Shown here: one piece after another, positions 1 to 64,000 of the stretch
Layout: each line of letters begins with the position of its first letter
Numbering within the stretch: position 1 is the first letter of the stretch
Assembly: GCA_031284585.1 (NCBI GenBank)
Contig: JAITXT010000008.1
Span: 1-64,000 of the forward strand
Source: Acholeplasmatales bacterium
Lineage (GTDB): Bacteria > Bacillota_I > Bacilli_A > Acholeplasmatales > Acholeplasmataceae
DNA: 64,000 nucleotides
Direction: 5' to 3'
Notes under the pieces: model-generated
What the model was told of the DNA's origin: nothing
The model's input: the letters and a program-made list of their open reading frames with translations, nothing else
Databases searched by the model: none
Program-made: the position numbers and the translations under genes

Positions 1-273
1 AGTGAATATATCAAAGAAATAGTTTTATCTAATAAAGAAGTAGTATATAATTTATACAAGATTAATCACGTTTATTTATATGGATCATATTCTAAAGGAT
101 TAGAAACTAAATATAGCGATATTGATTTACTTATTCAAGCAGATGATCTTCCAGGTGATACACTTAAACAAATATTAGCGTTTTATAATGCAATTTTTGA
201 AATTCCAGTTGATGTTCATTCTATAGAGAAAGAAGAAAAGTTTGTTGGTTTTTCTCCTGAATTGATTTATTAG
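1..273 (+). CDS. Nucleotidyltransferase-fold protein, 3' part only
   Basis: The reading frame is open from the window edge to a TAG stop; 90 codons are visible and the start lies outside. It carries the minimal nucleotidyltransferase signature: a GSYSKG strand-turn at about residues 30-35 followed by DIDLL at about 40-44, the two metal-binding aspartates of the DNA polymerase beta superfamily. Such small proteins transfer nucleotides to a protein or small molecule, often as toxin or antitoxin partners; the substrate here is unknown. It ends 10 bases before the next gene, which also holds a nucleotidyltransferase domain, so the two are probably co-transcribed with the Rhs gene. Confidence 0.75.
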   Translation, partial: SEYIKEIVLSNKEVVYNLYKINHVYLYGSYSKGLETKYSDIDLLIQADDLPGDTLKQILAFYNAIFEIPVDVHSIEKEEKFVGFSPELIY

Positions 274-283
274 AGATAGAAAA

Positions 284-1141
284 ATGAATGATAAAGTCTT
301 TTATAGGTTTGTAGAATTTCTTGGAAAACTAAATGGATATGACGTGGTTCATGAACGTTTTAAACTAATTTCGTTAAATAAAATATCTTCTGATACTAAT
401 ACAGAGAAAAAAGTGAAGAGAATAGCTGATTCATTTAGGTATTTAGTTAATTCCACATCTCAAGTAATAGATAAAGAAACATTTGAAACCTCATACTATT
501 TATTAACTAAAAACAATTTAGCGAAAGAACTTTCTGAAACGCTAGTTTCTATTTACCATAAACGTAAAGATTCTATAGCCCATAAAGTAGGTTTATTACT
601 ACACAATGAGATATTATCTAGTGATATTATTCTAAAAGAAGAATATGCGATTATTATCGCTAGTTTTGTTTTAGTTCTTAATAATTATTCACCAATCATC
701 ATATATGATTCAGAAAAAGAAAAATATTTTCAAGCTAATAAAGAAAGAAATGATTCTACTTTATATAATTTGTTTATAGAATTAGAACATCAAACACGAA
801 TTGGAATAGGGAATGAAATTAATGTTAAGTTTGAAACATCTTTGGAGGAAATACTAAAAATCATTAAAGAAAATAAAATATTTCTACAAACCGATTTTTT
901 TGTAGAACATATGTATTTATATGGGTCTATTGTTAAAAACTCAACTACTCTAACAAGTGATGTTGATTTTTTAGTTGTTCTAAAAAAAGAACTTTTAATG
1001 TTTGAGAGAAATGAACTTATTAAAAAATGTAAAGAATTTCTTGAATCAAAGATAAAAGCTAGTGTTGATATTATGGAATTTGATTATGTATTACAACAAT
1101 TAGAAATGAGCGAAGCTAATAGATCAAGACAATTGTTTTAA
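284..1141 (+). CDS. Protein with helical (possibly Fic-like) N-terminus and C-terminal nucleotidyltransferase domain
   Basis: This 285-residue protein has two parts. Residues about 205-285 form a minimal nucleotidyltransferase domain with YLYGSIVKN followed by DVDFLVV, so the metal aspartates are present. The helical N-terminal 200 residues show a segment (about 95-165) that resembles the second half of a Fic/Fido fold: an H-x-R-K-D-S-x-x-H-K stretch where HPFxxGNGRxxR would sit, then a hydrophobic helix and an IIIYDSEKEKYFQA-type strand. The Fic catalytic glycines and arginine are not there, so if the match is real this half is inactive. It starts at ATG after a weak GA-rich site and ends 12 bases before the Rhs gene. 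Its function is unknown; the nucleotidyltransferase part is clear and the Fic-like part is inference. Confidence 0.6.
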   Translation: MNDKVFYRFVEFLGKLNGYDVVHERFKLISLNKISSDTNTEKKVKRIADSFRYLVNSTSQVIDKETFETSYYLLTKNNLAKELSETLVSIYHKRKDSIAHKVGLLLHNEILSSDIILKEEYAIIIASFVLVLNNYSPIIIYDSEKEKYFQANKERNDSTLYNLFIELEHQTRIGIGNEINVKFETSLEEILKIIKENKIFLQTDFFVEHMYLYGSIVKNSTTLTSDVDFLVVLKKELLMFERNELIKKCKEFLESKIKASVDIMEFDYVLQQLEMSEANRSRQLF

Positions 1142-1153
1142 AAGGAGGAAAGT

Positions 1154-4100
1154 ATGATAGATAAAATATCAAATTTAAAGGGTATCACAATTCAGACAAA
1201 TTATTTAATTAATGTTTCTGGAACAAGTCCTGATTCATATAATCCCCCTTATGTGACATTAAAGGCTGGAGGAGCTTTATTATTTAAGTTCATTATACAA
1301 TCTTTATCTAGTTTGGAAACTATTTGTTCAGCGAGACTAATGTTATATTTCTTAACTCCCTATGTAAATAGTGAAGTAAGAGTCCATAGAGTAACAGGTG
1401 TTTATAATCCATCAAATTGTACAAGAATGCCAACATATGATCAAACTCCTTTATATGAAAAAGGTTTTAGTGCTACCGATGAAGAGCATGGAATGCTAAT
1501 AGATTTGACTGCTCTTATTAAAGATTGGAGAGAAAATCCAACTGCAATTTTAGCAATTGCAATATTGCCTAAATCAAGTACAAATTTAGTAATAGCTACT
1601 CCAGCATATTCTAATTTAGCAAACATCGAGTGTATGAGAATTGATACCTCAGTTGTTCTTGGTTTAGAAAGTTATTATAATTACTCTACTCAAGATATAG
1701 GATTCGCAGGGAAAGGATATGTGAACAACTTAAGTGGAGAATTACTTTTGAAATTTGATGGTATCTCAACAGACTCGGCTAAAATACCAATAAATTTTCA
1801 AGCTTATTATGCTAATAGATCATTTTTATTTCCAGATTACCCAAATAATTCACTAGATGGTAATTTTAGATCAATTTTTGACTATGGAATAACTATAAAT
1901 GATGATTCAATAAAACTTTTCGCTCCTTCTGGAGCTATAGGTGTATTTGATAAGATTCTTATGGAAAATTATTCAAAATATGATATTGAAGAGATAGTTC
2001 CTTATGTTTTCCTTAACTTTTCAGATTATTCATATTTAGTCCGATCAGGTGGTACTGGTGTTACAAATTATGTTTTAAAAACAAGAGAAGGGAATAAGTT
2101 ATCTTTTGGTCTAGATTCATCAGGATTTTGGCTTTTAAGATTAACAAAAGAAGATGATTCATATATAGAGTATGCTCATTCAACATCAACAGGAAAAATA
2201 ACTTCAGCGACTTCTTATACTTCCTCAACTCCTGTTGAATCGAGACAAGTAACAATTGTATATGACTCAAACGGAAGAATTACAACAGTTAATTTCATTA
2301 ATGAAAATAAGAGACTTCTCTTAAGTTATAGCTATGAAAATTTATCACAGATTATTCTTCAGAAAGTAATTTATAATATTTCTTCTGCTGGAACAATAAT
2401 TACATATGAAGAAATTGGTAAAGCAATATATAGGTATGTTTCTTTGCATAAATTATATCTTGTTGGCGATTACTATCTAAATATAGGTTATGATTATCTC
2501 AATAATCAAAATAATAAAATAACTAAAGTTACTGAATTAAATTGGGAATCGCAAACAACTGGACAATTTATTGATCTTTCTTATTATAATTCATATACCA
2601 AAATTACAAATTTTGATAACGAGTTTTGTTATCTCTATTTTGACGATTATGGAACATTACTTCAAAGCGTTAATAAATTTGGAGATTCTGAATCTACAAA
2701 CTATATTTCAGCAGGATTTGAAGGTGTATCTAGAAAACCATCAAATACTTCAAATATTATTCCAAGTTTAAAGAACGCTATAGTAGATCATAGTTTTGAG
2801 ATATCTAATGACTCTATTTCTTCAAATTCTATTGGATGGCAGACAAATAATATTTCAAATGTCAAAGTAATAGATGGTGGAGTATATGGCGAAAAATATT
2901 TAGCAATTACAAAATCCTCTTCAACAACCACAAATGTTTATCAAACAATTAGATATTTGAAAAGTGGGACTTACAAATTAGTTTTCCTAGCCAAAGCACC
3001 TAATATTACAGGACAGTCTAGAGTAAAGGTTGATGTACTTGTAACAGTAAAAAGTTATGATGTTGATGAATCTAATTATATCGGAGAAGATGAAAATGGT
3101 CGATTTAGACTTATTTCAAACCGGACAACTTACAATAGTGTTTATATAAATAATACATTTGTAAATTTCAAAGAATTATCAATTAATAGTATTGTAATAC
3201 CAAGTGGTATGTCATCCTTAGATTTTACTATAACGATAGAAGCAACACATTCATTAGGCACATTGTATATTGATGATTTTCAGTTATATCCTAGTGGTCA
3301 TAAATCTTCGTATAATTACATTGAAAATGGTTATTTTGATAATGTAACTTCATCACTCCCTCAAGATTTCACATTTACTAATTTCACTTCATCAGATTAT
3401 TTAACCGAAATTAACTATGGGGAGCCATTTAATAATGTTTTAGGAGAAAAGGTTCTTAGAGTAAGTGGTTCAAAATACGTACTTAAAACAATTCAAAAAA
3501 TCGTTAATTTATCTGGAAATGCTTTAGATAAATTTACTTTTAATATATGGGTGAAATGTTATAAGTCAGTGAGTGAAACTTTAAAGGTAGATACAACTTT
3601 CACTTATCCTGGATTTAATTCCGAAATATTTACTTTGAATTTTAAAGATTTCTTTAATGAATGGCAATTAGGCTCAATTGGCGTTGCAGCAAATAAGCCA
3701 TATACGGCAATAACCATTAAATTAAGTTATCAAGGTGAGTCAATTCTTTACGTTGATGCACTTTCATTAACAAGAGATTCATATGGAGTTCATTTCAACT
3801 ATGATGAACAAGCAAATATTTTGGAACAGGCTAGTCTTGATTCATCTTCAAGCTTAGAATATGAAAATAATCGAATTTCTTCTTCAACTAGCACAAATGG
3901 TTTAACTTTTAAATATCAATATAATATTGAGGGAAAACCTACAAAAATAATTGATAATTTTTCTAATAAGGCAGAATTTAGTTATGATTCAAGAGGGAAT
4001 AGAACTATTTCAAAAATTACTGATATTAATAATAAATTTTTACAATTTGAAAATACTTATAATTTACAAAATAAACCTATAACAACAAAAGATGAACTGG

Positions 4101-7100
4101 GTAATGTAACTAGTTATACCTATAATACAGATGGAATTTTATATAAAGTAACACATCCAAATGACTTAATTACGACTAATACATATGATAAGTTTAATAA
4201 CTTACTTCAACAAATTAACTCAAAGGGATCACAATCAAATACCAATTCTTTTCAATACAATCTAGATAGTTCTTTGAAGAAAATTATTTGCGAAAATGGT
4301 AACCAATATAATTTTGAATACGATAGTTTTAAAAGACTTTTAAATGTAAAAATAGGTGGAGAATTTTTAGTAAAATATGAATATAATGATATAAGGAATG
4401 GAATAAAAAGAGATAATATTACTAAACAAACAAATGGGTCAAATGGAGATAGTTATTCTTTTTCATATAATGATTCGTCTCAATTAACTGAAGTTTTTTT
4501 AAATAGTTCTTCATTATATAAATATGAATATGATGAATTTGGAAATATTATAAAAATAAGCGGTACAGATTTTGTAAAATATTTTTCTTACGATAATGAT
4601 ACAAAGTTAATAAGAGAAACTAGTGATGATGGGAAAAATATATATTTTGAATATGATAACCTAAAAAATATTCAAAAGATTTTTAACAATATTAATGGGT
4701 TCTCTAGAAGTGAAGATTATGAATATAGTTATGAATATAACGAATATAATAGTGATTCTTATAAATCAAGAATTGATTATGCTTTCAATGATGATTTTAT
4801 CGACTATAATATTGCATATACTGGTATTTATGGAGCTAGACCAAGATATTATGGAGTGAGTAAAGATTATGATAATATTCTTAAAAGAGATATTTGTACT
4901 TTAGATAAATATAAATCAACACTTAGATATGATTTAACTACTATTAATAAATATAGAAAATTTGCAAGTGGAACGAAATCATTTAATTATAGTGCCTGGA
5001 AAATGGATTTTCAATTTAGAAAAACTTTTTACGGTTGGTTCAAATTTGAATCATTATCTACTTTACAAGTAGGAACAAAAATTCTATCTTTTGGTATTGA
5101 TTCAGATGACTCTTGTTTTGTAACAGTTAGCCCAAGTGGGCAGAATTATTTATTTAAACTTAATGTCAAGAACGGTTCTGTTGTTACACAAATTGGATCT
5201 AACAAAACTGTTTCTTCAAGTAGTCCATATGTTTTCATTGCTTTAAAATGCAATGCGGAAGGTTCTAGTGCATCAACTCTAGAATTATATATTAATGATT
5301 TGGCTCCTGTTACTGGAACAACAAATTTATTTGCTCCTTCTTCGCTAAATATTCTAGTAATAGGAGATAGAAATTCTAGTGGTTTATCAACACAAGCAAG
5401 TCCGTTCAAAGAAAGTGTTGTTATTGCCTCAATTGGTTCTTATGAGTATTCAGAAATGCAGTTTAAATTGCTTTATGAGCAAGGAAAAAAATATTTAATC
5501 AATGATGAAGTTCATTATCCGAAAACAGGGGTAAGTTATATTAATCAAGAAACTTATGATAACATGGATGTTGTTACATTAAACGGAACTGTCTCATTTA
5601 ATTCTGGTTTAAAGCCAATAAGTTTAACTTACGCAGATTCTTCATTCAAGATTGATAAACCAAAACTGTTTGAATACGATTCTCTTTCTAAAAAACACGT
5701 TTATGGTTCTTATTCTAAACTAATGGGTTTAGGTGATTCAATCGGTAAACTTGTTTATAAATTGCCTCTTACTACTAGCGGAACGATAGGTATAGTGTTT
5801 AAAATTAATAATTCATCAAGTGGATATAGAACAATATTTTCTTTCCAAAATACTTCTAATGAAATTCTCTCTTACAAAGTAAGAACTAATAATGGTGTAG
5901 TTTTAGTTTATAATGGCACATCTATTTCGATTAATAGGAATATTGAATTGATGAGGTGGTATAAATTAGTAGTTTCATTCACAAATGGATATATTAAGAC
6001 ATATTTTGATGACGATTATGTTATTTCCACTTCAGCAACTATCAATTTAAATAATTGTTCTTTAGCTGTAGGATGTAAATTAGCTTTAAATGGTTATACA
6101 CCAGAAGAACATTTAGAAGGTAATTTAGAATTATTATCTTATACTGATAATTATTTATTTCAAACAAATATAAATCAAATTTACTCCTTGTTAGGGAATA
6201 AACATTTAATTAGAGTATATAATGAACTTGATGGACTAAGTAGAATATCAAAAGATAGAATTAAATCAAGAGATAATAGCAATGATTTGGTCCATACTTA
6301 TAATTATTATGCACCAGCAAGTAATAAAACATCTTTACGAGTAGCAAGTGTTACTAGAAGTTTTAATTCTAGTGTTGATAATTATTTATATGATTCAATG
6401 GGTAATATCACTAGTATTACTAAATCAGAAGGAGCATATTTATATCAATATGATTTTTTGAATAGATTAATTGAAGAAAAAAATCCTGTTTCTCACAAAA
6501 GAATTACCTATACTTATGGATTAAACAATAATATTAGTGTTGTTCGTTACTATAATTTAGCAAATAATATATTAGAAGAAACGTATAATTATATTTATGA
6601 TACTATATGGAAAGATAAATTAGTATCTATCACGAAAACAATTAATGGAGGAGCAACAACCACTGAATACTCTCTTTTATATAATGGATCATTTATAGGT
6701 AATCCTTCTAGTATAAATGGAACTAGTTTAACGTATCAAGGAAGAAGGCTAATAAATGTTGGCAATATAACATTTGCATATGATGAACAAGGTAACCGCA
6801 TCAGTAAGACTGGTAACGGGAATACAACTAATTATTTCTATGTAGGAAATAAACTTTTATCTTTAACTAAAGGAAATAACAGGTTATATTTCCATTACAA
6901 TGAAAAAGGATTAGTTGTTGGATTTGAATATAACAAGCAAAATTATTTTTATTTAAGAGATTTAACTGGCAATATTACAAATATTATAAATGATTTGGGA
7001 ACTTCTGTTGTTAGTTATAAATATGATGCTTGGGGTAAATGGATAAATCAATCAAATGCTTCAAATGGGCAGCAAGATGGAGATATTTTAGTAGAGATTA

Positions 7101-7960
7101 ATCCATATTTATACAAAGGGTATATTTTTGATAGTGAAACGGGTTGGTATTATTTAAAAACAAGATTTTACATTCCTGAATTAAGAAGATTTTTAAATAA
7201 TGACGATACAAAATTTATTGATAAAAATGATATGTCAACATTTAATTTATTTGTATATTGTGGGAATAATCCTGTCATGTTGATGGATGGCAGCGGGAAT
7301 TCACCGGTACCATGGTGGAGTTGGGTAATATCTGGTGCACAGTTGGCATTAGGTATTGGTCTTATGTTTGTTCCAGGAGCACAAGGGTTCGCAGCTGGAT
7401 TAATGATTGGTGGTTCATTAGGGCTTATAGCAAATGCTGCATCGCCTGCTGTAGGACAAGCAATTGGTGGAGCTTCATCCATAGCAAATGGTTGGGGAGC
7501 TTTTTCTACAGGAATGTCGATTTTAGGTCTAGGGCAAATAGGGTTAATTGGTGGTATTGGGTTGATGGCTATAGGCGGTGCAACAATGGCTTTTGGTGTC
7601 AATGAGATTGCATCGTCAGTTACCGGAAACAACTATATTCAACAATTGACGGGCATGAGTGATAGTGCCTATGGATGGACATATATTGGATTAAATGTAG
7701 CATCAAGTGTTGGACAAATTGCTGGAAGATCATATCATCTGAGATCTACTAGAGAAGTAAGATTGAGTCACGACAGTTTAAGTACAAAGGGATATCGATA
7801 TTCTGATATGAAAGGTAGACCATTATATGATTTTGATTATCCTCATGAAAATATAAGATATAATCACTATCATGGATGGCAAGGACCCAAATTGACCGGA
7901 AGAACTCGTGGACATTGGAGCTATACTAGATTAATATGGTGGTTGCTAACAGGGAGATGA
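1154..7960 (+). CDS. Rhs/WapA-type polymorphic toxin, 2268 residues
   Basis: A giant Rhs (YD-repeat) protein of the WapA kind. In order: a DNRLRE-like domain (about 30-165), YD repeats (about 300-480), two beta-sandwich, carbohydrate-binding-like stretches (about 545-880), YD repeats (about 900-1210), two LamG-like lectin folds (about 1290-1440 and 1500-1660), further YD repeats, and the Rhs-associated core (about 1930-2015) with DLTGNIT, YDAWGKW, YLKTRFYIPELRRFL and NPVMLMDGSG. After the core comes a Gly/Ala-rich hydrophobic stretch (about 2050-2150) and a His/Arg/Tyr-rich tip of about 75 residues. In this family the Rhs shell encloses a C-terminal toxin that is delivered to rival cells. The start follows a strong AAAGGAGG site. 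No signal peptide is visible, unlike WapA, so the export route is unclear. The toxin activity of the tip is inferred from position. Confidence 0.9.
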   Translation: MIDKISNLKGITIQTNYLINVSGTSPDSYNPPYVTLKAGGALLFKFIIQSLSSLETICSARLMLYFLTPYVNSEVRVHRVTGVYNPSNCTRMPTYDQTPLYEKGFSATDEEHGMLIDLTALIKDWRENPTAILAIAILPKSSTNLVIATPAYSNLANIECMRIDTSVVLGLESYYNYSTQDIGFAGKGYVNNLSGELLLKFDGISTDSAKIPINFQAYYANRSFLFPDYPNNSLDGNFRSIFDYGITINDDSIKLFAPSGAIGVFDKILMENYSKYDIEEIVPYVFLNFSDYSYLVRSGGTGVTNYVLKTREGNKLSFGLDSSGFWLLRLTKEDDSYIEYAHSTSTGKITSATSYTSSTPVESRQVTIVYDSNGRITTVNFINENKRLLLSYSYENLSQIILQKVIYNISSAGTIITYEEIGKAIYRYVSLHKLYLVGDYYLNIGYDYLNNQNNKITKVTELNWESQTTGQFIDLSYYNSYTKITNFDNEFCYLYFDDYGTLLQSVNKFGDSESTNYISAGFEGVSRKPSNTSNIIPSLKNAIVDHSFEISNDSISSNSIGWQTNNISNVKVIDGGVYGEKYLAITKSSSTTTNVYQTIRYLKSGTYKLVFLAKAPNITGQSRVKVDVLVTVKSYDVDESNYIGEDENGRFRLISNRTTYNSVYINNTFVNFKELSINSIVIPSGMSSLDFTITIEATHSLGTLYIDDFQLYPSGHKSSYNYIENGYFDNVTSSLPQDFTFTNFTSSDYLTEINYGEPFNNVLGEKVLRVSGSKYVLKTIQKIVNLSGNALDKFTFNIWVKCYKSVSETLKVDTTFTYPGFNSEIFTLNFKDFFNEWQLGSIGVAANKPYTAITIKLSYQGESILYVDALSLTRDSYGVHFNYDEQANILEQASLDSSSSLEYENNRISSSTSTNGLTFKYQYNIEGKPTKIIDNFSNKAEFSYDSRGNRTISKITDINNKFLQFENTYNLQNKPITTKDELGNVTSYTYNTDGILYKVTHPNDLITTNTYDKFNNLLQQINSKGSQSNTNSFQYNLDSSLKKIICENGNQYNFEYDSFKRLLNVKIGGEFLVKYEYNDIRNGIKRDNITKQTNGSNGDSYSFSYNDSSQLTEVFLNSSSLYKYEYDEFGNIIKISGTDFVKYFSYDNDTKLIRETSDDGKNIYFEYDNLKNIQKIFNNINGFSRSEDYEYSYEYNEYNSDSYKSRIDYAFNDDFIDYNIAYTGIYGARPRYYGVSKDYDNILKRDICTLDKYKSTLRYDLTTINKYRKFASGTKSFNYSAWKMDFQFRKTFYGWFKFESLSTLQVGTKILSFGIDSDDSCFVTVSPSGQNYLFKLNVKNGSVVTQIGSNKTVSSSSPYVFIALKCNAEGSSASTLELYINDLAPVTGTTNLFAPSSLNILVIGDRNSSGLSTQASPFKESVVIASIGSYEYSEMQFKLLYEQGKKYLINDEVHYPKTGVSYINQETYDNMDVVTLNGTVSFNSGLKPISLTYADSSFKIDKPKLFEYDSLSKKHVYGSYSKLMGLGDSIGKLVYKLPLTTSGTIGIVFKINNSSSGYRTIFSFQNTSNEILSYKVRTNNGVVLVYNGTSISINRNIELMRWYKLVVSFTNGYIKTYFDDDYVISTSATINLNNCSLAVGCKLALNGYTPEEHLEGNLELLSYTDNYLFQTNINQIYSLLGNKHLIRVYNELDGLSRISKDRIKSRDNSNDLVHTYNYYAPASNKTSLRVASVTRSFNSSVDNYLYDSMGNITSITKSEGAYLYQYDFLNRLIEEKNPVSHKRITYTYGLNNNISVVRYYNLANNILEETYNYIYDTIWKDKLVSITKTINGGATTTEYSLLYNGSFIGNPSSINGTSLTYQGRRLINVGNITFAYDEQGNRISKTGNGNTTNYFYVGNKLLSLTKGNNRLYFHYNEKGLVVGFEYNKQNYFYLRDLTGNITNIINDLGTSVVSYKYDAWGKWINQSNASNGQQDGDILVEINPYLYKGYIFDSETGWYYLKTRFYIPELRRFLNNDDTKFIDKNDMSTFNLFVYCGNNPVMLMDGSGNSPVPWWSWVISGAQLALGIGLMFVPGAQGFAAGLMIGGSLGLIANAASPAVGQAIGGASSIANGWGAFSTGMSILGLGQIGLIGGIGLMAIGGATMAFGVNEIASSVTGNNYIQQLTGMSDSAYGWTYIGLNVASSVGQIAGRSYHLRSTREVRLSHDSLSTKGYRYSDMKGRPLYDFDYPHENIRYNHYHGWQGPKLTGRTRGHWSYTRLIWWLLTGR

Positions 7961-7963
7961 ATT

Positions 7964-8335
7964 ATGAAAACATTTAAGGAAAAAAAGGAAAAAAGAATAA
8001 GTAAACTTGTCAATATGCCATTTGACTCGTTATCTTTTGACGAAAAAATATATGTTATTGATTATAAGTACAATAATAATCAAAAGATAACCTATGAAGA
8101 ATTTGTGGTTCTACTTTTTGTAACTAATGATGAATTATGGTTCTGGTATGAAGACGCAGAATATCAAATTGATCATGGAATTTCTGAAATTACATCTATG
8201 TGCATGACCAAATATGATAAAGAACAAAAGGAAATCGTAAGAATAGAAAACTATTCCTCAATAATTGAATTACTTGATAAATTTAAAATTAAGAATAAAA
8301 ATATTAAAGAAATATGGAATGATGTAAGTTTTTAA
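7964..8335 (+). CDS. Putative immunity protein for the Rhs toxin
   Basis: A 123-residue acidic and lysine-rich soluble protein that begins three bases after the Rhs stop codon, with no signal peptide or membrane segment. I do not recognise the family. In Rhs/WapA loci the small gene placed directly after the variable toxin tip almost always encodes the cognate immunity protein, which protects the producer by binding the toxin. The assignment therefore rests on position, size and tight linkage only. The aromatic, acidic middle (LWFWYEDAEYQID) would fit a surface that masks a basic toxin such as the Arg/His-rich tip. Confidence 0.6.
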   Translation: MKTFKEKKEKRISKLVNMPFDSLSFDEKIYVIDYKYNNNQKITYEEFVVLLFVTNDELWFWYEDAEYQIDHGISEITSMCMTKYDKEQKEIVRIENYSSIIELLDKFKIKNKNIKEIWNDVSF

Positions 8336-8525
8336 ACTAATCATTCACATGTAATAAGTTTAGCAACATTGTTATCGAGGACTAAACTATGCTGATGTTA
8401 ATTGTGACTAAAGAAAGTACTTATCAAAGGGGTGCTAAGACTTCATTCCTTTTTCTTTTAAATATTTTTAGCAATGCCACATAGCGTCACATCTCCTATA
8501 TAAACTTTATTTGTAGGAGATAAAA

Positions 8526-8657
8526 ATTATTATAAAAATAGGAAAAACTGACAAAATAAAAGTAAAAAAGACCCTTGCTGCCTATTATAAAGATTATGGA
8601 AATAAAACTGTTCAAGAAATAGTTTTAAAACTCATAGAAAAAGATACGCAAAAGTAG
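8526..8657 (+). pseudogene. Possible TnpW-like small element protein, probably relic
   Basis: A 43-codon frame with no ATG, GTG or TTG at its beginning, but with an AGGAGA site at 8515-8520 followed after five bases by ATT ATT ATA. The translation (KIGKTDKIKVKKT near the start, ending TVQEIVLKLIEKDTQK) resembles the short TnpW proteins encoded next to large serine recombinases in Firmicutes elements. It ends nine bases before the start of the recombinase gene, as expected for an element module. Because the recombinase itself is broken, this is probably a remnant; whether ATT serves as a start is uncertain. The stretch between 8336 and 8525 shows no other gene. Confidence 0.35.
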
Positions 8658-8678
8658 GGCAAAGTAATGAAGCATCTA

Positions 8679-8687
8679 AATCAAATA
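8679..8687. repeat. 9-bp target-site duplication, left copy
   Basis: AATCAAATA here is repeated directly at 10330-10338 on the other side of the IS. The two copies belong to the same codons (Asn-Gln-Ile) of the interrupted recombinase, which independently supports the reading. Confidence 0.75.
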
Positions 8688-8689
8688 CA

Positions 8690-8712
8690 AATTTCCCAAC
8701 TTATACACTATA
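8690..8712. repeat. IS left terminal inverted repeat
   Basis: This 23-base end pairs as an inverted copy with 10304-10326, with two mismatches in the middle. The transposase stop region follows directly inside it. Confidence 0.85.
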
Positions 8713-8715
8713 GGT

Positions 8716-10149
8716 TTATAAAATACCAAGTTTATTCATAAATTCAATGTTCTTCTTGGTAGTAATACTTGGTATCCACTTACCCTTCTTATATAGTACA
8801 TATATTTTAGATAGTCTTTCTAAACAATCAATTGTGGAGAAAGTTTTAAGTAAATCTAAACTCTTTAACTTATAGTAGATTCTAGAATACATTATCATTT
8901 CTATTTGAGATATGAATCTAATTCCTAGTAAGCTTGAAGTACTATGAACTCTTATTACTTCATTTCCTAATAAACTCTTTTCTAATTTAAACATTGTTTC
9001 AATTTCCCACCTTTCTTTATAATGTTCAAATATTATATTAAGTTCATCTATAGAATAATCTAAATTTGAACTAAATGCAATTACTCCAAATTTAGGTTCT
9101 TTTTTCTCCATCTTTTTTAAATCATATCCTTCTTTACTAGAAGCTACCTTATTAATATAATTACTCTTTTGATTAGCTTCTATAAATGGATCTTGAAATA
9201 TATAATATATATTATCATCTTTTGTAACCTTTATACCCATAACGTTTTTACCGTTATAGGTAAAAGCTTTTTGATATTTATTATCTTCTAATATCTTTGT
9301 TATTTTAGTAGAGTTATCATTATATGGAACTATATAGTTAATATTAGAAGCTTTTAAGTATTCAATGTTTTGGGTAGTATTAAATCCTTTATCTACTATA
9401 ATAATAGAACTTTTAGTATCAAATCTATCTAAAACTTGAATAAATGCTGTTTTATCTATAACATTACCAGGTAATACCTCATAATATAATGGTTCTTTAG
9501 ATATAGTATCAAATACTCTTATTTCACAGACTTGGGTTTTATTTGTTTTACGCACGCTTCTTCCAAACTCTGCTATATTTGATAGTGATTGGTTTGTTAT
9601 TTGAGTACCATCAAATATTAATACTTGATACTCTTTTTTTCTTGAAGCTAAAAACTCTTTATTAGTATTGTCGTGTTTACCTAGTTTTTGAATAAAATCA
9701 AATACTGTATTTTTAGATATAGAGACATCTTTATATACTTCTGAAATATATGAATTTTCATAGAAAAAATCTAGTTTATTAGATACATCATTATTTAACA
9801 ATCTTAATAAGGAATATACATAAATCTTAGTTCCATCTATATCCCCATATTTATTAGTAAGTTCTTTATATAAGTCTTTATTCAAACTATCAACAAACAT
9901 AAAATCACCATACCCCTTGATTTCAAGTTGATTATTAAGTAGTGGTGTTTGTCTTTCTTGATAAACATATTTATTTAAGTTATCATCAAAAATAATCTTA
10001 CCTACATAAGGTAAGTTTTTTTTGATTGCTTTCTTTTTTTCTTTACTCCATACTGATACATAAGGATAAACATAATAGTTAGAGTTAAAGAATCTTACAT
10101 CAGTTTTGGCAGGTCTTTGAACATTTTTAATATCTTCTGGTATGAGCAT
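8716..10149 (-). CDS. IS4-superfamily (IS1634-like) DDE transposase
   Basis: The enzyme catalyses cut-and-paste movement of the surrounding IS. The frame is open from 10242, but the ATG at 10149 is preferred: it is preceded by AAAGGGGA, and the extra upstream residues are hydrophobic and unlike the family. That gives 477 residues. An N-terminal Tyr/Lys-rich binding region (NYYVYPYVSVW) leads to the RNase H-like core with FDGTQIT (first Asp), IVDKGFN (second Asp), and a YKERWEIETMFKLEK block that fits the IS4 signature Y-x2-R-x3-E-x6-K exactly and supplies the catalytic Glu. No frameshift or stop is seen, so it looks functional. The exact IS family is a judgement from sequence style. Confidence 0.88.
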   Translation of the reverse strand: MLIPEDIKNVQRPAKTDVRFFNSNYYVYPYVSVWSKEKKKAIKKNLPYVGKIIFDDNLNKYVYQERQTPLLNNQLEIKGYGDFMFVDSLNKDLYKELTNKYGDIDGTKIYVYSLLRLLNNDVSNKLDFFYENSYISEVYKDVSISKNTVFDFIQKLGKHDNTNKEFLASRKKEYQVLIFDGTQITNQSLSNIAEFGRSVRKTNKTQVCEIRVFDTISKEPLYYEVLPGNVIDKTAFIQVLDRFDTKSSIIIVDKGFNTTQNIEYLKASNINYIVPYNDNSTKITKILEDNKYQKAFTYNGKNVMGIKVTKDDNIYYIFQDPFIEANQKSNYINKVASSKEGYDLKKMEKKEPKFGVIAFSSNLDYSIDELNIIFEHYKERWEIETMFKLEKSLLGNEVIRVHSTSSLLGIRFISQIEMIMYSRIYYKLKSLDLLKTFSTIDCLERLSKIYVLYKKGKWIPSITTKKNIEFMNKLGIL

Positions 10150-10560
10150 ACATTCCCCTTTCATATAGTGTTTTACACTAATAATATTATACAATATATT
10201 GATAAAATATGTTAAAAAAATACTAATAATTTGTAAAAACATTATGAGTATTTAAAATAAACTATGAAATATTGTATAAATTAGATACTTTTATCAAAAA
10301 ACATATAGTGTATTTGTTGGGAAATTAATAATCAAATAACAGCACTATCTTGTAGGTTATCACGAGATGATGACTATCAGGTTGATAGTTTGAGTATCAA
10401 ATATCAAAAAGAGATGTTAGAAAATTATGCACAAACTAACAAAATGGAAATATTGGAAGAAAATAATTTTTGGACAGATATAAAAATAGAAGTCATAATA
10501 TACATAAGTACGTCTAGTCAAATGTTAAACATGGATGGAGATTTCCAATTGTTGAAATAA

Positions 10561-11116
10561 AGACAAGCAAAAAAGTATATTTAGAAAAAAAGTATTGGAA
10601 TTGCTAACTAAGTGAAAAAGATTAAAGAAGATGAGAAAAATGCATTAGTAAAATTATAGCAGCTGTTGTCTTATTTTTTATGAATATTTTTATTTTGGTT
10701 TTTTGGTTTAAAAAAACAAATTTAATTCCAAAAATGGTTGTTCCATCGCATATCTTATTCCCTTAGTAATTTTTATAATAATTTGTCTTGGTTTGATTTT
10801 TGTTAATCACCTTAAATAACTGTAATTTTGAAAGAAATTGAAATTAGTTATAAAAAAACAAAGGTAAAAAAATAAAATATATCATTTAAATCCAACAAAA
10901 TAATCTCGATTTAATTGAAAATATATTAAAATTCTCAAAACTTTAAATTTTCAATTAGGGTATTAAATTAATCAACCTTTTTTTAAAAAATAATAATGTC
11001 ATAGTTTAAAAAGGAATCATAAGAATCTAAAAATTTAATAATTTATGATTATATTTTTTTATTTATTGTAAAAATGACAAATAATATCATAAAAAATAAG
11101 ATATTTAAGATAAATA
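10561..11116. other. Gene-free AT-rich stretch with decayed remnants
   Basis: About 550 bases follow the recombinase remnant. No frame of convincing length or with a ribosome site is present. A short hydrophobic translation around 10660-10760 looks like a piece of a membrane protein interrupted by stops. The last third is almost pure A/T and leads into the amylase promoter. I see no RNA gene here. Confidence 0.6.
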
Positions 11117-11132
11117 ATGCAAACGTTTACAT
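11117..11132. promoter_or_regulatory. LacI/CcpA-type operator upstream of the amylase gene
   Basis: ATGCAAACGTTTACAT is a near-perfect palindrome (one mismatch) with the central CG typical of LacI-family sites. It fits the Bacillota catabolite element TGWAANCGNTNWCA at all but one defined position. It ends five bases before the -35 box, so a bound protein could repress or activate. The LacI-type regulator encoded at 15315-16127 or a CcpA elsewhere are the candidates. Confidence 0.7.
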
Positions 11133-11136
11133 ATTT

Positions 11137-11165
11137 TTGACAATTTAATTATTTTGTTGTATAAT
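11137..11165 (+). promoter_or_regulatory. Consensus housekeeping promoter for the amylase-lipoprotein unit
   Basis: TTGACA (11137-11142) and TATAAT (11160-11165) are separated by 17 bases, a perfect sigma-A promoter. The start site should fall near 11172, giving a leader of about 36 bases with an AAAAGGAGGG ribosome site before the amylase ATG. Confidence 0.85.
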
Positions 11166-11207
11166 TATATTACTTAATGGATTAAGTGAAGTAAAAAGGA
11201 GGGAAAA

Positions 11208-13397
11208 ATGTTAAAAAATCTCGTTAGAAAAGTTTTATTTTGTTTAATTTTCGGAATATTGTTATTTTCTTTGGGACTAGAAACGTCTGCTTTTTCAAAT
11301 GTTAGGCTTTCTGAAAGTGATAATGATGTTAGTAATTATTCAAGTTTCTCTACTGATGTCATTTATCAAATAGTGACAGATAGATTTTATAATGGAGATA
11401 CTAGCAATGATCCTTCTGGAGACATTTATGATTCCATGGATAATAGGAAATATCATGGTGGAGACTTTAGAGGAATTACAGATAAATTACTAGATAATTA
11501 TTTTACAGATTTGGGAGTTTCAGCTCTTTGGATTTCTTCTCCGATTGAAAATATTGATTATTTAGATCCTGCGGATTCAAGTGTTTCTTGGACTGGAGCA
11601 TCCTATCATGGATATTGGGGAAAGGACTATTTTCAAACAAATCCATACTTTGGTACTTTTGATGATTTTGAAACTCTAGTAACTACTGCTCATAACAAGA
11701 ACATAAAAATAGTAATTGATTTTGCGCCAAATCACACATCAACTACGAATACTTATGGAACAACTTGGGAACAAACAAAATATCCTACGGATGGAGGTTT
11801 GTACCAAAATGGAAATCTCATTGGTAATATGAGAAATGATTACGGAGTAAATTATTTCAATCATGAGGGTTGGATTAATAACTGGAACAATTTAGAAGAA
11901 GTAACTTATCATTCTATGACTGGACTTGCTGAACTTAATCAAATGAACAATACGATTGATACTTATATGAAAGATTCTATTAATATGTGGTTAGGACTTG
12001 GTGTTGATGGTATTAGAGTTGATGCAGTAAAGCACATGCCCCTCGGGTGGCAAAAAAATTGGGTTAGTAATATATATGACAATAAACCTGTCTTTGTTTT
12101 CGGAGAATGGTTTTCAGGAAGCACTACTCCTGATAGCAAAATGTCTAAATTTGCTAACGAATCCGGAATGAATTTACTTGATTTTAGCCTAGCTAATTCT
12201 TTAAGAGGTGCTATTGGAGATCTATCTCTTAATATGCAATCAATAGATAATACAATTAATGAAACAGCATCTCTTTTCAATCAAGTAAATAATCAAGTAA
12301 CATTTATTGATAATCATGATATGTCTCGTTTTATGACTTTATCAGGAAATACAACCCATAGCGTAGATACAGCATATGTCATCCAATTAACTGAGCGTGG
12401 TGTTCCAGCAATATATTATGGAACCGAACAATATTTAGAAGGAGAAACAGATCCAGATAACCGTTCTGATATGGTCCAATTTGATAAAACAACAACTGCT
12501 TATGAAGTTATCTCTAGACTTGCTCCTCTAAGAAAAACTAATCCCGCCTTATCATATGGAACTTATACAGAAAGGTATTTAAATAATGATGTTTATATTT
12601 TTGAAAGAAAATTTGGAAATAGTGTTGTATTAACTGCTGTTAATAGAAACACCTCAACAGGATATAATTTATCTAATATATTTACGTCTCTTCCTGTAGG
12701 CACATATAATGACACTTTAGATGGATTATTAAATGGTTATCCACTAACAGTTTTATCTGGTGGAAGAGTTCCATCTTATTATCTTGGAGCAGGTGCTTGT
12801 GCTGTTTGGCAATATAATAGTCCTAATGAAACTAGTCCGATAATTGGTAATATTTCTCCTTTAATGAGTAAACCAGGGAATATTATTACATTAACAGGTA
12901 GAGGTTTTGGAACTACGATTGGAAGCGTCACTTTTGGAGTAAATAATTCTACAATTACCGAGTGGTCTGATACAATGATTAAAGTATCAGTTCCAAATGT
13001 AGGGGCATCAACCTACACTATAAATGTCACTAATAATGGTGGAGCATCTAGTGGAGGTTATCCTAACTTTAAAATACTAACTTCATCGCAAACAGCAATT
13101 AGATTTTTTGTCCAAAATGCCTATACTTCAATGGGAGAAAATGTATATCTTGTTGGTAGTTTAGATGAACTTGGTGCATGGAATACTGGACGAGCAATAG
13201 GACCAATGTTTAATTCAACATCTTCTATTGCCTCATATCCAACTTGGTTTTTTGATGTTTCAATACCTAAAAACACTTATTTTGAATATAAATATATAAA
13301 AATTGATTCAAATGGTAATATAGTTTGGGAGAGTGGTATAAATCACATCTACACCTCAGGGAGTAATACTGGGGAAATCTTGGTTTCTTGGCACTAA
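11208..13397 (+). CDS. Secreted CGTase-like alpha-amylase (GH13, five-domain)
   Basis: The enzyme hydrolyses or transglycosylates starch outside the cell. A Sec signal peptide (about 1-28, ending ETSA) precedes a GH13 barrel, a C domain, a TIG/IPT D domain (about 543-625) and a C-terminal CBM20 starch-binding domain (about 632-729). This ABCDE layout belongs to cyclodextrin glucanotransferases and maltogenic amylases. Catalytic residues are Asp272 (GIRVDAVKHM), Glu300 (FGEWF) and Asp371 (FIDNHDM). The central aromatic residue that CGTases need for ring formation is replaced: the segment reads HSMTGLAEL where CGTases have KNLYDLADL, so Thr stands for Tyr/Phe. Linear maltooligosaccharide products are therefore more likely than cyclodextrins. 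The gene has a consensus promoter and operator and is followed by a lipoprotein gene after 34 bases. Confidence 0.92.
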   Translation: MLKNLVRKVLFCLIFGILLFSLGLETSAFSNVRLSESDNDVSNYSSFSTDVIYQIVTDRFYNGDTSNDPSGDIYDSMDNRKYHGGDFRGITDKLLDNYFTDLGVSALWISSPIENIDYLDPADSSVSWTGASYHGYWGKDYFQTNPYFGTFDDFETLVTTAHNKNIKIVIDFAPNHTSTTNTYGTTWEQTKYPTDGGLYQNGNLIGNMRNDYGVNYFNHEGWINNWNNLEEVTYHSMTGLAELNQMNNTIDTYMKDSINMWLGLGVDGIRVDAVKHMPLGWQKNWVSNIYDNKPVFVFGEWFSGSTTPDSKMSKFANESGMNLLDFSLANSLRGAIGDLSLNMQSIDNTINETASLFNQVNNQVTFIDNHDMSRFMTLSGNTTHSVDTAYVIQLTERGVPAIYYGTEQYLEGETDPDNRSDMVQFDKTTTAYEVISRLAPLRKTNPALSYGTYTERYLNNDVYIFERKFGNSVVLTAVNRNTSTGYNLSNIFTSLPVGTYNDTLDGLLNGYPLTVLSGGRVPSYYLGAGACAVWQYNSPNETSPIIGNISPLMSKPGNIITLTGRGFGTTIGSVTFGVNNSTITEWSDTMIKVSVPNVGASTYTINVTNNGGASSGGYPNFKILTSSQTAIRFFVQNAYTSMGENVYLVGSLDELGAWNTGRAIGPMFNSTSSIASYPTWFFDVSIPKNTYFEYKYIKIDSNGNIVWESGINHIYTSGSNTGEILVSWH

Positions 13398-13431
13398 AAT
13401 GCCTAAAATCATATAATAAGGAGGAAGAAAA

Positions 13432-15276
13432 ATGAATAGAAACGTGTTAAAAAGTATCGTATTATTTATGTTAGTAGTTCTTTCCGTAAGCTTAATAGCT
13501 TGTGAAGGAGAAAAAGTAGTTAAACATGATGTCAAATTCTATGACGGTGAAACTGTTTTAAAAACTGTTCAAGTTGTGGATGGAGAGAAAGTAGAACAAC
13601 CAAAAGAATTAGAAACAAAAGCAAATTATACTTTTGTTAATTGGTTTTCAACACCAAGCAAAAATCATAAATTTGATTTTTCGAAAGAGATAAAAGAAGC
13701 AACCAATGTTTATGGTGGTTTTTCAAAATATCAATTAGATGATAGAGATTGGTATGTAGTTGGTGCTGGTTCTGCACCTTTACTAGTAGCTAGCGATTGG
13801 GGGAAAAATGTTGGACCTAAATTTCAATTAGCAAAACCTAGTGCAACTAAAAATGAATTTACAATTACTCTTGATTTAATTGAAGGAGATGAATTTCAAT
13901 TTGCAGGACCATCTTGGATTCATAAAAGAGGATTTGGATATCTAGAAACTACAACTAGTGGAACTACTCAAGTATTCGATGGAATTGGTGGAGGTTATGG
14001 AGATGTTGTATCTAAGGGAAGAAATATTCAAGTGAAACAAAGTGGAAATTATACTTTTGTCTTAACTACTTTCCCAGCTGATGATACCGAAGATACTTCA
14101 AATGGATCATATGTTGCAGGAGATCCAATTTATAATCTTGGTACTTATGATAGTATTTCTTGGGTAAGAAATGGGAATGCAGCACCGCTTGCTGAATCAA
14201 CTGAAAACTGGTATATCAAAGGAAGTAATATTACTGGTTGGGCAGATTTACATACTCCTTATACAAGATTTGTTAAAGTAGCAACCGAATATACTTTATC
14301 AATTTATCTAACTGATGCTGAACAATTCATGTTCACATCTGCTATTACTCAACATGCAACGGGAATTGAAGGTGGACAAGCACATTATCTTAATGGTGGA
14401 GTGTCAGGTGCGACCCCTAGTAACTGGGAAGATTTATTTACAGGCGCAAATAACTGGACTCCAAAAGTTAGTGGAACTTATAAATTCGTAATTGACGCCA
14501 CAGTTCCAAGCGATCCTAGAATCGTTGCTAGTTTAGAATCTGAAACTGTGCCTTCACTAATGACAAATGAAGATTTTTATATTAATGGAACATTTGCAGC
14601 CGCTGGAAGTGCTTGGGGAGCTGTAACTAATGAAGCAATTAACCCATTATTTAAATTAGCAAGAATTGGCGAAACAAATACTTATGAAATTAAAAATATT
14701 AGTTTAGCCGTAGATGATGAATTAGTTGTTCAAGGAATGACTAAAGGGTCTTCAGTAGGTGTTGGAAACTGGGGAACAAAATTTGGTTTTCCTTATTTAA
14801 AGAAAACAGATATTGCAGTAACATCTTTAAATGGCGGAATAAATATCAAAATTGTAACTGCAGGTTTATATAATGTTACATTTGATGCTTCTAATAGATC
14901 AATTAAGATTGCTTTAGGCGGTAGTGACATCTATCTTAAAGGCGGTTTTGTTGGTTGTGGTAATGGATCAAATTGGGATCATGGATTTGATGCAAATTTA
15001 AAATTTAGTGCTGTTCCTCTTCTTGAAGGAGTATATGTATTAGAAATAGATTTAGCAAACAATGGTTCGAATATTTCTTGGGGACTAGCGGTATATGATG
15101 TAGGAGCTACAACCGGAGGTGGAGCATTTGTAGGTAGAGATCAATTAGGTAATCTTGGAGATGCAGTAATTCTAGGAGAAACAGGAAATCCTATATTAGC
15201 AGAAGGTCATTACTATTTTGTATATAACTCAATTACTAATGTAGTAAATGTATATATTAGTAATCCATTTGCTTAA
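13432..15276 (+). CDS. Surface lipoprotein with repeated beta-sandwich modules, probably starch-binding
   Basis: A 614-residue lipoprotein. The lipobox LIAC sits at about residues 21-24. A Listeria-Bacteroides (InlB B-type) repeat follows at about 30-98 (VKFYDGETVLKTVQVVDGE, then NWFSTP). The rest consists of four related modules that each open with a W/F-Y-x-x-G strand: RDWYVVGAG (about 104), ENWYIKGSN (about 257), EDFYINGTF (about 380) and SDIYLKGGF (about 500). They recall the starch-binding modules of surface glycan-binding proteins, with exposed Trp residues (GSNWDHG, SAWGAV). With the amylase directly upstream and a shared promoter, a role in holding starch or maltodextrin at the cell surface is likely. 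Binding itself is inferred from context. Confidence 0.75.
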   Translation: MNRNVLKSIVLFMLVVLSVSLIACEGEKVVKHDVKFYDGETVLKTVQVVDGEKVEQPKELETKANYTFVNWFSTPSKNHKFDFSKEIKEATNVYGGFSKYQLDDRDWYVVGAGSAPLLVASDWGKNVGPKFQLAKPSATKNEFTITLDLIEGDEFQFAGPSWIHKRGFGYLETTTSGTTQVFDGIGGGYGDVVSKGRNIQVKQSGNYTFVLTTFPADDTEDTSNGSYVAGDPIYNLGTYDSISWVRNGNAAPLAESTENWYIKGSNITGWADLHTPYTRFVKVATEYTLSIYLTDAEQFMFTSAITQHATGIEGGQAHYLNGGVSGATPSNWEDLFTGANNWTPKVSGTYKFVIDATVPSDPRIVASLESETVPSLMTNEDFYINGTFAAAGSAWGAVTNEAINPLFKLARIGETNTYEIKNISLAVDDELVVQGMTKGSSVGVGNWGTKFGFPYLKKTDIAVTSLNGGINIKIVTAGLYNVTFDASNRSIKIALGGSDIYLKGGFVGCGNGSNWDHGFDANLKFSAVPLLEGVYVLEIDLANNGSNISWGLAVYDVGATTGGGAFVGRDQLGNLGDAVILGETGNPILAEGHYYFVYNSITNVVNVYISNPFA

Positions 15277-15285
15277 ATAAAAAAA

Positions 15286-15318
15286 ATGAAGAGAGTTGTT
15301 TCAGGCAGCTCTCTTCAT
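15286..15318. terminator. Bidirectional terminator between the lipoprotein and lacI genes
   Basis: ATGAAGAGAGTTG pairs with CAGCTCTCTTCAT (13 bp with one G-T pair) around a 7-base loop. An A-run on the left gives the T-run for the minus strand. The hairpin overlaps the last codons of the convergent lacI gene. Confidence 0.8.
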
Positions 15319-16127
15319 ATCTTAATGAAATGTTCTTTATCTGGTAGTCTTTCTATCGCATATTCTATGCAAGTTAGTATTTGTTCGTATCTAATTGCTT
15401 CCCGTAAGTTATAGTAGTAAATATTGTTTTTAGGGTAAAGATGTTCAAAGATATTTTTAATTGATGAATCAATTAATAAGACATTAGTATCTTTATTTAA
15501 ATTGATAATTTCAACAATTTCTTCAATTTTGGAAATAAACTTAACTTCATCGAAACAATTTAAGATTTCTTCTCTAATCTCTTCTGATTGTGGATCTATA
15601 GATATAAAGAGGAATCCGCTTGAAAAATGTTCTTCTGCTTGTAATTTAATCGAAAGATAATCTTTGTTGATTTGATAAAAAATAGGATCTTGAAGAATAA
15701 TATCGATTGCTATCATAGGAACGACATTTAATTCACCAAGTTTATAAAATTGTGTTTTTGTCATATTGTAACAAATAATGGCATCTACATTATTGATAGT
15801 TTCTGGATTTTCTTGATAAATATAATATATTTTATAACCTTTAATAGATATAGTTTGGGAAAATAGTTCAAGAAAATTCATTAAATCTATTTTTTGAAGA
15901 TAAGATAGATGAATAGATGAAATTATTGCGATATTTTTAGTTCGATTAAAGCGTAGTGCAATGGCGTTATTATTAGGTATATAATTTAAAAGGTTAGTCC
16001 ATTGAAACACTTTTTTCTTTACTTCTTCACTAATCTTTTGTTCGTTTTTGTTATTTAGGACATAGGATACAGTTGCTTCAGATACTCCAACTGCTTTAGC
16101 AACATCTTTAATAGTAGCTCTTTTCAT
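15315..16127 (-). CDS. LacI-family transcription regulator, probable maltodextrin repressor
   Basis: The ATG at 16127 (MKRATIKDVAKAVGVS) is the right start: it opens the classic LacI helix-turn-helix and hinge, ATIKDVAKAVGVSEATVSYVL. The frame is open further upstream but that part is unlike the family. The protein has 270 residues, about 60 fewer than usual, and the sugar-binding half is visibly shortened, although IAIISS and an AIDIILQD-type strand remain. No ribosome site precedes the ATG; a TATAAT lies eight bases before it, so the transcript may be leaderless. It lies between the amylase and transporter units and is transcribed divergently from the latter, so it probably represses both in the absence of maltodextrin. 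The effector is inferred from context. Confidence 0.85.
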   Translation of the reverse strand: MKRATIKDVAKAVGVSEATVSYVLNNKNEQKISEEVKKKVFQWTNLLNYIPNNNAIALRFNRTKNIAIISSIHLSYLQKIDLMNFLELFSQTISIKGYKIYYIYQENPETINNVDAIICYNMTKTQFYKLGELNVVPMIAIDIILQDPIFYQINKDYLSIKLQAEEHFSSGFLFISIDPQSEEIREEILNCFDEVKFISKIEEIVEIINLNKDTNVLLIDSSIKNIFEHLYPKNNIYYYNLREAIRYEQILTCIEYAIERLPDKEHFIKI

Positions 16128-16160
16128 AGTTATAATTATATCACAAACATAAAAATAATA

Positions 16161-16195
16161 TATAATATGCTTAATAGTTAATGAGTAATTACTCA
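16161..16195 (+). promoter_or_regulatory. -10 box and perfect operator palindrome before the transporter operon
   Basis: TATAAT at 16161-16166 is followed by TGAGTAATTACTCA at 16182-16195, a perfect 14-base palindrome ending three bases before the GGGAG ribosome site. A repressor bound there would block transcription just after initiation. No strong -35 box is visible. The palindrome differs from the CG-centred site at 11117, so it may be read by another protein or in another way. Confidence 0.6.
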
Positions 16196-16208
16196 AAGGG
16201 AGAGTATA

Positions 16209-17912
16209 ATGAATTTTCATAGTATTTATCATAAACCAAGTTCTAATTATTGTTTTGCTATTAACAAGCAAACTTTAGTTTTAAGATTAAGAGTAAGTAA
16301 CAAAGATATATTTTCTTCAATAAAAGTTATATATGAGGGAAAATATGTATTTTACTCTAAACAAAAAGAAGCTATTATGAATAAAAAATATGAAGATCAA
16401 CTATTTTCTTATTATGAAATTAAAATGTGTCTTGAGGACGTTCGCTTTGCATATGTTTTTCTACTCTCTATAGATGATAAAAATTACTATTATAGTGAGG
16501 ACGGTATAACAGAAACCTATGATTTTAAAAATGCACATTACAACTGTTTTCAATATGCATATATAAATGATATCGATATCCATAAAGAAATAAGTTGGTT
16601 AAAAAATTCTGTTTTTTATGAGATATTTGTAGATAGATTTAACCAGGGTGATTTTACTAAAAAAAGTGATTATATTAATACTAAATGGGGGGATAAAATA
16701 CTATCTAATAGTTTTGCAGGAGGGGATCTTCAAGGAATTATTGATAAATTAGATTATTTATCTAATTTAGGAATAAATACTTTATACCTTACCCCTATTT
16801 TTTCCTCAGTTTCAAATCATAAATATGATATTAATAATTACTATAAAATCGATAGTGAATTTGGAGATGAAAAAGTATTTAAGGAATTAGTTAATAAAGC
16901 ACATGCAAAAAATATGTATATTGTGATTGATGGGGTTTTTAATCACACGAGTGATTTATTAGAGGAATTTATAGATGTCACTCAAAAGGGAAGAGACTCA
17001 AAGTATTTTGATTGGTTTATCATTAAAGGAGAATATGTAGATAAAAAGAAAGTTAACTATGAAACTTTTTCTAATTGCTATTACCATCCTAAATTTAATA
17101 CTTCTAATTTAGAAGTAGAGAAATTTCTGATAAATATAGGGAAATACTATGTAAGTGAATATGATATAGATGGTTGGAGATTAGATGTTAGTGATGAAGC
17201 TAGTCATGTTTTTTGGAGAAACTTCAGGAGAGAAATTAAAAGTATCAAAAGTGAGTGTTTTCTTGTAGGAGAAAACTGGCATGATGCGAACCCATATTTA
17301 GGAGGAGATCAATTTGATTCAATTATGAATTATTCATTTACAAAAGTATTAATTGATTATTTCGCCTATGAAAAATATGATGCCTATGACGCGTCTTGTC
17401 GATTAAATAATCTTCTTGTGAGGAATACAATTCAAGTGAATAATATGATGCTTAATTTAATAGATTCACATGATACGGATAGATTTTATACATTAGTTAA
17501 AAAAGATAAAGATAAACTATTATCTTCTTTAGCACTTACATTCATGTACAAAGGAGTCCCTTGTTTATATTACGGAATTGAAATACCTTTAGAAGGAGGA
17601 TATGATCCTGACAATAGGAAATGTTTTCCTTGGGATAAATTAGATGAGAATTCCCCCTATTTTCAAAAATTAATTGAGATAATAAAATTAAAAAAAATAA
17701 ATGAATTAGAAGATAGTGATATATTTATTTATAGTATTGATAATCTTCTCTATGTTGAAAGATATACTGAAAAAATAAAATATAAATTACTAATTAATCA
17801 ATCAAAAAAATCTTCTCTATTTAAAGATAGAGGTTTAAATATCATTAGTCATAAGACAAATAATTTTCAAATTGAGGCTAATGGTTTTATTATTATTAAG
17901 GAGGAATTATGA
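16209..17912 (+). CDS. Intracellular GH13 neopullulanase/cyclomaltodextrinase-like enzyme
   Basis: This 567-residue enzyme has no signal peptide, so it acts in the cytoplasm on imported maltodextrins. Residues 1-130 look like the N-terminal beta-sandwich (CBM34-like) of neopullulanases and cyclomaltodextrinases. The GH13 barrel follows, with FYEIFVDRF at its first strand, GVFNHTS, the nucleophile Asp326 (WRLDVSDE), the acid/base Glu355 (LVGENWHD) and Asp422 (LIDSHDTDRF). YYGIEIPLEGGYDPDNR closes the active site. It is the first gene of the transporter operon and overlaps the binding-protein gene by four bases (ATGA), implying coupled translation. Exact specificity (neopullulanase, maltogenic amylase or alpha-glucosidase) cannot be decided by reading. 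Confidence 0.88.
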   Translation: MNFHSIYHKPSSNYCFAINKQTLVLRLRVSNKDIFSSIKVIYEGKYVFYSKQKEAIMNKKYEDQLFSYYEIKMCLEDVRFAYVFLLSIDDKNYYYSEDGITETYDFKNAHYNCFQYAYINDIDIHKEISWLKNSVFYEIFVDRFNQGDFTKKSDYINTKWGDKILSNSFAGGDLQGIIDKLDYLSNLGINTLYLTPIFSSVSNHKYDINNYYKIDSEFGDEKVFKELVNKAHAKNMYIVIDGVFNHTSDLLEEFIDVTQKGRDSKYFDWFIIKGEYVDKKKVNYETFSNCYYHPKFNTSNLEVEKFLINIGKYYVSEYDIDGWRLDVSDEASHVFWRNFRREIKSIKSECFLVGENWHDANPYLGGDQFDSIMNYSFTKVLIDYFAYEKYDAYDASCRLNNLLVRNTIQVNNMMLNLIDSHDTDRFYTLVKKDKDKLLSSLALTFMYKGVPCLYYGIEIPLEGGYDPDNRKCFPWDKLDENSPYFQKLIEIIKLKKINELEDSDIFIYSIDNLLYVERYTEKIKYKLLINQSKKSSLFKDRGLNIISHKTNNFQIEANGFIIIKEEL

Positions 17913-19309
17913 AAAAAATAGTAATCATATTTCTACATTTTATAACACTCTTATCCATTTTTGTGATAGTTGCTTCAATTCCTAGGAAAAATGATTTAGA
18001 AGTAGAAAAATTTACTGGAATATTAGAAAGAAATGTTACTATTCAAGTTTTAGAAAATGATACTGCTATTAAGCAAGGATATTTAAAAGAATTAATAGAT
18101 GCTTTTAATTTAAAGTATAAAGAATATGGAATAGTTGCTAAAGATGCTAACATGGATCAATTTTCTGATTTAGAACAAGATGGTCCTTATGGATATGGAC
18201 CAGATGTCTTATATCAAGCAAATGATAGATTAATGCGATATGTTGATGGAAAACATATTCAGCCCCTTCCTGTTAGTACTTTAAATACTTATGATCAAAT
18301 TGATATTAAGGCATGGTCTACATATAATAGGGAAGTAGAAGGAATAAATTATACATTTGGAGTCCCTGTAAATGTTCAAGGACCTCTCATGTATTATAGG
18401 AAAGATCTTCTTCCAAGTAATTGGAAAACGACATATGATAAAAATAATAATGATATTCCAGATATGCTTGAAAGTTGGAATGAAATGTATAGATTTTCGC
18501 TTGAAAAAAGAAGCAGTGGATTATTTGGATATATGAGAAGTTTTTTGGAACCATATTTTTCAGCTGGATATTTATTTAGTTATGGAGGATATGCTTTTGG
18601 AGATAATGATACTAATCAAAGTGATATAGGTTTTTCGAAAGGGGAAAGTTATAAAGGAGCATCTGTTATAAGGCAACTAGCAACTTTAATGGATGAAAGA
18701 TGTATTGATGATACTATTACTGTTACTGCTTATTCGCAACTTGCAAAAGGGAACTTTTTCGCTACGATAACTACTCCTGATGTATATACATTATTTGCGG
18801 ATGAATTTAAAAAAGAAGGAGTATCTCTTGATAATTTAGGGGTATCTAATATTCCAATGCTTCCAAAAAGTGGTGATTTAACGGAAGTAAATCCAGAACT
18901 AATTCCTTGTAAAATGATGGGAGGAATTCAAGGGTATGCAATATCAAGTTATACAAAAGCACCTAATGCTTCACTTGCATTCATTGACTTTGCTACTAGT
19001 TATGAGATGATTATTAGAAGAAATGAACTACTTGGAATAGCTCCAGCTAGAAATGATTGTGCTTTTGAAATAGGAGGGTTATCGCAAGTAATTAATGATA
19101 ATCTTAAAAATGGGTTTATAGCGATCATGCCATCTATTAAAGCAACTTCCCAAATTTGGACACCTCTTCAAACTCTATTTCAAGATATTGCTAAAGATCC
19201 TTTCAGGAGTGGAAATGAACAAGCAAAGTATTTAAAAAAAGAAGAGTTTCAAGCGGCTCTTGAAAGAGTAGATAAACAAATATATGATGCAATTCATACA
19301 TTGCAATGA
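17909..19309 (+). CDS. malE: Maltodextrin ABC transporter substrate-binding protein
   Basis: A 466-residue extracellular binding protein of the family 1 (MalE) type, recognised by its two-lobe style: VLYQANDRLMRYVDGKHIQPL, VPVNVQGPLMYYRKDLLP, and the late GGIQGYAISSYTKAP followed by AFIDFATSYE. It captures maltodextrins and passes them to the two permeases encoded directly after it. The N-terminal hydrophobic segment (about 4-24) has no Cys and hence no lipobox, whereas most Gram-positive homologues are lipoproteins. It is therefore probably held by an uncleaved membrane anchor. An AAGGAGG site lies inside the end of the preceding gene. The sugar preference is inferred from the neighbouring GH13 gene. 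Confidence 0.85.
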   Translation: MKKIVIIFLHFITLLSIFVIVASIPRKNDLEVEKFTGILERNVTIQVLENDTAIKQGYLKELIDAFNLKYKEYGIVAKDANMDQFSDLEQDGPYGYGPDVLYQANDRLMRYVDGKHIQPLPVSTLNTYDQIDIKAWSTYNREVEGINYTFGVPVNVQGPLMYYRKDLLPSNWKTTYDKNNNDIPDMLESWNEMYRFSLEKRSSGLFGYMRSFLEPYFSAGYLFSYGGYAFGDNDTNQSDIGFSKGESYKGASVIRQLATLMDERCIDDTITVTAYSQLAKGNFFATITTPDVYTLFADEFKKEGVSLDNLGVSNIPMLPKSGDLTEVNPELIPCKMMGGIQGYAISSYTKAPNASLAFIDFATSYEMIIRRNELLGIAPARNDCAFEIGGLSQVINDNLKNGFIAIMPSIKATSQIWTPLQTLFQDIAKDPFRSGNEQAKYLKKEEFQAALERVDKQIYDAIHTLQ

Positions 19310-19316
19310 GGCATAA

Positions 19317-20693
19317 ATGAAAAAACTAAGAACTTATTTTCTTAAAACTTTTAAAAATTTTGGAAATAATATTAAAATTAAATTTATAAATGCGATTGAC
19401 ATTATTAAAGATGCTAATAAAAAAACTATTGGTTCTTTCGCTATAATGGGACTAGGACAGTTATTATATAAAGAATGGATTAAAGGTTTTATTTATTTAA
19501 CTATTCAAATTGGAGCAATATTATATTTTATTTTTAAAGGAGCAAGTGATTTTATAGGCCTATTTACTTTAGGTACCTTCAAGGGAAATCCTTGGTATGG
19601 AATCAAGGGAGATAATTCTATTATAATGCTTATTTTAGGATTATTATCTGTTATTCTAATTATCTTTTATATTCTTATCTATATTTCTAATATAAAAGAT
19701 TGTTATAAAACTCAAAAAAGAGTTGAAGAAGGATATCGCCCTTTAAAGTTTAAAGAAGAATTAAAGGAATTATTAAACTCTAAATTTCATGTAACAACCT
19801 TATTACTCCCTATTATTGGAGTAGGGGTATTTAATATTTTACCTATAGTTTTTATGATATTAATTGCTTTTACTAATTATGGGGGTAGTATTGCTGATAA
19901 CGCAGAATTAGTTAGTTGGGTTGGATTTGATAATTTTTCTAGATTAGTAACTCTTGGTGAATTATCTTCTACTTTCTTCAAAATACTAGGCTGGAATATT
20001 ATTTGGGCGATTGCTGCGACTGGTTTAAATTATTTTTTAGGATTAGGTTTAGCCTTACTATATAATAAAAAATGCGTTAAAGGAAAAGCTTTTTTTAGAG
20101 TATTTCCAATTCTAGCTATGGCTATACCTGGATTTATTACTTTACTTGCCTTCAAGTTTATGTTTTCTTATGGTGGCCCTATTAATCAAATGATTACAGG
20201 AAGTGGGGGAATTGCGATAGGATTTCTTGATATCGATGCCAAATGGACAGCAAGACTTATTGGATTACTTGTTAATGCATGGATTACTATTCCATCTCTA
20301 ATGTTACTTGCTACAGGATTATTATCAAATAAGCGAGCAGATTTATATGAAGCATCTGAATTACATGGAGCTAAACCTTTTGATCAATTTGTACATATTA
20401 CTCTTCCATATATATTATTTGCCACTACTCCTGTTCTTATTACTCAATTTATAGGTAATTTTAATAATTTTGGAATTTTTTATTTTCTAAGAGGTGGATT
20501 ATATTTAGATGGCTATTTTAATGCCTCTGATACCGATCTTTTGATTAATTGGTTATTTAATTTATCAATAAATAATAATTATTATTCAATTGGTGCTGCG
20601 ATATCATTAATTATATTTATTATAACATCTATTATTTCACTTGTAGTTTACATGGCATCCCCAGCATATAAACAGGAGGACACCTATAAATGA
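19317..20693 (+). CDS. malF: Maltodextrin ABC transporter permease MalF
   Basis: A 458-residue membrane protein with about eight transmembrane helices, including two or three extra N-terminal ones (about 40-125) as in long MalF proteins. The binding-protein-dependent permease motif (EAA loop) reads YEASELHGAKPFDQF at about 345, the site that docks to the ATPase. It begins seven bases after the malE stop and overlaps the next permease gene by four bases, so the subunits are made together. It forms half of the channel that moves maltodextrin through the membrane. Confidence 0.9.
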   Translation: MKKLRTYFLKTFKNFGNNIKIKFINAIDIIKDANKKTIGSFAIMGLGQLLYKEWIKGFIYLTIQIGAILYFIFKGASDFIGLFTLGTFKGNPWYGIKGDNSIIMLILGLLSVILIIFYILIYISNIKDCYKTQKRVEEGYRPLKFKEELKELLNSKFHVTTLLLPIIGVGVFNILPIVFMILIAFTNYGGSIADNAELVSWVGFDNFSRLVTLGELSSTFFKILGWNIIWAIAATGLNYFLGLGLALLYNKKCVKGKAFFRVFPILAMAIPGFITLLAFKFMFSYGGPINQMITGSGGIAIGFLDIDAKWTARLIGLLVNAWITIPSLMLLATGLLSNKRADLYEASELHGAKPFDQFVHITLPYILFATTPVLITQFIGNFNNFGIFYFLRGGLYLDGYFNASDTDLLINWLFNLSINNNYYSIGAAISLIIFIITSIISLVVYMASPAYKQEDTYK

Positions 20694-21538
20694 AAAAAAT
20701 ATTTAAAAAAATTAATGTTAGAAAAATTCCAAATGTAACAATAACTTATTTAATAATAATAGGGATAACTTTTATCTTTCTATTCCCTGCTTTATGGTTA
20801 ATACTTGCTAGTTTTTCTGCTTCTGGATCTATTTATTCCTTTGATGGATTCTTTCCTGAGAAATATGGAATAGATAGTTTTAGTAAATTATTCTTAGATA
20901 CATCAATGTATAATTATCCTAAATGGTTCTTAAATACTTTGTTTGTATCAATAATGAGTTGTATTTTGGGGACTTTTTTAGTAATATTGACTGCTTATAC
21001 TATGAGTAGATTAAAATTTAAATCAAGAAAATCTTTAATGAAGATTACTTTAATCTTAGGTATGTTTCCATCTTTTATGGGAATGATAGCGGTATATATT
21101 TTAATGACTCAGTTTGGTTTAGTAAATAATCTTTGGGGATTAATATTAATCTATAGTGCTGGTGCACCTATGGGTTATATGGTTCAAAAAGGATTTTTTG
21201 ATACAATTCCAGCCGAGATTGACGAAGCAGCTACTATGCATGGAGCTAATAAATTCCAAATATTTACAAAAATTATATTGCCTCTTAGTAAACCTATGAT
21301 AGTATATACGGCAATTACTTCATTTACATGGCCTTGGAGTGATTTTATTTTACCTAAAATGTTATTAAAGCAAAAAGATTTATATACAGTAGCAGTTGGA
21401 TTAATGAGTCTAGGGGAAGATGAATTTGCTAGATTTGCTGCTGGTAGTTTATTTGTAGCAGTTCCAATAGTAATACTTTATTTTTCATTAGTAAAGTTTA
21501 TGGTTAATGGTTTATCAGCAGGTTCAGTTAAAGGATAG
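20690..21538 (+). CDS. malG: Maltodextrin ABC transporter permease MalG
   Basis: A 282-residue permease with six predicted membrane helices. Its EAA loop reads DEAATMHGANKFQIFTKI at about 180-200. The start ATG overlaps the malF stop as ATGA and is preceded by AGGAGG inside malF. The C-terminus (NGLSAGSVKG) is the usual ending of MalG-type proteins. It pairs with MalF and with the ATPase encoded eleven bases downstream. Confidence 0.92.
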   Translation: MKKIFKKINVRKIPNVTITYLIIIGITFIFLFPALWLILASFSASGSIYSFDGFFPEKYGIDSFSKLFLDTSMYNYPKWFLNTLFVSIMSCILGTFLVILTAYTMSRLKFKSRKSLMKITLILGMFPSFMGMIAVYILMTQFGLVNNLWGLILIYSAGAPMGYMVQKGFFDTIPAEIDEAATMHGANKFQIFTKIILPLSKPMIVYTAITSFTWPWSDFILPKMLLKQKDLYTVAVGLMSLGEDEFARFAAGSLFVAVPIVILYFSLVKFMVNGLSAGSVKG

Positions 21539-21549
21539 GGAGAATTTAT

Positions 21550-22647
21550 ATGAAAATAACATTAAAAAATGTCAGTAAAATTTATGCAAATAATTTAGAA
21601 GTAGTTCATGATTTTAATTTAGAAATTAATGATAAAGAGTTTATCGTTTTTGTAGGACCTTCTGGGTGCGGGAAATCTACTACTTTACGTATGATAGCTG
21701 GACTAGAAAGTATAACAGAAGGAGTTATATTATTTGACGATAAAGTAATCAATAATGTCCTTCCTGGGAATAGAAATATAGCTATGGTTTTTCAAAGTTA
21801 TGCTTTATATCCCCATATGACTGTCTATCAAAACATGGAGTTTAGTTTGAAATTAAATAAAATTCCTAAAGAAATTAGAGATGAGAGGATAAAAAAAGCA
21901 TCTCTTTTATTAGGCCTTGATGAATATCTTGATCGAAAACCTAAAAATCTATCAGGGGGAGAAAGACAGAGGGTTGCTGTAGGGAGAGAAATAGTAAGAG
22001 ATGTAAATGTATTTTTGATGGATGAACCTTTAAGTAATCTTGATGCAAAATTGCGTGTTCAAATGAGAGCTGAGATAATTAAACTTCATAAAGAAATAAA
22101 AAAGACTTTTATTTATGTAACTCATGATCAAGTTGAAGCAATGACTATGGCAACCAGAATCGTAATTATGAAAGATGGAGTTATTCAACAAATTGGAACT
22201 CCAAAAGAAGTATATGAAAAACCATGTAATTTATTTGTAGCTGGATTTATTGGTACTCCAGGTACTAATTTTATTGCTGGTAAGGTAGGTCTAGATGGAT
22301 TCTTTTATAATGATGCCATTAAGATACTTATTCCAAAATCAAAAGTTAGTGAATTAACTCGTAATAATTACATCGAGAAAGAATTAATACTAGGAATTAG
22401 ACCAGAAGATATATATTTAGATGATGAGTTAATCAATAAATATTATCAAAGTACAGTTGAAATAAAGGTAGATGTTAGCGAATTATTAGGTTATGAATAT
22501 AATTTGCTTTTTAAAATTGGGGATGATAATCTAGTATCAAAATCTAAAGCTATTAAGATAATTAATGCTGATGATAATGTACGCATCTATCTTGATTTAG
22601 AAAAATGTCACTTTTTTGATATTGACACTTCTAATCTTATTGTTTAG
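21550..22647 (+). CDS. malK: Sugar ABC transporter ATPase (MalK/MsmX type)
   Basis: The 365-residue ATPase powers the importer from the cytoplasmic side. It has Walker A GPSGCGKST (about 37-45), the Q-loop VFQSYALYPHM, the signature LSGGERQRVAVGRE, Walker B VFLMDEPLSNLDAK, and the switch histidine in YVTHDQVEAM. Residues from about 240 form the regulatory OB-fold (TOBE) domain, with GIRPEDI as its typical strand. It is the last gene of the operon; no clear hairpin terminator follows in the next 100 bases. Confidence 0.93.
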   Translation: MKITLKNVSKIYANNLEVVHDFNLEINDKEFIVFVGPSGCGKSTTLRMIAGLESITEGVILFDDKVINNVLPGNRNIAMVFQSYALYPHMTVYQNMEFSLKLNKIPKEIRDERIKKASLLLGLDEYLDRKPKNLSGGERQRVAVGREIVRDVNVFLMDEPLSNLDAKLRVQMRAEIIKLHKEIKKTFIYVTHDQVEAMTMATRIVIMKDGVIQQIGTPKEVYEKPCNLFVAGFIGTPGTNFIAGKVGLDGFFYNDAIKILIPKSKVSELTRNNYIEKELILGIRPEDIYLDDELINKYYQSTVEIKVDVSELLGYEYNLLFKIGDDNLVSKSKAIKIINADDNVRIYLDLEKCHFFDIDTSNLIV

Positions 22648-22760
22648 AGTGTTTTTTCATAAATATTTAATAATTTAATTTCTTAAGTCTCTAGTTATCT
22701 AGTTTTTTTAATATATAAATACTTAAATACAATTTTTCTCTTGGATGTTTAGACTTATAT

Positions 22761-22790
22761 TTGAATATTTACGGGAATTTAATATATAAT
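22761..22790 (+). promoter_or_regulatory. Promoter for the giant lipoprotein gene
   Basis: TTGAAT (22761-22766) and TATAAT (22785-22790) stand 18 bases apart, and an AAGGAG ribosome site lies just before the ATG at 22820. The gene therefore has its own start and is not part of the transporter operon. Confidence 0.65.
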
Positions 22791-22819
22791 ATTAGTAAGT
22801 ATTTAAGGAGATTTCTTTT

Positions 22820-25800
22820 ATGAAAGTAAAAATATTAAGTATCACATTAATTTTAATCGCAATTATAACATTTAATGGATGTAAAAATCTAAAAGTAAGT
22901 GATGAAGATATAATAGATAAAGCAATCGCGCGGCTTAATATCCCTCTTGAAATAAAAGATGATTTTAAATTAGAGAGAAAAATTCCTGTAGAGATCAATA
23001 ATAAAGTATATGAAGTAATAGTTAGTTACCGAACAGATTTAGAATCAATTACAATTGATGATTCTAATAATGTTCTTGTTAATAGACCAGGTGAATTTGA
23101 AAGTGATGAAGTAGGTAATATTACAGCGATATTTTTATATAATTCTAGTACCATTACTAAAAATTATGCTGTTAGAGTAAAAGCTCTTGAGCAAGATAAG
23201 GAATATATTCTTGAACTTGCTTTTGATGAAATAGTGCGAGAATTAGATAAAGGTAATTTAAGAGAAAACATTGAACTTCCTTTAAGTGTTGTTATTGATT
23301 ATAAAAATAACTTATTAGAAATAGAAGCCTATTATATAGTAGAAAGTGATCCTTATGTTAGTATTCTAGGAGATTATTTAGTTTGTTCATCTTTTTTAGA
23401 TAAAGAGGACCGTGAAGTTGAATTAACTGTCTTTTTAAGTTATTATTCTTTTGAAAAAGAATATAAATATATGGTCTTAGTTGAAAAGAGATTATTATCT
23501 CCTTTTGAGACTTTTATTAATAATGAAATTGGGGAGAATATATTTAATGACATTCTTCCATACTTATATTCTACTAATTTTAAAGAAGATGAATTAGAAG
23601 AAAATTCATCTAATATAGTTAAATGGTTTTCCGCAACCATTTATGATATAGAGATTGATTTTTTAGAAGATTATTTAAAAAATGCAGAAACTTCGGTTCC
23701 AGTTTCTTTTTCTGGTAATCTAGGATATTATTATATAAATGATTGGGTATTTAAGGCGTCAAGTGCAGAATCTGATCAAGAAGTATATCTAATCATTATT
23801 AAACCGCTTAATTATATTTATACAGATTTAATAGTATTTAATCCAGTTAGCGTTACTTTCCCTTATGAAAATTTAAGTAATGTCTTAGGTTTTCAAGTTT
23901 CTAATAATAATTTACCAGCTTATTTTTCATCTAGTTATGCAATTTTTAGTTTAACAGGCATAATTAGTGGTCCTAGATCAATAGCATCTATCAATGTAGA
24001 ATATGATGAATTATCTTATAATCAATTTATAAATGAACTTTTAGAATATGAATATATATTTTATACTGAGTTTTATGAAGCAACTTCTGCTATCTGTTAC
24101 TATTCAAAAGATAAAAGTATCTATATTCTATTTGAATTAGGATCTCTTGAACAAAATCGTCTTGAATTAGTTATTTTTACTTATAAAGAACCAATTTATA
24201 ATGAATTTCCGCTTGAAAGATTTAATTTACTTTTATCTGGATATGGTAATAAGATTACCTCATTAGAAGAATTTCCTGTACCTCTAAACTCAAAGACCTT
24301 ACTTATTGATTATACTTATACTTTGGTAACTATTGATTTTGTAATGCTAGAGTGGGTAGAAAGTGATATTGAAATATATTTAGATTTACTATCAAGTTAT
24401 CCAGATTGGGTAAGATTGTTTTATAACGGAAGAATGCAATTTTATAATAACGGGTGGCTAATATATGTGGGATATGATTATGTAGCTCCTTATCAAGATA
24501 TAATTATTGAATTTACTTATTTAGGAGATTATTATGGACCTGTCGATAGATTTAACGGTCTTCTTGAAATTTACGCTGATTCATTTAATGTAGATGTCCC
24601 TAATCTACCTTATATAGAAGAATCTTGGGAGAATATTGGTTTTCAAGATCTAACTTATTTTAGTATTGATTTATGTCTTACTTTTTATAATTGGAGTGAA
24701 AATGATGTAGCAGATTATATATCTAAATTATTAGAAAGTGGATTTGTAAAAATAATCTATAATGGTTATTTATTCTATTACGATGGATTTTGGATAGTTC
24801 AAGTAGGATATAATCAATTTCGGGATAATGGTATTTGGGTAGTAGAAGTATTAGATTTTGGATATAATTATGAAACTCCAGTAGGAGAATATAATTATTT
24901 TCCAGAAGTAGAAATAAGAGATTATTTTATGGATAATTATTTAGTCTCTCTTGTAGATTTCTTTAATGTTGAGACTACAAATTGCGATCTAGAGTTTGTA
25001 GATGACGGAATGTATTATTTTGCATTAGTAACTATCTATGATAAATCTGTAATTGATATTATTAATTATAATAAATTAGTACGTGATTCCGGGGCGAGCC
25101 TCGGTTTTAATGAGAATATGAAGTTATTTCTTTATGGTAATGGATTTTATATTGGATTTAGACATGATACCGATAATGTATTTATCATTGCTCTAAAGAA
25201 AGAAAATGGAACCTATTTTCCCTATCAAAAATTAGCTACTCTTTTAAAAATAGATTTAGATACATTTAAGGAATCTATTCCTTTTATTTTCACTGAAGAT
25301 GGAACTATGAATAAATTTACAGTTTTCTTAGGCGATTTTGACTTAACAAAATATAATGCTTATATTAGTCTACTTGAAAGTGAACCTTATAACTATTATT
25401 ACGTAAATGATAAAGGATACTATAAAGATGGTCTTACTTATTATATGAATTTTATTTATCATGAAATTAGTAATTCAACTTATATTATCTTCCAAAGTAT
25501 CGATCAAAATGTATTATTTCCTTATGAAGAAGTAGCTATTTATCTTGGAGTTGATTTAGATTGGTTAATTGCTAATTTTATCTTTCCAAATAATGAAATG
25601 GTTGGATATTTTGTCTATGAAACAAGTGATGTATATTTACTTGGTTATCTATTAGATGATGTTATCTCGTATATAGATATCTTACTAGATAATGGCTTCT
25701 TAGAGGTCTATTACGGAAGATATCTTGTATCCTATTCAAATGGAAGTATTTTGATTTCCTTTGACTTATATTTAGAAGAAACATATATAAGTATTGAATT

Positions 25801-27151
25801 AGATAATTTCCCATATGCTGGATTTTCTCATTATTTAGGTGTTAGTATTGAAACACTAACTGATGAAATTCCTATTATTTCTTATGTTTTAAAATTTGAA
25901 TATTTATCTTTTTATCATGAAGTTTTCTTTGAAACAAATAATACTAATTTAAATGATTATTATTTGTTGCTTGAAGATAATGGATTTCAAAGAACTTTTT
26001 ATGGAAAATATCCTGTTTCTTTTCAAAATGGATTATATGTAATTGGTTTCTATCTAGAAACTAGTATAAATAATATTGTTTATGTTTTCATGAGTATTGA
26101 TAAATATACGGCTCCAGTTGTAGGATATAATGCCCTAATTGATTATTTTAGTGTTATTATAGGAAGTGATGCCGCATCTATTATACCTGACTTTTTTTCA
26201 GACTCAGAAAGTATAATTTTCAATATATTTAATGATTCACTTTCTAACTATAAAATAGGAAGAGTATTTGTGGATTATACAGGTTACTATGAAACTGTCC
26301 TTGAGAGTATTTATGAAACTTTGATAACTCTTGAGTTTTATTATGGTTATGTAGTTAATTTAAATGATACTTTCTATATCGATAAAGATTCTAAATTAGC
26401 TATTAAATATGAAATTGATGCAAATGATGTTCTAGTGTTTACTTTTGCTAGATTAGATTCTTATACGGGAGAAATTATTACTGAGAATAAATTTCCTTTT
26501 GAAAGTGTTAGTCTATTTTTAGGAGTAAGTGATATATTTGAAATTATTCCAGAAATAGTTTCTTATGAAACCTATAATTGGGGAGTTTATGGAATATCTG
26601 AATATGAAGTATCTCTATTTGATTGGAATAATACGAGAGTTAGAAAGTATATTGATTCAATCATTAACCTTGGAGCAAGTTTAATTTTAGAAGATTTAAA
26701 TCCACTTCAAAACAGGTATGATCTTAATGGAATAAGAATCTATTTTATTAGATATGGAAGTTATTATGATGTATTTTTAAGAGTATCTCCTGGAATAGTG
26801 GAAGATGGAATTAATTTGTTTCCGGTAGAAACCTTAGAAGCACTCCTTGGAGTAAATAGTATTTTTTCTTTAATTCCAGAGATTTTTTCTGTGGATGCTT
26901 TTTATTATATAACTATTAATGGATTTTTTGATTTTATCTTAAATGATTGGAATACGGACACTTTAGTTGAAAACTATTTAGAAGAAGTAATTCTTAATGG
27001 GGGAACTATTTATACTTATACAGTTAATCCTCTAACTTGTACATATTTACTTAATGGAATACTTATTAGATTTGTAAAATATAATACTTGGGATTTATAT
27101 ATTAAATTAGAATCTCCGGGAATAATTACTCCTCCTCCAATTCTTAGTTAG
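22820..27151 (+). CDS. Giant repeat lipoprotein, 1443 residues, unknown role
   Basis: A lipobox (FNGC, about residues 18-21) makes this a surface lipoprotein. Residues about 30-125 look like an atrophied bacterial Ig-like domain. The rest, about 130-1440, consists of some ten to twelve copies of a module of roughly 100 residues. Each opens with FP-x-E-x-x-x-x-L-G-V, then has an IPEI-like turn, a strand, a helix Y-I/L-x-x-L-x-x-x-G-F/A, an aromatic NGYYY-like hairpin, and a closing I-x-V/I-x-L strand. The same module occurs in the three large proteins that follow on the other strand. The protein is rich in Tyr, Phe, Asp and Glu and poor in Cys. I do not recognise the module, and no enzyme motif is seen; a structural or adhesive role is a guess. 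Confidence 0.7.
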   Translation: MKVKILSITLILIAIITFNGCKNLKVSDEDIIDKAIARLNIPLEIKDDFKLERKIPVEINNKVYEVIVSYRTDLESITIDDSNNVLVNRPGEFESDEVGNITAIFLYNSSTITKNYAVRVKALEQDKEYILELAFDEIVRELDKGNLRENIELPLSVVIDYKNNLLEIEAYYIVESDPYVSILGDYLVCSSFLDKEDREVELTVFLSYYSFEKEYKYMVLVEKRLLSPFETFINNEIGENIFNDILPYLYSTNFKEDELEENSSNIVKWFSATIYDIEIDFLEDYLKNAETSVPVSFSGNLGYYYINDWVFKASSAESDQEVYLIIIKPLNYIYTDLIVFNPVSVTFPYENLSNVLGFQVSNNNLPAYFSSSYAIFSLTGIISGPRSIASINVEYDELSYNQFINELLEYEYIFYTEFYEATSAICYYSKDKSIYILFELGSLEQNRLELVIFTYKEPIYNEFPLERFNLLLSGYGNKITSLEEFPVPLNSKTLLIDYTYTLVTIDFVMLEWVESDIEIYLDLLSSYPDWVRLFYNGRMQFYNNGWLIYVGYDYVAPYQDIIIEFTYLGDYYGPVDRFNGLLEIYADSFNVDVPNLPYIEESWENIGFQDLTYFSIDLCLTFYNWSENDVADYISKLLESGFVKIIYNGYLFYYDGFWIVQVGYNQFRDNGIWVVEVLDFGYNYETPVGEYNYFPEVEIRDYFMDNYLVSLVDFFNVETTNCDLEFVDDGMYYFALVTIYDKSVIDIINYNKLVRDSGASLGFNENMKLFLYGNGFYIGFRHDTDNVFIIALKKENGTYFPYQKLATLLKIDLDTFKESIPFIFTEDGTMNKFTVFLGDFDLTKYNAYISLLESEPYNYYYVNDKGYYKDGLTYYMNFIYHEISNSTYIIFQSIDQNVLFPYEEVAIYLGVDLDWLIANFIFPNNEMVGYFVYETSDVYLLGYLLDDVISYIDILLDNGFLEVYYGRYLVSYSNGSILISFDLYLEETYISIELDNFPYAGFSHYLGVSIETLTDEIPIISYVLKFEYLSFYHEVFFETNNTNLNDYYLLLEDNGFQRTFYGKYPVSFQNGLYVIGFYLETSINNIVYVFMSIDKYTAPVVGYNALIDYFSVIIGSDAASIIPDFFSDSESIIFNIFNDSLSNYKIGRVFVDYTGYYETVLESIYETLITLEFYYGYVVNLNDTFYIDKDSKLAIKYEIDANDVLVFTFARLDSYTGEIITENKFPFESVSLFLGVSDIFEIIPEIVSYETYNWGVYGISEYEVSLFDWNNTRVRKYIDSIINLGASLILEDLNPLQNRYDLNGIRIYFIRYGSYYDVFLRVSPGIVEDGINLFPVETLEALLGVNSIFSLIPEIFSVDAFYYITINGFFDFILNDWNTDTLVENYLEEVILNGGTIYTYTVNPLTCTYLLNGILIRFVKYNTWDLYIKLESPGIITPPPILS

Positions 27152-27180
27152 TCTATTATTAATAATTTTTTAAAAATTAA

Positions 27181-30100
27181 TTAAATTCGCACCTCAAAGT
27201 TAATAGTATTTAAACTATTATTTCCTGGTACAATATCAAGATTATAATCTCCTAAACCTGTACTATAGATAAAATACTTGTTTGTGATCCTGTAATACTG
27301 TCCAAAGAATGGACTATTATAGAAGACAAATCCTACTGATAATAAATTAGTAATCCATAAATCATATAATGTAACATCAATATTACTGATAGTTACAATA
27401 ACTATATTTGAATTATTTACAATTATATTTGCATATGATTCACTTCCAAATGGAATTTCTGGAAGATTATTAATTCCTATAATGGTATTTGTATTATAAT
27501 ACCCATTGAAATAATTAGTAAGTAATCTGGCCAAACTTGTCCAACTAGTTAAAATAGTATTAAAGTCAAGAACTATCACTAAAAACTTACTATTATCTTC
27601 AAGGGTTAGAAAATATATTTTATATTGACTGAAACTAGGATGCTTATAAAAATAAGAATCAATACTAATAAAACCATTAGCCTCAAGAAGTAAATTATAA
27701 CTATATATATCAAAATTAGGACTATAGATTACTGTATCATTTACTGATGAGTATGATTTTAAATCATCTTGGGTTTTTAAAACATAAAAATTATCTCCTG
27801 GAAGGCTAGGAAGTAATATTACAAAATCTTCTGGAATATTTGAATCAATTAACTCTTGATAAGGCCAGCTTGAAAGAGGGGCCGGGTTATTTTGTTTAGC
27901 ATATATATAAATACCAACTGAAAAATAACTATAAGAACTAACTGTAATTTGAATATTTTGCTTGATATAAGATTTTGGTCTGATAGTAATTACATTTACT
28001 GGATCTTTAAATGATATTTGAAATCCATTTGATAGAAGTAACATTTCATATTCTGCTATCAATGTATCCCTAGACTCACTACTTGAGGTACTTGCAATAA
28101 TTAATGAGCGATTAAAATTTGAATTTAATATTTGTTCATAAAGATAAGCATTCCCTGAAGTAACATCAGGTATATTAAGGGCTTCTTCTCCAAATTCATT
28201 TTCTAATTCTGTTTTAGGATATATAGTACTAAGTTCTAATAGAGATTTCCCTATAGAAATTAAGTATCCCATAGACCCATTATTAATATTACTAATATTT
28301 ATTCCAAATTTACGGGTTTCATCTTGAAGCTCATAACCCCTTTCTGTTAGTATTTGTAAGTATCCGATTTCTAAAAATTTATTAGTCAAACTATCACGTA
28401 AATCTAAATCATTTGATGACGGATAAATATAAATCTCAAATGAACTCCAACTATAAAAAACATAATAGTAACAAGTGGTATCTAATGTTAAATCAGGAAT
28501 TATAAGCCCACTATATTTACTAGGATTAAGCATAATTACACCATCAATAGTATCACCAGGCCAAATAGTTGGAAGAACTTTATTAGTTGAAAGTGTAATA
28601 TCTATTCCAAAAATCCAAAGAGATTCAACAGTTACGGTTAGAAAATCAGTATTTAAGAAGGTATGGATAACATAATAAGGATTTGTTTCAGTAGAGCCAT
28701 TTAAGAGCAAATAATTAATATATTCGGTGGAGTTAATAGTAAATACTCTAAGCGTGAAGATAGTACTATTTGTAGATAATAAAATAGGTTCTAATTTAGA
28801 GTTTTGATTGATATCTATTTGAAATAAATAATAATTATCTGGAAGTAAGAAATTATTATAAATATTACTATCTACCGAAAGATAATTTAATAAATTTATA
28901 ATGTCATTTTTATCACCTAAGATTCCATAAACACTTTCAACTAATTCTTGATAATAATTTAAGGAATACTTGTAATATTCAGTTAGCCCAATTTCACTAA
29001 ACAAGAAATATATGGTATTAGATATTCCTTCAGCAATAAAATAATATTTATTATTTGTATATGCAAATTTCAAAGAAATAATTGAATCATTACTGTAACC
29101 ACTAAATATAGAATAGTCACCTATAAGATTAAGAGAGTTGCTAGTCTCATTTTGAGAAGAAAAACTATAATTAGTTAAATAATATCTATCTTTAAACTCC
29201 GCATAAGAGTAGAATGTATCAGTAAATGCTTTAAGTTTTAAACTACCAGTATAAGTTGCATTTTCAAGTAAGTAATAATTATTTGTGATACCATTACGAA
29301 CGTAAGAGAGAATATCACTTTCTAGTGATATATTAGTTACCTTATAACTACTACTAGGAAGACTATTTATATTTGAATAGATATCTAGAGTATAGTTATC
29401 TTTTAATTCACTCATTAAATTATCAAAATAATCAGTTAATAATTTTGTAGATATTTGATAGGTTGCTTTGATATTATTATTTATATTACTATAAACAGTT
29501 ATTGTTGCTTCTCCATAAGAATGACAAATTAAATATCCAAGATTATTAATTTCAAAAATAGTTTCATCACTCGAAGAATAGTAAAATTCTTGGAGAGATG
29601 ATATAGGATAAACTAAAGTGTGAAGTAGTACTATATCATTAGGACTTAAAGTATAACTATTAGGGATATTTATGATTTCAATACTAGTAGGAAGAGGATA
29701 ATCTACATAGATAATAAAACTTAGAGTTATCAAAGGATCTTCTACTAAGGAGAGAGTGATATCTACACTTCCTTTTTTAAGAGGTATAAGAATAAGATTT
29801 GAAATTACTAAGATACTAGGATCACTACTAGTTAAAATAACATTACTACCTCTTGATAAAGGATATACTTCAAACTCTAAGAGTTTATTTGATCCTACTA
29901 AGAAAGGACTATCTATATCAGTTATAATGTTAATTCCGTCTCTAGTATTAATAAATATAGATTCTACAATTTCATTATCATAAACTGAAACTGCTACCAC
30001 ATTAAATTCCCCGTATTTTTTAATTTTAAGAATTCCTGACCCAGATATCTCTCCTATACTTGTATCACTTGTACTCCAGATAACATTTTCTGAACTATTA

Positions 30101-30999
30101 TATGGATTTGGAATTATCACTAAATCAAAACTATCTCCTGGTTTGGCTACACTTGGAAGAGGAGCCCCTAATATACTAATACTAATTAAAGGAGCATAAA
30201 TAACTACAATATGAACTTTCGTAAATATTTCTAAATTATCGATTGATCTTATATAGACATCAGTTTCTCCTTCATCTAAGGCAGTGATATATCCAGAAGA
30301 TGTAATATCTACTATTCTTGAATTAGTAGTTGAAAAGTTAAAATCTTGTCTAGCAAGGTTTGGATTAATGTATGCTTCTAATTGAAAACTATCCCCAACA
30401 GTTAAGGGATCTTTTGGCATATTTGTAACTATAATTTCCTCAGGGCTATAATAGTTAACATTTAATGTAAATGAGTTCTCTATATTAGTATTTAAAACTC
30501 TAGCTATAATTTCTACTGTTCCACTTTTAAGTCCTTTAACTACTCCATGAGTATCTATCGTGGCAATAGAATCATTTTCTGATGAAAAAGTATAAACTTG
30601 TTTAGATGTTAATGGATAAACGGTTGCTGAAAGAGTAGTTTCTTCAAATAGATAGATATTATTTTGTCCTGTTATTAATATACTTTTAGGTTCACTGTAA
30701 ACAGTGCATTTAAAACTATAGCTATAGTTTAGAATAGTTGCCGTAATTTCTACTTCCCCACCTCTAATAGCCGTTATAAAACCACTATTATTTATCATTA
30801 ATATGTTAGTATCACTAGATGAAAATGTAACATCTTTTTTAAATGAAAAGATAGTACTATATTCTAATTGATATTCTTCGTTATAATTGAGTGCGTTAAT
30901 TTCGTTTAAGATACTCACTTTTGGATTGGTAAATCCAATTACTAGTAAACTAGTAAATGTTACAAGTAGAATAACTAGTTTAATTATTTTAGCTTTCAT
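27181..30999 (-). CDS. Large exported protein with bacterial Ig-like (BIG2) domains and C-terminal modules
   Basis: A 1272-residue exported protein. An N-terminal hydrophobic segment (about 6-24) serves as signal or anchor, with no lipobox Cys. About six BIG2 Ig-like domains follow (about 30-515), each with an SSD-x-x-I/V-x-x-I-x-x-x-G-x-I/V-x-A/G core. A middle domain starting YFDNLMSELKDNYTL (about 520-690) recalls a lipoprotein beta-cup. The C-terminal part carries the WP-type modules shared with the neighbouring genes (for example SSWPYQELIDSNIPED). It is convergent with the 1443-residue gene, with only about 30 bases between stops. Ig-like stalks lift a domain away from the cell surface; the ligand is unknown. 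Confidence 0.75.
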   Translation of the reverse strand: MKAKIIKLVILLVTFTSLLVIGFTNPKVSILNEINALNYNEEYQLEYSTIFSFKKDVTFSSSDTNILMINNSGFITAIRGGEVEITATILNYSYSFKCTVYSEPKSILITGQNNIYLFEETTLSATVYPLTSKQVYTFSSENDSIATIDTHGVVKGLKSGTVEIIARVLNTNIENSFTLNVNYYSPEEIIVTNMPKDPLTVGDSFQLEAYINPNLARQDFNFSTTNSRIVDITSSGYITALDEGETDVYIRSIDNLEIFTKVHIVVIYAPLISISILGAPLPSVAKPGDSFDLVIIPNPYNSSENVIWSTSDTSIGEISGSGILKIKKYGEFNVVAVSVYDNEIVESIFINTRDGINIITDIDSPFLVGSNKLLEFEVYPLSRGSNVILTSSDPSILVISNLILIPLKKGSVDITLSLVEDPLITLSFIIYVDYPLPTSIEIINIPNSYTLSPNDIVLLHTLVYPISSLQEFYYSSSDETIFEINNLGYLICHSYGEATITVYSNINNNIKATYQISTKLLTDYFDNLMSELKDNYTLDIYSNINSLPSSSYKVTNISLESDILSYVRNGITNNYYLLENATYTGSLKLKAFTDTFYSYAEFKDRYYLTNYSFSSQNETSNSLNLIGDYSIFSGYSNDSIISLKFAYTNNKYYFIAEGISNTIYFLFSEIGLTEYYKYSLNYYQELVESVYGILGDKNDIINLLNYLSVDSNIYNNFLLPDNYYLFQIDINQNSKLEPILLSTNSTIFTLRVFTINSTEYINYLLLNGSTETNPYYVIHTFLNTDFLTVTVESLWIFGIDITLSTNKVLPTIWPGDTIDGVIMLNPSKYSGLIIPDLTLDTTCYYYVFYSWSSFEIYIYPSSNDLDLRDSLTNKFLEIGYLQILTERGYELQDETRKFGINISNINNGSMGYLISIGKSLLELSTIYPKTELENEFGEEALNIPDVTSGNAYLYEQILNSNFNRSLIIASTSSSESRDTLIAEYEMLLLSNGFQISFKDPVNVITIRPKSYIKQNIQITVSSYSYFSVGIYIYAKQNNPAPLSSWPYQELIDSNIPEDFVILLPSLPGDNFYVLKTQDDLKSYSSVNDTVIYSPNFDIYSYNLLLEANGFISIDSYFYKHPSFSQYKIYFLTLEDNSKFLVIVLDFNTILTSWTSLARLLTNYFNGYYNTNTIIGINNLPEIPFGSESYANIIVNNSNIVIVTISNIDVTLYDLWITNLLSVGFVFYNSPFFGQYYRITNKYFIYSTGLGDYNLDIVPGNNSLNTINFEVRI

Positions 31000-31035
31000 T
31001 AACTAGACCCCCTATTTTTATAATTATATAACTTA

Positions 31036-31071
31036 ATAAAAAAAACCAGTAAATATTGCTATTTACTGGTT
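31036..31071 (-). terminator. Rho-independent terminator
   Basis: AACCAGTAAAT and ATTTACTGGTT form an 11-bp perfect stem with a six-base loop. On the minus strand it is followed by eight T residues. It ends the transcript of the lipoprotein gene at 31092-34421, and only about 35 bases separate it from the next minus-strand start. Confidence 0.85.
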
Positions 31072-31091
31072 AATAAATTAATTTTTAGAAA

Positions 31092-34000
31092 TTAGAAGAC
31101 TGAAACATTAATACCTATAACGTGTCCTTCCTCAATAATTGCTGTAATAGATGGCCACCAAAATCCAGGGTTTGAAGAATAAATGAAATCGGCTGCATTA
31201 GTTGTTTTTCTATAACTTCCATTGAAATTTGCATCATTAAATCCTAGAAGAACAAGGTTTGCAAACCAAGCTTTAATAGTATCTTCAAGGACACCATCAA
31301 ATACTAAACGAACATCACGGCTTTGAGTAGTAATCTTTACAAATTGGTCTCCTGTAATACTTACTTCTGGTAAATTAGTTCCATAAACAACAGTAGCAAC
31401 ACCCCATAAGGCGTTATAAAATAAATTAATATAACTAGCTACTTGACTCCAAGAAGTTGCTTTAAGAGCATATTCTTTAACTATACTTAATAAATGAGTA
31501 CCATCAGTTAAAACTTTATGACGAATAGTAAATTGATCATTTGAAGGATGAGTATAGTAAGAACTTGCATTAAGAACGAAACCATTATCTTCTAATAATA
31601 GAGAATAACTAGTATAATCTAATGTTTCTGCATAGATAACTAAACTATCAGTTGGAACACCATAATAAACTTTATCTTGAGATATAATATAGAATCTATC
31701 TCCAGGAAGAGTTGGTATAAGAAGAGCATAATCTTCAGGAACATAATTTCCAATTTGAACTTCTGGCCAAGAAATATAGGTAGTAGCACCTTCTTGTTTT
31801 GGATAAACAGTAATTCTAATTTGAGATGTACTATAATCTTGGATAGTTAATTGAATGTTACCTTTCCAATATGAAGTAGGAGCAGTAAACATATTATCAC
31901 TAGGATCTAAAAATTCTTTATTCCAACCAGAACTAAGTAGACCAGTTAAATATGTTGAAAGAGCAGCATTCTTAGCTTCTTCAGATTCAAGAACTATTAT
32001 AATTACAGACTTATTAAATAAATAAGTACTAATTTCATAATTATATGCTCCTCCAGGAATTGAAGGGATTAGAGAAGCTTCTTCACTAATATCAGATTCT
32101 AATTGGGCTGAAGGCCAAACTGTTCCAAGTGCGGCTGCGCCTTTTGTAAAATTAAGGTAATAAGTATTAGGAGTTCCAGAAGTATTAAGTCTAACTTTGT
32201 AAGTATGGGTTGGATCTTGTAATTCTGAACCATTTAAAGTAAGAGTAACTACGAAACCATCAGAAATTAATTGGTCTCTAACAGTATCAAGTAAAGTAGA
32301 CCCATCAACTTCACCAGTTAAATAATAGAAAATATCTAAGTTAGGATTTGAAACACTTCCCCAATTATCGATACGATATTTTGTACCTTCACCAAAACTA
32401 TAATCATTTAATACAAGTCCAGGGAAATGAGTAGAAATAGCAGCACTTATATCAGAGGCAGGCCAAACAGCTGGAATTGGAGATACACGTGATGGACTTA
32501 TTTCTAGCATTTGATTCCAAGAGGCATAATATAAAGTAATTAAATAACTATCTGCACTTTCAGGAATTGCTAATGTGTAATGTTCTGAATCAACTTTAGT
32601 ATAACCAGATGCTTCTAATTTTAAACCATAACTATCTAAACTATGACCAATACTAAAATAAGTATAAGAAGTCTTAAGTGATAAAGTCGCAAAATCAAAA
32701 TTACTATAACCTAGATATCCGAAATTTATTGGAAAATATCCGTCAATTACAGGAAGAGTTTCAATTAAAGCGGTAGGGTTTCCTACTAATTCTTGATATC
32801 TAACTAAATCACTATTATTTCCCCATATAGTCATATTAGAACCACTATATCCACTTTCATAGAAAGATACTGATGATTCTACTGGAGTTGTTTCATTTAC
32901 TTGAGATATAACACCCTTATATTCCTCTTCAAGAGCAGTGAGAGTAAATACATAACCGTCTCCTGTTTTAGTAATAACAATCTTAGTAACTGTTAATTCA
33001 GTTAAATAATTGAAAATAGTTGAAGAAGTAGTTAGTTCAACAGATGTAGTACTATTAGATGTTAAAGTATATTCTAAACCAGCAAAAGAATAACGACTCC
33101 TGAAAGTAGAACCACTAACTGAACTAGCAAAAGTAAGGAAAGAACTTAACGTAGCGTCCCAATGTGGAACAAGTAAATAATAAGTATCTAATGCTAGACT
33201 TCCATAATATAGTTGAGTTTTAGTTTGAACACTTTGTAAAGTTACACTAGATGTGGAATAAAGAGTATCTTCTTTAGTTAAAGTTAAAGTATAATTATCA
33301 GCTAAAGTAGTTAAATATGCCTTTGTATCAGTAATAATTGTAGCTGTAACGATAGTTACTACAGAAACAACTTCAGGATTTTGAACTGAAGCTACAGTAA
33401 TAGTTACAACACCTTCACCAGTGATAGTTACCTTGCCACTAGCAGTTACGGTTGCTACAAGAGTATCACTTGAAGTATAAGTAACTTCTTGAAGAGATAA
33501 TAGAGGTTCTACACTTGATACTAAATCATAAGTGCTTCCAACAATAGCTGTACCATCTTCAGGAGCGCCTTCTACGCTTACTCCAGTTACTTCTGGATAA
33601 ACTACTTCTATTTCAACTGAATCAGTGAAATATGAACTAGAACCTATTTGGTATGGTTGAGATACTTTGATGGTTGCTGTTCCAATAGAAACAGGAGTTA
33701 ATAGTCCAGTTTCGCTTACTGTAAGAACGGAACTATCAGTAGATTCCCAGATTCTTGTAGGATTAGAATGTGGAGCAGTAAGAGTTTCTAATTGGTATGT
33801 TTCTCCTAAGTGAATACTTTCTACAGGATTAGCAATATCAATCTTTAATCCGAGAACATAGATAACTGAAACTATAAATATTTGCTTAATAGAAGTATTA
33901 GCAACAGTTGCAGTTATAGTTGCTTCACCAATTTTAAGTGCGTTTAGGACTCCGTTTCCTGAAACAGTTACAACACTTGAATTAGAAGATTCATAACTTA

Positions 34001-34421
34001 CTAATTGACTTGCTGTACTAGGGGATACAATAGTAATTAGTGGAAGAGCTGATCCTAAGTTCAATGTAACAGGTGCGTTAGTAACATTAATGCCAGTAGG
34101 TAATGTGAAGACAGTAATTCTTGCTGTTGCACTTAATTCAAGGTATGATAGTGTAATATCAGCAGTTCCACCTCCAACAGCAACCACAAGACCAGTTTCG
34201 CTAACTGTTAGAACAGATTGATCACTTGAAGACCATTTTAAATCACTTTGTGGTACAAGAACAGTGTGTGATTTTAATTGAACTTCTTGATTTAAATTTA
34301 GTGTTGCTGGTGCATTTAGGATTTGAATGCTAGGAGTCACTTCGACATTTTCTGTCTGACAACTAACTAAAACAATTCCTGAAACTAAAATTAAAAATAA
34401 TAATAATAAATGTTTTTTCAT
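31092..34421 (-). CDS. Surface lipoprotein with four BIG2 domains and WP modules
   Basis: A 1109-residue lipoprotein with lipobox LVSC (about 18-21). Four BIG2 Ig-like domains (about 30-360) contain clear cores such as SSSDQSVLTVSETGLVVAVGGG. A middle domain (about 362-520) begins YLTTLADNYTLTL and matches the middle domain of the 1272-residue neighbour. About five modules with WP-x-x-x-L/I, then IPxxPG, then LLxxxGF, run to the C-terminus. An AGAAAAA-type ribosome site precedes the ATG, and the upstream gene on the same strand ends 52 bases away, so the two are probably co-transcribed. It is a paralogue of its two neighbours, more Ser/Thr-rich in composition, and its function is unknown. Confidence 0.78.
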   Translation of the reverse strand: MKKHLLLLFLILVSGIVLVSCQTENVEVTPSIQILNAPATLNLNQEVQLKSHTVLVPQSDLKWSSSDQSVLTVSETGLVVAVGGGTADITLSYLELSATARITVFTLPTGINVTNAPVTLNLGSALPLITIVSPSTASQLVSYESSNSSVVTVSGNGVLNALKIGEATITATVANTSIKQIFIVSVIYVLGLKIDIANPVESIHLGETYQLETLTAPHSNPTRIWESTDSSVLTVSETGLLTPVSIGTATIKVSQPYQIGSSSYFTDSVEIEVVYPEVTGVSVEGAPEDGTAIVGSTYDLVSSVEPLLSLQEVTYTSSDTLVATVTASGKVTITGEGVVTITVASVQNPEVVSVVTIVTATIITDTKAYLTTLADNYTLTLTKEDTLYSTSSVTLQSVQTKTQLYYGSLALDTYYLLVPHWDATLSSFLTFASSVSGSTFRSRYSFAGLEYTLTSNSTTSVELTTSSTIFNYLTELTVTKIVITKTGDGYVFTLTALEEEYKGVISQVNETTPVESSVSFYESGYSGSNMTIWGNNSDLVRYQELVGNPTALIETLPVIDGYFPINFGYLGYSNFDFATLSLKTSYTYFSIGHSLDSYGLKLEASGYTKVDSEHYTLAIPESADSYLITLYYASWNQMLEISPSRVSPIPAVWPASDISAAISTHFPGLVLNDYSFGEGTKYRIDNWGSVSNPNLDIFYYLTGEVDGSTLLDTVRDQLISDGFVVTLTLNGSELQDPTHTYKVRLNTSGTPNTYYLNFTKGAAALGTVWPSAQLESDISEEASLIPSIPGGAYNYEISTYLFNKSVIIIVLESEEAKNAALSTYLTGLLSSGWNKEFLDPSDNMFTAPTSYWKGNIQLTIQDYSTSQIRITVYPKQEGATTYISWPEVQIGNYVPEDYALLIPTLPGDRFYIISQDKVYYGVPTDSLVIYAETLDYTSYSLLLEDNGFVLNASSYYTHPSNDQFTIRHKVLTDGTHLLSIVKEYALKATSWSQVASYINLFYNALWGVATVVYGTNLPEVSITGDQFVKITTQSRDVRLVFDGVLEDTIKAWFANLVLLGFNDANFNGSYRKTTNAADFIYSSNPGFWWPSITAIIEEGHVIGINVSVF

Positions 34422-34473
34422 TTTTTTCTCCTTTTATATTTTTTATGTAAACTAGATTTTTTTAAACCTAGGT

Positions 34474-37353
34474 TTATCTATATTCAAATAGAAGTAAAGT
34501 GCCACTTCCTTCTATATATGCTATTGTTACTACAAACCAGTATAGGGATGAAAATCTCAAATACTTAGTTACTTTCCAAGTACATACTATTTGAGCAGAA
34601 GCATCAAGCCAAGTATAAGTTACTAGATTAGGTATTATACTTAAATCAGGGAATAGATAATCTCTTAATTCTAATGATTCTTCTTCACTCATTCCTAACA
34701 TATCAATTTCTGCTTTTAAAGTATCCCCAGTTCCATTCTTCTTTTTGAGAAGATATTGATAAGAAGTAGGAGTATTTACACTGAAATCTTTTAAATAATC
34801 AAAGTAAGAAGAAGTAAGACTTTTAAAAGATTCACTATTTAATGCACTTATCTTATCATTTGTATAAGAAATAATTTCATCAAATTCATTAAAATAACGT
34901 GATACTCTTACTCCACCAACTACTAAAGTGCCATCATTAAAGTCTACTACTCTAACTCCAAAACCTGATTTCTCTTCCATATAAAGATATACTAGATAAT
35001 CTACATTAAAGATTGTATGAGTAGTATAGAAATAACTTATAAACTCATCTTTTTCACTATTAGTTAAACCAGTAACATAATAAGATGCAAAGTTTTCTAC
35101 TACGATACTATCTACAAATGCCATTCCAAAGAAATAATAAGAATTAGTTAAAGCGTAACTAACACCTGTTCCATTAACTACAGGAAGAAGACTAATATCT
35201 TCTTCACCTAAGATAAATTTTAAATTATCTATTGGAAAACTATTACTTAAACTTAAAACTTCTGAAATAGATGGATAGATTGTTAATACAATAACTGTAT
35301 TAGGATCAACTGGAAAGAAATCTAAATCAATTCCTTTAAATGATACTTGATAATTTAAATCACTAGATAAAAATGAGAAATGAGCAGAATACATAGGATC
35401 ATTAAATACTTTTGTAAATCCTAGATTACTAAGAAGAGCTATATAACTTGCAAATGAAATAGTATTATTAAGAATAGAAATAGTAATTTCATCTGAACCT
35501 AGTATATTATAAGTAACTGAATAAGCTTCCGCTGGAAATAAAGGGATAATATCCATATTATGATCTTGTAATAATCCATATGGCCAAGAAATAACAGATC
35601 CAGGACTAGCTAGTAAGAAATCAATAAAGATTGATTTTCCTATTATAGTATCACTATTAAATTCAATTGCTATTCTTTTTGATGGATCTTGATATTGAAT
35701 ACCTCTAGCGGTAAGAATTTTATACCAACCATTTTGAACTAAATAGTTTCCCCAGTAATTTATCATCTCTGTAATATCTACTTCATCATCGAAACAAGCT
35801 AGAACATATACAAAACCATAACCAGATAAATTAATGAATCTAAAGTAAGGGGCCCCAGTAAAAACCGGGATATCAATTGAACCATAAATGTTATGAATAT
35901 AATTATTTACTTCTTGCTCTGGATAGTCTAGGAATAATTTGATGTAAAAATCTAGAGTTAAAGTTTCAGTTTGGTAATTGTAATAAGGAGTAACATAAAT
36001 ATATTGATTAGTTGCAATTCGACTTATTCTATGTCCTACTTCTTCTTTAAATCCAGTTCTTATATCGAGCAAATGTTCTCCTAACTTTATAACATCACTT
36101 GTAGGTACTGAGTAAATTTTAATAGATGACCTTGAGTAGTAAAAGAAAGATAAATAAACATATTCAAATTCAAAATCTAAATTAGAATCTAGGTTTTGAG
36201 TAATATTTGGAATAGCTTCTCTTAAAGTCTCTTCAATAAAACTAAGTTCTTCTTGAGTTCGATCGATTTCAAATTGGTTAGCAAATCTAGTGATTATATT
36301 TGTCCATGAATCTCTTGTTCCAAATGTTACTTCTCTACCACTTAAATAATATTCTTTAGTAGCAGTAATATTTGATGTACCAATATCAAAATAATCTACA
36401 TAAAAGATAACATTTTCATTACTTTCTGATAAATAATCTTCTAAATATTCAAACTCTTCATGACCATCTTCAATGATGGCATTAATTCTACTAACTTGAT
36501 AATTATCATCAAGAACAAATTCAATTCTTTTTGTATATTCACCATAAAACTCACCAAAAGTAGTTGAAACAATGTAATCAGCAACCGAATTATGATCAAA
36601 TATGAAATTTAAATCTTCATCATGATGACCTTTAACATCTGCATAAACAGTATTATAAAATTCATCATAGATTAATTGATCAGAAAATAAAGAATCTCCC
36701 AAATACCAATGTTTGAAACTAAACATCTTTTGATAATCACTAAAATATATTCTTGAAGCATTAGATACTTCTACGCTATCATCAAATAAATCAATAAATG
36801 CGGTATAGACTATTTCATCACTTGCTCTTACGGCAGAACCGTAAGCAGTATTACTTAACTCATCGTAAAGACCATATTCGGTTACAATACAAGAGTTATC
36901 ATATAAGAAAGAAGTAAGATCAAAACTATAATTTAAATCAAGTGAATTTAGAAATAATGATACACTTTCTATAGCTTTCTCATCACTTGTTTTAGGAATT
37001 GAAAATACATTAATAGTAAGACTTTTAGTTATACTAGATTTAACTTTAGAAGTCAAAGTAATAGTTGATGTACCAACAGATAATGCTTGTAGTAAACCAG
37101 TATTAGAATCTATAGTAGCAACGATAGCATTACTACTTTGATATGTTATTCCTTGATTTGCATCATCTGGATTTACTTTAGCATTTATTTGATAAGTATC
37201 TCCTATATAGAAGTTTATTTTCTCGTTTAAAAGAGTTATAGAAGATGGGAGAGTATCGTTTTCATCTATAGAGGGTTTGTCTTTACAAGAATAGAGGGTG
37301 AAGACTATTAATATTAAGATTGTAATTTTTAAAAATTTAAAACACTTTTTCAT
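34474..37353 (-). CDS. Surface lipoprotein with one BIG2 domain and repeated modules
   Basis: A 959-residue lipoprotein with lipobox LYSC (about 20-23). One BIG2 domain (about 38-118) contains YQSSNAIVATIDSNTGLLQAL. A long middle region (about 122-340) begins LNSLDLNYSFDL, like the middle domains of the two following paralogues. Several C-terminal modules carry the SWPYGLLQDHN and IIPLFPAEAYSV style of the family. A TATAAT and a CGAGGTAA ribosome site precede the start, so this gene is likely the first of a minus-strand unit. The last 60 residues differ from the paralogues (YSYW-rich end). Function is unknown. Confidence 0.75.
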   Translation of the reverse strand: MKKCFKFLKITILILIVFTLYSCKDKPSIDENDTLPSSITLLNEKINFYIGDTYQINAKVNPDDANQGITYQSSNAIVATIDSNTGLLQALSVGTSTITLTSKVKSSITKSLTINVFSIPKTSDEKAIESVSLFLNSLDLNYSFDLTSFLYDNSCIVTEYGLYDELSNTAYGSAVRASDEIVYTAFIDLFDDSVEVSNASRIYFSDYQKMFSFKHWYLGDSLFSDQLIYDEFYNTVYADVKGHHDEDLNFIFDHNSVADYIVSTTFGEFYGEYTKRIEFVLDDNYQVSRINAIIEDGHEEFEYLEDYLSESNENVIFYVDYFDIGTSNITATKEYYLSGREVTFGTRDSWTNIITRFANQFEIDRTQEELSFIEETLREAIPNITQNLDSNLDFEFEYVYLSFFYYSRSSIKIYSVPTSDVIKLGEHLLDIRTGFKEEVGHRISRIATNQYIYVTPYYNYQTETLTLDFYIKLFLDYPEQEVNNYIHNIYGSIDIPVFTGAPYFRFINLSGYGFVYVLACFDDEVDITEMINYWGNYLVQNGWYKILTARGIQYQDPSKRIAIEFNSDTIIGKSIFIDFLLASPGSVISWPYGLLQDHNMDIIPLFPAEAYSVTYNILGSDEITISILNNTISFASYIALLSNLGFTKVFNDPMYSAHFSFLSSDLNYQVSFKGIDLDFFPVDPNTVIVLTIYPSISEVLSLSNSFPIDNLKFILGEEDISLLPVVNGTGVSYALTNSYYFFGMAFVDSIVVENFASYYVTGLTNSEKDEFISYFYTTHTIFNVDYLVYLYMEEKSGFGVRVVDFNDGTLVVGGVRVSRYFNEFDEIISYTNDKISALNSESFKSLTSSYFDYLKDFSVNTPTSYQYLLKKKNGTGDTLKAEIDMLGMSEEESLELRDYLFPDLSIIPNLVTYTWLDASAQIVCTWKVTKYLRFSSLYWFVVTIAYIEGSGTLLLFEYR

Positions 37354-37559
37354 TAAATTACCTCGAATATATTATAAATTAAAATAGTCGCCTTTTTAGA
37401 AATTATGCATTTTTTTAATTTTAAAATCTAATAATTGATTTGTTTTTCAAACTAAATGAAAAAAAATTGAAAAAAAGAATTTGAATATTCCTAATAATTT
37501 TATCAAAATTAATATATTTAATCTAAACTCTAGTATAATTTATGAGATAAGGAGAGAGA

Positions 37560-38396
37560 ATGTTTAATATACTTGTAGAAGCACTAATTGATAGTTTAAA
37601 AATATTAGCAATTTTGTTTGTCTTTCATCTTGTTTTATCTTTTTTTGGTGAAAAAATAAATTTATTTTTGAGTAATAATAATAAAAAAGGTCCTTTAATA
37701 GGTGCATCTATTGCTACTATTCCTGAATGTGGAATTCCTACTATTGGGGCTGAGTTATATAACAAACAAAAGATATCAATAGGTACTATAGTAGCTATTA
37801 TAATATCATGTAATGATGAAGCCCTACCTATTCTATTATCTAATTATGAGCATCTTTTAGATTCACTAATAATAATATCTATTAAACTAGTTTATGCTAT
37901 TATTATTGGTTATTTAGTTGACTTTTTATTTAGAAAAACAAATAGAGCTACTTTATCAGAAGATAATATTATTAGTCCTTTAGTTGTAGAAAAAGAAACT
38001 AAATTTCATAATCATTTTATTCATCCTTTAATACATTCTCTCAAAATATTTATCTATATTTTAGTAATAAATTCTTTATTTGCAATTTTCTTTTTCTATT
38101 TTGAAGATTCTTTTATTAATTTTCTGGCAGCAAACAAATATCTTACTAATCTTTATACTTTAGGTATTGGATTAATTCCTAATTGTGCTTCTTCAATTAT
38201 CATAGTTAAATTATTTCTTAATGGTAGTATTAATTTAGGAAGTATTGTTACTGGTTTATCTGTTAATGCTGGAATTTCATATTTGATTCTTTTTGGTCAG
38301 AAAAAATATTTTAAGAAAAGTTTATTAGTTCTTGGAGTTGTGGTTGTTTCAAGTCTAATTTTAGGATACTTAATTTCATTTATTGTTGGTTTTTAA
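37560..38396 (+). CDS. Putative heavy-metal/manganese exporter (PF11449-like multi-TM protein)
   Basis: A 278-residue protein with seven or eight hydrophobic helices. It contains the paired motif of the putative 10-TM metal exporter family: IATIPECGIPTIGAELY and ISCNDEALPILLSN in the first half, and GIGLIPNCASSIIIVKLF in the second, an inverted-repeat style with Pro-x-Cys in each half. Members are annotated as putative manganese or arsenic exporters; the Cys residues may touch the metal. A TATAAT and AAGGAGAG precede the start. It lies 83 bases before a P-type cation ATPase gene, which supports a role in metal balance. The exact ion is unknown. Confidence 0.7.
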   Translation: MFNILVEALIDSLKILAILFVFHLVLSFFGEKINLFLSNNNKKGPLIGASIATIPECGIPTIGAELYNKQKISIGTIVAIIISCNDEALPILLSNYEHLLDSLIIISIKLVYAIIIGYLVDFLFRKTNRATLSEDNIISPLVVEKETKFHNHFIHPLIHSLKIFIYILVINSLFAIFFFYFEDSFINFLAANKYLTNLYTLGIGLIPNCASSIIIVKLFLNGSINLGSIVTGLSVNAGISYLILFGQKKYFKKSLLVLGVVVVSSLILGYLISFIVGF

Positions 38397-38479
38397 TTGC
38401 AAGTTCTCTTCACAATTATTATAAATAAGAGGATTTTATTTATTTGTTGTAAAATATAAGTAATATAAGGAAGGAAATT

Positions 38480-41230
38480 ATGGATACCAATCAAAAAGAA
38501 AAGAAATACTACGAAATAAATCATTATGATGTAATTAAGTCTCTTGATAGTGATTTTAAATATGGACTTACCGACCGCAAGGTCCTAGAGATTAGAGAAA
38601 AAGATGGTTTGAATGAACTAGTAAAACCTAAAAAAAGATCATTATTATTAAAGTTTTTTGATCAAATTAATAATTTTATGATTTATGTATTATTAGGAGC
38701 TGCCTTAGTATCTTTTGTTTCTGGATTATTAGAAAATAAAATTGAAGCTGATACTTTTCTTATTTTAGCAATTGTATTACTAAATGCTATCATCGGATTA
38801 GTCCAAGAAGGAAAAGCAGATAAGGCACTTGAGAGTATTAAAGCTTTATCTTCTCCAAATGCCAAAGTAATTAGAAATGGAATCGAAATGGTTATTAAAT
38901 CAAATGAACTAGTAGTAGGTGATATAGTAATCTTAGACGCAGGTGATTTTGTTCCTGGAGATTTAAGATTAATTGAGACTATTAGTTTAAAGATAGATGA
39001 GAGTGCTTTAACAGGAGAAGCTGTTCCAGTTGAAAAAAATGCTAATTTTATTTTAGAAAAAGATGCTCCTCTTGGAGATAGAATTAATCTCGCTTATATG
39101 TCTACTGTTGTAACTTATGGCAGAGGAAAAGGTGTTGTAGTTGGAACTGGAATGAATACTGAAATAGGTAAAATAGCAACCCTTCTTGGAGAACAAGAAA
39201 GTGAACAAACTCCTCTTCAAAAGTCGATTGCAAATCTAGGAAAAATATTAGCTATTATTTGTTTAATAATTGTTGGAGTAATCTTTTTAATTACTATTAT
39301 TGAAGCATCTATTACTAATCCTTTGTCATTAAAGAGCCCTAGTCTTTGGATTGAAACACTCCTTACTAGTGTGGCACTTGCTGTAGCGGCTATCCCTGAG
39401 GGTCTTCCAGCTATAATTACTATTGTGCTTGCTATAGGGATGCAAAATCTTGTTAAAGAAAAAGCTATTATGAGAACACTACCTGCTGTTGAAACTCTAG
39501 GTTCCACAACAATCATTTGTTCTGATAAAACAGGCACTTTAACGCAAAACAAGATGGATATTTTAAAAGTATTTGTTGATAATAAGATTGAGTTAATTAA
39601 CGATAATACTAAAATAAGTTCTACTTTAGAAAAATTAATTTTGTTTGGAGTCCTTAATAACGATACTAAAACCAAGCTTCAAGATGGAGTGTATTTAAAA
39701 ATAGGCGATCCTACCGAAACAGCATTTATTGATTTAGCATCAAAACTAAAATATGATCCTATCAAACTATTTGATACTTATTCTAGAGATTTTGAATATC
39801 CGTTTGATAGTGATAGAAAAATGATGACTACTTTTCATATTATTAATTCTAAATTATATGCTTGTGTGAAAGGTGCTCCGGATGTTATCTTCTCTAATTC
39901 AATTAGAGTTTTAGAAAATGATATAGTATCAGATAAGAGTGATTTTAGTGATTATGAAAATATTAATATTAGTTTAGCAAATGAGGCATTAAGAGTTCTA
40001 GCATTCGCGTATAAAGAATATCCTATTGATACTAAGTTCTCAAGTTTAAAGATGGAAGATGTAGAAAAAGATTTAACATTTGTAGGACTTGTAGGAATGA
40101 AAGATCCTGCAAGACCAGAAGTTAAAGAAGCAATTAAGATTTGTAAGAAAGCTGGAATAACTACTATTATGATCACAGGAGATCATAAAAATACTGCTCT
40201 TGCGATTGCAAAAGATTTAGATATTTTTGGGGCCGATGATATTGCTATTACAGGGAAAGATTTAGACAATATGAGCGATACTGAATTTTTATCAAAGTAT
40301 ATGCATATAAAAGTCTATGCAAGAGTAAGTCCTGAAAACAAAGTTAGGATCGTATCTGCTTGGAAATCAAGTGGATTAGTAGTAGCTATGACAGGAGATG
40401 GAGTAAATGATGCTCCATCAATTAAAAAAGCTGATATTGGCATTGCTATGGGTATTACAGGAACTGAGGTTGCTAAAGGAGCAGCTGATATGATACTTAC
40501 AGATGATAATTTTGCAACTATTATTAATGCAGTTAGTGAAGGAAGAACAATATTTGCAAATATTAAAAAAGCTATTCATTATTTGTTATCTTGTAACGTT
40601 GGAGAAATACTTGCTGTATTTCTTGGAACTACTTTAGCCATTTTAATACTTGGTAATACAGTTACTACACTTACAGCTGTTCAATTGTTATGGGTTAATA
40701 TAGTTACTGATTCACTAATGGCAATAGCACTTGGTCTTGAACTAAAAGAAAAAAATATCATGAGTGAGAAGCCAAGAGATTCTAGAAAGAGTATTTTTGC
40801 AGGTGGGTTAGGTTTAAATTTATTTATTGAAGGAATAATAATGGGATTAATGGCTTTTGGTGCTTATATTATTGGATATAAGATGGGTGAAGCAGAAGGA
40901 ATTAGTTTAGAATTTGCAGAAAGAAATGCAGAAACCATGTGTTTCATGGTTTTATCTTTAAGTCAATTAGTTCATGCATTTAACTGTCGAAGTGATAAAG
41001 AATCTATATTTTCTTTGAAAATAAATAAATGGTTAGTAGGAGCATTTGCTATTTGTATTATATTACAATTACTTACTACTCTACCTGTAGTTAGAGAAGT
41101 ATTTAATGTTAATATGCCTAATTTATTAGAATGGCTAATTATAGCAGGGATTACTTTGATTATCTTCTTCTATATGGAAATTAAGAAATTGGTTGTACGT
41201 ATTAAATTTAGAAATAGAGAAACAGTTTAA
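38480..41230 (+). CDS. P-type cation-transporting ATPase, Ca2+-ATPase type
   Basis: A 916-residue type II P-ATPase that exports a divalent cation, most likely Ca2+, at the cost of ATP. The N-terminal cation-ATPase domain (YDVIKSL, LTDRKVLEIREKDGLNEL) is followed by the actuator TGEAVPVEK (about 178), the PEGLPA helix of the ion site (about 305), the phosphorylation site Asp349 in SDKTGTLT, the nucleotide motif KGAPD (about 463), TGD and GDGVNDAPSIK (about 635), and a C-terminal set of membrane helices with VNIVTDSLMAIALG. The length is typical and all catalytic motifs are intact. The neighbouring exporter gene suggests a shared cation-homeostasis role. Confidence 0.92.
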   Translation: MDTNQKEKKYYEINHYDVIKSLDSDFKYGLTDRKVLEIREKDGLNELVKPKKRSLLLKFFDQINNFMIYVLLGAALVSFVSGLLENKIEADTFLILAIVLLNAIIGLVQEGKADKALESIKALSSPNAKVIRNGIEMVIKSNELVVGDIVILDAGDFVPGDLRLIETISLKIDESALTGEAVPVEKNANFILEKDAPLGDRINLAYMSTVVTYGRGKGVVVGTGMNTEIGKIATLLGEQESEQTPLQKSIANLGKILAIICLIIVGVIFLITIIEASITNPLSLKSPSLWIETLLTSVALAVAAIPEGLPAIITIVLAIGMQNLVKEKAIMRTLPAVETLGSTTIICSDKTGTLTQNKMDILKVFVDNKIELINDNTKISSTLEKLILFGVLNNDTKTKLQDGVYLKIGDPTETAFIDLASKLKYDPIKLFDTYSRDFEYPFDSDRKMMTTFHIINSKLYACVKGAPDVIFSNSIRVLENDIVSDKSDFSDYENINISLANEALRVLAFAYKEYPIDTKFSSLKMEDVEKDLTFVGLVGMKDPARPEVKEAIKICKKAGITTIMITGDHKNTALAIAKDLDIFGADDIAITGKDLDNMSDTEFLSKYMHIKVYARVSPENKVRIVSAWKSSGLVVAMTGDGVNDAPSIKKADIGIAMGITGTEVAKGAADMILTDDNFATIINAVSEGRTIFANIKKAIHYLLSCNVGEILAVFLGTTLAILILGNTVTTLTAVQLLWVNIVTDSLMAIALGLELKEKNIMSEKPRDSRKSIFAGGLGLNLFIEGIIMGLMAFGAYIIGYKMGEAEGISLEFAERNAETMCFMVLSLSQLVHAFNCRSDKESIFSLKINKWLVGAFAICIILQLLTTLPVVREVFNVNMPNLLEWLIIAGITLIIFFYMEIKKLVVRIKFRNRETV

Positions 41231-41234
41231 AGTT

Positions 41235-41441
41235 TTAGATTAGATACAAATATAAGAAAGTTAATAAACATATAAAAGTCTTTAATTTATATAATATGAT
41301 TAGAGGAAACATAACAGCAAAAGCTAGTGGTAATTTTTCTCTTTTAGACTCAAGGATTGTTGATAAACTATTATAAGAAATAAATTGGTAAATTATCCAA
41401 ACTATCAAAAAAAATAACATCATATTCATGCAAATTAACAA
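41235..41441 (-). CDS. Possible small membrane protein, doubtful
   Basis: A 68-residue frame with two strongly hydrophobic segments separated by a charged SKREKL loop. It is convergent with the ATPase gene, ending four bases from it. No ribosome site precedes the ATG. Hydrophobic frames arise easily by chance in such AT-rich DNA, so this may not be a gene. Confidence 0.25.
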   Translation of the reverse strand: MLICMNMMLFFLIVWIIYQFISYNSLSTILESKREKLPLAFAVMFPLIILYKLKTFICLLTFLYLYLI

Positions 41442-41484
41442 AGAAAAAAAGGTTAAAAATCATTTGATAATTGTAATTTGGAAA

Positions 41485-41592
41485 TTGCATAAAAACTGCA
41501 TAAAAAATTGCATAAAAACAATATAAAAAGGCTTTAAATGATTATAATTGCATAAAAACTGCATAAAAACTGCATAAAAACTGCTTAAAAAA
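41485..41592. repeat. Two blocks of 11-12-bp tandem repeats
   Basis: The unit CTGCATAAAAA (or TTGCATAAAAA) recurs with a period of 11-12 bases: four units at about 41485-41527 and four at about 41548-41592, with a 20-base gap holding an unrelated sequence. The last unit of each block is degenerate. The region between the ATPase gene and the HAD gene (41231-41818) is otherwise gene-poor. It is too short-period for a CRISPR array. Function is unknown; binding-site clusters (iterons) have such spacing. Confidence 0.8.
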
Positions 41593-41607
41593 TAAAATGG
41601 AGGTCAA

Positions 41608-41646
41608 GTGATTTTTGGAAGAGAAAAAGAGGTATTAGAATTTTAA
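41608..41646 (+). pseudogene. Relic 5' end of an AAA-type ATPase gene
   Basis: TGGAGG followed by GTG opens a 12-codon frame, MIFGREKEVLEF, that resembles the start of FxGREKEL-type AAA ATPases, which then continue to a YGRRRVGKT P-loop. Here a stop follows at once and no P-loop is found downstream; a one-base shift gives a few more related residues ending near 41680. If real, it is a deletion remnant. Confidence 0.3.
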
Positions 41647-41818
41647 AAAATCTACAGTTGATTTATGGTTATAGTTAGAAAAATAAACAATTGAAGATAA
41701 ATAAAAATAAAAAATATAGTATTAATATCTATTCATGATTTTAGTATTTATTATTTTACGTTTATTTTTCTTAAATATAATTTTTATTATTGTATAATAT
41801 TCGTATTAAGAGGTGATT

Positions 41819-42457
41819 ATGATTAAAGGAATACTTTTCGATTTAGATGGAACTGTCTTAAATTCAATAGAAGACATTAAAATTAGCTTAAATTATGTAT
41901 TAAAAAAACATGGATATACTGAACTTAAAACTGAATTTGTAAAATCTGTTCTTGGTTTTGGTGCTTATGAATTAATAAGAAGATTACCAATAATGGACAA
42001 AGATTTTGAAGTTATTTTTAGTGAATATAAAGATAGATATCAAATTAATTTAACTAATAAATCAAAGGCATATGATGGAATATTACCAATGCTTAGAAGA
42101 TTAAAGGAAAAAGGAATTAAAATTTCTTTAGTAAGTAATAAGGAAATTGGTAAAGTAAGATTAATTTCTAGAGTTTTATTTGATAATATTTTTGATTTTA
42201 TTATTGGTACTAGTAATATCTACAAACCAAAACCTGATACAGGTATGTTAAATAAAACACTTCAAGAATTACATCTAGAACCAAGTGATTGTATCTACGT
42301 AGGAGATACAGAAGTAGATTATGAAACCGCAAAGAATTCTAAACTAGTATCTATAGGAGTTACATGGGGTTTTAGACCAAAAGAAGCATTAGAAAAAATT
42401 AATTTTGATTATTTAGTAGATAAGGTAGAAGATTTAGAAGAAATACTTTCAAGGTGA
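41819..42457 (+). CDS. HAD-superfamily phosphatase (phosphoglycolate phosphatase/PpaX-like)
   Basis: A cytoplasmic phosphatase of the haloacid dehalogenase family. Motif I FDLDGTVLNS supplies the nucleophile Asp, motif II is the Ser in SLVSNKE, motif III the Lys in IYKPKPD, and motif IV VGDTEVDYETA the metal aspartates. A helical cap of subclass I lies between motifs I and II (about 17-85). The ATG at 41819 is chosen because AGAGGTG stands at the proper distance; an in-frame GTG two codons earlier falls inside that site. The substrate could be phosphoglycolate, pyrophosphate or a sugar phosphate. The next gene starts 13 bases downstream. Confidence 0.88.
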   Translation: MIKGILFDLDGTVLNSIEDIKISLNYVLKKHGYTELKTEFVKSVLGFGAYELIRRLPIMDKDFEVIFSEYKDRYQINLTNKSKAYDGILPMLRRLKEKGIKISLVSNKEIGKVRLISRVLFDNIFDFIIGTSNIYKPKPDTGMLNKTLQELHLEPSDCIYVGDTEVDYETAKNSKLVSIGVTWGFRPKEALEKINFDYLVDKVEDLEEILSR

Positions 42458-42470
42458 GGGAGAGATAAAA

Positions 42471-44348
42471 GTGAGCTTAATAAAATTAGAACATGTCAGC
42501 AAGTTTTACCATAATGGTACTAATGTTTCAAAAGGTATTATTGATATCTCAGTATCTTTTGAAATGGGTGAATTTGTAGCAATTACTGGCGAAAGTGGTT
42601 CTGGTAAAACGACGTTATTAAATGTAATCTCAGGACTAGATGGGTATGATGAGGGAGAACTTTACTTAAATAACGAAGAGACTTCTCATTTTCAGATTAG
42701 TGAATGGGAGAAGTATCGGGCTAATAATGTTGGATTTGTTTTTCAAAATTACAATATTGTTGATTCATTTACTGTTTTAGATAACGTATTAGTTGCACTT
42801 GATGCACAAGTATACGATAATAAAACCAAAAAAGAAAAAGCTCTTGAACTAATTGAAAAAGTAGGATTACTTCAACATAAAAATCAAAGAGCTTCAAGAT
42901 TATCAGGTGGAGAAAAACAAAGATGTGTTATTGCTAGAGCTCTTGCTATAAACGCAAAAATTATTTGTTGTGATGAACCAACTGGAAACTTAGATAGTGA
43001 AACTGGAGCACAAATAATTAAATTATTACATGAGATATCTAAAGAAAAACTTGTCTTAATTGTTACTCATAATTTTCAAGAAGTAGAACCTTATATTTCT
43101 AGAAAATTGGTTTTAAGTGATGGAGACATAATAGAAGATTCATACAAGGGAAATGTCATTCCTGTTCAATCAAATTGTATTTTTGAAAGTAAAGTTATTC
43201 CTTTTTCAAGAATCGCAAAACTTGCATTAAAAACAACTTTTGCTCTTCCGAAAAGATTTGTTCTTGTAGTTCTATTTTTACTTATTATATCTTTTATTAC
43301 TATGTCGCAATTAAGTAATTTTTTATTTATGGATCAAGAAACAAATTCTTACGAATCCGATCAAGTAATGTACTTTCAAAGAAAAGATAAAGAAAAACTA
43401 GGAGAGAGTGATTTTAATGAAGCTTTGAAAAATGGATTTTCTCAAGATAAAATCCATATATATGCTGAAAATAGTAGATTTTCGGATATTTTTGGAGCCT
43501 ATGATGATAGTATGTTAAATGATTTTGGATTTATGACTAGTGGGCCTTGGGATTATTATTTTAATATCCAATCTAGTGATTTAATCTCTGGAAGGCTACC
43601 AATTGCTTATAATGAAATAGTAGTTGCAAATACTGCTAATTTTAACGTTGGTGATAAAATATATTTAGGTATTATTGGTAATTATTATTATAATAGTTCT
43701 ATAATTCACTTGGGAGAATTTGAAATAACTGGTGTATTAAATGATAACTTCCACAGTAGTGTATGGTATTTTTCTGATCAATTTTTTAATCATAAGTTTG
43801 AAAATGTTACTTATGCTGAAAATGCTTATTTAATATTTATTGAAGGAAATGAAACTGCAAATAGATATATAAATAAAGTGAATAATTCAACCTATACATT
43901 AATTTATCCTTATCGATCTGGGGAGAATTCAATTCTTGTGGAATTAAGTTCACTTCTAATGTTTTTCATTGCTTTTGGTCTTTTTCTTAGTTTAGTTGTT
44001 TGTAGTTTATTTTTCTATATTTTTACTAAGAATTTAATGGTAGCTAGATTAAAAGATTTCTCTATATTCCGCTCTATTGGTATAAGTGAGGCTAGTCTAG
44101 GTAAATTAATAATTTTGGAACAATTTTATCTTGGACTAATTTCTTCTACTTTATTTATTATCCTATTTACTATAGTAAGATTAGTGGATGAAACAATAAG
44201 GGAGACTTATAAATATCTTACTTTTAATCACTATTTATTGTTCTTTGTTATTATTGTTTCTCTTTCTGTTATTATTGGCTTTAGATTTAATAAAAAAATA
44301 TTCAAATATTCAGTAATTGAAGGTTTGTCAGAAGGAAGTGAGGACTAA
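42471..44348 (+). CDS. ABC transporter, fused ATPase and FtsX-like permease (MacB type), subunit 1
   Basis: A 625-residue fusion. Residues 1-225 form an ATPase of the LolD/MacB group: Walker A GESGSGKTT, LSGGEKQR, Walker [14 protein letters not shown] membrane helix (about 262-282) leads to a large outer domain (about 290-490) and three C-terminal helices (about 495-615), the FtsX/MacB layout. Such proteins do not move substrate through a channel but transmit force, expelling peptides or releasing lipoproteins. It starts at GTG after GGGAGAG. The next gene encodes a partner of the same design two bases downstream, so the two probably form a heterodimer. The substrate is unknown. Confidence 0.88.
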   Translation: MSLIKLEHVSKFYHNGTNVSKGIIDISVSFEMGEFVAITGESGSGKTTLLNVISGLDGYDEGELYLNNEETSHFQISEWEKYRANNVGFVFQNYNIVDSFTVLDNVLVALDAQVYDNKTKKEKALELIEKVGLLQHKNQRASRLSGGEKQRCVIARALAINAKIICCDEPTGNLDSETGAQIIKLLHEISKEKLVLIVTHNFQEVEPYISRKLVLSDGDIIEDSYKGNVIPVQSNCIFESKVIPFSRIAKLALKTTFALPKRFVLVVLFLLIISFITMSQLSNFLFMDQETNSYESDQVMYFQRKDKEKLGESDFNEALKNGFSQDKIHIYAENSRFSDIFGAYDDSMLNDFGFMTSGPWDYYFNIQSSDLISGRLPIAYNEIVVANTANFNVGDKIYLGIIGNYYYNSSIIHLGEFEITGVLNDNFHSSVWYFSDQFFNHKFENVTYAENAYLIFIEGNETANRYINKVNNSTYTLIYPYRSGENSILVELSSLLMFFIAFGLFLSLVVCSLFFYIFTKNLMVARLKDFSIFRSIGISEASLGKLIILEQFYLGLISSTLFIILFTIVRLVDETIRETYKYLTFNHYLLFFVIIVSLSVIIGFRFNKKIFKYSVIEGLSEGSED

Positions 44349-44349
44349 A

Positions 44350-46857
44350 ATGAAATTACAAGTTATTAATCTAGTTAAAGAATTTAAAATTGGAAGATCA
44401 AATACAAAAGTATTAAATAATGTTTCTTATGATTTTCCTGATAAAGGGATAGTAGTTATTTTTGGTGCAAGTGGTTCAGGAAAATCAACATTATTAAATG
44501 CTATTTCGGGAATGCATAAACTAAATAGTGGAACAATTATTTATGATGATAAGAAAATTGATAAATACTCACAAGGTTTTTGGTCAACTACTAGAAGAGA
44601 ATCAATTGGATTTATCTTTCAAAATTATAATTTAATTCTTAATATGTCTGTTTTTGAAAATATTGCTTATGTACTTCGTTTACTAGGCGTTAAAGATGAA
44701 AAAGAAATTGAGAGTAGAGTAAATTATGTTTTAAAGAACTTAAATATTTATAATATTAGAAAGAAAAAAGCAGGTAATTTATCAGGTGGGCAACAACAAC
44801 GTGTTGCGATTGCAAGAGCAATTGTAAAAAATCCTAAGTATATATTAGCTGATGAGCCTACTGGGAACCTAGATTCTAAAAATACAGTTGAAGTTATGAA
44901 TATAATTAAAGCTATTTCAAAAGAGAGACTTGTAGTTTTAGTAACTCATGAAGAAAAAATAGCTAAGTATTATGCTGATTACATTATCAATATGAAAGAT
45001 GGAGCTATAATTAAAATAAGTGAAAATGATTCTTCTAATTCTTCTGTTTCTATTGATAGTAATATTTATTTAAAAGATTTAAATTACTTGAAGATAAGTA
45101 AAGATGATAACATAAATTTAGATATATATAGTGATGATTCTGTAGATGATTTGAATATTACTGGTAGATTAATTATAAGAAATAAAACTCTATATTTAGA
45201 TATAAATACGCAAAAGAAATATAAAAATATTGTTTTTGATGAATCTAGTGGTGTTAAATTAATAGATGATACAAGGGAAAACATCGAAAGAGATCAAATT
45301 AATAAAACAGAGTTTAATTGGGACTTTCTAGAGACTAGTGGTTTAGATAAATCTAATAAAATATCATTTAGTTATAGAAGGATTTTTTCAAATGCTTACA
45401 GAAATATTGTGAACCTTGGTAAAAAAGGAAAATTCTTAGTAGGAACTTTCATTGGAGCAGGACTTGTTATTGCATTACTTATGAGTATTATATCAGGTCT
45501 TATTACTTTTCCAGAAGATTTTCTTACTTCTTCAAAAAGTTCATATTTTGTATCTGAAATAAATAATAGTGGCGATCATATAAACGTTGATTTATTGAAT
45601 CTCTTATCTAATTTAGATAGCGAAAAAGTGGAATTTATTCCGTCTAAGGGTACTTTGAATTTAGTGCCTCTTCATCTAGCAATTAGTGAAACATTCTTTA
45701 AAGGAGAATTAATTACTGTTATTGCGTATCCAGAATCTGATAAGGCACTTAGTAGTAATAAAATAATATCTGGCAGGGAAAATAGTAATCCTAATGAGGT
45801 TGTAATATCTAAATCATTTGCTGATAATTTACTAAAAAATAAAAGTGGTTTTGGATTTTATAATAACGACTATAAGTATATTCTTAATTCTAGATTTTAT
45901 AGAGATGAGAATCTTAAATTTCCACTTACAATTGTTGGTATAGTTGATGATGGTTTAACACTTTCAAGTGGGTTAGTTGGTATGCTTAGTACATGTATCT
46001 ATGCAGATGGAGAAACGTTATTTACTTTTAGTGATATATATGAGGATTTTTTTGGTAGTATAGCAGGTCTTAATTTTCTTACTCATGATTTGACATATGG
46101 TAGTTTGGATTATGAAAAAGAGGATGAATATTGTTTAGTAATTAATGAGACTAGATTTGTAGATACTTTTGGAGTAGATAAACTGAGTGATTCATTTTTC
46201 CCTTATGTCGTTCACTCTGGAAGTATTTCTAAGAAAATAATAGGCACCTATAGTGGGGATGATTCTTATGTATATGCAAATTTAAAATTACTTAAATTTA
46301 CTTATCTAGGTAATTATTACTATCAAAATAAATTTAAGGTTTATGCTGATAGTAAAGATGATGTTAGTGCTATTATCAATACTCTAAGTTTTCATGAAAA
46401 TTTTATCGTTGAAAGTGTTTATGAATCTGCAGTAAGAGAATCTAGGGACATCAACTTAGAAAATGTAACAGCTATGATTCCTATTTTAGCTTCTGTACTC
46501 TTATACTTATTTATCTGTTATCTCTTTTTAATTAGATCTTCTTTTAATAGTAGAAGAAAGAGGATAGTAATTGATAGATGTTTAGGTAAAAAGAAGAGTG
46601 AATTAATTGTTTCGTATTTATTAGAGATAATCTGTCTATCAACCATTACGACAATACTAGGGTATATTATTGGATCAATCCTTATTTCATTCTTAGGAGG
46701 TACTATTTTTGGTGATTTAGGGTTTGTGAAGTATACTGGTTTAGTGTATCTTTTGGGTGGAGTTTTAATTTATATTGTAAATATAATTGCTGGTTTAACA
46801 CCTGTTATCATCCTTTTAAGAAAAACACCGGCTGAATTGCAAAGTAGTTACGAATAG
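44350..46857 (+). CDS. ABC transporter, fused ATPase and FtsX-like permease (MacB type), subunit 2
   Basis: An 835-residue partner of the preceding protein. The ATG at 44350 is chosen because a GGAAGTGAGG site inside the previous gene precedes it; an earlier in-frame ATG lies far inside that gene. The ATPase domain has [18 protein letters not shown] and [13 protein letters not shown] polar linker of about 100 residues (about 225-345) is longer than usual. A membrane helix (about 362-384), an outer domain and three C-terminal helices follow, with AELQSSYE at the end. Together with subunit 1 it resembles antimicrobial-peptide or lipoprotein export systems; no regulator gene is adjacent. Confidence 0.87.
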
Positions 46858-46877
46858 GAGGAGAGGAGAGAGTTATT

Positions 46878-47966
46878 ATGAAAAATCATTTTCAAATTGT
46901 AGGATCATTATTAAGAAATAGCGAAATAAAAAAAGTTATTAAAGAAAAAGACGAAATTACGAGTGATGTTTATCGTCCCTTTATTAAAAAACTTGTTGAA
47001 AAAGAAATAGAGAGTGGACTTGATGTTGTGACGGATGGAGAGTATAATAGATTGTGGTGGCACTTAGATTTTATTTTCCATTTAAATAACGTTATTAGGC
47101 ATCATGATGCTAATTATTACTGGAAGTTTGAAGGAGTAGATGCAGAAGGAGATAGGATATCTGCTAAGGGTATTCTAGGAGGGCACGGACATCCTTTTAT
47201 AGAGGACTATAAATATTTAAGAGAAATTACACCTTCAAATATAGATGTTAAACTTTGTATTCCAAGCCCTGCTCACGCATCTACTAGTTTCTTGGAAGAT
47301 TTAGGTAGCGGTGGAGAAACTAGTAAGCACTACACATTTCTTAATATTGGAGATGGAATAATTAACGCATATAAAGAATTTCTAAGTGACTTTAGTGAAG
47401 CAGGAGGAAAGATAATTCAGTTTGATGATTGCCTTTGGGAAACTTTTGCGAAAGATAGTGGAGCAGAAAAAATATTTGGTAAAATTGATATGAATCAAGC
47501 ATTTTATTTTATTGGCTTAAATAATAGTGTGATAGATTATGCGCATTCTCTTGGCTTAAAAGTATGGGCTCATAACTGTAGAGGTAATTATCAATCTACT
47601 CATATGGTAAGTGGTGCCTATGATGATATTTCAGATTTATTTTTAAAAGGTCAAAATTATGATAGATTCTTTTTAGAATATGATAGTGAAAGAAGTGGTA
47701 GTCTAGATGCATTAAGAGTAATTGCTAATACGAATAAAGAAGTTGTAGTTGGATTACTATCTAGTAAAAAACCTAGTTTAGGAAATGAAAAAGAAGTTAT
47801 AGAAAAATTAAATTATATATTTACTTTTTTTGATAAAGAGAAAGTCTTTTTAAGTCATCAATGTGGTTTTGCTAGTACTCATCATGGAAATTTATTAACT
47901 GAAGATGAACAGTTTGAACAAATTAGATATGGTACTAGGATAGCAAATAAGGTTTGGAATGACTAA
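46878..47966 (+). CDS. Cobalamin-independent methionine synthase-type methyltransferase (short MetE, YxjG/YxjH-like)
   Basis: A 362-residue enzyme corresponding to the C-terminal catalytic half of MetE, which moves a methyl group to homocysteine. The zinc ligands are present: His and Cys in AHNCRGN (about 227-232), Glu in FLEYDSE, and Cys in SHQCGFAST (about 331). VVTDGEYNR near the start is typical of the family. Short stand-alone forms (YxjG and YxjH in Bacillus) use methyl donors that are not all defined. The gene overlaps luxS by eight bases, which makes a role in recycling homocysteine to methionine very likely. A purine-rich GGAGGAGAGGAGAGAG stretch precedes the ATG. Confidence 0.85.
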   Translation: MKNHFQIVGSLLRNSEIKKVIKEKDEITSDVYRPFIKKLVEKEIESGLDVVTDGEYNRLWWHLDFIFHLNNVIRHHDANYYWKFEGVDAEGDRISAKGILGGHGHPFIEDYKYLREITPSNIDVKLCIPSPAHASTSFLEDLGSGGETSKHYTFLNIGDGIINAYKEFLSDFSEAGGKIIQFDDCLWETFAKDSGAEKIFGKIDMNQAFYFIGLNNSVIDYAHSLGLKVWAHNCRGNYQSTHMVSGAYDDISDLFLKGQNYDRFFLEYDSERSGSLDALRVIANTNKEVVVGLLSSKKPSLGNEKEVIEKLNYIFTFFDKEKVFLSHQCGFASTHHGNLLTEDEQFEQIRYGTRIANKVWND

Positions 47967-48414
47967 ATCATTTAGTATTGATCACACAACTTTAGAAAGA
48001 GGATTTTATTTTCAAGAAGAAAAAGAAAATGTTTTTATTTATGACTTTAGAATTTATGCACCGAAAGAAAAAAAGTATTTAACTCCTCTAGAAAATCATA
48101 CTTTAGAACATTATCTTGCTAACTACTTAAATGAAAGAAAAGAATATAAAAAAGTAGCTATCTTTCCTTATGGATGTTTAACAGGATTTGGACTTGTGTT
48201 AGGTGTTAGGTTATTAGAAGATGAAGTAGTTGAAATGCTTAAATCTTTTTTAGAATATGGATTCAATAATTCTTTAATACCTGGTAATAGTATTTATGAA
48301 TGTGGGAATCCTGCTACTTTAAATTATAGTTCCCTAATTGATATTCTTAAAGTTATTGAAAAAGATTTATTAAATAACAATTATAGTTTTACTTATTTAA
48401 AAGATACCCATTAG
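47959..48414 (+). CDS. luxS: S-ribosylhomocysteine lyase
   Basis: LuxS splits S-ribosylhomocysteine into homocysteine and the AI-2 precursor DPD. The 151-residue protein keeps the metal site His47 and His51 in HTLEH with Cys115 in ECGN, the catalytic Cys73 (PYGCLTGF), the base Glu50 and the substrate Arg31 (FRIYAP). The N-terminal SIDHTTL also matches the family. Sequence identity to common LuxS proteins looks low, so simple searches might miss it. It overlaps the methionine-synthase gene by eight bases; a terminator follows within its last codons. No MTA/SAH nucleosidase gene, which would make its substrate, lies in this window. Confidence 0.9.
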   Translation: MTKSFSIDHTTLERGFYFQEEKENVFIYDFRIYAPKEKKYLTPLENHTLEHYLANYLNERKEYKKVAIFPYGCLTGFGLVLGVRLLEDEVVEMLKSFLEYGFNNSLIPGNSIYECGNPATLNYSSLIDILKVIEKDLLNNNYSFTYLKDTH

Positions 48415-48433
48415 TATTATGGGTATCTTTTTT
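48399..48433 (+). terminator. Rho-independent terminator after luxS
   Basis: AAAAGATACCCAT pairs with ATGGGTATCTTTT around a seven-base loop and is followed by a run of T. The stem begins inside the last luxS codons. Confidence 0.88.
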
Positions 48434-48498
48434 GATATAGTCTAGTATATCTTTTTTCTTTTATTTTTCCTTAAATTTATTAAATATCTATGCTTTTA

Positions 48499-48546
48499 AT
48501 TTCAGGGTTTTGTATATATTCTAAAAAATATACAAAACCCTGAAAT
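48499..48546. promoter_or_regulatory. Perfect 19-bp inverted repeat operator before the antitoxin gene
   Basis: ATTTCAGGGTTTTGTATAT (48499-48517) is repeated exactly inverted at 48528-48546 with a ten-base gap. It ends one base before an extended -10 promoter. AbiEi-type antitoxins are known to bind inverted repeats in their own promoter, so this is probably the autoregulatory operator. Confidence 0.75.
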
Positions 48547-48547
48547 G

Positions 48548-48556
48548 TGGTATAAT
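48548..48556 (+). promoter_or_regulatory. Extended -10 promoter
   Basis: TGG-TATAAT has the TGn extension that can replace a -35 box; none is visible because the inverted repeat occupies that place. It drives the gene at 48574, whose GAGGTG ribosome site lies seven bases further down. Confidence 0.65.
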
Positions 48557-48573
48557 TAATATGAGGTGTAATT

Positions 48574-49371
48574 GTGAAGAAGAAAGAGCTTGAAATAATT
48601 AAAGATTATTGTTGTGAAAAAAAATTGCTTATTAGCAAAGACATAGAAGAATTTATTGTAAATACTTTTCCTAATAGGGAAGGAACATTAATGAAATTTT
48701 ACTTTACAGAACTTTTTACTAATAACATTATCTATAGATTAAACTCAATGTATTATAAATTTAATGATAAATTAGTTAACTTCAAATATCAATACTGTAA
48801 AATTGATAATTTAATAAAAGAAAGTATTGAAAATAAATTTCCTGACATGGAAGTTTGTATTTGGAGCACAAACTTTTTATCATCTTTTATGAATTTACAA
48901 CCATATGTTTCATACACTTTCATTGAAGTTAACTCTTTTTATGTTGAATTTTTATTTGAATATTTAAAAGGTATTTATGACAATGTATTTATTAACCCTG
49001 ATGAAAGAGAGTTATTTCATTATTCAAAAGGAGATAATCCTATAATAATTAGAAAACTTCCTTTAAGATCACCTTTAGATAAACAATATACAGGGAATAT
49101 CGGTTCTATTACTAAAAAAAGTAAAAGTAAATCAAATGTCTTTAATTTGAAGATAGAAAAACTTATAGTTGATATATTTATAGATAAAGATAAAATACTT
49201 ATATATGAAGATTTAGATTTTATTATCAGAGAATTATTAAAGGTTTATTGTGTAAATTTTGTAAAGCTTCTTAGTTATGCATCTTATAGAAATGTTAGGG
49301 ACGAGCTTGAGGATTACATAAATTATATAATTGGATATGATATAACAAGGGGGGAATTTTATGATAAATGA
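48574..49371 (+). CDS. AbiEi/DUF6577-type antitoxin and regulator
   Basis: A 265-residue protein starting at GTG after GAGGTG. Residues 1-65 form a winged-helix-like region (ELEIIKDYC, ISKDIEEFI, MYYKFN) in the place of the DNA-binding domain of AbiEi antitoxins. The remaining 200 residues, with WSTNFLSSFMNLQPYVSYTFIEV and NPIIIRKLPLRSPL, follow the style of DUF6577 proteins, which stand before AbiEii toxins. It would repress its own promoter through the inverted repeat at 48499 and neutralise the toxin. The downstream toxin frame, which overlaps by 11 bases, is truncated to 48 codons, so the antitoxin is now an orphan. The family name is from memory. Confidence 0.6.
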   Translation: MKKKELEIIKDYCCEKKLLISKDIEEFIVNTFPNREGTLMKFYFTELFTNNIIYRLNSMYYKFNDKLVNFKYQYCKIDNLIKESIENKFPDMEVCIWSTNFLSSFMNLQPYVSYTFIEVNSFYVEFLFEYLKGIYDNVFINPDERELFHYSKGDNPIIIRKLPLRSPLDKQYTGNIGSITKKSKSKSNVFNLKIEKLIVDIFIDKDKILIYEDLDFIIRELLKVYCVNFVKLLSYASYRNVRDELEDYINYIIGYDITRGEFYDK

Positions 49372-49507
49372 AAATTGGATTAGAAATAAGGAAATATTTA
49401 AGGATTGGATTAATGAAAAACAATTATCCGAAGGAAATAAAGAAACTCTGGAAAAAAAGGTTTTTGCTTCGTATTATTTAGAGAAATTAACTGAACCTGA
49501 TATGTAA
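49361..49507 (+). pseudogene. Truncated AbiEii-like nucleotidyltransferase toxin
   Basis: A 48-codon frame overlaps the antitoxin gene by 11 bases and starts at ATG after GGGGGGAA. The translation begins MINENWIRNKEIFKDWI and contains ETLEKKVFASYYLEKL, which resembles the first conserved helix of AbiEii/AbiGii toxins (the EKDyyvtxxL region). It then stops at TAA, and none of the catalytic G-S/D-x-D region follows. The DNA from 49508 to 49751 has no further homologous frame, so most of the toxin was deleted. Confidence 0.5.
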
Positions 49508-49751
49508 CACCTTATATATCTTATTCGAAATAGCGAAGTATAACTGGATAAACTGGTATAATTATATTGGTTTAAAACAATAAAATACAATAATTTTCTT
49601 TAAAACGCGGAAAACAATAAAATTATTTGGTTTTTTTGAATATTATTTCTTATTTTGCATAAGAAATGGATTTAGTGATAAAATATAAATAGTAGTAAAA
49701 AAATAAGTCAAACAAACGATATGGTATTATCGGTTTTTGAAAGGGAAAGAG
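49508..49751. other. Short non-coding stretch between toxin relic and switch ORF
   Basis: AT-rich DNA with no open frame of note. It probably holds the promoter for the following short ORF; several TATAAA/T-like boxes occur but no clear -35/-10 pair. This is the likely site of the deletion that removed the toxin. Confidence 0.5.
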
Positions 49752-49915
49752 ATGAGTATGAAAATTAATTTACAACAAAACAATGAAATTATGATAATTG
49801 TGCGGGGGGGGGGCAACTATATTATAATTTAAGAAATTTTCTTAAAAATAGTATAAAATGTTCTCTGTTTTTAAATCTTGAGGCAAGTAATATTGATTGG
49901 AATGGTTCAAGATGA
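49752..49915 (+). CDS. Short ORF with a 10-G tract, out of frame in this copy, overlapping the restriction gene
   Basis: AGGGAAAGAG precedes ATG at 49752. In this copy the frame runs MSMKINLQQNNEIMIIVRGGG and stops at 49830-49832, soon after the G tract. With 8 or 11 G residues it would instead continue through LYYNLRNFLKNSIKC to a TGA at 49913-49915 that overlaps the ATG of the methyltransferase gene as ATGA. The full product would have about 54 residues and no family I know. The arrangement looks like a phase-variable leader whose reading frame sets translation of the next gene. Confidence 0.55.
49804..49813. repeat. Homopolymeric G10 tract
   Basis: Ten consecutive G residues in DNA that is otherwise over 70 percent A/T. 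Such tracts change length by slipped-strand pairing during replication and are typical contingency switches. Confidence 0.9.
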
Positions 49916-52113
49916 GAACAAATTATTTAACTGAAAAAGAGGGACAATTTGAATTTTATCAAGAATTTTGCGGATTATCAAATGCTCAAGTTCAAAAATA
50001 TTTATTAGTAAATTCAGATGGAATTTGGAATGGGAATTTATTAGAGTTTAAGTTAAATGTCCAAAATATTGATAAAGATTTATCACAATGTATCATTTAT
50101 TTAAGCAAATTAAGATTAAAAGGGATACCTTTACCAGCAAATATATTGTTAATATCTTTGAATCAGGGAGTATTATATCTTTTTAGGACTGATAATTATT
50201 TAAAAGAAATACACATTGTATATAATAATAGTGCATCACACGGAATAAAAAAATTTACAAACCAATTTTCTAAAATAGACTATAATTTCACTGATATTAA
50301 TAACGAAAAAAAAATTAAATTGCAACTTAAAGAAAAAGGATATGTTAAAGTAGACGTTGATATAAACAACGTGGTTGCTTTGGCAAATATTTATTACCAA
50401 ATAACAAAAAAAAGGAAAGTTGATTTTATGGATGAATTAAGAAATCCAAGTGATTTATATTGGATTAATTCTTATCAACAAAACAATAATAGTGAATTCA
50501 GATTTGTTTTGGATTTATTAAATGATAAAATTAATAAGAAAGAACTTGGTGCTTTTTATACCCCTAAAGAATACGCAATTAAAAGTATTGAATTAGTTAG
50601 AAAAGCAATTAGTTTAGTTCCTGATGGGAATGATTATATTATTCTTGATAGATGTGCAGGAAGTGGAAATCTTGAGAGATATTTGACAGAAGAAGAATTA
50701 GACCATTGTATTTTATCAACATTTGAATATATTGAGTGGATTGAATTATATAATGAGTTCAATGATAGAGTTAGATATATCATTCCACCAGTAAAGCCTA
50801 TTTATAATTCTTCTGATGTGGATAGCGGATTAATTGTGTCGGCAGATGCTCTTAATAAAGCGTTTATTGATAATGCAGAGATAAAACGTTATCTCAATAA
50901 TCCAAAATGTTCTATTATTTTATTTGAAAATCCTCCATATAGAGATGAAACGAGTGGAATGACAGGCATTAAAGCAAAAGGAAAAAAAACCAAAAGTTTT
51001 ATTTTAGAAGAAATGGTTAAAAATGGTATATCGAAAACTAATGAGTTGGCAAATCAATTTATTTGGAGCGGTATCAATTATTATTTAAGACAAGAAACAG
51101 ATTCTTATGTTTTGTATTCCCCAGTTAAATATTGGAAACTTGACAAACTGGTAGATAGATATTTTGGAGATGGGTTTGTATTTAACAGGGAACATTTCCA
51201 CGCCTCAAAGAGTGCAGTTTCTTGTATTTGGTGGCAAAACAAACCTGAGGATAGAAAGGGGGTTTTAAATCAAATACCTCTTGGAGTTTATAATATAGTT
51301 GATAATAACCTCAAATATGAAAGAGAAATCTTTGTGAAAAGGTGTGATTATCAAGTATCAGTTTATTTTGATAAAACCACTTATCCTACTGATGTAGTGG
51401 ATGATACAGTAGTTAGTGGTAATGGCTATGAATCCTTTAAAAAAGTAAAAGGGATTTATAATAATAACATAGTTGCATACATAACTGGAGCAGGATTTGG
51501 AATATCTCATCCGCAGTTAAACTTTAATCTATTAACTTGCACGTGCGACCATAAACACGGATTTTATTTAAGGGACAATAATTGGTATGAAAAACTTCCA
51601 ATTTTAGCAGTTAAAAATGGGCTTTGTATTAGAAAGTGGTTCGAAAACGAGTTAATATGTTGTAGTGCAGATTTGGGAAACAAATATACTCAAGATAGTA
51701 TTTTCTTACAAAATTGTTTTATATTTGCTTGTCTTTGCGATTATAATAAATGCTTGTCTTTTGAATCAAAAAAAGGAAGATTATATCTTAATAAATTATG
51801 CTTTGATTATGATACTCTTGCTATGAATAAACTAAAAACTATGACATTATCTACTGAAGATAATAAATTAATAGATGCTTGGAATAAGGTTTTAAGTGAG
51901 GCGAAGTCAAAAAGCGAATATATTCCTACATATAGATATGGAACATATCAAATATCTAAAGAAATAAATACTTTTACAAGAGATGTAAATGGGAAAAGAA
52001 TATTTAATTACCCAACTTTAAATACAAACTTAATAAACCTTAAAAAAATAGTAAATGATTATTTTGAAAGAAATATTCTACAAAAATTATATGATTATGA
52101 ATTACTAAAGTGA
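49912..52113 (+). CDS. Restriction-modification fusion: putative nuclease plus N6-adenine methyltransferase (type IIG-like)
   Basis: The ATG at 49912 overlaps the stop of the short upstream ORF; 733 residues result. Near the N-terminus, Asp36-(x8)-Glu45-x-Lys47 (DGIWNGNLLEFKL) fits a PD-(D/E)xK nuclease. The central methyltransferase has GAFYTPKEYA, motif I ILDRCAGSGNL (about 245-255) and motif IV ENPPY (about 342-346), characteristic of adenine-N6 enzymes. The C-terminal 350 residues would hold the target-recognition domain. One chain able to cut and methylate is the type IIG plan. A decayed copy of the C-terminal part follows. The nuclease part is inferred from a short motif. Confidence 0.8.
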   Translation: MRTNYLTEKEGQFEFYQEFCGLSNAQVQKYLLVNSDGIWNGNLLEFKLNVQNIDKDLSQCIIYLSKLRLKGIPLPANILLISLNQGVLYLFRTDNYLKEIHIVYNNSASHGIKKFTNQFSKIDYNFTDINNEKKIKLQLKEKGYVKVDVDINNVVALANIYYQITKKRKVDFMDELRNPSDLYWINSYQQNNNSEFRFVLDLLNDKINKKELGAFYTPKEYAIKSIELVRKAISLVPDGNDYIILDRCAGSGNLERYLTEEELDHCILSTFEYIEWIELYNEFNDRVRYIIPPVKPIYNSSDVDSGLIVSADALNKAFIDNAEIKRYLNNPKCSIILFENPPYRDETSGMTGIKAKGKKTKSFILEEMVKNGISKTNELANQFIWSGINYYLRQETDSYVLYSPVKYWKLDKLVDRYFGDGFVFNREHFHASKSAVSCIWWQNKPEDRKGVLNQIPLGVYNIVDNNLKYEREIFVKRCDYQVSVYFDKTTYPTDVVDDTVVSGNGYESFKKVKGIYNNNIVAYITGAGFGISHPQLNFNLLTCTCDHKHGFYLRDNNWYEKLPILAVKNGLCIRKWFENELICCSADLGNKYTQDSIFLQNCFIFACLCDYNKCLSFESKKGRLYLNKLCFDYDTLAMNKLKTMTLSTEDNKLIDAWNKVLSEAKSKSEYIPTYRYGTYQISKEINTFTRDVNGKRIFNYPTLNTNLINLKKIVNDYFERNILQKLYDYELLK

Positions 52114-52601
52114 AAATAAGAAATTATTTTTTTGTATATTTATTGAATACATTACCACTATTAGTTGTGTGTTGGTATTATTTTAAAGATTATACTGAAA
52201 TTGGTATTTTGAATAGAAGTGCTGATTGAGGAATAAAGTATCAAACTGATAGTGATTTTCTAAACGATTGTTTATTTTATACTTTGTTAACAAATAAAAA
52301 TAAATGTAGCTCCACATGTCAAATTTATTCATATGGTTTTTCGCGGTTCAAGGTATATTTAAAACACAAGGTTCTTGTTAATGAGTATAACAACCTTAAA
52401 GCAGAAACAGATTTAGAGGGAACTACGAATATGAAAAAGTTTCTTGGGAAAGTGTTAGTTCGTTTAGGCAAAAAAGTCACGATATATACTAATACAGAAA
52501 AAAATATAATAAAAAGACTTAAAGTTTTGGGAAGTAATTTAAAATTGTTTTATATTGAATATATTCGTGAGAAAATGTTACAATATGAATTAGTAAAATA
52601 A
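52110..52601 (+). pseudogene. Decayed C-terminal fragment of a second restriction-methyltransferase
   Basis: From GTG at 52110 to TAA at 52601 one frame is open except for a TGA at 52227-52229. Its translation matches the C-terminus of the preceding enzyme: LPLLVV with LPILAV, RSAD-GIKY with CSADLGNKY, FLNDCLFYTLL with FLQNCFIFACL, NKCSS with NKCLS, and YELVK with YELLK at the end. The TGA falls where the functional enzyme has Leu, so a single TTA to TGA change explains it. The N-terminal nuclease and catalytic parts are gone. It is the relic of a related gene or of a tandem duplication. Confidence 0.7.
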
Positions 52602-52607
52602 ACCCCT

Positions 52608-52631
52608 AAAAAAAATACAATCTAATTGTAT
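52608..52631 (-). terminator. Terminator for queT
   Basis: On the minus strand ATACAAT pairs with ATTGTAT around a three-base loop and is followed by seven or eight T. It lies about 75 bases after the queT stop. Confidence 0.6.
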
Positions 52632-52705
52632 CTATCCCTATCAACTTTTTATGAATTTGTTGTTATTAATTTATTAAAATATTTATGCTTTTATTTTATA
52701 GACTT

Positions 52706-53191
52706 TTAAATATCAATTAATAGATTTTTAAGATAATTATTTTTATCTATTACTAGAGTTAAAGGAATACCTAAGGAATACATTACTACAGTTTCTCCAA
52801 AAAAGATTTCTAAAGCAGTAAGGATATATAAATCAATAGTTATAATTTCTGTGAATAGTAATAGATAAGAAATTACTAATCCGTTTACTATTCCTGCAAA
52901 ACTAAAAGATATATATTTATTTTTTACTATTGTCATTAAAAATATAACTATCACACTAGCAAATGTTCCAATTAAAGCATCAATAATTCCAATTGGAGAA
53001 AGAAGAATATTTGAGATAAATGTTCCTACTAAAATTCCAAGGCTAAATTTTTTATTATAAATAATTAATAGTAAGAGTACTTCCGCAATTCTAAATTGAA
53101 TTGGTCCAAAACTCATGAAATCAAATACAAAAATCAAAACAACATATAACGATCCAATAAGAGCGTTAACTAGTAGACATTTAAGTGTCAT
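52706..53191 (-). CDS. queT: Queuosine precursor transporter, QueT family
   Basis: A 161-residue membrane protein with about five helices, of the QueT (PF06177) family of ECF-type substrate-binding components. The diagnostic segment is MSFGPIQFRIAEVLLLL (about 26-42), followed by GILVGTFISNILLSPIGIIDALIGTFAS. It imports a queuosine precursor (preQ0, preQ1 or queuine), probably using an energy-coupling module encoded elsewhere. The upstream leader carries a preQ1 riboswitch candidate, and the tRNA-guanine transglycosylase gene lies divergently 186 bases away; both support the assignment. Confidence 0.9.
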   Translation of the reverse strand: MTLKCLLVNALIGSLYVVLIFVFDFMSFGPIQFRIAEVLLLLIIYNKKFSLGILVGTFISNILLSPIGIIDALIGTFASVIVIFLMTIVKNKYISFSFAGIVNGLVISYLLLFTEIITIDLYILTALEIFFGETVVMYSLGIPLTLVIDKNNYLKNLLIDI

Positions 53192-53200
53192 TAGTACATA

Positions 53201-53248
53201 CTTCCTTTTTAAAGTTTTTTATAAAGGTAGGTTTCTTCTACTACCTTG
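53201..53248 (-). promoter_or_regulatory. preQ1-I riboswitch in the queT leader
   Basis: Read on the minus strand: AAGGTAG (53247-53241) pairs with CTACCTT (53230-53224) as P1, enclosing a ten-base A-rich loop. It is followed by TATAAAAAACTT, the conserved A-rich tail of preQ1-I aptamers, whose CTT can pair with AAG in the loop to close the pseudoknot. An AAGGAAG ribosome site lies immediately after, nine bases before the queT ATG. Binding of preQ1 would hide that site and shut off transport. A TATAAT on the minus strand (53260-53255) would start the RNA just at P1. Confidence 0.8.
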
Positions 53249-53267
53249 TGAGATATTATATATTTAT

Positions 53268-53305
53268 TAGGCGAAAATAGATAAATATTTGCTTTTTTCG
53301 TCCTA
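53268..53305. other. Imperfect inverted repeat between queT and tgt
   Basis: TAGGCGAAAA (53268-53277) and TTTTCGTCCTA (53295-53305) form inverted arms with a one-base bulge around 17 bases. It lies between the divergent promoters and could be a protein site or a hairpin; no function can be assigned. Confidence 0.35.
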
Positions 53306-53377
53306 TTATTATAAAATATTATGATATTAAAAAATATATTTAATATTTTTAGATTCTTTTGTAGCGAGGTGATTTAG

Positions 53378-54481
53378 ATTTTTAAATTTGAAATTTTACA
53401 TGTTTGTAAACAATCAGGAGCAAGGCTCGGAAAAGTAACTACTGATAGTGGAGAATTTTTAACTCCTATTTTTATGCCAGTAGGTACAAAAGCAACAATT
53501 AAAACTCTATCAAATAAGGAAATTGAAGAAGTAAGTGATGGGATAATTTTAACTAATACTTATCACCTTTTTTTAGATCCTGGTAAGAAAATATTAGATG
53601 ATCTTAAAGGGGTAAAGAACTTTATGGGATATCATTCTAATATGCTAACTGATTCTGGAGGTTTTCAAGTATTTTCTCTTTCAAAAATCAGAAAAATAAC
53701 TGAAGAGGGAGTATATTTTAAACATTATAAAAATGGAGATGATTTATTTTTAAGTCCTGAATTATCAATCTTAATGCAAGAATCAATAGGTTCTGATATT
53801 ATAATGAGTTTTGATGAATGTGTTGATCCAAATTTAAGTTATGAATACATTAAAAATTCAGTAGATAGAACATCTAGATGGGCTAAAAGAGGTTACTTAG
53901 CTCATACAACTAATTCGACTCTTTTTGGAATAATTCAAGGTGGATTATATAAAGATTTAAGAGAAAAATCATATAGAGATTTAGAAGAAATAGGTTTTTT
54001 GGGATATTCAATTGGTGGTTTATCGGTTGGAGAAACTAAAGAGGAAATGTATGAAATGACACAATATTTAAATAATATTATTGATTTTAATAAACCGAGG
54101 TATTTAATGGGAGTAGGTGGAATTGATGATATATTTTATAATGTTATTAATGGAGTTGATATGTTTGACTGTGTTAATCCTACCCGAATAGCAAGACATG
54201 GTTCTATTTTAACAACAGATGGGAAAATAAACATTAGAAACGCAAAATATAAAGAAGATCATTCTTTAATTGATAGTAGAATTTCTCATTCACTATCTTC
54301 TTATTCAAAAGCATATGTTTCGCATCTTTTTAGAGAAAAAGAGATTCTTGCTTCAAGAATTATGAGTATGCAAAATCTTGCATTTATGAAAAAACTAATG
54401 ACTGACATAAGAGAGGCAATCTTAAACGATTCCTTGCTAGATTTACTAGAAGAATATAAGAAAAATACCACTTATTTTTAA
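53378..54481 (+). CDS. tgt: tRNA-guanine transglycosylase without the zinc site
   Basis: Tgt exchanges guanine-34 of tRNAs for preQ1 or a queuosine base. Asp92 (DSGGFQVFSL) and the nucleophile Asp264 (MFDCVNPTR) are present, as are YHLFLDPG, IIQGG and YLMGVGGI. The normal N-terminus FKFEILHVCKQSGARLGKV is encoded upstream of the first ATG (53474), which would remove it. The only place for a start is ATT at 53378, five bases after GAGGTGA and directly after an in-frame TAG. The C-terminus lacks all zinc ligands: the CxCxxC segment reads SRISHSLSS (about 300-308), and the His of the later HNL motif is Gln. The length (367) is normal. See the findings for both points. Confidence 0.9.
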   Translation: MFKFEILHVCKQSGARLGKVTTDSGEFLTPIFMPVGTKATIKTLSNKEIEEVSDGIILTNTYHLFLDPGKKILDDLKGVKNFMGYHSNMLTDSGGFQVFSLSKIRKITEEGVYFKHYKNGDDLFLSPELSILMQESIGSDIIMSFDECVDPNLSYEYIKNSVDRTSRWAKRGYLAHTTNSTLFGIIQGGLYKDLREKSYRDLEEIGFLGYSIGGLSVGETKEEMYEMTQYLNNIIDFNKPRYLMGVGGIDDIFYNVINGVDMFDCVNPTRIARHGSILTTDGKINIRNAKYKEDHSLIDSRISHSLSSYSKAYVSHLFREKEILASRIMSMQNLAFMKKLMTDIREAILNDSLLDLLEEYKKNTTYF

Positions 54482-54599
54482 TTTAATTTACTTAGTTTTA
54501 AGAGTTAATTATAGCCAAAGTATCGCAAAATAAAGTGTTTATACATTTAATCCTTTATTTAGATAAATCATAATATAATATTATAAGTAGGAGATATAT

Positions 54600-55280
54600 A
54601 TGGACTGGCTAAAAGATTTATTTGAAAAGAAAATATTTGAAATTGGTGGTAAACCTATTTTAGTATACCAGGTAGTTTTAGTGATTTTAATAATAATTAT
54701 TATCATTGTTGTAATTACTCTTGTAAGAGGATTTTTATCTCATCTTAGCATTAGAAAAGAAAGTGCACTTGATAGAAAAGAAATAATTGAAGAGAACAAG
54801 AGAATTGAAGAAGAAAATAAGAGACAGCAGAAAGAGAAAGAAGAATTATTAAGAAAAAAAGAGAAAGAAAAAGAAGATCTTTTGAAAAGTAGGTCTCTTG
54901 AATCTAAAAAAGATGAGAAAGAAACTGTTGAAGAACCTCAACTAGTTGTTAATAATGATACCTCAAAAGTTGAAGCTAATGAGACTGTTGAAGAGTCAGC
55001 CAAAGATAGTTTAATTACAGAAAAGAAAGATACCGAAAAAACTAGTACTCCTACTAGAACCAGGGCACTAAGATACCATATTTTATACCGAGATAGTGAT
55101 TCAAAGTGGTTAATTAAAAAAGAAAAAACTGAACGTCCAATTAAATTATTTAATTTAAAAAAAGAAGCTATTGAATATGCAAAGAAACTTTCCGATAGTC
55201 AGGATGTTGGTATTGTTATTCATAATCAAGATGGAAAAGTAAGAGGTGGATATTCACCAGATGAGGATAAAGGTAAGTAA
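54600..55280 (+). CDS. Membrane-anchored coiled-coil protein with C-terminal DUF2188-like domain
   Basis: A 226-residue protein. One membrane helix (about 22-45, mostly Ile/Val/Leu) is followed by a highly charged coiled coil (about 55-105, Glu/Lys repeats), an acidic linker, and a C-terminal domain (about 160-222) with KWLIKKEKTERPIKLFNLKKEAIEYAKKL and IVIHNQDGKVRGG. That is the DUF2188 pattern. The gene ends two bases before ftsZ, so the two are co-transcribed, and a link to division or envelope organisation is possible. Function is unknown. Confidence 0.7.
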   Translation: MDWLKDLFEKKIFEIGGKPILVYQVVLVILIIIIIIVVITLVRGFLSHLSIRKESALDRKEIIEENKRIEEENKRQQKEKEELLRKKEKEKEDLLKSRSLESKKDEKETVEEPQLVVNNDTSKVEANETVEESAKDSLITEKKDTEKTSTPTRTRALRYHILYRDSDSKWLIKKEKTERPIKLFNLKKEAIEYAKKLSDSQDVGIVIHNQDGKVRGGYSPDEDKGK

Positions 55281-55282
55281 TT

Positions 55283-56407
55283 ATGGCAAATACATTTAGT
55301 AATTTTGAATTTAATGCGACAAAAATTGCAGTAATTGGTGTTGGTGGTGGTGGAGAAAATGTTGTAGAAAGAATGATCTATAACGAAGTATCTGGAATTG
55401 AATATATAGTTGTAAACACTGATGTACAACAACTTTCACGTTCTAATGCTAATATAGTTCTTCAAATTGGAAAAAAGCTTTGTGGAGGTAAAGGTGCAGG
55501 CGCAAAACCATTTATTGGTGAAGCAGCTGCTCTTGAAAGCAAAGAAGATTTAAAAGAAGTCATTAAAGGGAAAGATTTAGTGATAATTACTGCTGGTATG
55601 GGAGGAGGAACAGGATCTGGTGCTGCACCAGTGGTTGCTAAAATATCTAAAGAACTAGGAATTTTAACGGTTGCTTTAGTTACTAAACCTTTTACTATTG
55701 AAGGTCCTATTAGAATGGAAAATGCTTTAATTGCGATCGATAAAATTAGACCTTATTGTGATTCAATTATTGTTGTTCCTAACGATAGATTAAATGAACT
55801 TGGTCCTGATAAACCAGTTCTTCAAATGTTCCAAGAAGCAGATAATGTAGTAAGAAAATGTATTCAAGGTCTTTTTGAAATTATTAATCTTCCTGGAGAT
55901 ATTAATCTTGATTTTAATGATATTAAAACGGTTCTAGAAAATAAAGGTACAGCTCATTTTGGAATAGGTATGGCGCACGGTGATAATAGAGCAGTTAAAG
56001 CTTCAAGACTAGCGCTTGAATCTAAATTAATAGAGGAATCTATATCGGGTGCTACTCACTGTATTCTAACAGTTTCAGCCCATAGGGATACTTTTATTAT
56101 GTCAGATTTTTATGCGGCCATTGAAGAAGTAAGAAATGTAGCTGGTGAGGATGTTAATATTATAAGTGGTTTATATATGAATGATGACTTGGGTGAAGAA
56201 GATTTAGTAGTAACTTTGATTGCTGCAGGTTATGATGCAAAAAATAAAAATATTAAAAAAGATATTTCTCTTTCTTTTAGAGAAGAAGAATCTAATCCTA
56301 AAGAAGACATATTTGATATTAAAGAAAATAATGAAAAAAATACAAATAAAACAGTGGGTTCTTCTAAAGGGATTCCTGATTGGCTTAAAAAGAAGGTAAG
56401 TAAATAA
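55283..56407 (+). CDS. ftsZ: Cell division protein FtsZ
   Basis: The tubulin-like GTPase that forms the division ring. It has GVGGGGENVVERM at the first nucleotide loop, the tubulin signature GGGTGSGAAP (about 108-117), NTDVQ, and the T7 loop NLDFNDIKTVL that supplies the catalytic Asp of the next subunit. After a charged linker (about 325-357) the C-terminal peptide IPDWLKKK matches the conserved tail that binds FtsA/SepF-type anchors. The 374 residues are typical. No ftsA, mraZ or peptidoglycan genes are adjacent; the gene sits in a unit with a YchF-like GTPase and yggS. It overlaps the next gene by one base (TAATG). Confidence 0.96.
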   Translation: MANTFSNFEFNATKIAVIGVGGGGENVVERMIYNEVSGIEYIVVNTDVQQLSRSNANIVLQIGKKLCGGKGAGAKPFIGEAAALESKEDLKEVIKGKDLVIITAGMGGGTGSGAAPVVAKISKELGILTVALVTKPFTIEGPIRMENALIAIDKIRPYCDSIIVVPNDRLNELGPDKPVLQMFQEADNVVRKCIQGLFEIINLPGDINLDFNDIKTVLENKGTAHFGIGMAHGDNRAVKASRLALESKLIEESISGATHCILTVSAHRDTFIMSDFYAAIEEVRNVAGEDVNIISGLYMNDDLGEEDLVVTLIAAGYDAKNKNIKKDISLSFREEESNPKEDIFDIKENNEKNTNKTVGSSKGIPDWLKKKVSK

Positions 56408-57468
56408 TGCCAAATGTAGGTATTATTGGTTTATCTAGAAGTGGTAAATCAACGGTATTTAGTGCATTAACTAATATTCCTTATTCATTTTCAAGTGATA
56501 CTAATAAAGTGGGAATAGTAAAAGTTAGTGATGAAAGACTAGAATATTTAAGAGATTTATATAAACCTTTAAAATATACACCTGCTACTTTTGAATTTGT
56601 TGATATTAAAGGTTCTAACTCGACTGTTAAAGGATCTTTAAATTCAAGTTTAAGTAGTGTAAGAGAAGTTGATTGTTTGGCGATAGTGATTAGAGGATTT
56701 GTTCTTGATGGATTAGATACTAATTATGTAGATGATTTAGATAACTTGTTACTTGAACTTATCTTATCTGATTACTCGCAACTTGAAAGACGTTTAGAAA
56801 GATTAGAAAAGAAATTAAAAGCGAAAGAAAATGGAGCTTTTGAAGAAAAATTATTAATTGAAAAATTACTTTTAAGATACGCTGAGGGTTTAATTTATAG
56901 AGTAGAAGAACTAGATAGTAAAGAACAAGAGATAATTTGTAATTTTAATTTATTATCTCTTAAAAAAATGATTTGTATTTTAAATATTAGTGAACAAGAA
57001 ATTTCTTCTATTGAAACTAGTAGTAAATATTTAGAATTAAAAGATAAATGTGAAAAATTAGGTTTTCCTCTTCTTTATATAGCAGCAAACATTGAATTAG
57101 AAATTAATTCATTAGAAAAAGAAGAAGAAAAAGCTTATTTTATGGAAAGTTATAATTTAGTTTCTCTTGCATCTTCTAAAGTTATTAAAGAAGCTTTTAA
57201 ATGTCTTGGTTTAAAAACCTATTTTACAGCTGGAACTCCTGAAGTTAGGGCTTGGATTTTTAAAGAAGGATATAAGGCACCAGACTGTGCAGGTATAATT
57301 CACTCTGATTTTAAAAATGGATTTATTAGAGCAGAGACTCTTAGTTTTAAAGATTTACTTACTTATAAAACACCTCAACTTGCTAGAAGTAATGGAAAAT
57401 ATCGGTTAGAAGGTAAAGAATATCTAGTTGAAGATGGGGATATAATGTTATTTAGATTTAATGTTTAA
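56407..57468 (+). CDS. YchF/OLA1-like P-loop GTPase, divergent
   Basis: A 353-residue P-loop protein with the domain order of YchF: G domain, coiled-coil insert (about 120-165) and C-terminal TGS domain (about 268-353, YKAPDCAGIIHSDF and GKYRLEGKEYLVEDGDIMLFRFNV). The P-loop reads GLSRSGKST rather than GLPNVGKST, and the G3 motif reads FVDIKG instead of DxAG. It is thus a divergent member, not the standard conserved YchF. Such proteins bind ATP/GTP and associate with ribosomes. It overlaps ftsZ by one base and yggS by eight, indicating coupled translation. Confidence 0.82.
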   Translation: MPNVGIIGLSRSGKSTVFSALTNIPYSFSSDTNKVGIVKVSDERLEYLRDLYKPLKYTPATFEFVDIKGSNSTVKGSLNSSLSSVREVDCLAIVIRGFVLDGLDTNYVDDLDNLLLELILSDYSQLERRLERLEKKLKAKENGAFEEKLLIEKLLLRYAEGLIYRVEELDSKEQEIICNFNLLSLKKMICILNISEQEISSIETSSKYLELKDKCEKLGFPLLYIAANIELEINSLEKEEEKAYFMESYNLVSLASSKVIKEAFKCLGLKTYFTAGTPEVRAWIFKEGYKAPDCAGIIHSDFKNGFIRAETLSFKDLLTYKTPQLARSNGKYRLEGKEYLVEDGDIMLFRFNV

Positions 57469-58063
57469 AGATTTAAATGCTTTAATCGTAGTAGCTTCTA
57501 AGAATTTAAATGTTAAAGAGATTGAGTATTTATATAAATTAGGATATCATGATTTTGGTGAAAATAAAGTAAGTTCATTGCTAGTTAAGAAAAATGAACT
57601 TAAAGATCTAAATATTAATTGGCATTTTATTGGTAATCTTCAAACAAATAAAGTGAAAGATATTATAAATGAAGTAGTATGTATTCATTCTATTTATAAA
57701 GTATCACAAGTAAGACTTATCGAAAAATATTCCAATAAAATAATTCCCATTTTTCTTGAAATAAATTATCTGAAACTTCCATCTAGATCTGGTCTAGAAA
57801 TAGATGAAGTTGAATCTTTTATAGAAGAAATTAAGAAATATAAGAAAATAAAAATCGCTGGATTAATGGTTATTGGTGCGATAAATAACAATTTATTAAC
57901 GGAAGAAATATTTTCTAATGTAAGTATTTTAAATGAAAAATTAGGTTTTAATGAGTTATCAATGGGTATGAGTGATGATTACGAAATTGCTCTAAAATAT
58001 AGAGGAACTACATTACGAATTGGAAGAAAAATAAGAGAGGAATTACCTTCTCTTATTCTTTAA
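57461..58063 (+). CDS. YggS-family pyridoxal phosphate homeostasis protein
   Basis: A 200-residue PLP-binding barrel protein. The cofactor Lys is in LIVVASKNLN (about 13). FGENKVSSLL, WHFIGNLQTNK (about 50), IKIAGLMVIGA, and the closing LSMGMSDDYEIALKYRGTTLRIGRKI are the typical blocks. It keeps free pyridoxal phosphate in balance and is commonly encoded near ftsZ/sepF in Gram-positive bacteria, which agrees with the position here. It is about 20 residues shorter than usual, mainly at the N-terminus. Its end overlaps the convergent rarA gene by 21 bases. Confidence 0.92.
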   Translation: MFKDLNALIVVASKNLNVKEIEYLYKLGYHDFGENKVSSLLVKKNELKDLNINWHFIGNLQTNKVKDIINEVVCIHSIYKVSQVRLIEKYSNKIIPIFLEINYLKLPSRSGLEIDEVESFIEEIKKYKKIKIAGLMVIGAINNNLLTEEIFSNVSILNEKLGFNELSMGMSDDYEIALKYRGTTLRIGRKIREELPSLIL

Positions 58064-59275
58064 TTTATCTAACATTTCTAAACGTTCTTTTAAGGCTTTT
58101 TCGTATACAGTTTCATCTTTTGGGAAATAGAAGACTTTATCTTTTAAATTTTTAGGAAGATAGGTTTCACTATTAATAGACATAGAATCATTGTGGGGAT
58201 AGTGGTAAATAGATGGATCTAGTTTTATTTTTTTATTATCAACGTTCTTACTAATTGGTCCACAGTCATTATTTGTATAATATTCAAGTGCTGTATCAAT
58301 AGCTGTTATAGCACTATTAGATTTAGGGGAAATTGACATTTCGATTACTAAAACACTTAATGGGATTCTTGCTTCTGGGAAACCTAGTTCGAGAGATGCT
58401 GCGGCCGCACTTTGCATCTTAACTCCCATCATAGGATTAGCTAGTCCAATGTCTTCATAAGCTATAACCATAAGTCTTCTTAGAATAGATTTTAAATCTC
58501 CTAAAGTTATTAATCTTGCTAGATAATGAAGGGCCGCATCCACATCACTTCCTCTAATAGATTTTTGAAGGGCAGATAAAAGTTCATAATAGTGAGTATC
58601 ACTATCATCTAAATCAAGAGTTTCTAAACCTAGATTTTCCCTAATTATTAAGGGAGTTATAGTTGCGTTATCTTCTAATACTAGAGATACTCCTTCCACG
58701 ATATTTAGAGCAGTTCTAATTTCAGAGTTTGAAAATCTTACAATCGTATTTAGTCCATCTTCATTTAAGATAAAACCCCTATCTATGTATTTGATTGCTC
58801 TTTTAATTGCATCTTTAATATTTGAATCACTTAGTTTTTTTACTTCATAGATATGACATCTACTTCGAATGGCTATATTAATCGCCATATAAGGATTACT
58901 AGTCGTAAGTCCTATAACAATTATTTTCCCGTTTTCCATAAAAGGAAGTAAATAATCCAAGACATCTGATTTCATTCTATGGATTTCATCAATTATTAAT
59001 AAAACTTCATAGAAATGTGAAGTCTCAATTATTGATTTCAAGGTTGCTTTATTATCAGTAGAGGCATTAAAGATAAAGAATTCTAATTTAGAACTATTAG
59101 CAAATACTTTGGCTATGGTAGTTTTTCCACATCCTGGAGGACCGTATAGAATAAATGAAAAAAATGATTTTTTATTAATCATATTTGTTAGTATTCCATT
59201 TTTCCCAATTAAGTGCTCTTCTCCTAGGATATCTTCAAACTTAGTTGGTCTTAATTTGGATGCTAGAGGTTCCAT
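58043..59275 (-). CDS. rarA: Replication-associated recombination protein A (AAA+ ATPase)
   Basis: RarA (MgsA) acts at stalled replication forks. The 410-residue protein starts MEPLASKLRPTKFEDILGEEHLIG. It has Walker A GPPGCGKTT (about 45-53), Walker B LLIIDEIHR (about 92), sensor SNPYMAINIAIRSRC, and the C-terminal tetramer domain with RGSDVDAALHYLARLI, ARIPLSVLVIEM and LPKNLKDKVFYFP. All catalytic parts are intact. It is convergent with yggS, and the overlapping ends leave no room for a separate terminator between them. Confidence 0.95.
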   Translation of the reverse strand: MEPLASKLRPTKFEDILGEEHLIGKNGILTNMINKKSFFSFILYGPPGCGKTTIAKVFANSSKLEFFIFNASTDNKATLKSIIETSHFYEVLLIIDEIHRMKSDVLDYLLPFMENGKIIVIGLTTSNPYMAINIAIRSRCHIYEVKKLSDSNIKDAIKRAIKYIDRGFILNEDGLNTIVRFSNSEIRTALNIVEGVSLVLEDNATITPLIIRENLGLETLDLDDSDTHYYELLSALQKSIRGSDVDAALHYLARLITLGDLKSILRRLMVIAYEDIGLANPMMGVKMQSAAAASLELGFPEARIPLSVLVIEMSISPKSNSAITAIDTALEYYTNNDCGPISKNVDNKKIKLDPSIYHYPHNDSMSINSETYLPKNLKDKVFYFPKDETVYEKALKERLEMLDKLKNKRR

Positions 59276-59511
59276 ATTCTATTAAGATTAAAATGTAAAT
59301 TAATAAACACTATAATTCTCCTTTTGTTATAATTATATCTTAATAAAGAATATTTATGCTAATTAGAGAAAATTATAGATATTAATTAGTTTAATTTTAG
59401 TTGAAGTTAACCTCCATTTTAGGATTATTATTGCGATATTTATAAGTATTTACCTATATTATCGATATTTTGCTAAATAGTAGTAAAATATTAGAGTTAG
59501 GAGATAGTAAA

Positions 59512-60024
59512 ATGGAACTAGAAAAATATATTGCAGATGTTAATGACTTCCCAAAAAAAGGAATATTATTTAAAGATATTACACCACTTATGAGTAATGG
59601 TGAAGCTTTTCAATTTACAGTTGAAAAATTCATTGCCTTTGCTAAGCAATTACATACAACTGTAGTTATGGGACCTGAGGCTAGAGGATTTATCTTTGGA
59701 TGCCCTGTTAGTTATGCTTTAGGTATTGGTTTTGTTCCTGTTAGAAAACCAGGAAAACTTCCTAGAGAGGTTGTTTCAGTTGATTATCAATTAGAGTATG
59801 GAGTTAATACTCTTTGCATTCATAAAGATTCAATTAAGCCAGGAGATAGAGTATTAATCGTAGATGACTTACTAGCTACCGGTGGAACTGTGAAAGCAAC
59901 CATTGACCTAATCAATAAGTTAGGCGGTATTGTAGTAGGGATTGCTGTCCTTATTGAATTAGAAGAATTGAAAGGACGAGATTCTTTGAAAGGATACGAG
60001 ATACTTTCGCTCTTAAAATATTAA
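59512..60024 (+). CDS. apt: Adenine phosphoribosyltransferase
   Basis: This purine salvage enzyme makes AMP from adenine and PRPP. The ATG at 59512 is chosen because TAGGAGATAG precedes it and [18 protein letters not shown] matches the usual N-terminus; an upstream in-frame ATG at 59470 lacks a ribosome site. The 170-residue protein has [10 protein letters not shown] and the PRPP loop [13 protein letters not shown] (about 121-133). The gene directly precedes relA, a common order in Firmicutes that may link purine salvage to the stringent response. Confidence 0.95.
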
Positions 60025-60132
60025 AAATACTAAGATTAAAATTATAAATAAATTTAATTTCTTAAAATTAATAATTTTTATATTTATTTAAAATTTAGAT
60101 AAGGAGGATGCTAATTAACTTTTAGAATAGAA

Positions 60133-62310
60133 ATGGAAATAAATGAAATGTTCCTAGAATTAAAAGAGTCTTTTGAAAGAAATATCAAAGATGAAAATGA
60201 CAGAATAAAAATTAAGGAAGCATATTTGCTTGCTGATAAGATGCATAAAGATCAACTTAGAAAAAGTGGAGAGCCATATATTATTCATCCTCTTTCGGTT
60301 GCTAAAATATTAGCTGATTATAAAGTAGGACCTGAAACCTTAGAAGCGGCTCTTCTTCATGATGTAGTAGAAGATACTTCTATTAGTTTAGAAGAAATAG
60401 AAGAAAAGTTTGGAAGTGGAGTAGCTATTCTAGTAGATGGAGTAACAAAGATCTCAAGAATTAAATTTAGTCCTAAAGCACAGGCTGAGAATGTCCAAAA
60501 GATGTTAATTGCTATGAGTAAAGATATTAGAGTGGTAGTTATTAAACTTGCGGATAGATTACATAACATGAGAACGCTTATGTACTTACCTGCAGATAAA
60601 AGAACTAGAATTGCAGAAGAAACTCTTGATATTTATGCACCATTATCTCATAAACTAGGTATGAATCAAATTAAAACTGAACTAGAAGATACAGCACTTC
60701 AATATTCATGTTTTGAAAAGTATGAAGAAATTAGAATACTTTTAGAAAAAGATAAAATAAAAAGAGATATTTTAATCTCTACGATCAAAGAAAATATTGA
60801 TTCATTATTAGAACTTCATAAAGTAAAAGATTATGATATTAAAGGTAGAGTTAAAAATATTTATTCTATTTACAAAAAAATGACTTTAAATAATAGAGCA
60901 TTTGAAGATATCTATGACTTACTGGCTATAAGAATTATAGTATCTGATGTTTCTCAGTGTTATAATGTTTTAGGTATTATTCATTCAAATTTTACACCTA
61001 TTCCTAAAAGATTTAAAGATTATATTGCTGTACCAAAACCTAATATGTATCAAAGCCTACATACGACTGTTCTTTCTAAAGATGGTAGTTTATTTGAAGT
61101 TCAAATAAGAACTTTAGATATGGATGAAGTGGCAGAAAAAGGTATTGCGGCTCATTGGGCTTATAAAGAAAATAAAAGTTATTCGAAAGAAAGAGAACAA
61201 TTTGAGATAGCCTCAAAACTTAAGTGGTATGGGGAACTAATGAAAATGACCGAAGATACTGATGATAAAGAAACAGGAGCTATTGATTTTGTTGATACTA
61301 TCAAAGGAGATATTTTAATTGCAAATGTCTATGTTTTTACTCCTACTAGTGAAGTTGTGGAGCTTCCTAAGGGAAGTACTCCTATTGATTTTGCTTTTAG
61401 AATTCATACTGATATAGGTATTAAGTTAGTTGGAGCTATGGTTAATAATAAGATTGTAACTCTTGACTATATTCTTCAAACTGGAGATGTTGTATCTTGT
61501 CGAATTAATAAAAATTCACTTGGACCTAATGCGAGTTGGTTAAAAATTGCTAAATCTCAACATGCTAGACATAAAATTAAAGCTTATCTTAATAAATTAA
61601 ATAAAGACACTCTAATTGCGGCAGGAAAAGATTTAATTGAAAAAGAAATTGATTCTAAATTGCTTGATAATTTAAATGATGATTTTGTAAAAGCAAATTA
61701 TGAAAAGAATAATTTATTAGAGGTTGTTGATCTATATTTAGAAGTGGGTAAAGGTAATATTAGTGCCCATTCAATAAAATTAAAATTAAATAATTCTTTT
61801 AATGTTACACATGCGGAACAACTTCAAAAACAAATGGATAAAGTGAACCGTCAATTAGTTTCTAATAGTGATACGGGGGTTGTTATTGATGGACTTACAA
61901 ATCCTTCCATTAAAATATCTAATTGTTGTTTACCAATTCCAAATGAGGAGATAGTTGGTTTTGTAAGCCGTGGTGGAGGAATTATAGTTCATAGTAAGAA
62001 ATGTCCTAATTTAGCTGTATTTGAAAAAAATAGATTTATTTTAGCAACTTGGGGAATTAATATTTCTAGAAGATATCCTACTAGAATTAAAGTAACTTGT
62101 GCAACAAGTAATAATATTCTAACTGATGTAGTAACAGCTATTAATTCTCATGGTGAGAGTATTGCTGAAATTAAAGCTATTAATCATCCTAATTTAGAAA
62201 CAACTATTAAAATTAAGATTAGTGTTGATAGTGATATCAGACTTGAAAGTCTTTTTGCTTCTATTAAAAAAATAACTAGTGTTTACGAGGTTGAAAGAGA
62301 ATTCAAATGA
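60133..62310 (+). CDS. relA: Bifunctional (p)ppGpp synthetase/hydrolase
   Basis: This 725-residue long RSH protein makes and degrades (p)ppGpp. It has an HD hydrolase domain (HDVVEDTS with His76 and Asp77), a synthetase domain (about 230-345, RVKNIYSIYKKM, YDLLAIRII, MYQSLHTTV), a TGS domain (about 390-450, VYVFTPTSEVVELPKGSTP), a helical/zinc-finger-like region with CCLPIPNEEIVGFVSRGGG, and a C-terminal ACT domain. Both active sites look intact. The strong AAGGAGG at 60101-60107 is 25 bases from this ATG, too far for normal use, and abuts a five-codon ATG frame; initiation here may be unusual. It overlaps dtd by four bases. Confidence 0.95.
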   Translation: MEINEMFLELKESFERNIKDENDRIKIKEAYLLADKMHKDQLRKSGEPYIIHPLSVAKILADYKVGPETLEAALLHDVVEDTSISLEEIEEKFGSGVAILVDGVTKISRIKFSPKAQAENVQKMLIAMSKDIRVVVIKLADRLHNMRTLMYLPADKRTRIAEETLDIYAPLSHKLGMNQIKTELEDTALQYSCFEKYEEIRILLEKDKIKRDILISTIKENIDSLLELHKVKDYDIKGRVKNIYSIYKKMTLNNRAFEDIYDLLAIRIIVSDVSQCYNVLGIIHSNFTPIPKRFKDYIAVPKPNMYQSLHTTVLSKDGSLFEVQIRTLDMDEVAEKGIAAHWAYKENKSYSKEREQFEIASKLKWYGELMKMTEDTDDKETGAIDFVDTIKGDILIANVYVFTPTSEVVELPKGSTPIDFAFRIHTDIGIKLVGAMVNNKIVTLDYILQTGDVVSCRINKNSLGPNASWLKIAKSQHARHKIKAYLNKLNKDTLIAAGKDLIEKEIDSKLLDNLNDDFVKANYEKNNLLEVVDLYLEVGKGNISAHSIKLKLNNSFNVTHAEQLQKQMDKVNRQLVSNSDTGVVIDGLTNPSIKISNCCLPIPNEEIVGFVSRGGGIIVHSKKCPNLAVFEKNRFILATWGINISRRYPTRIKVTCATSNNILTDVVTAINSHGESIAEIKAINHPNLETTIKIKISVDSDIRLESLFASIKKITSVYEVEREFK

Positions 62311-62741
62311 GATTATTTATTCAAGTTGTTAATACAGCAAGTGTAATTATAAAGAATTCTATATATTCTTCAATTGATAAAGGATATTTAATTTACCTTG
62401 GTGTTCATAAAAATGATACTCTTGATAAAGTTCAAAGTGCTTCTTTATTTATTGAGAATTTAAGAATATTTCCTGATAAAGATGGGAAATTAAATTTAAC
62501 TTTAAAAGAGGTTAGTGGTTCTATCTTAATTGTTTCTTCTTTCACATTGCTTTCAGATCCTGATACTGGTAGAAGACCATCTTTTAGTAATGCACTAGAT
62601 GCTAGTGGGGCAAAAGTAATATATGATGCGTTAGTATTAAAACTTTGCGATTCGTTTAAAGTTGAAACGGGTGTCTTTAAAGAAGATATGGAGATCAAAT
62701 CCATAAATAGTGGGCCTATCAATATCTATCATGAAATATAA
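62307..62741 (+). CDS. dtd: D-aminoacyl-tRNA deacylase
   Basis: DTD removes D-amino acids mistakenly loaded on tRNA. The 144-residue length is typical. The two conserved motifs that form the active site across the dimer are present: SSFTLLSD (standard SQFTL, about 73-80) and NSGPINIY (standard NSGPVT, near 135). The Gln of the first motif is Ser here, a small deviation. The start overlaps the relA stop as ATGA, the usual relA-dtd arrangement. Confidence 0.93.
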   Translation: MRLFIQVVNTASVIIKNSIYSSIDKGYLIYLGVHKNDTLDKVQSASLFIENLRIFPDKDGKLNLTLKEVSGSILIVSSFTLLSDPDTGRRPSFSNALDASGAKVIYDALVLKLCDSFKVETGVFKEDMEIKSINSGPINIYHEI

Positions 62742-64000
62742 TAGTTTTCTTAAAAAAATAAATAAAATAGTTAAGAATCTTGCGTTCTTATCAATTGAAT
62801 TATTTTTATCTATTGCTTTAAGTTTCTTGTTTCTTGATACACTTCTTTTATTTAGAGAAATAGTTACGGGGATTCTTTTAATTCTTAATTTATTATTTAT
62901 TGGTCTTTTATTTATATTAAAACCAAAAGAATATAATAAAAAAGATGATTTTATGAAAAGAAATAACTCTTTGTATTTTTCTTTTGTTATCTTTCATGTT
63001 ACAGTTAGTTTTTTATTTCTTACACTTTTAAGTTTCACTTTTTCGCTTGCAGCAAGTGAACCTAAATATAATTTATTATATTCTTTAAGTATTCCTCTTT
63101 TAATTGAATATTATATTTATATTTCCTCATTTAATTATCTAAAAAAAGAACTTAAGGTTGGAGAATATCTTGAAAGAGAAAAATATCCTTTAATCTATCA
63201 GGTTGTAGATAAAGTATCAGAACTTTTATCTATAAAACAAGAAATATGTTTGATAATAAACGAAAAGAAGATTGATGCTAGTTATAGTTTCTATAAGAAC
63301 GTTATCCTTTTAAATTTATCAGCTCCACTCATATCTATTTTAAATGATGATGAGTTTCAAGCATATATCTATAATAATTTAATAGTTTTTAAAGATAAAG
63401 ATTTGCTTTTGGTGAAATCTAGAAATACAAAACTTTTGAACTATTTTAGTATTAAATCTAGGATTAGAGTATTAATTGAAAGGATTTTTAGATTTAGTGT
63501 CTCTAATCTTGAAAATTATCAATTAGAGATTGATAATAAATCTTTTATTTATTGTGTTAATGCTACTAAGTATAAATATGGGGAAGCTTGTAGATCTTTA
63601 TTTTATAAATATTCTAATTTGAAATTATTTTTAGAGAGAATTGACACTCATTACTTAGATTATTCCTTAGAAGAAAACAAAGAAATACTTACTAATCTAA
63701 TTAAAGAATATAAAGATGACTATGCTCCTAATTATGATTTTTATTTAGATGAAATGAAGAAAGAAATCTATGACGAAGAGAATATTAGTTTTGTCTATAA
63801 TCACTTTTTTGATTTCAAAGGATTAGAAATTTATTTTAGGGAAACTAGTTTTAATGAGGAAATAAATTCAATTATTAAGTTATCAAATAGTTTATTCGAG
63901 AGAGATTACAAAAATAACCGAAATGTTTATTATGTAACACCTCTTCACGCAACTCTTTTAATCAAAGAAAAAAAGATAAATATTTATGAAAACCTTGAAA
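62731..64000 (+). CDS. Membrane protein resembling an inactive M48 peptidase, 5' part
   Basis: The frame opens at ATG 62731, overlapping dtd by 11 bases, and stays open to the window end (423 codons). Four hydrophobic helices (about 20-38, 44-62, 84-105, 118-136) precede a soluble part. Residues about 146-235 recall M48 (HtpX-like) peptidases: EKYPLIYQVVDKVSELLSI, a strand pair, NVILLNLSAPLISIL, then NDDEFQAYIYNNLIVFKDKD, where active enzymes have DDELxAVLxHExxHxxxxD. The zinc motif HExxH is replaced by YNNLI, so it would be a non-catalytic relative. The remaining 190 residues are unfamiliar. The fold assignment is inference. Confidence 0.55.
   Translation, partial: MKYNSFLKKINKIVKNLAFLSIELFLSIALSFLFLDTLLLFREIVTGILLILNLLFIGLLFILKPKEYNKKDDFMKRNNSLYFSFVIFHVTVSFLFLTLLSFTFSLAASEPKYNLLYSLSIPLLIEYYIYISSFNYLKKELKVGEYLEREKYPLIYQVVDKVSELLSIKQEICLIINEKKIDASYSFYKNVILLNLSAPLISILNDDEFQAYIYNNLIVFKDKDLLLVKSRNTKLLNYFSIKSRIRVLIERIFRFSVSNLENYQLEIDNKSFIYCVNATKYKYGEACRSLFYKYSNLKLFLERIDTHYLDYSLEENKEILTNLIKEYKDDYAPNYDFYLDEMKKEIYDEENISFVYNHFFDFKGLEIYFRETSFNEEINSIIKLSNSLFERDYKNNRNVYYVTPLHATLLIKEKKINIYENLE

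Follow-up and report, generated by a model that had tools for sequence, protein, structure and literature searches.

What does a run of ten G residues do just ahead of, and outside, the gene for a restriction-modification (R-M) enzyme in the AT-rich DNA of an Acholeplasmatales bacterium? The run lies inside a short leader ORF of the window (the whole 64,000-nucleotide stretch that we analysed), in flanks that are 75% A+T when the tract itself is left out. The longest other G run in the window is 6 at most, and a first-order model of 64 kb expects 0.0034 runs of 10 or more G on the tract's strand. We propose, as the probable explanation, that this G10 is a slipped-strand phase-variation switch which acts from a translated leader ORF, outside the enzyme gene. 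The parts of the locus are these:

49676..49684, + strand: possible extended -10 (TGATAAAAT), belonging to a promoter that would precede the leader ORF
49740..49751, + strand: ribosome-binding-like AAAGGGAAAGAG ahead of the leader ATG
49752..49832, + strand: leader ORF as assembled, with 10 G (the OFF phase), ending at TAA 49830-49832
49804..49813, + strand: G10 tract, the proposed slippage switch
49814..49915, + strand: leader tail, read with 8 or 11 G only (shuffle P 0.040)
49859..49920, + strand: predicted RNA hairpin, its 5' arm in the leader tail and its 3' arm (49906-49920) holding the enzyme start codon
49912..52113, + strand: 733-aa type IIG-like fused restriction-modification enzyme, with D36/E45/K47, an AdoMet motif and NPPY at 340-343

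Which stop codon a ribosome starting at the leader ATG (49752) would meet depends on the number of G. With the 10 G of the assembly it is the TAA at 49830-49832, and with 9 G a stop 14 nt beyond the tract; with 8 or 11 G the frame is open to a TGA at 49913-49915, 83 nt later than the 10-G stop, which overlaps the enzyme ATG (49912-49914) as ATGA. One leader frame of the three (8, 11 ... G) thus brings the ribosome to a stop on the enzyme ATG, and the other two end within 14-19 nt of the tract; in shuffled tails, the chance of one open frame running from the tract to a start-overlapping stop was 0.040. The earlier note, made from the bare letters, had described ten G in DNA of more than 70% A/T, a short ORF with a ribosome site, an ATGA overlap reached with 8 or 11 G, and a 10-G form that stops about 80 bases sooner, and each of these points agrees with the coordinates given here. 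A leader-enzyme fusion protein was considered and rejected: the frame that matches the enzyme (9 or 12 G) stops 14 nt past the tract. The extended -10 candidate was missed by our consensus promoter scan, which requires a -35 box. There is no Rfam element at the locus, a DNA-pattern search of IMG/VR gave no identical locus, and no second genome carrying the exact window locus was found.

Homopolymers can also switch genes as promoter spacers, as in the porA type of Neisseria, and the tract might accordingly lie between the -35 and -10 boxes of an enzyme promoter and tune transcription, the leader ORF being incidental. A TATAAT at 49823-49828, downstream of the tract, and a TTGTGC directly upstream of it would stand at 17-bp spacing if there were 8 G, and the design exists in the same order: in the sister family f3, 17 tracts of at least 10 G are flanked by TTGACA- and TATAAT-like boxes that reach 11-12 of 12 matches, and two more score 10. 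Like these switches, the window has a long G tract ahead of a gene, but the box pair across its tract is no better than chance (best match 9 of 12, equalled by 26% of shuffles), and the flanking boxes at about 17 bp that characterise promoter spacers are not recognisable there; same-family leader tracts are similarly shuffle-like, at 8-9 of 12. Nor does the promoter model explain the open frame that ends on the start codon, or the pentamer, heptamer and AG repeats in the leaders of homologs described below. For the window tract we consider it unlikely. The f3 genomes themselves, judging from their box matches, have extensive promoter-spacer phase variation; their many G10-G12 tracts between TTGACA and TATAAT (L053, L059, L060, L066, L069, L074, L076, L081, L082, L084, L086, L087, L091, L093, L096 and L097) are often at lipoprotein-like genes.

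The gene behind the leader had been described as a methyltransferase, which holds for its N6-MTase motifs, but its product is a fused R-M-type protein, and so more than a methyltransferase. The protein has no match in Pfam, NCBIfam or PADLOC, and as a single query in a genome scan it returned nothing; an alignment query of one-genome-per-species contigs found 80 homologous loci, most of them at 30-45% identity, in Bacilli, Clostridia, Bacteroidales, Treponema, Mesomycoplasma, Pasteurellaceae and others, and these are consistent with the enzyme start at 49912. An alignment of 50 members shows no exception at E45 or K47 and hardly any at D36, a PD-(D/E)xK signature; much of the AdoMet motif and N340-P341-P342 are likewise invariant. 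D36...E45-x-K47 sits on predicted strands, with no direct nuclease match. The best structural matches of the AlphaFold model (mean pLDDT 86) include the adenine methyltransferase M.BseCI and HsdM, at modest TM-scores; 9 of the 50 members match one MTase_II model and 1 matches REase_MTase_IIG, all of them weakly. The protein is a single chain with N6-MTase motifs (AdoMet motif, NPPY), as expected of type IIG enzymes, and we label it type IIG-like because the window protein matches no curated type IIG family. On these motifs we take it to be a type IIG-like fused R-M protein with a predicted nuclease activity; its R-M family has no Pfam model.

The enzyme protein has no match in phages, and on plasmids its distant homologs occur in four Limosilactobacillus records, with nothing closer; no such leader was seen in the two Limosilactobacillus upstream regions that were read, and on an L. 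fermentum plasmid (L009 4971-7435) the annotation splits the homolog into two ORFs. Just ahead of the R-M locus of the window, at 48574-49507, lie an AbiEi-like gene (DUF6577) and then a 48-codon ORF, which occupies the expected place of the AbiEii toxin gene and has no PADLOC match.

Do homologs of the enzyme carry comparable leaders? About 68 of 76 have no repeat near the enzyme 5' end. Where repeats are found there they are long, with differing units; the 660 kb around homologs contain 12 long repeats, and 8 of these are located within the enzyme 5' end or immediately ahead of it. Streptococcus australis and S. cristatus have (TCACAGC)10 in a leader reading MNAIT...LQYA, whose stop overlaps the ATG by 8 nt; the leader of Gallibacterium contains (CGCAA)19 and also overlaps the enzyme start by 8 nt, that of Avibacterium contains (GCAAC)23 and leaves a 1-nt gap to it, and in Bifidobacteriaceae the third frame of an (AG)19 repeat ends on the enzyme start codon. 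Several homolog contigs end within the repeat array, and there the leader start is not visible. Because unrelated bacteria use different repeats with the same leader design, several origins are suggested: other lineages, using other repeats, may have arrived at the leader-frame logic on their own. The (AG)11 of Mesomycoplasma ovipneumoniae and the G9 of a Rickettsiales bin (L174 and L172) lie inside the enzyme N-terminus.

In Streptococcus the enzyme homolog occurs in 16 of 285 genomes and the leader tail at 45 places in 40 of the 285 (L224-L253). Thirty of these places were read and 29 parsed, and in all 29 the open frame overlaps the start of the next gene by 1-8 nt or stops 1 nt before it (at L248 our script took an upstream TTG as the start; the ATG lies 1 nt past the stop). 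The number of repeat units ranges from 0 to 23, differs between species and shifts the frame: eight leaders are ON and twelve OFF, and the other nine are unphased, mostly on contigs that end in the array. The 10-unit leader of S. cristatus A53 is predicted to be ON. Eight representative downstream genes comprise an EcoRI-type methyltransferase, four N6-MTase/type IIG-like genes, two type III Mod genes and one gene from another clade of the window's enzyme family, itself without a library match. The Streptococcus leader thus reads as a reusable module in front of diverse R-M genes. We found no mention of this heptamer-repeat leader in the pneumococcal tvr papers, and neither a TCACAGC heptamer leader nor leader-peptide switching of R-M was found in the open-licence literature. 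In the type III mod phasevarions of Haemophilus, Neisseria and Moraxella the repeats lie within the mod ORF. The window would resemble these in that slippage of a repeat randomly switches a DNA methyltransferase on and off, and differs from them in having the repeat in a leader and not in the enzyme ORF; type III mod-like genes themselves also stand behind the Streptococcus module.

Closer to the window, the whole host genome (1.23 Mb) contains two tracts of at least 9 G, and both lie in leader ORFs of defence genes. A third such leader was found in another genus of the same family:

G000:C25:8617-8627 (L041; operon about 1478-8650), minus strand: second tract of the host genome, a G11 in a leader ORF, assembled OFF
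L102 1500-8172 (G018:C71): type III-A CRISPR operon behind a G11 leader ORF

The second leader begins with GTG and is followed by genes for a GIY-YIG protein, a C5-methyltransferase, a MORC-type ATPase and a Z1 helicase, and by a fifth gene; with 10 G it would end at a TAG overlapping the ATG of the first of these (ATGTTAG), and in shuffled tails the chance that a frame stays open up to a stop on that start is 0.0077. The leader of the CRISPR locus, again with 10 G, would stop on the ATG (ATGAGTAG) that begins a Csm6-like gene, behind which Cas10, Csm2 and RAMP genes follow; here the chance is 0.043. Taken jointly, the three defence leaders have a chance of about 1e-5 if independent, and all three are assembled OFF. 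The type III-A CRISPR operon of G018 is possibly a phase-variable system. Since the three leader peptides look unrelated by eye, a mobile cassette common to them was rejected and convergence is preferred.

A screen of the G/C tracts of at least 8 fetched up to that point, for a leader start and a tail of at least 80 nt ending on a downstream start, returned the three defence loci and one glycosyltransferase-gene tract. In L056 / L036 a glycosyltransferase gene has a G10 close to its 3' end, and the open frame ends on the start of the next glycosyltransferase. The leader of a BspA-like lipoprotein (G018:C95) was not counted, as it falls short of the gene's start. G tracts per se are no marker of defence, because the majority of G9 tracts in same-family genomes lie away from defence genes. 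Two further tracts were noted in passing: L048 (G050:C1:119363), from a very small genome, has a G10 in the gene of a transporter-like membrane protein, and with 9 G its frame would stay open longer; L055 and L100, from different families, have closely similar tract flanks (CCTTGCCTCTTC...Gn-TAACTTATAAAATGTTATTATCC) ahead of unrelated genes.

These relatives bear on two sceptical explanations. There might be no switch at all, the tract being a homopolymer assembly error or part of a decayed leader, with the enzyme simply expressed or silent; the locus is known from one assembly of 29 contigs, 77% complete, in which the length of G10 is an assembly consensus and not a measured distribution, and most homologs lack a repeat. 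That both G tracts of the genome share one design at defence genes, and that other lineages converge on it, makes this very improbable. Alternatively, the tract might be a site of RNA-polymerase or ribosome slippage that gives each cell a steady low expression, with no heritable switching. G10 is slippery, and the OFF assembly of all three same-family defence leaders would fit; the relatives, however, carry long tandem repeats that differ in copy number from species to species, and these are not transcriptional slippery sites, so that we give this explanation equally little credence.

How, then, would the reading frame of the leader reach the enzyme? From tract to start, the window RNA folds better than 200 of 200 shuffles (z -4.1), and the hairpin at 49859-49920 (dG -16.8 kcal/mol, z -2.9) is predicted to pair the enzyme AUG with a segment of the leader beyond both early stops. 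Opening the enzyme start is costlier than at nearly all the gene starts compared (rank 5 of 81; P 0.032 vs shuffled tails). The hairpin begins 46 nt past the tract, the OFF stops lie 14-19 nt past it and the ON stop is at the start codon, and so the frame would decide whether the leader ribosome reaches the RNA structure, as in the pil1 kind of leader switch. The enzyme start of Gallibacterium is likewise buried (z -3.3, P 0.047); the whole-tail fold of the second G-tract locus is not significant (z about 0), and the folds of the remaining loci are individually not significant.

The same frames could instead work by transcription attenuation, as in Streptococcus gallolyticus pil1, and not by opening the start codon. 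This mode of control is published (PMC3894217), the Streptococcus leaders of the enzyme family have a terminator-like hairpin in the tail instead, and the Csm leader has an AT-rich hairpin and then a U run; in the window there is no terminator-like site between 49372 and 49960, the intrinsic terminator of the pil1 kind is missing, and the hairpin closes the AUG. We regard attenuation as doubtful for the window, and opening of the start codon as the preferred mechanism there. At some related loci attenuation may act beside translational coupling or in place of it: what the leader ribosome removes in Streptococcus, and possibly also at the CRISPR locus, may be a terminator-like hairpin and not a closed start codon.

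The nearest published precedent is the control of the pili Pil1/Pil3 of S. gallolyticus by attenuation, which depends on GCAGA repeats within a leader peptide (PMC3894217). The window resembles it in having, ahead of the gene that would be controlled, a short ORF that carries a repeat of unstable type and a start and ribosome-binding site of its own, and in that the frame is predicted to set the access of ribosomes to a downstream hairpin, an early stop meaning low expression. It differs in having a G homopolymer and an R-M enzyme in place of GCAGA and pili, an ON-frame stop overlapping the start codon of the enzyme and, where pil1 has a transcription terminator, a predicted hairpin closing that codon. 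The locus is thus pil1-like in logic, and we do not file it as the same attenuator; the earlier description of the leader-ORF form as unusual is fair, but pil1 is a published precedent. Campylobacter jejuni Cj0031 is a phase-variable type IIG gene with a polyG inside the gene (PMC4889913). Like the switch proposed for the window, it pairs a polyG with a single-chain restriction-methylation enzyme, a resemblance by description; in the window, unlike Cj0031, the tract occupies a leader ORF of its own, and the enzyme gene is intact in every phase.

The proposed slippage switch in the leader would work as follows. Replication slippage would lengthen or shorten the G tract. When the phase is ON, a ribosome translating the leader would melt the hairpin and terminate at the enzyme start codon, and translation of the enzyme would follow by coupling or re-initiation; when it is OFF (10 G), the ribosome would leave early, the hairpin would remain closed and little enzyme would be produced. 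The switched product being a fused restriction-modification enzyme, cells would alternate between a restricting and methylating state and a non-restricting one. That the tract controls the gene through leader coupling and not from within it, as the earlier note had supposed, is favoured by the anatomy, by the convergent leaders and by a promoter model that scores at chance. Loss of mismatch repair as the cause of slippage found no support, as MutS-family genes are present; because MutS-family proteins are encoded in the host genome, mismatch repair may damp slippage of the tract.

Considering these loci together, we lean, somewhat less firmly than for the window itself, towards the view that leader-ORF frame switches are a general, convergent control of bacterial defence genes, with a proposed scope of R-M types II, IIG and III, the C5-MTase/MORC/Z1 system and a type III CRISPR operon. 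Gene-centred surveys miss such switches because the repeat falls outside the annotated gene, and searches for phase-variable R-M that are confined to methyltransferase genes would overlook repeats in unannotated leader ORFs. In the Streptococcus module the mechanism is directly testable in culturable species. If the general reading is true, many R-M systems, at least one CRISPR locus and one MORC/Z1 locus would be stochastically switched, and phage sensitivity, gene uptake and methylation would vary among clonal cells.
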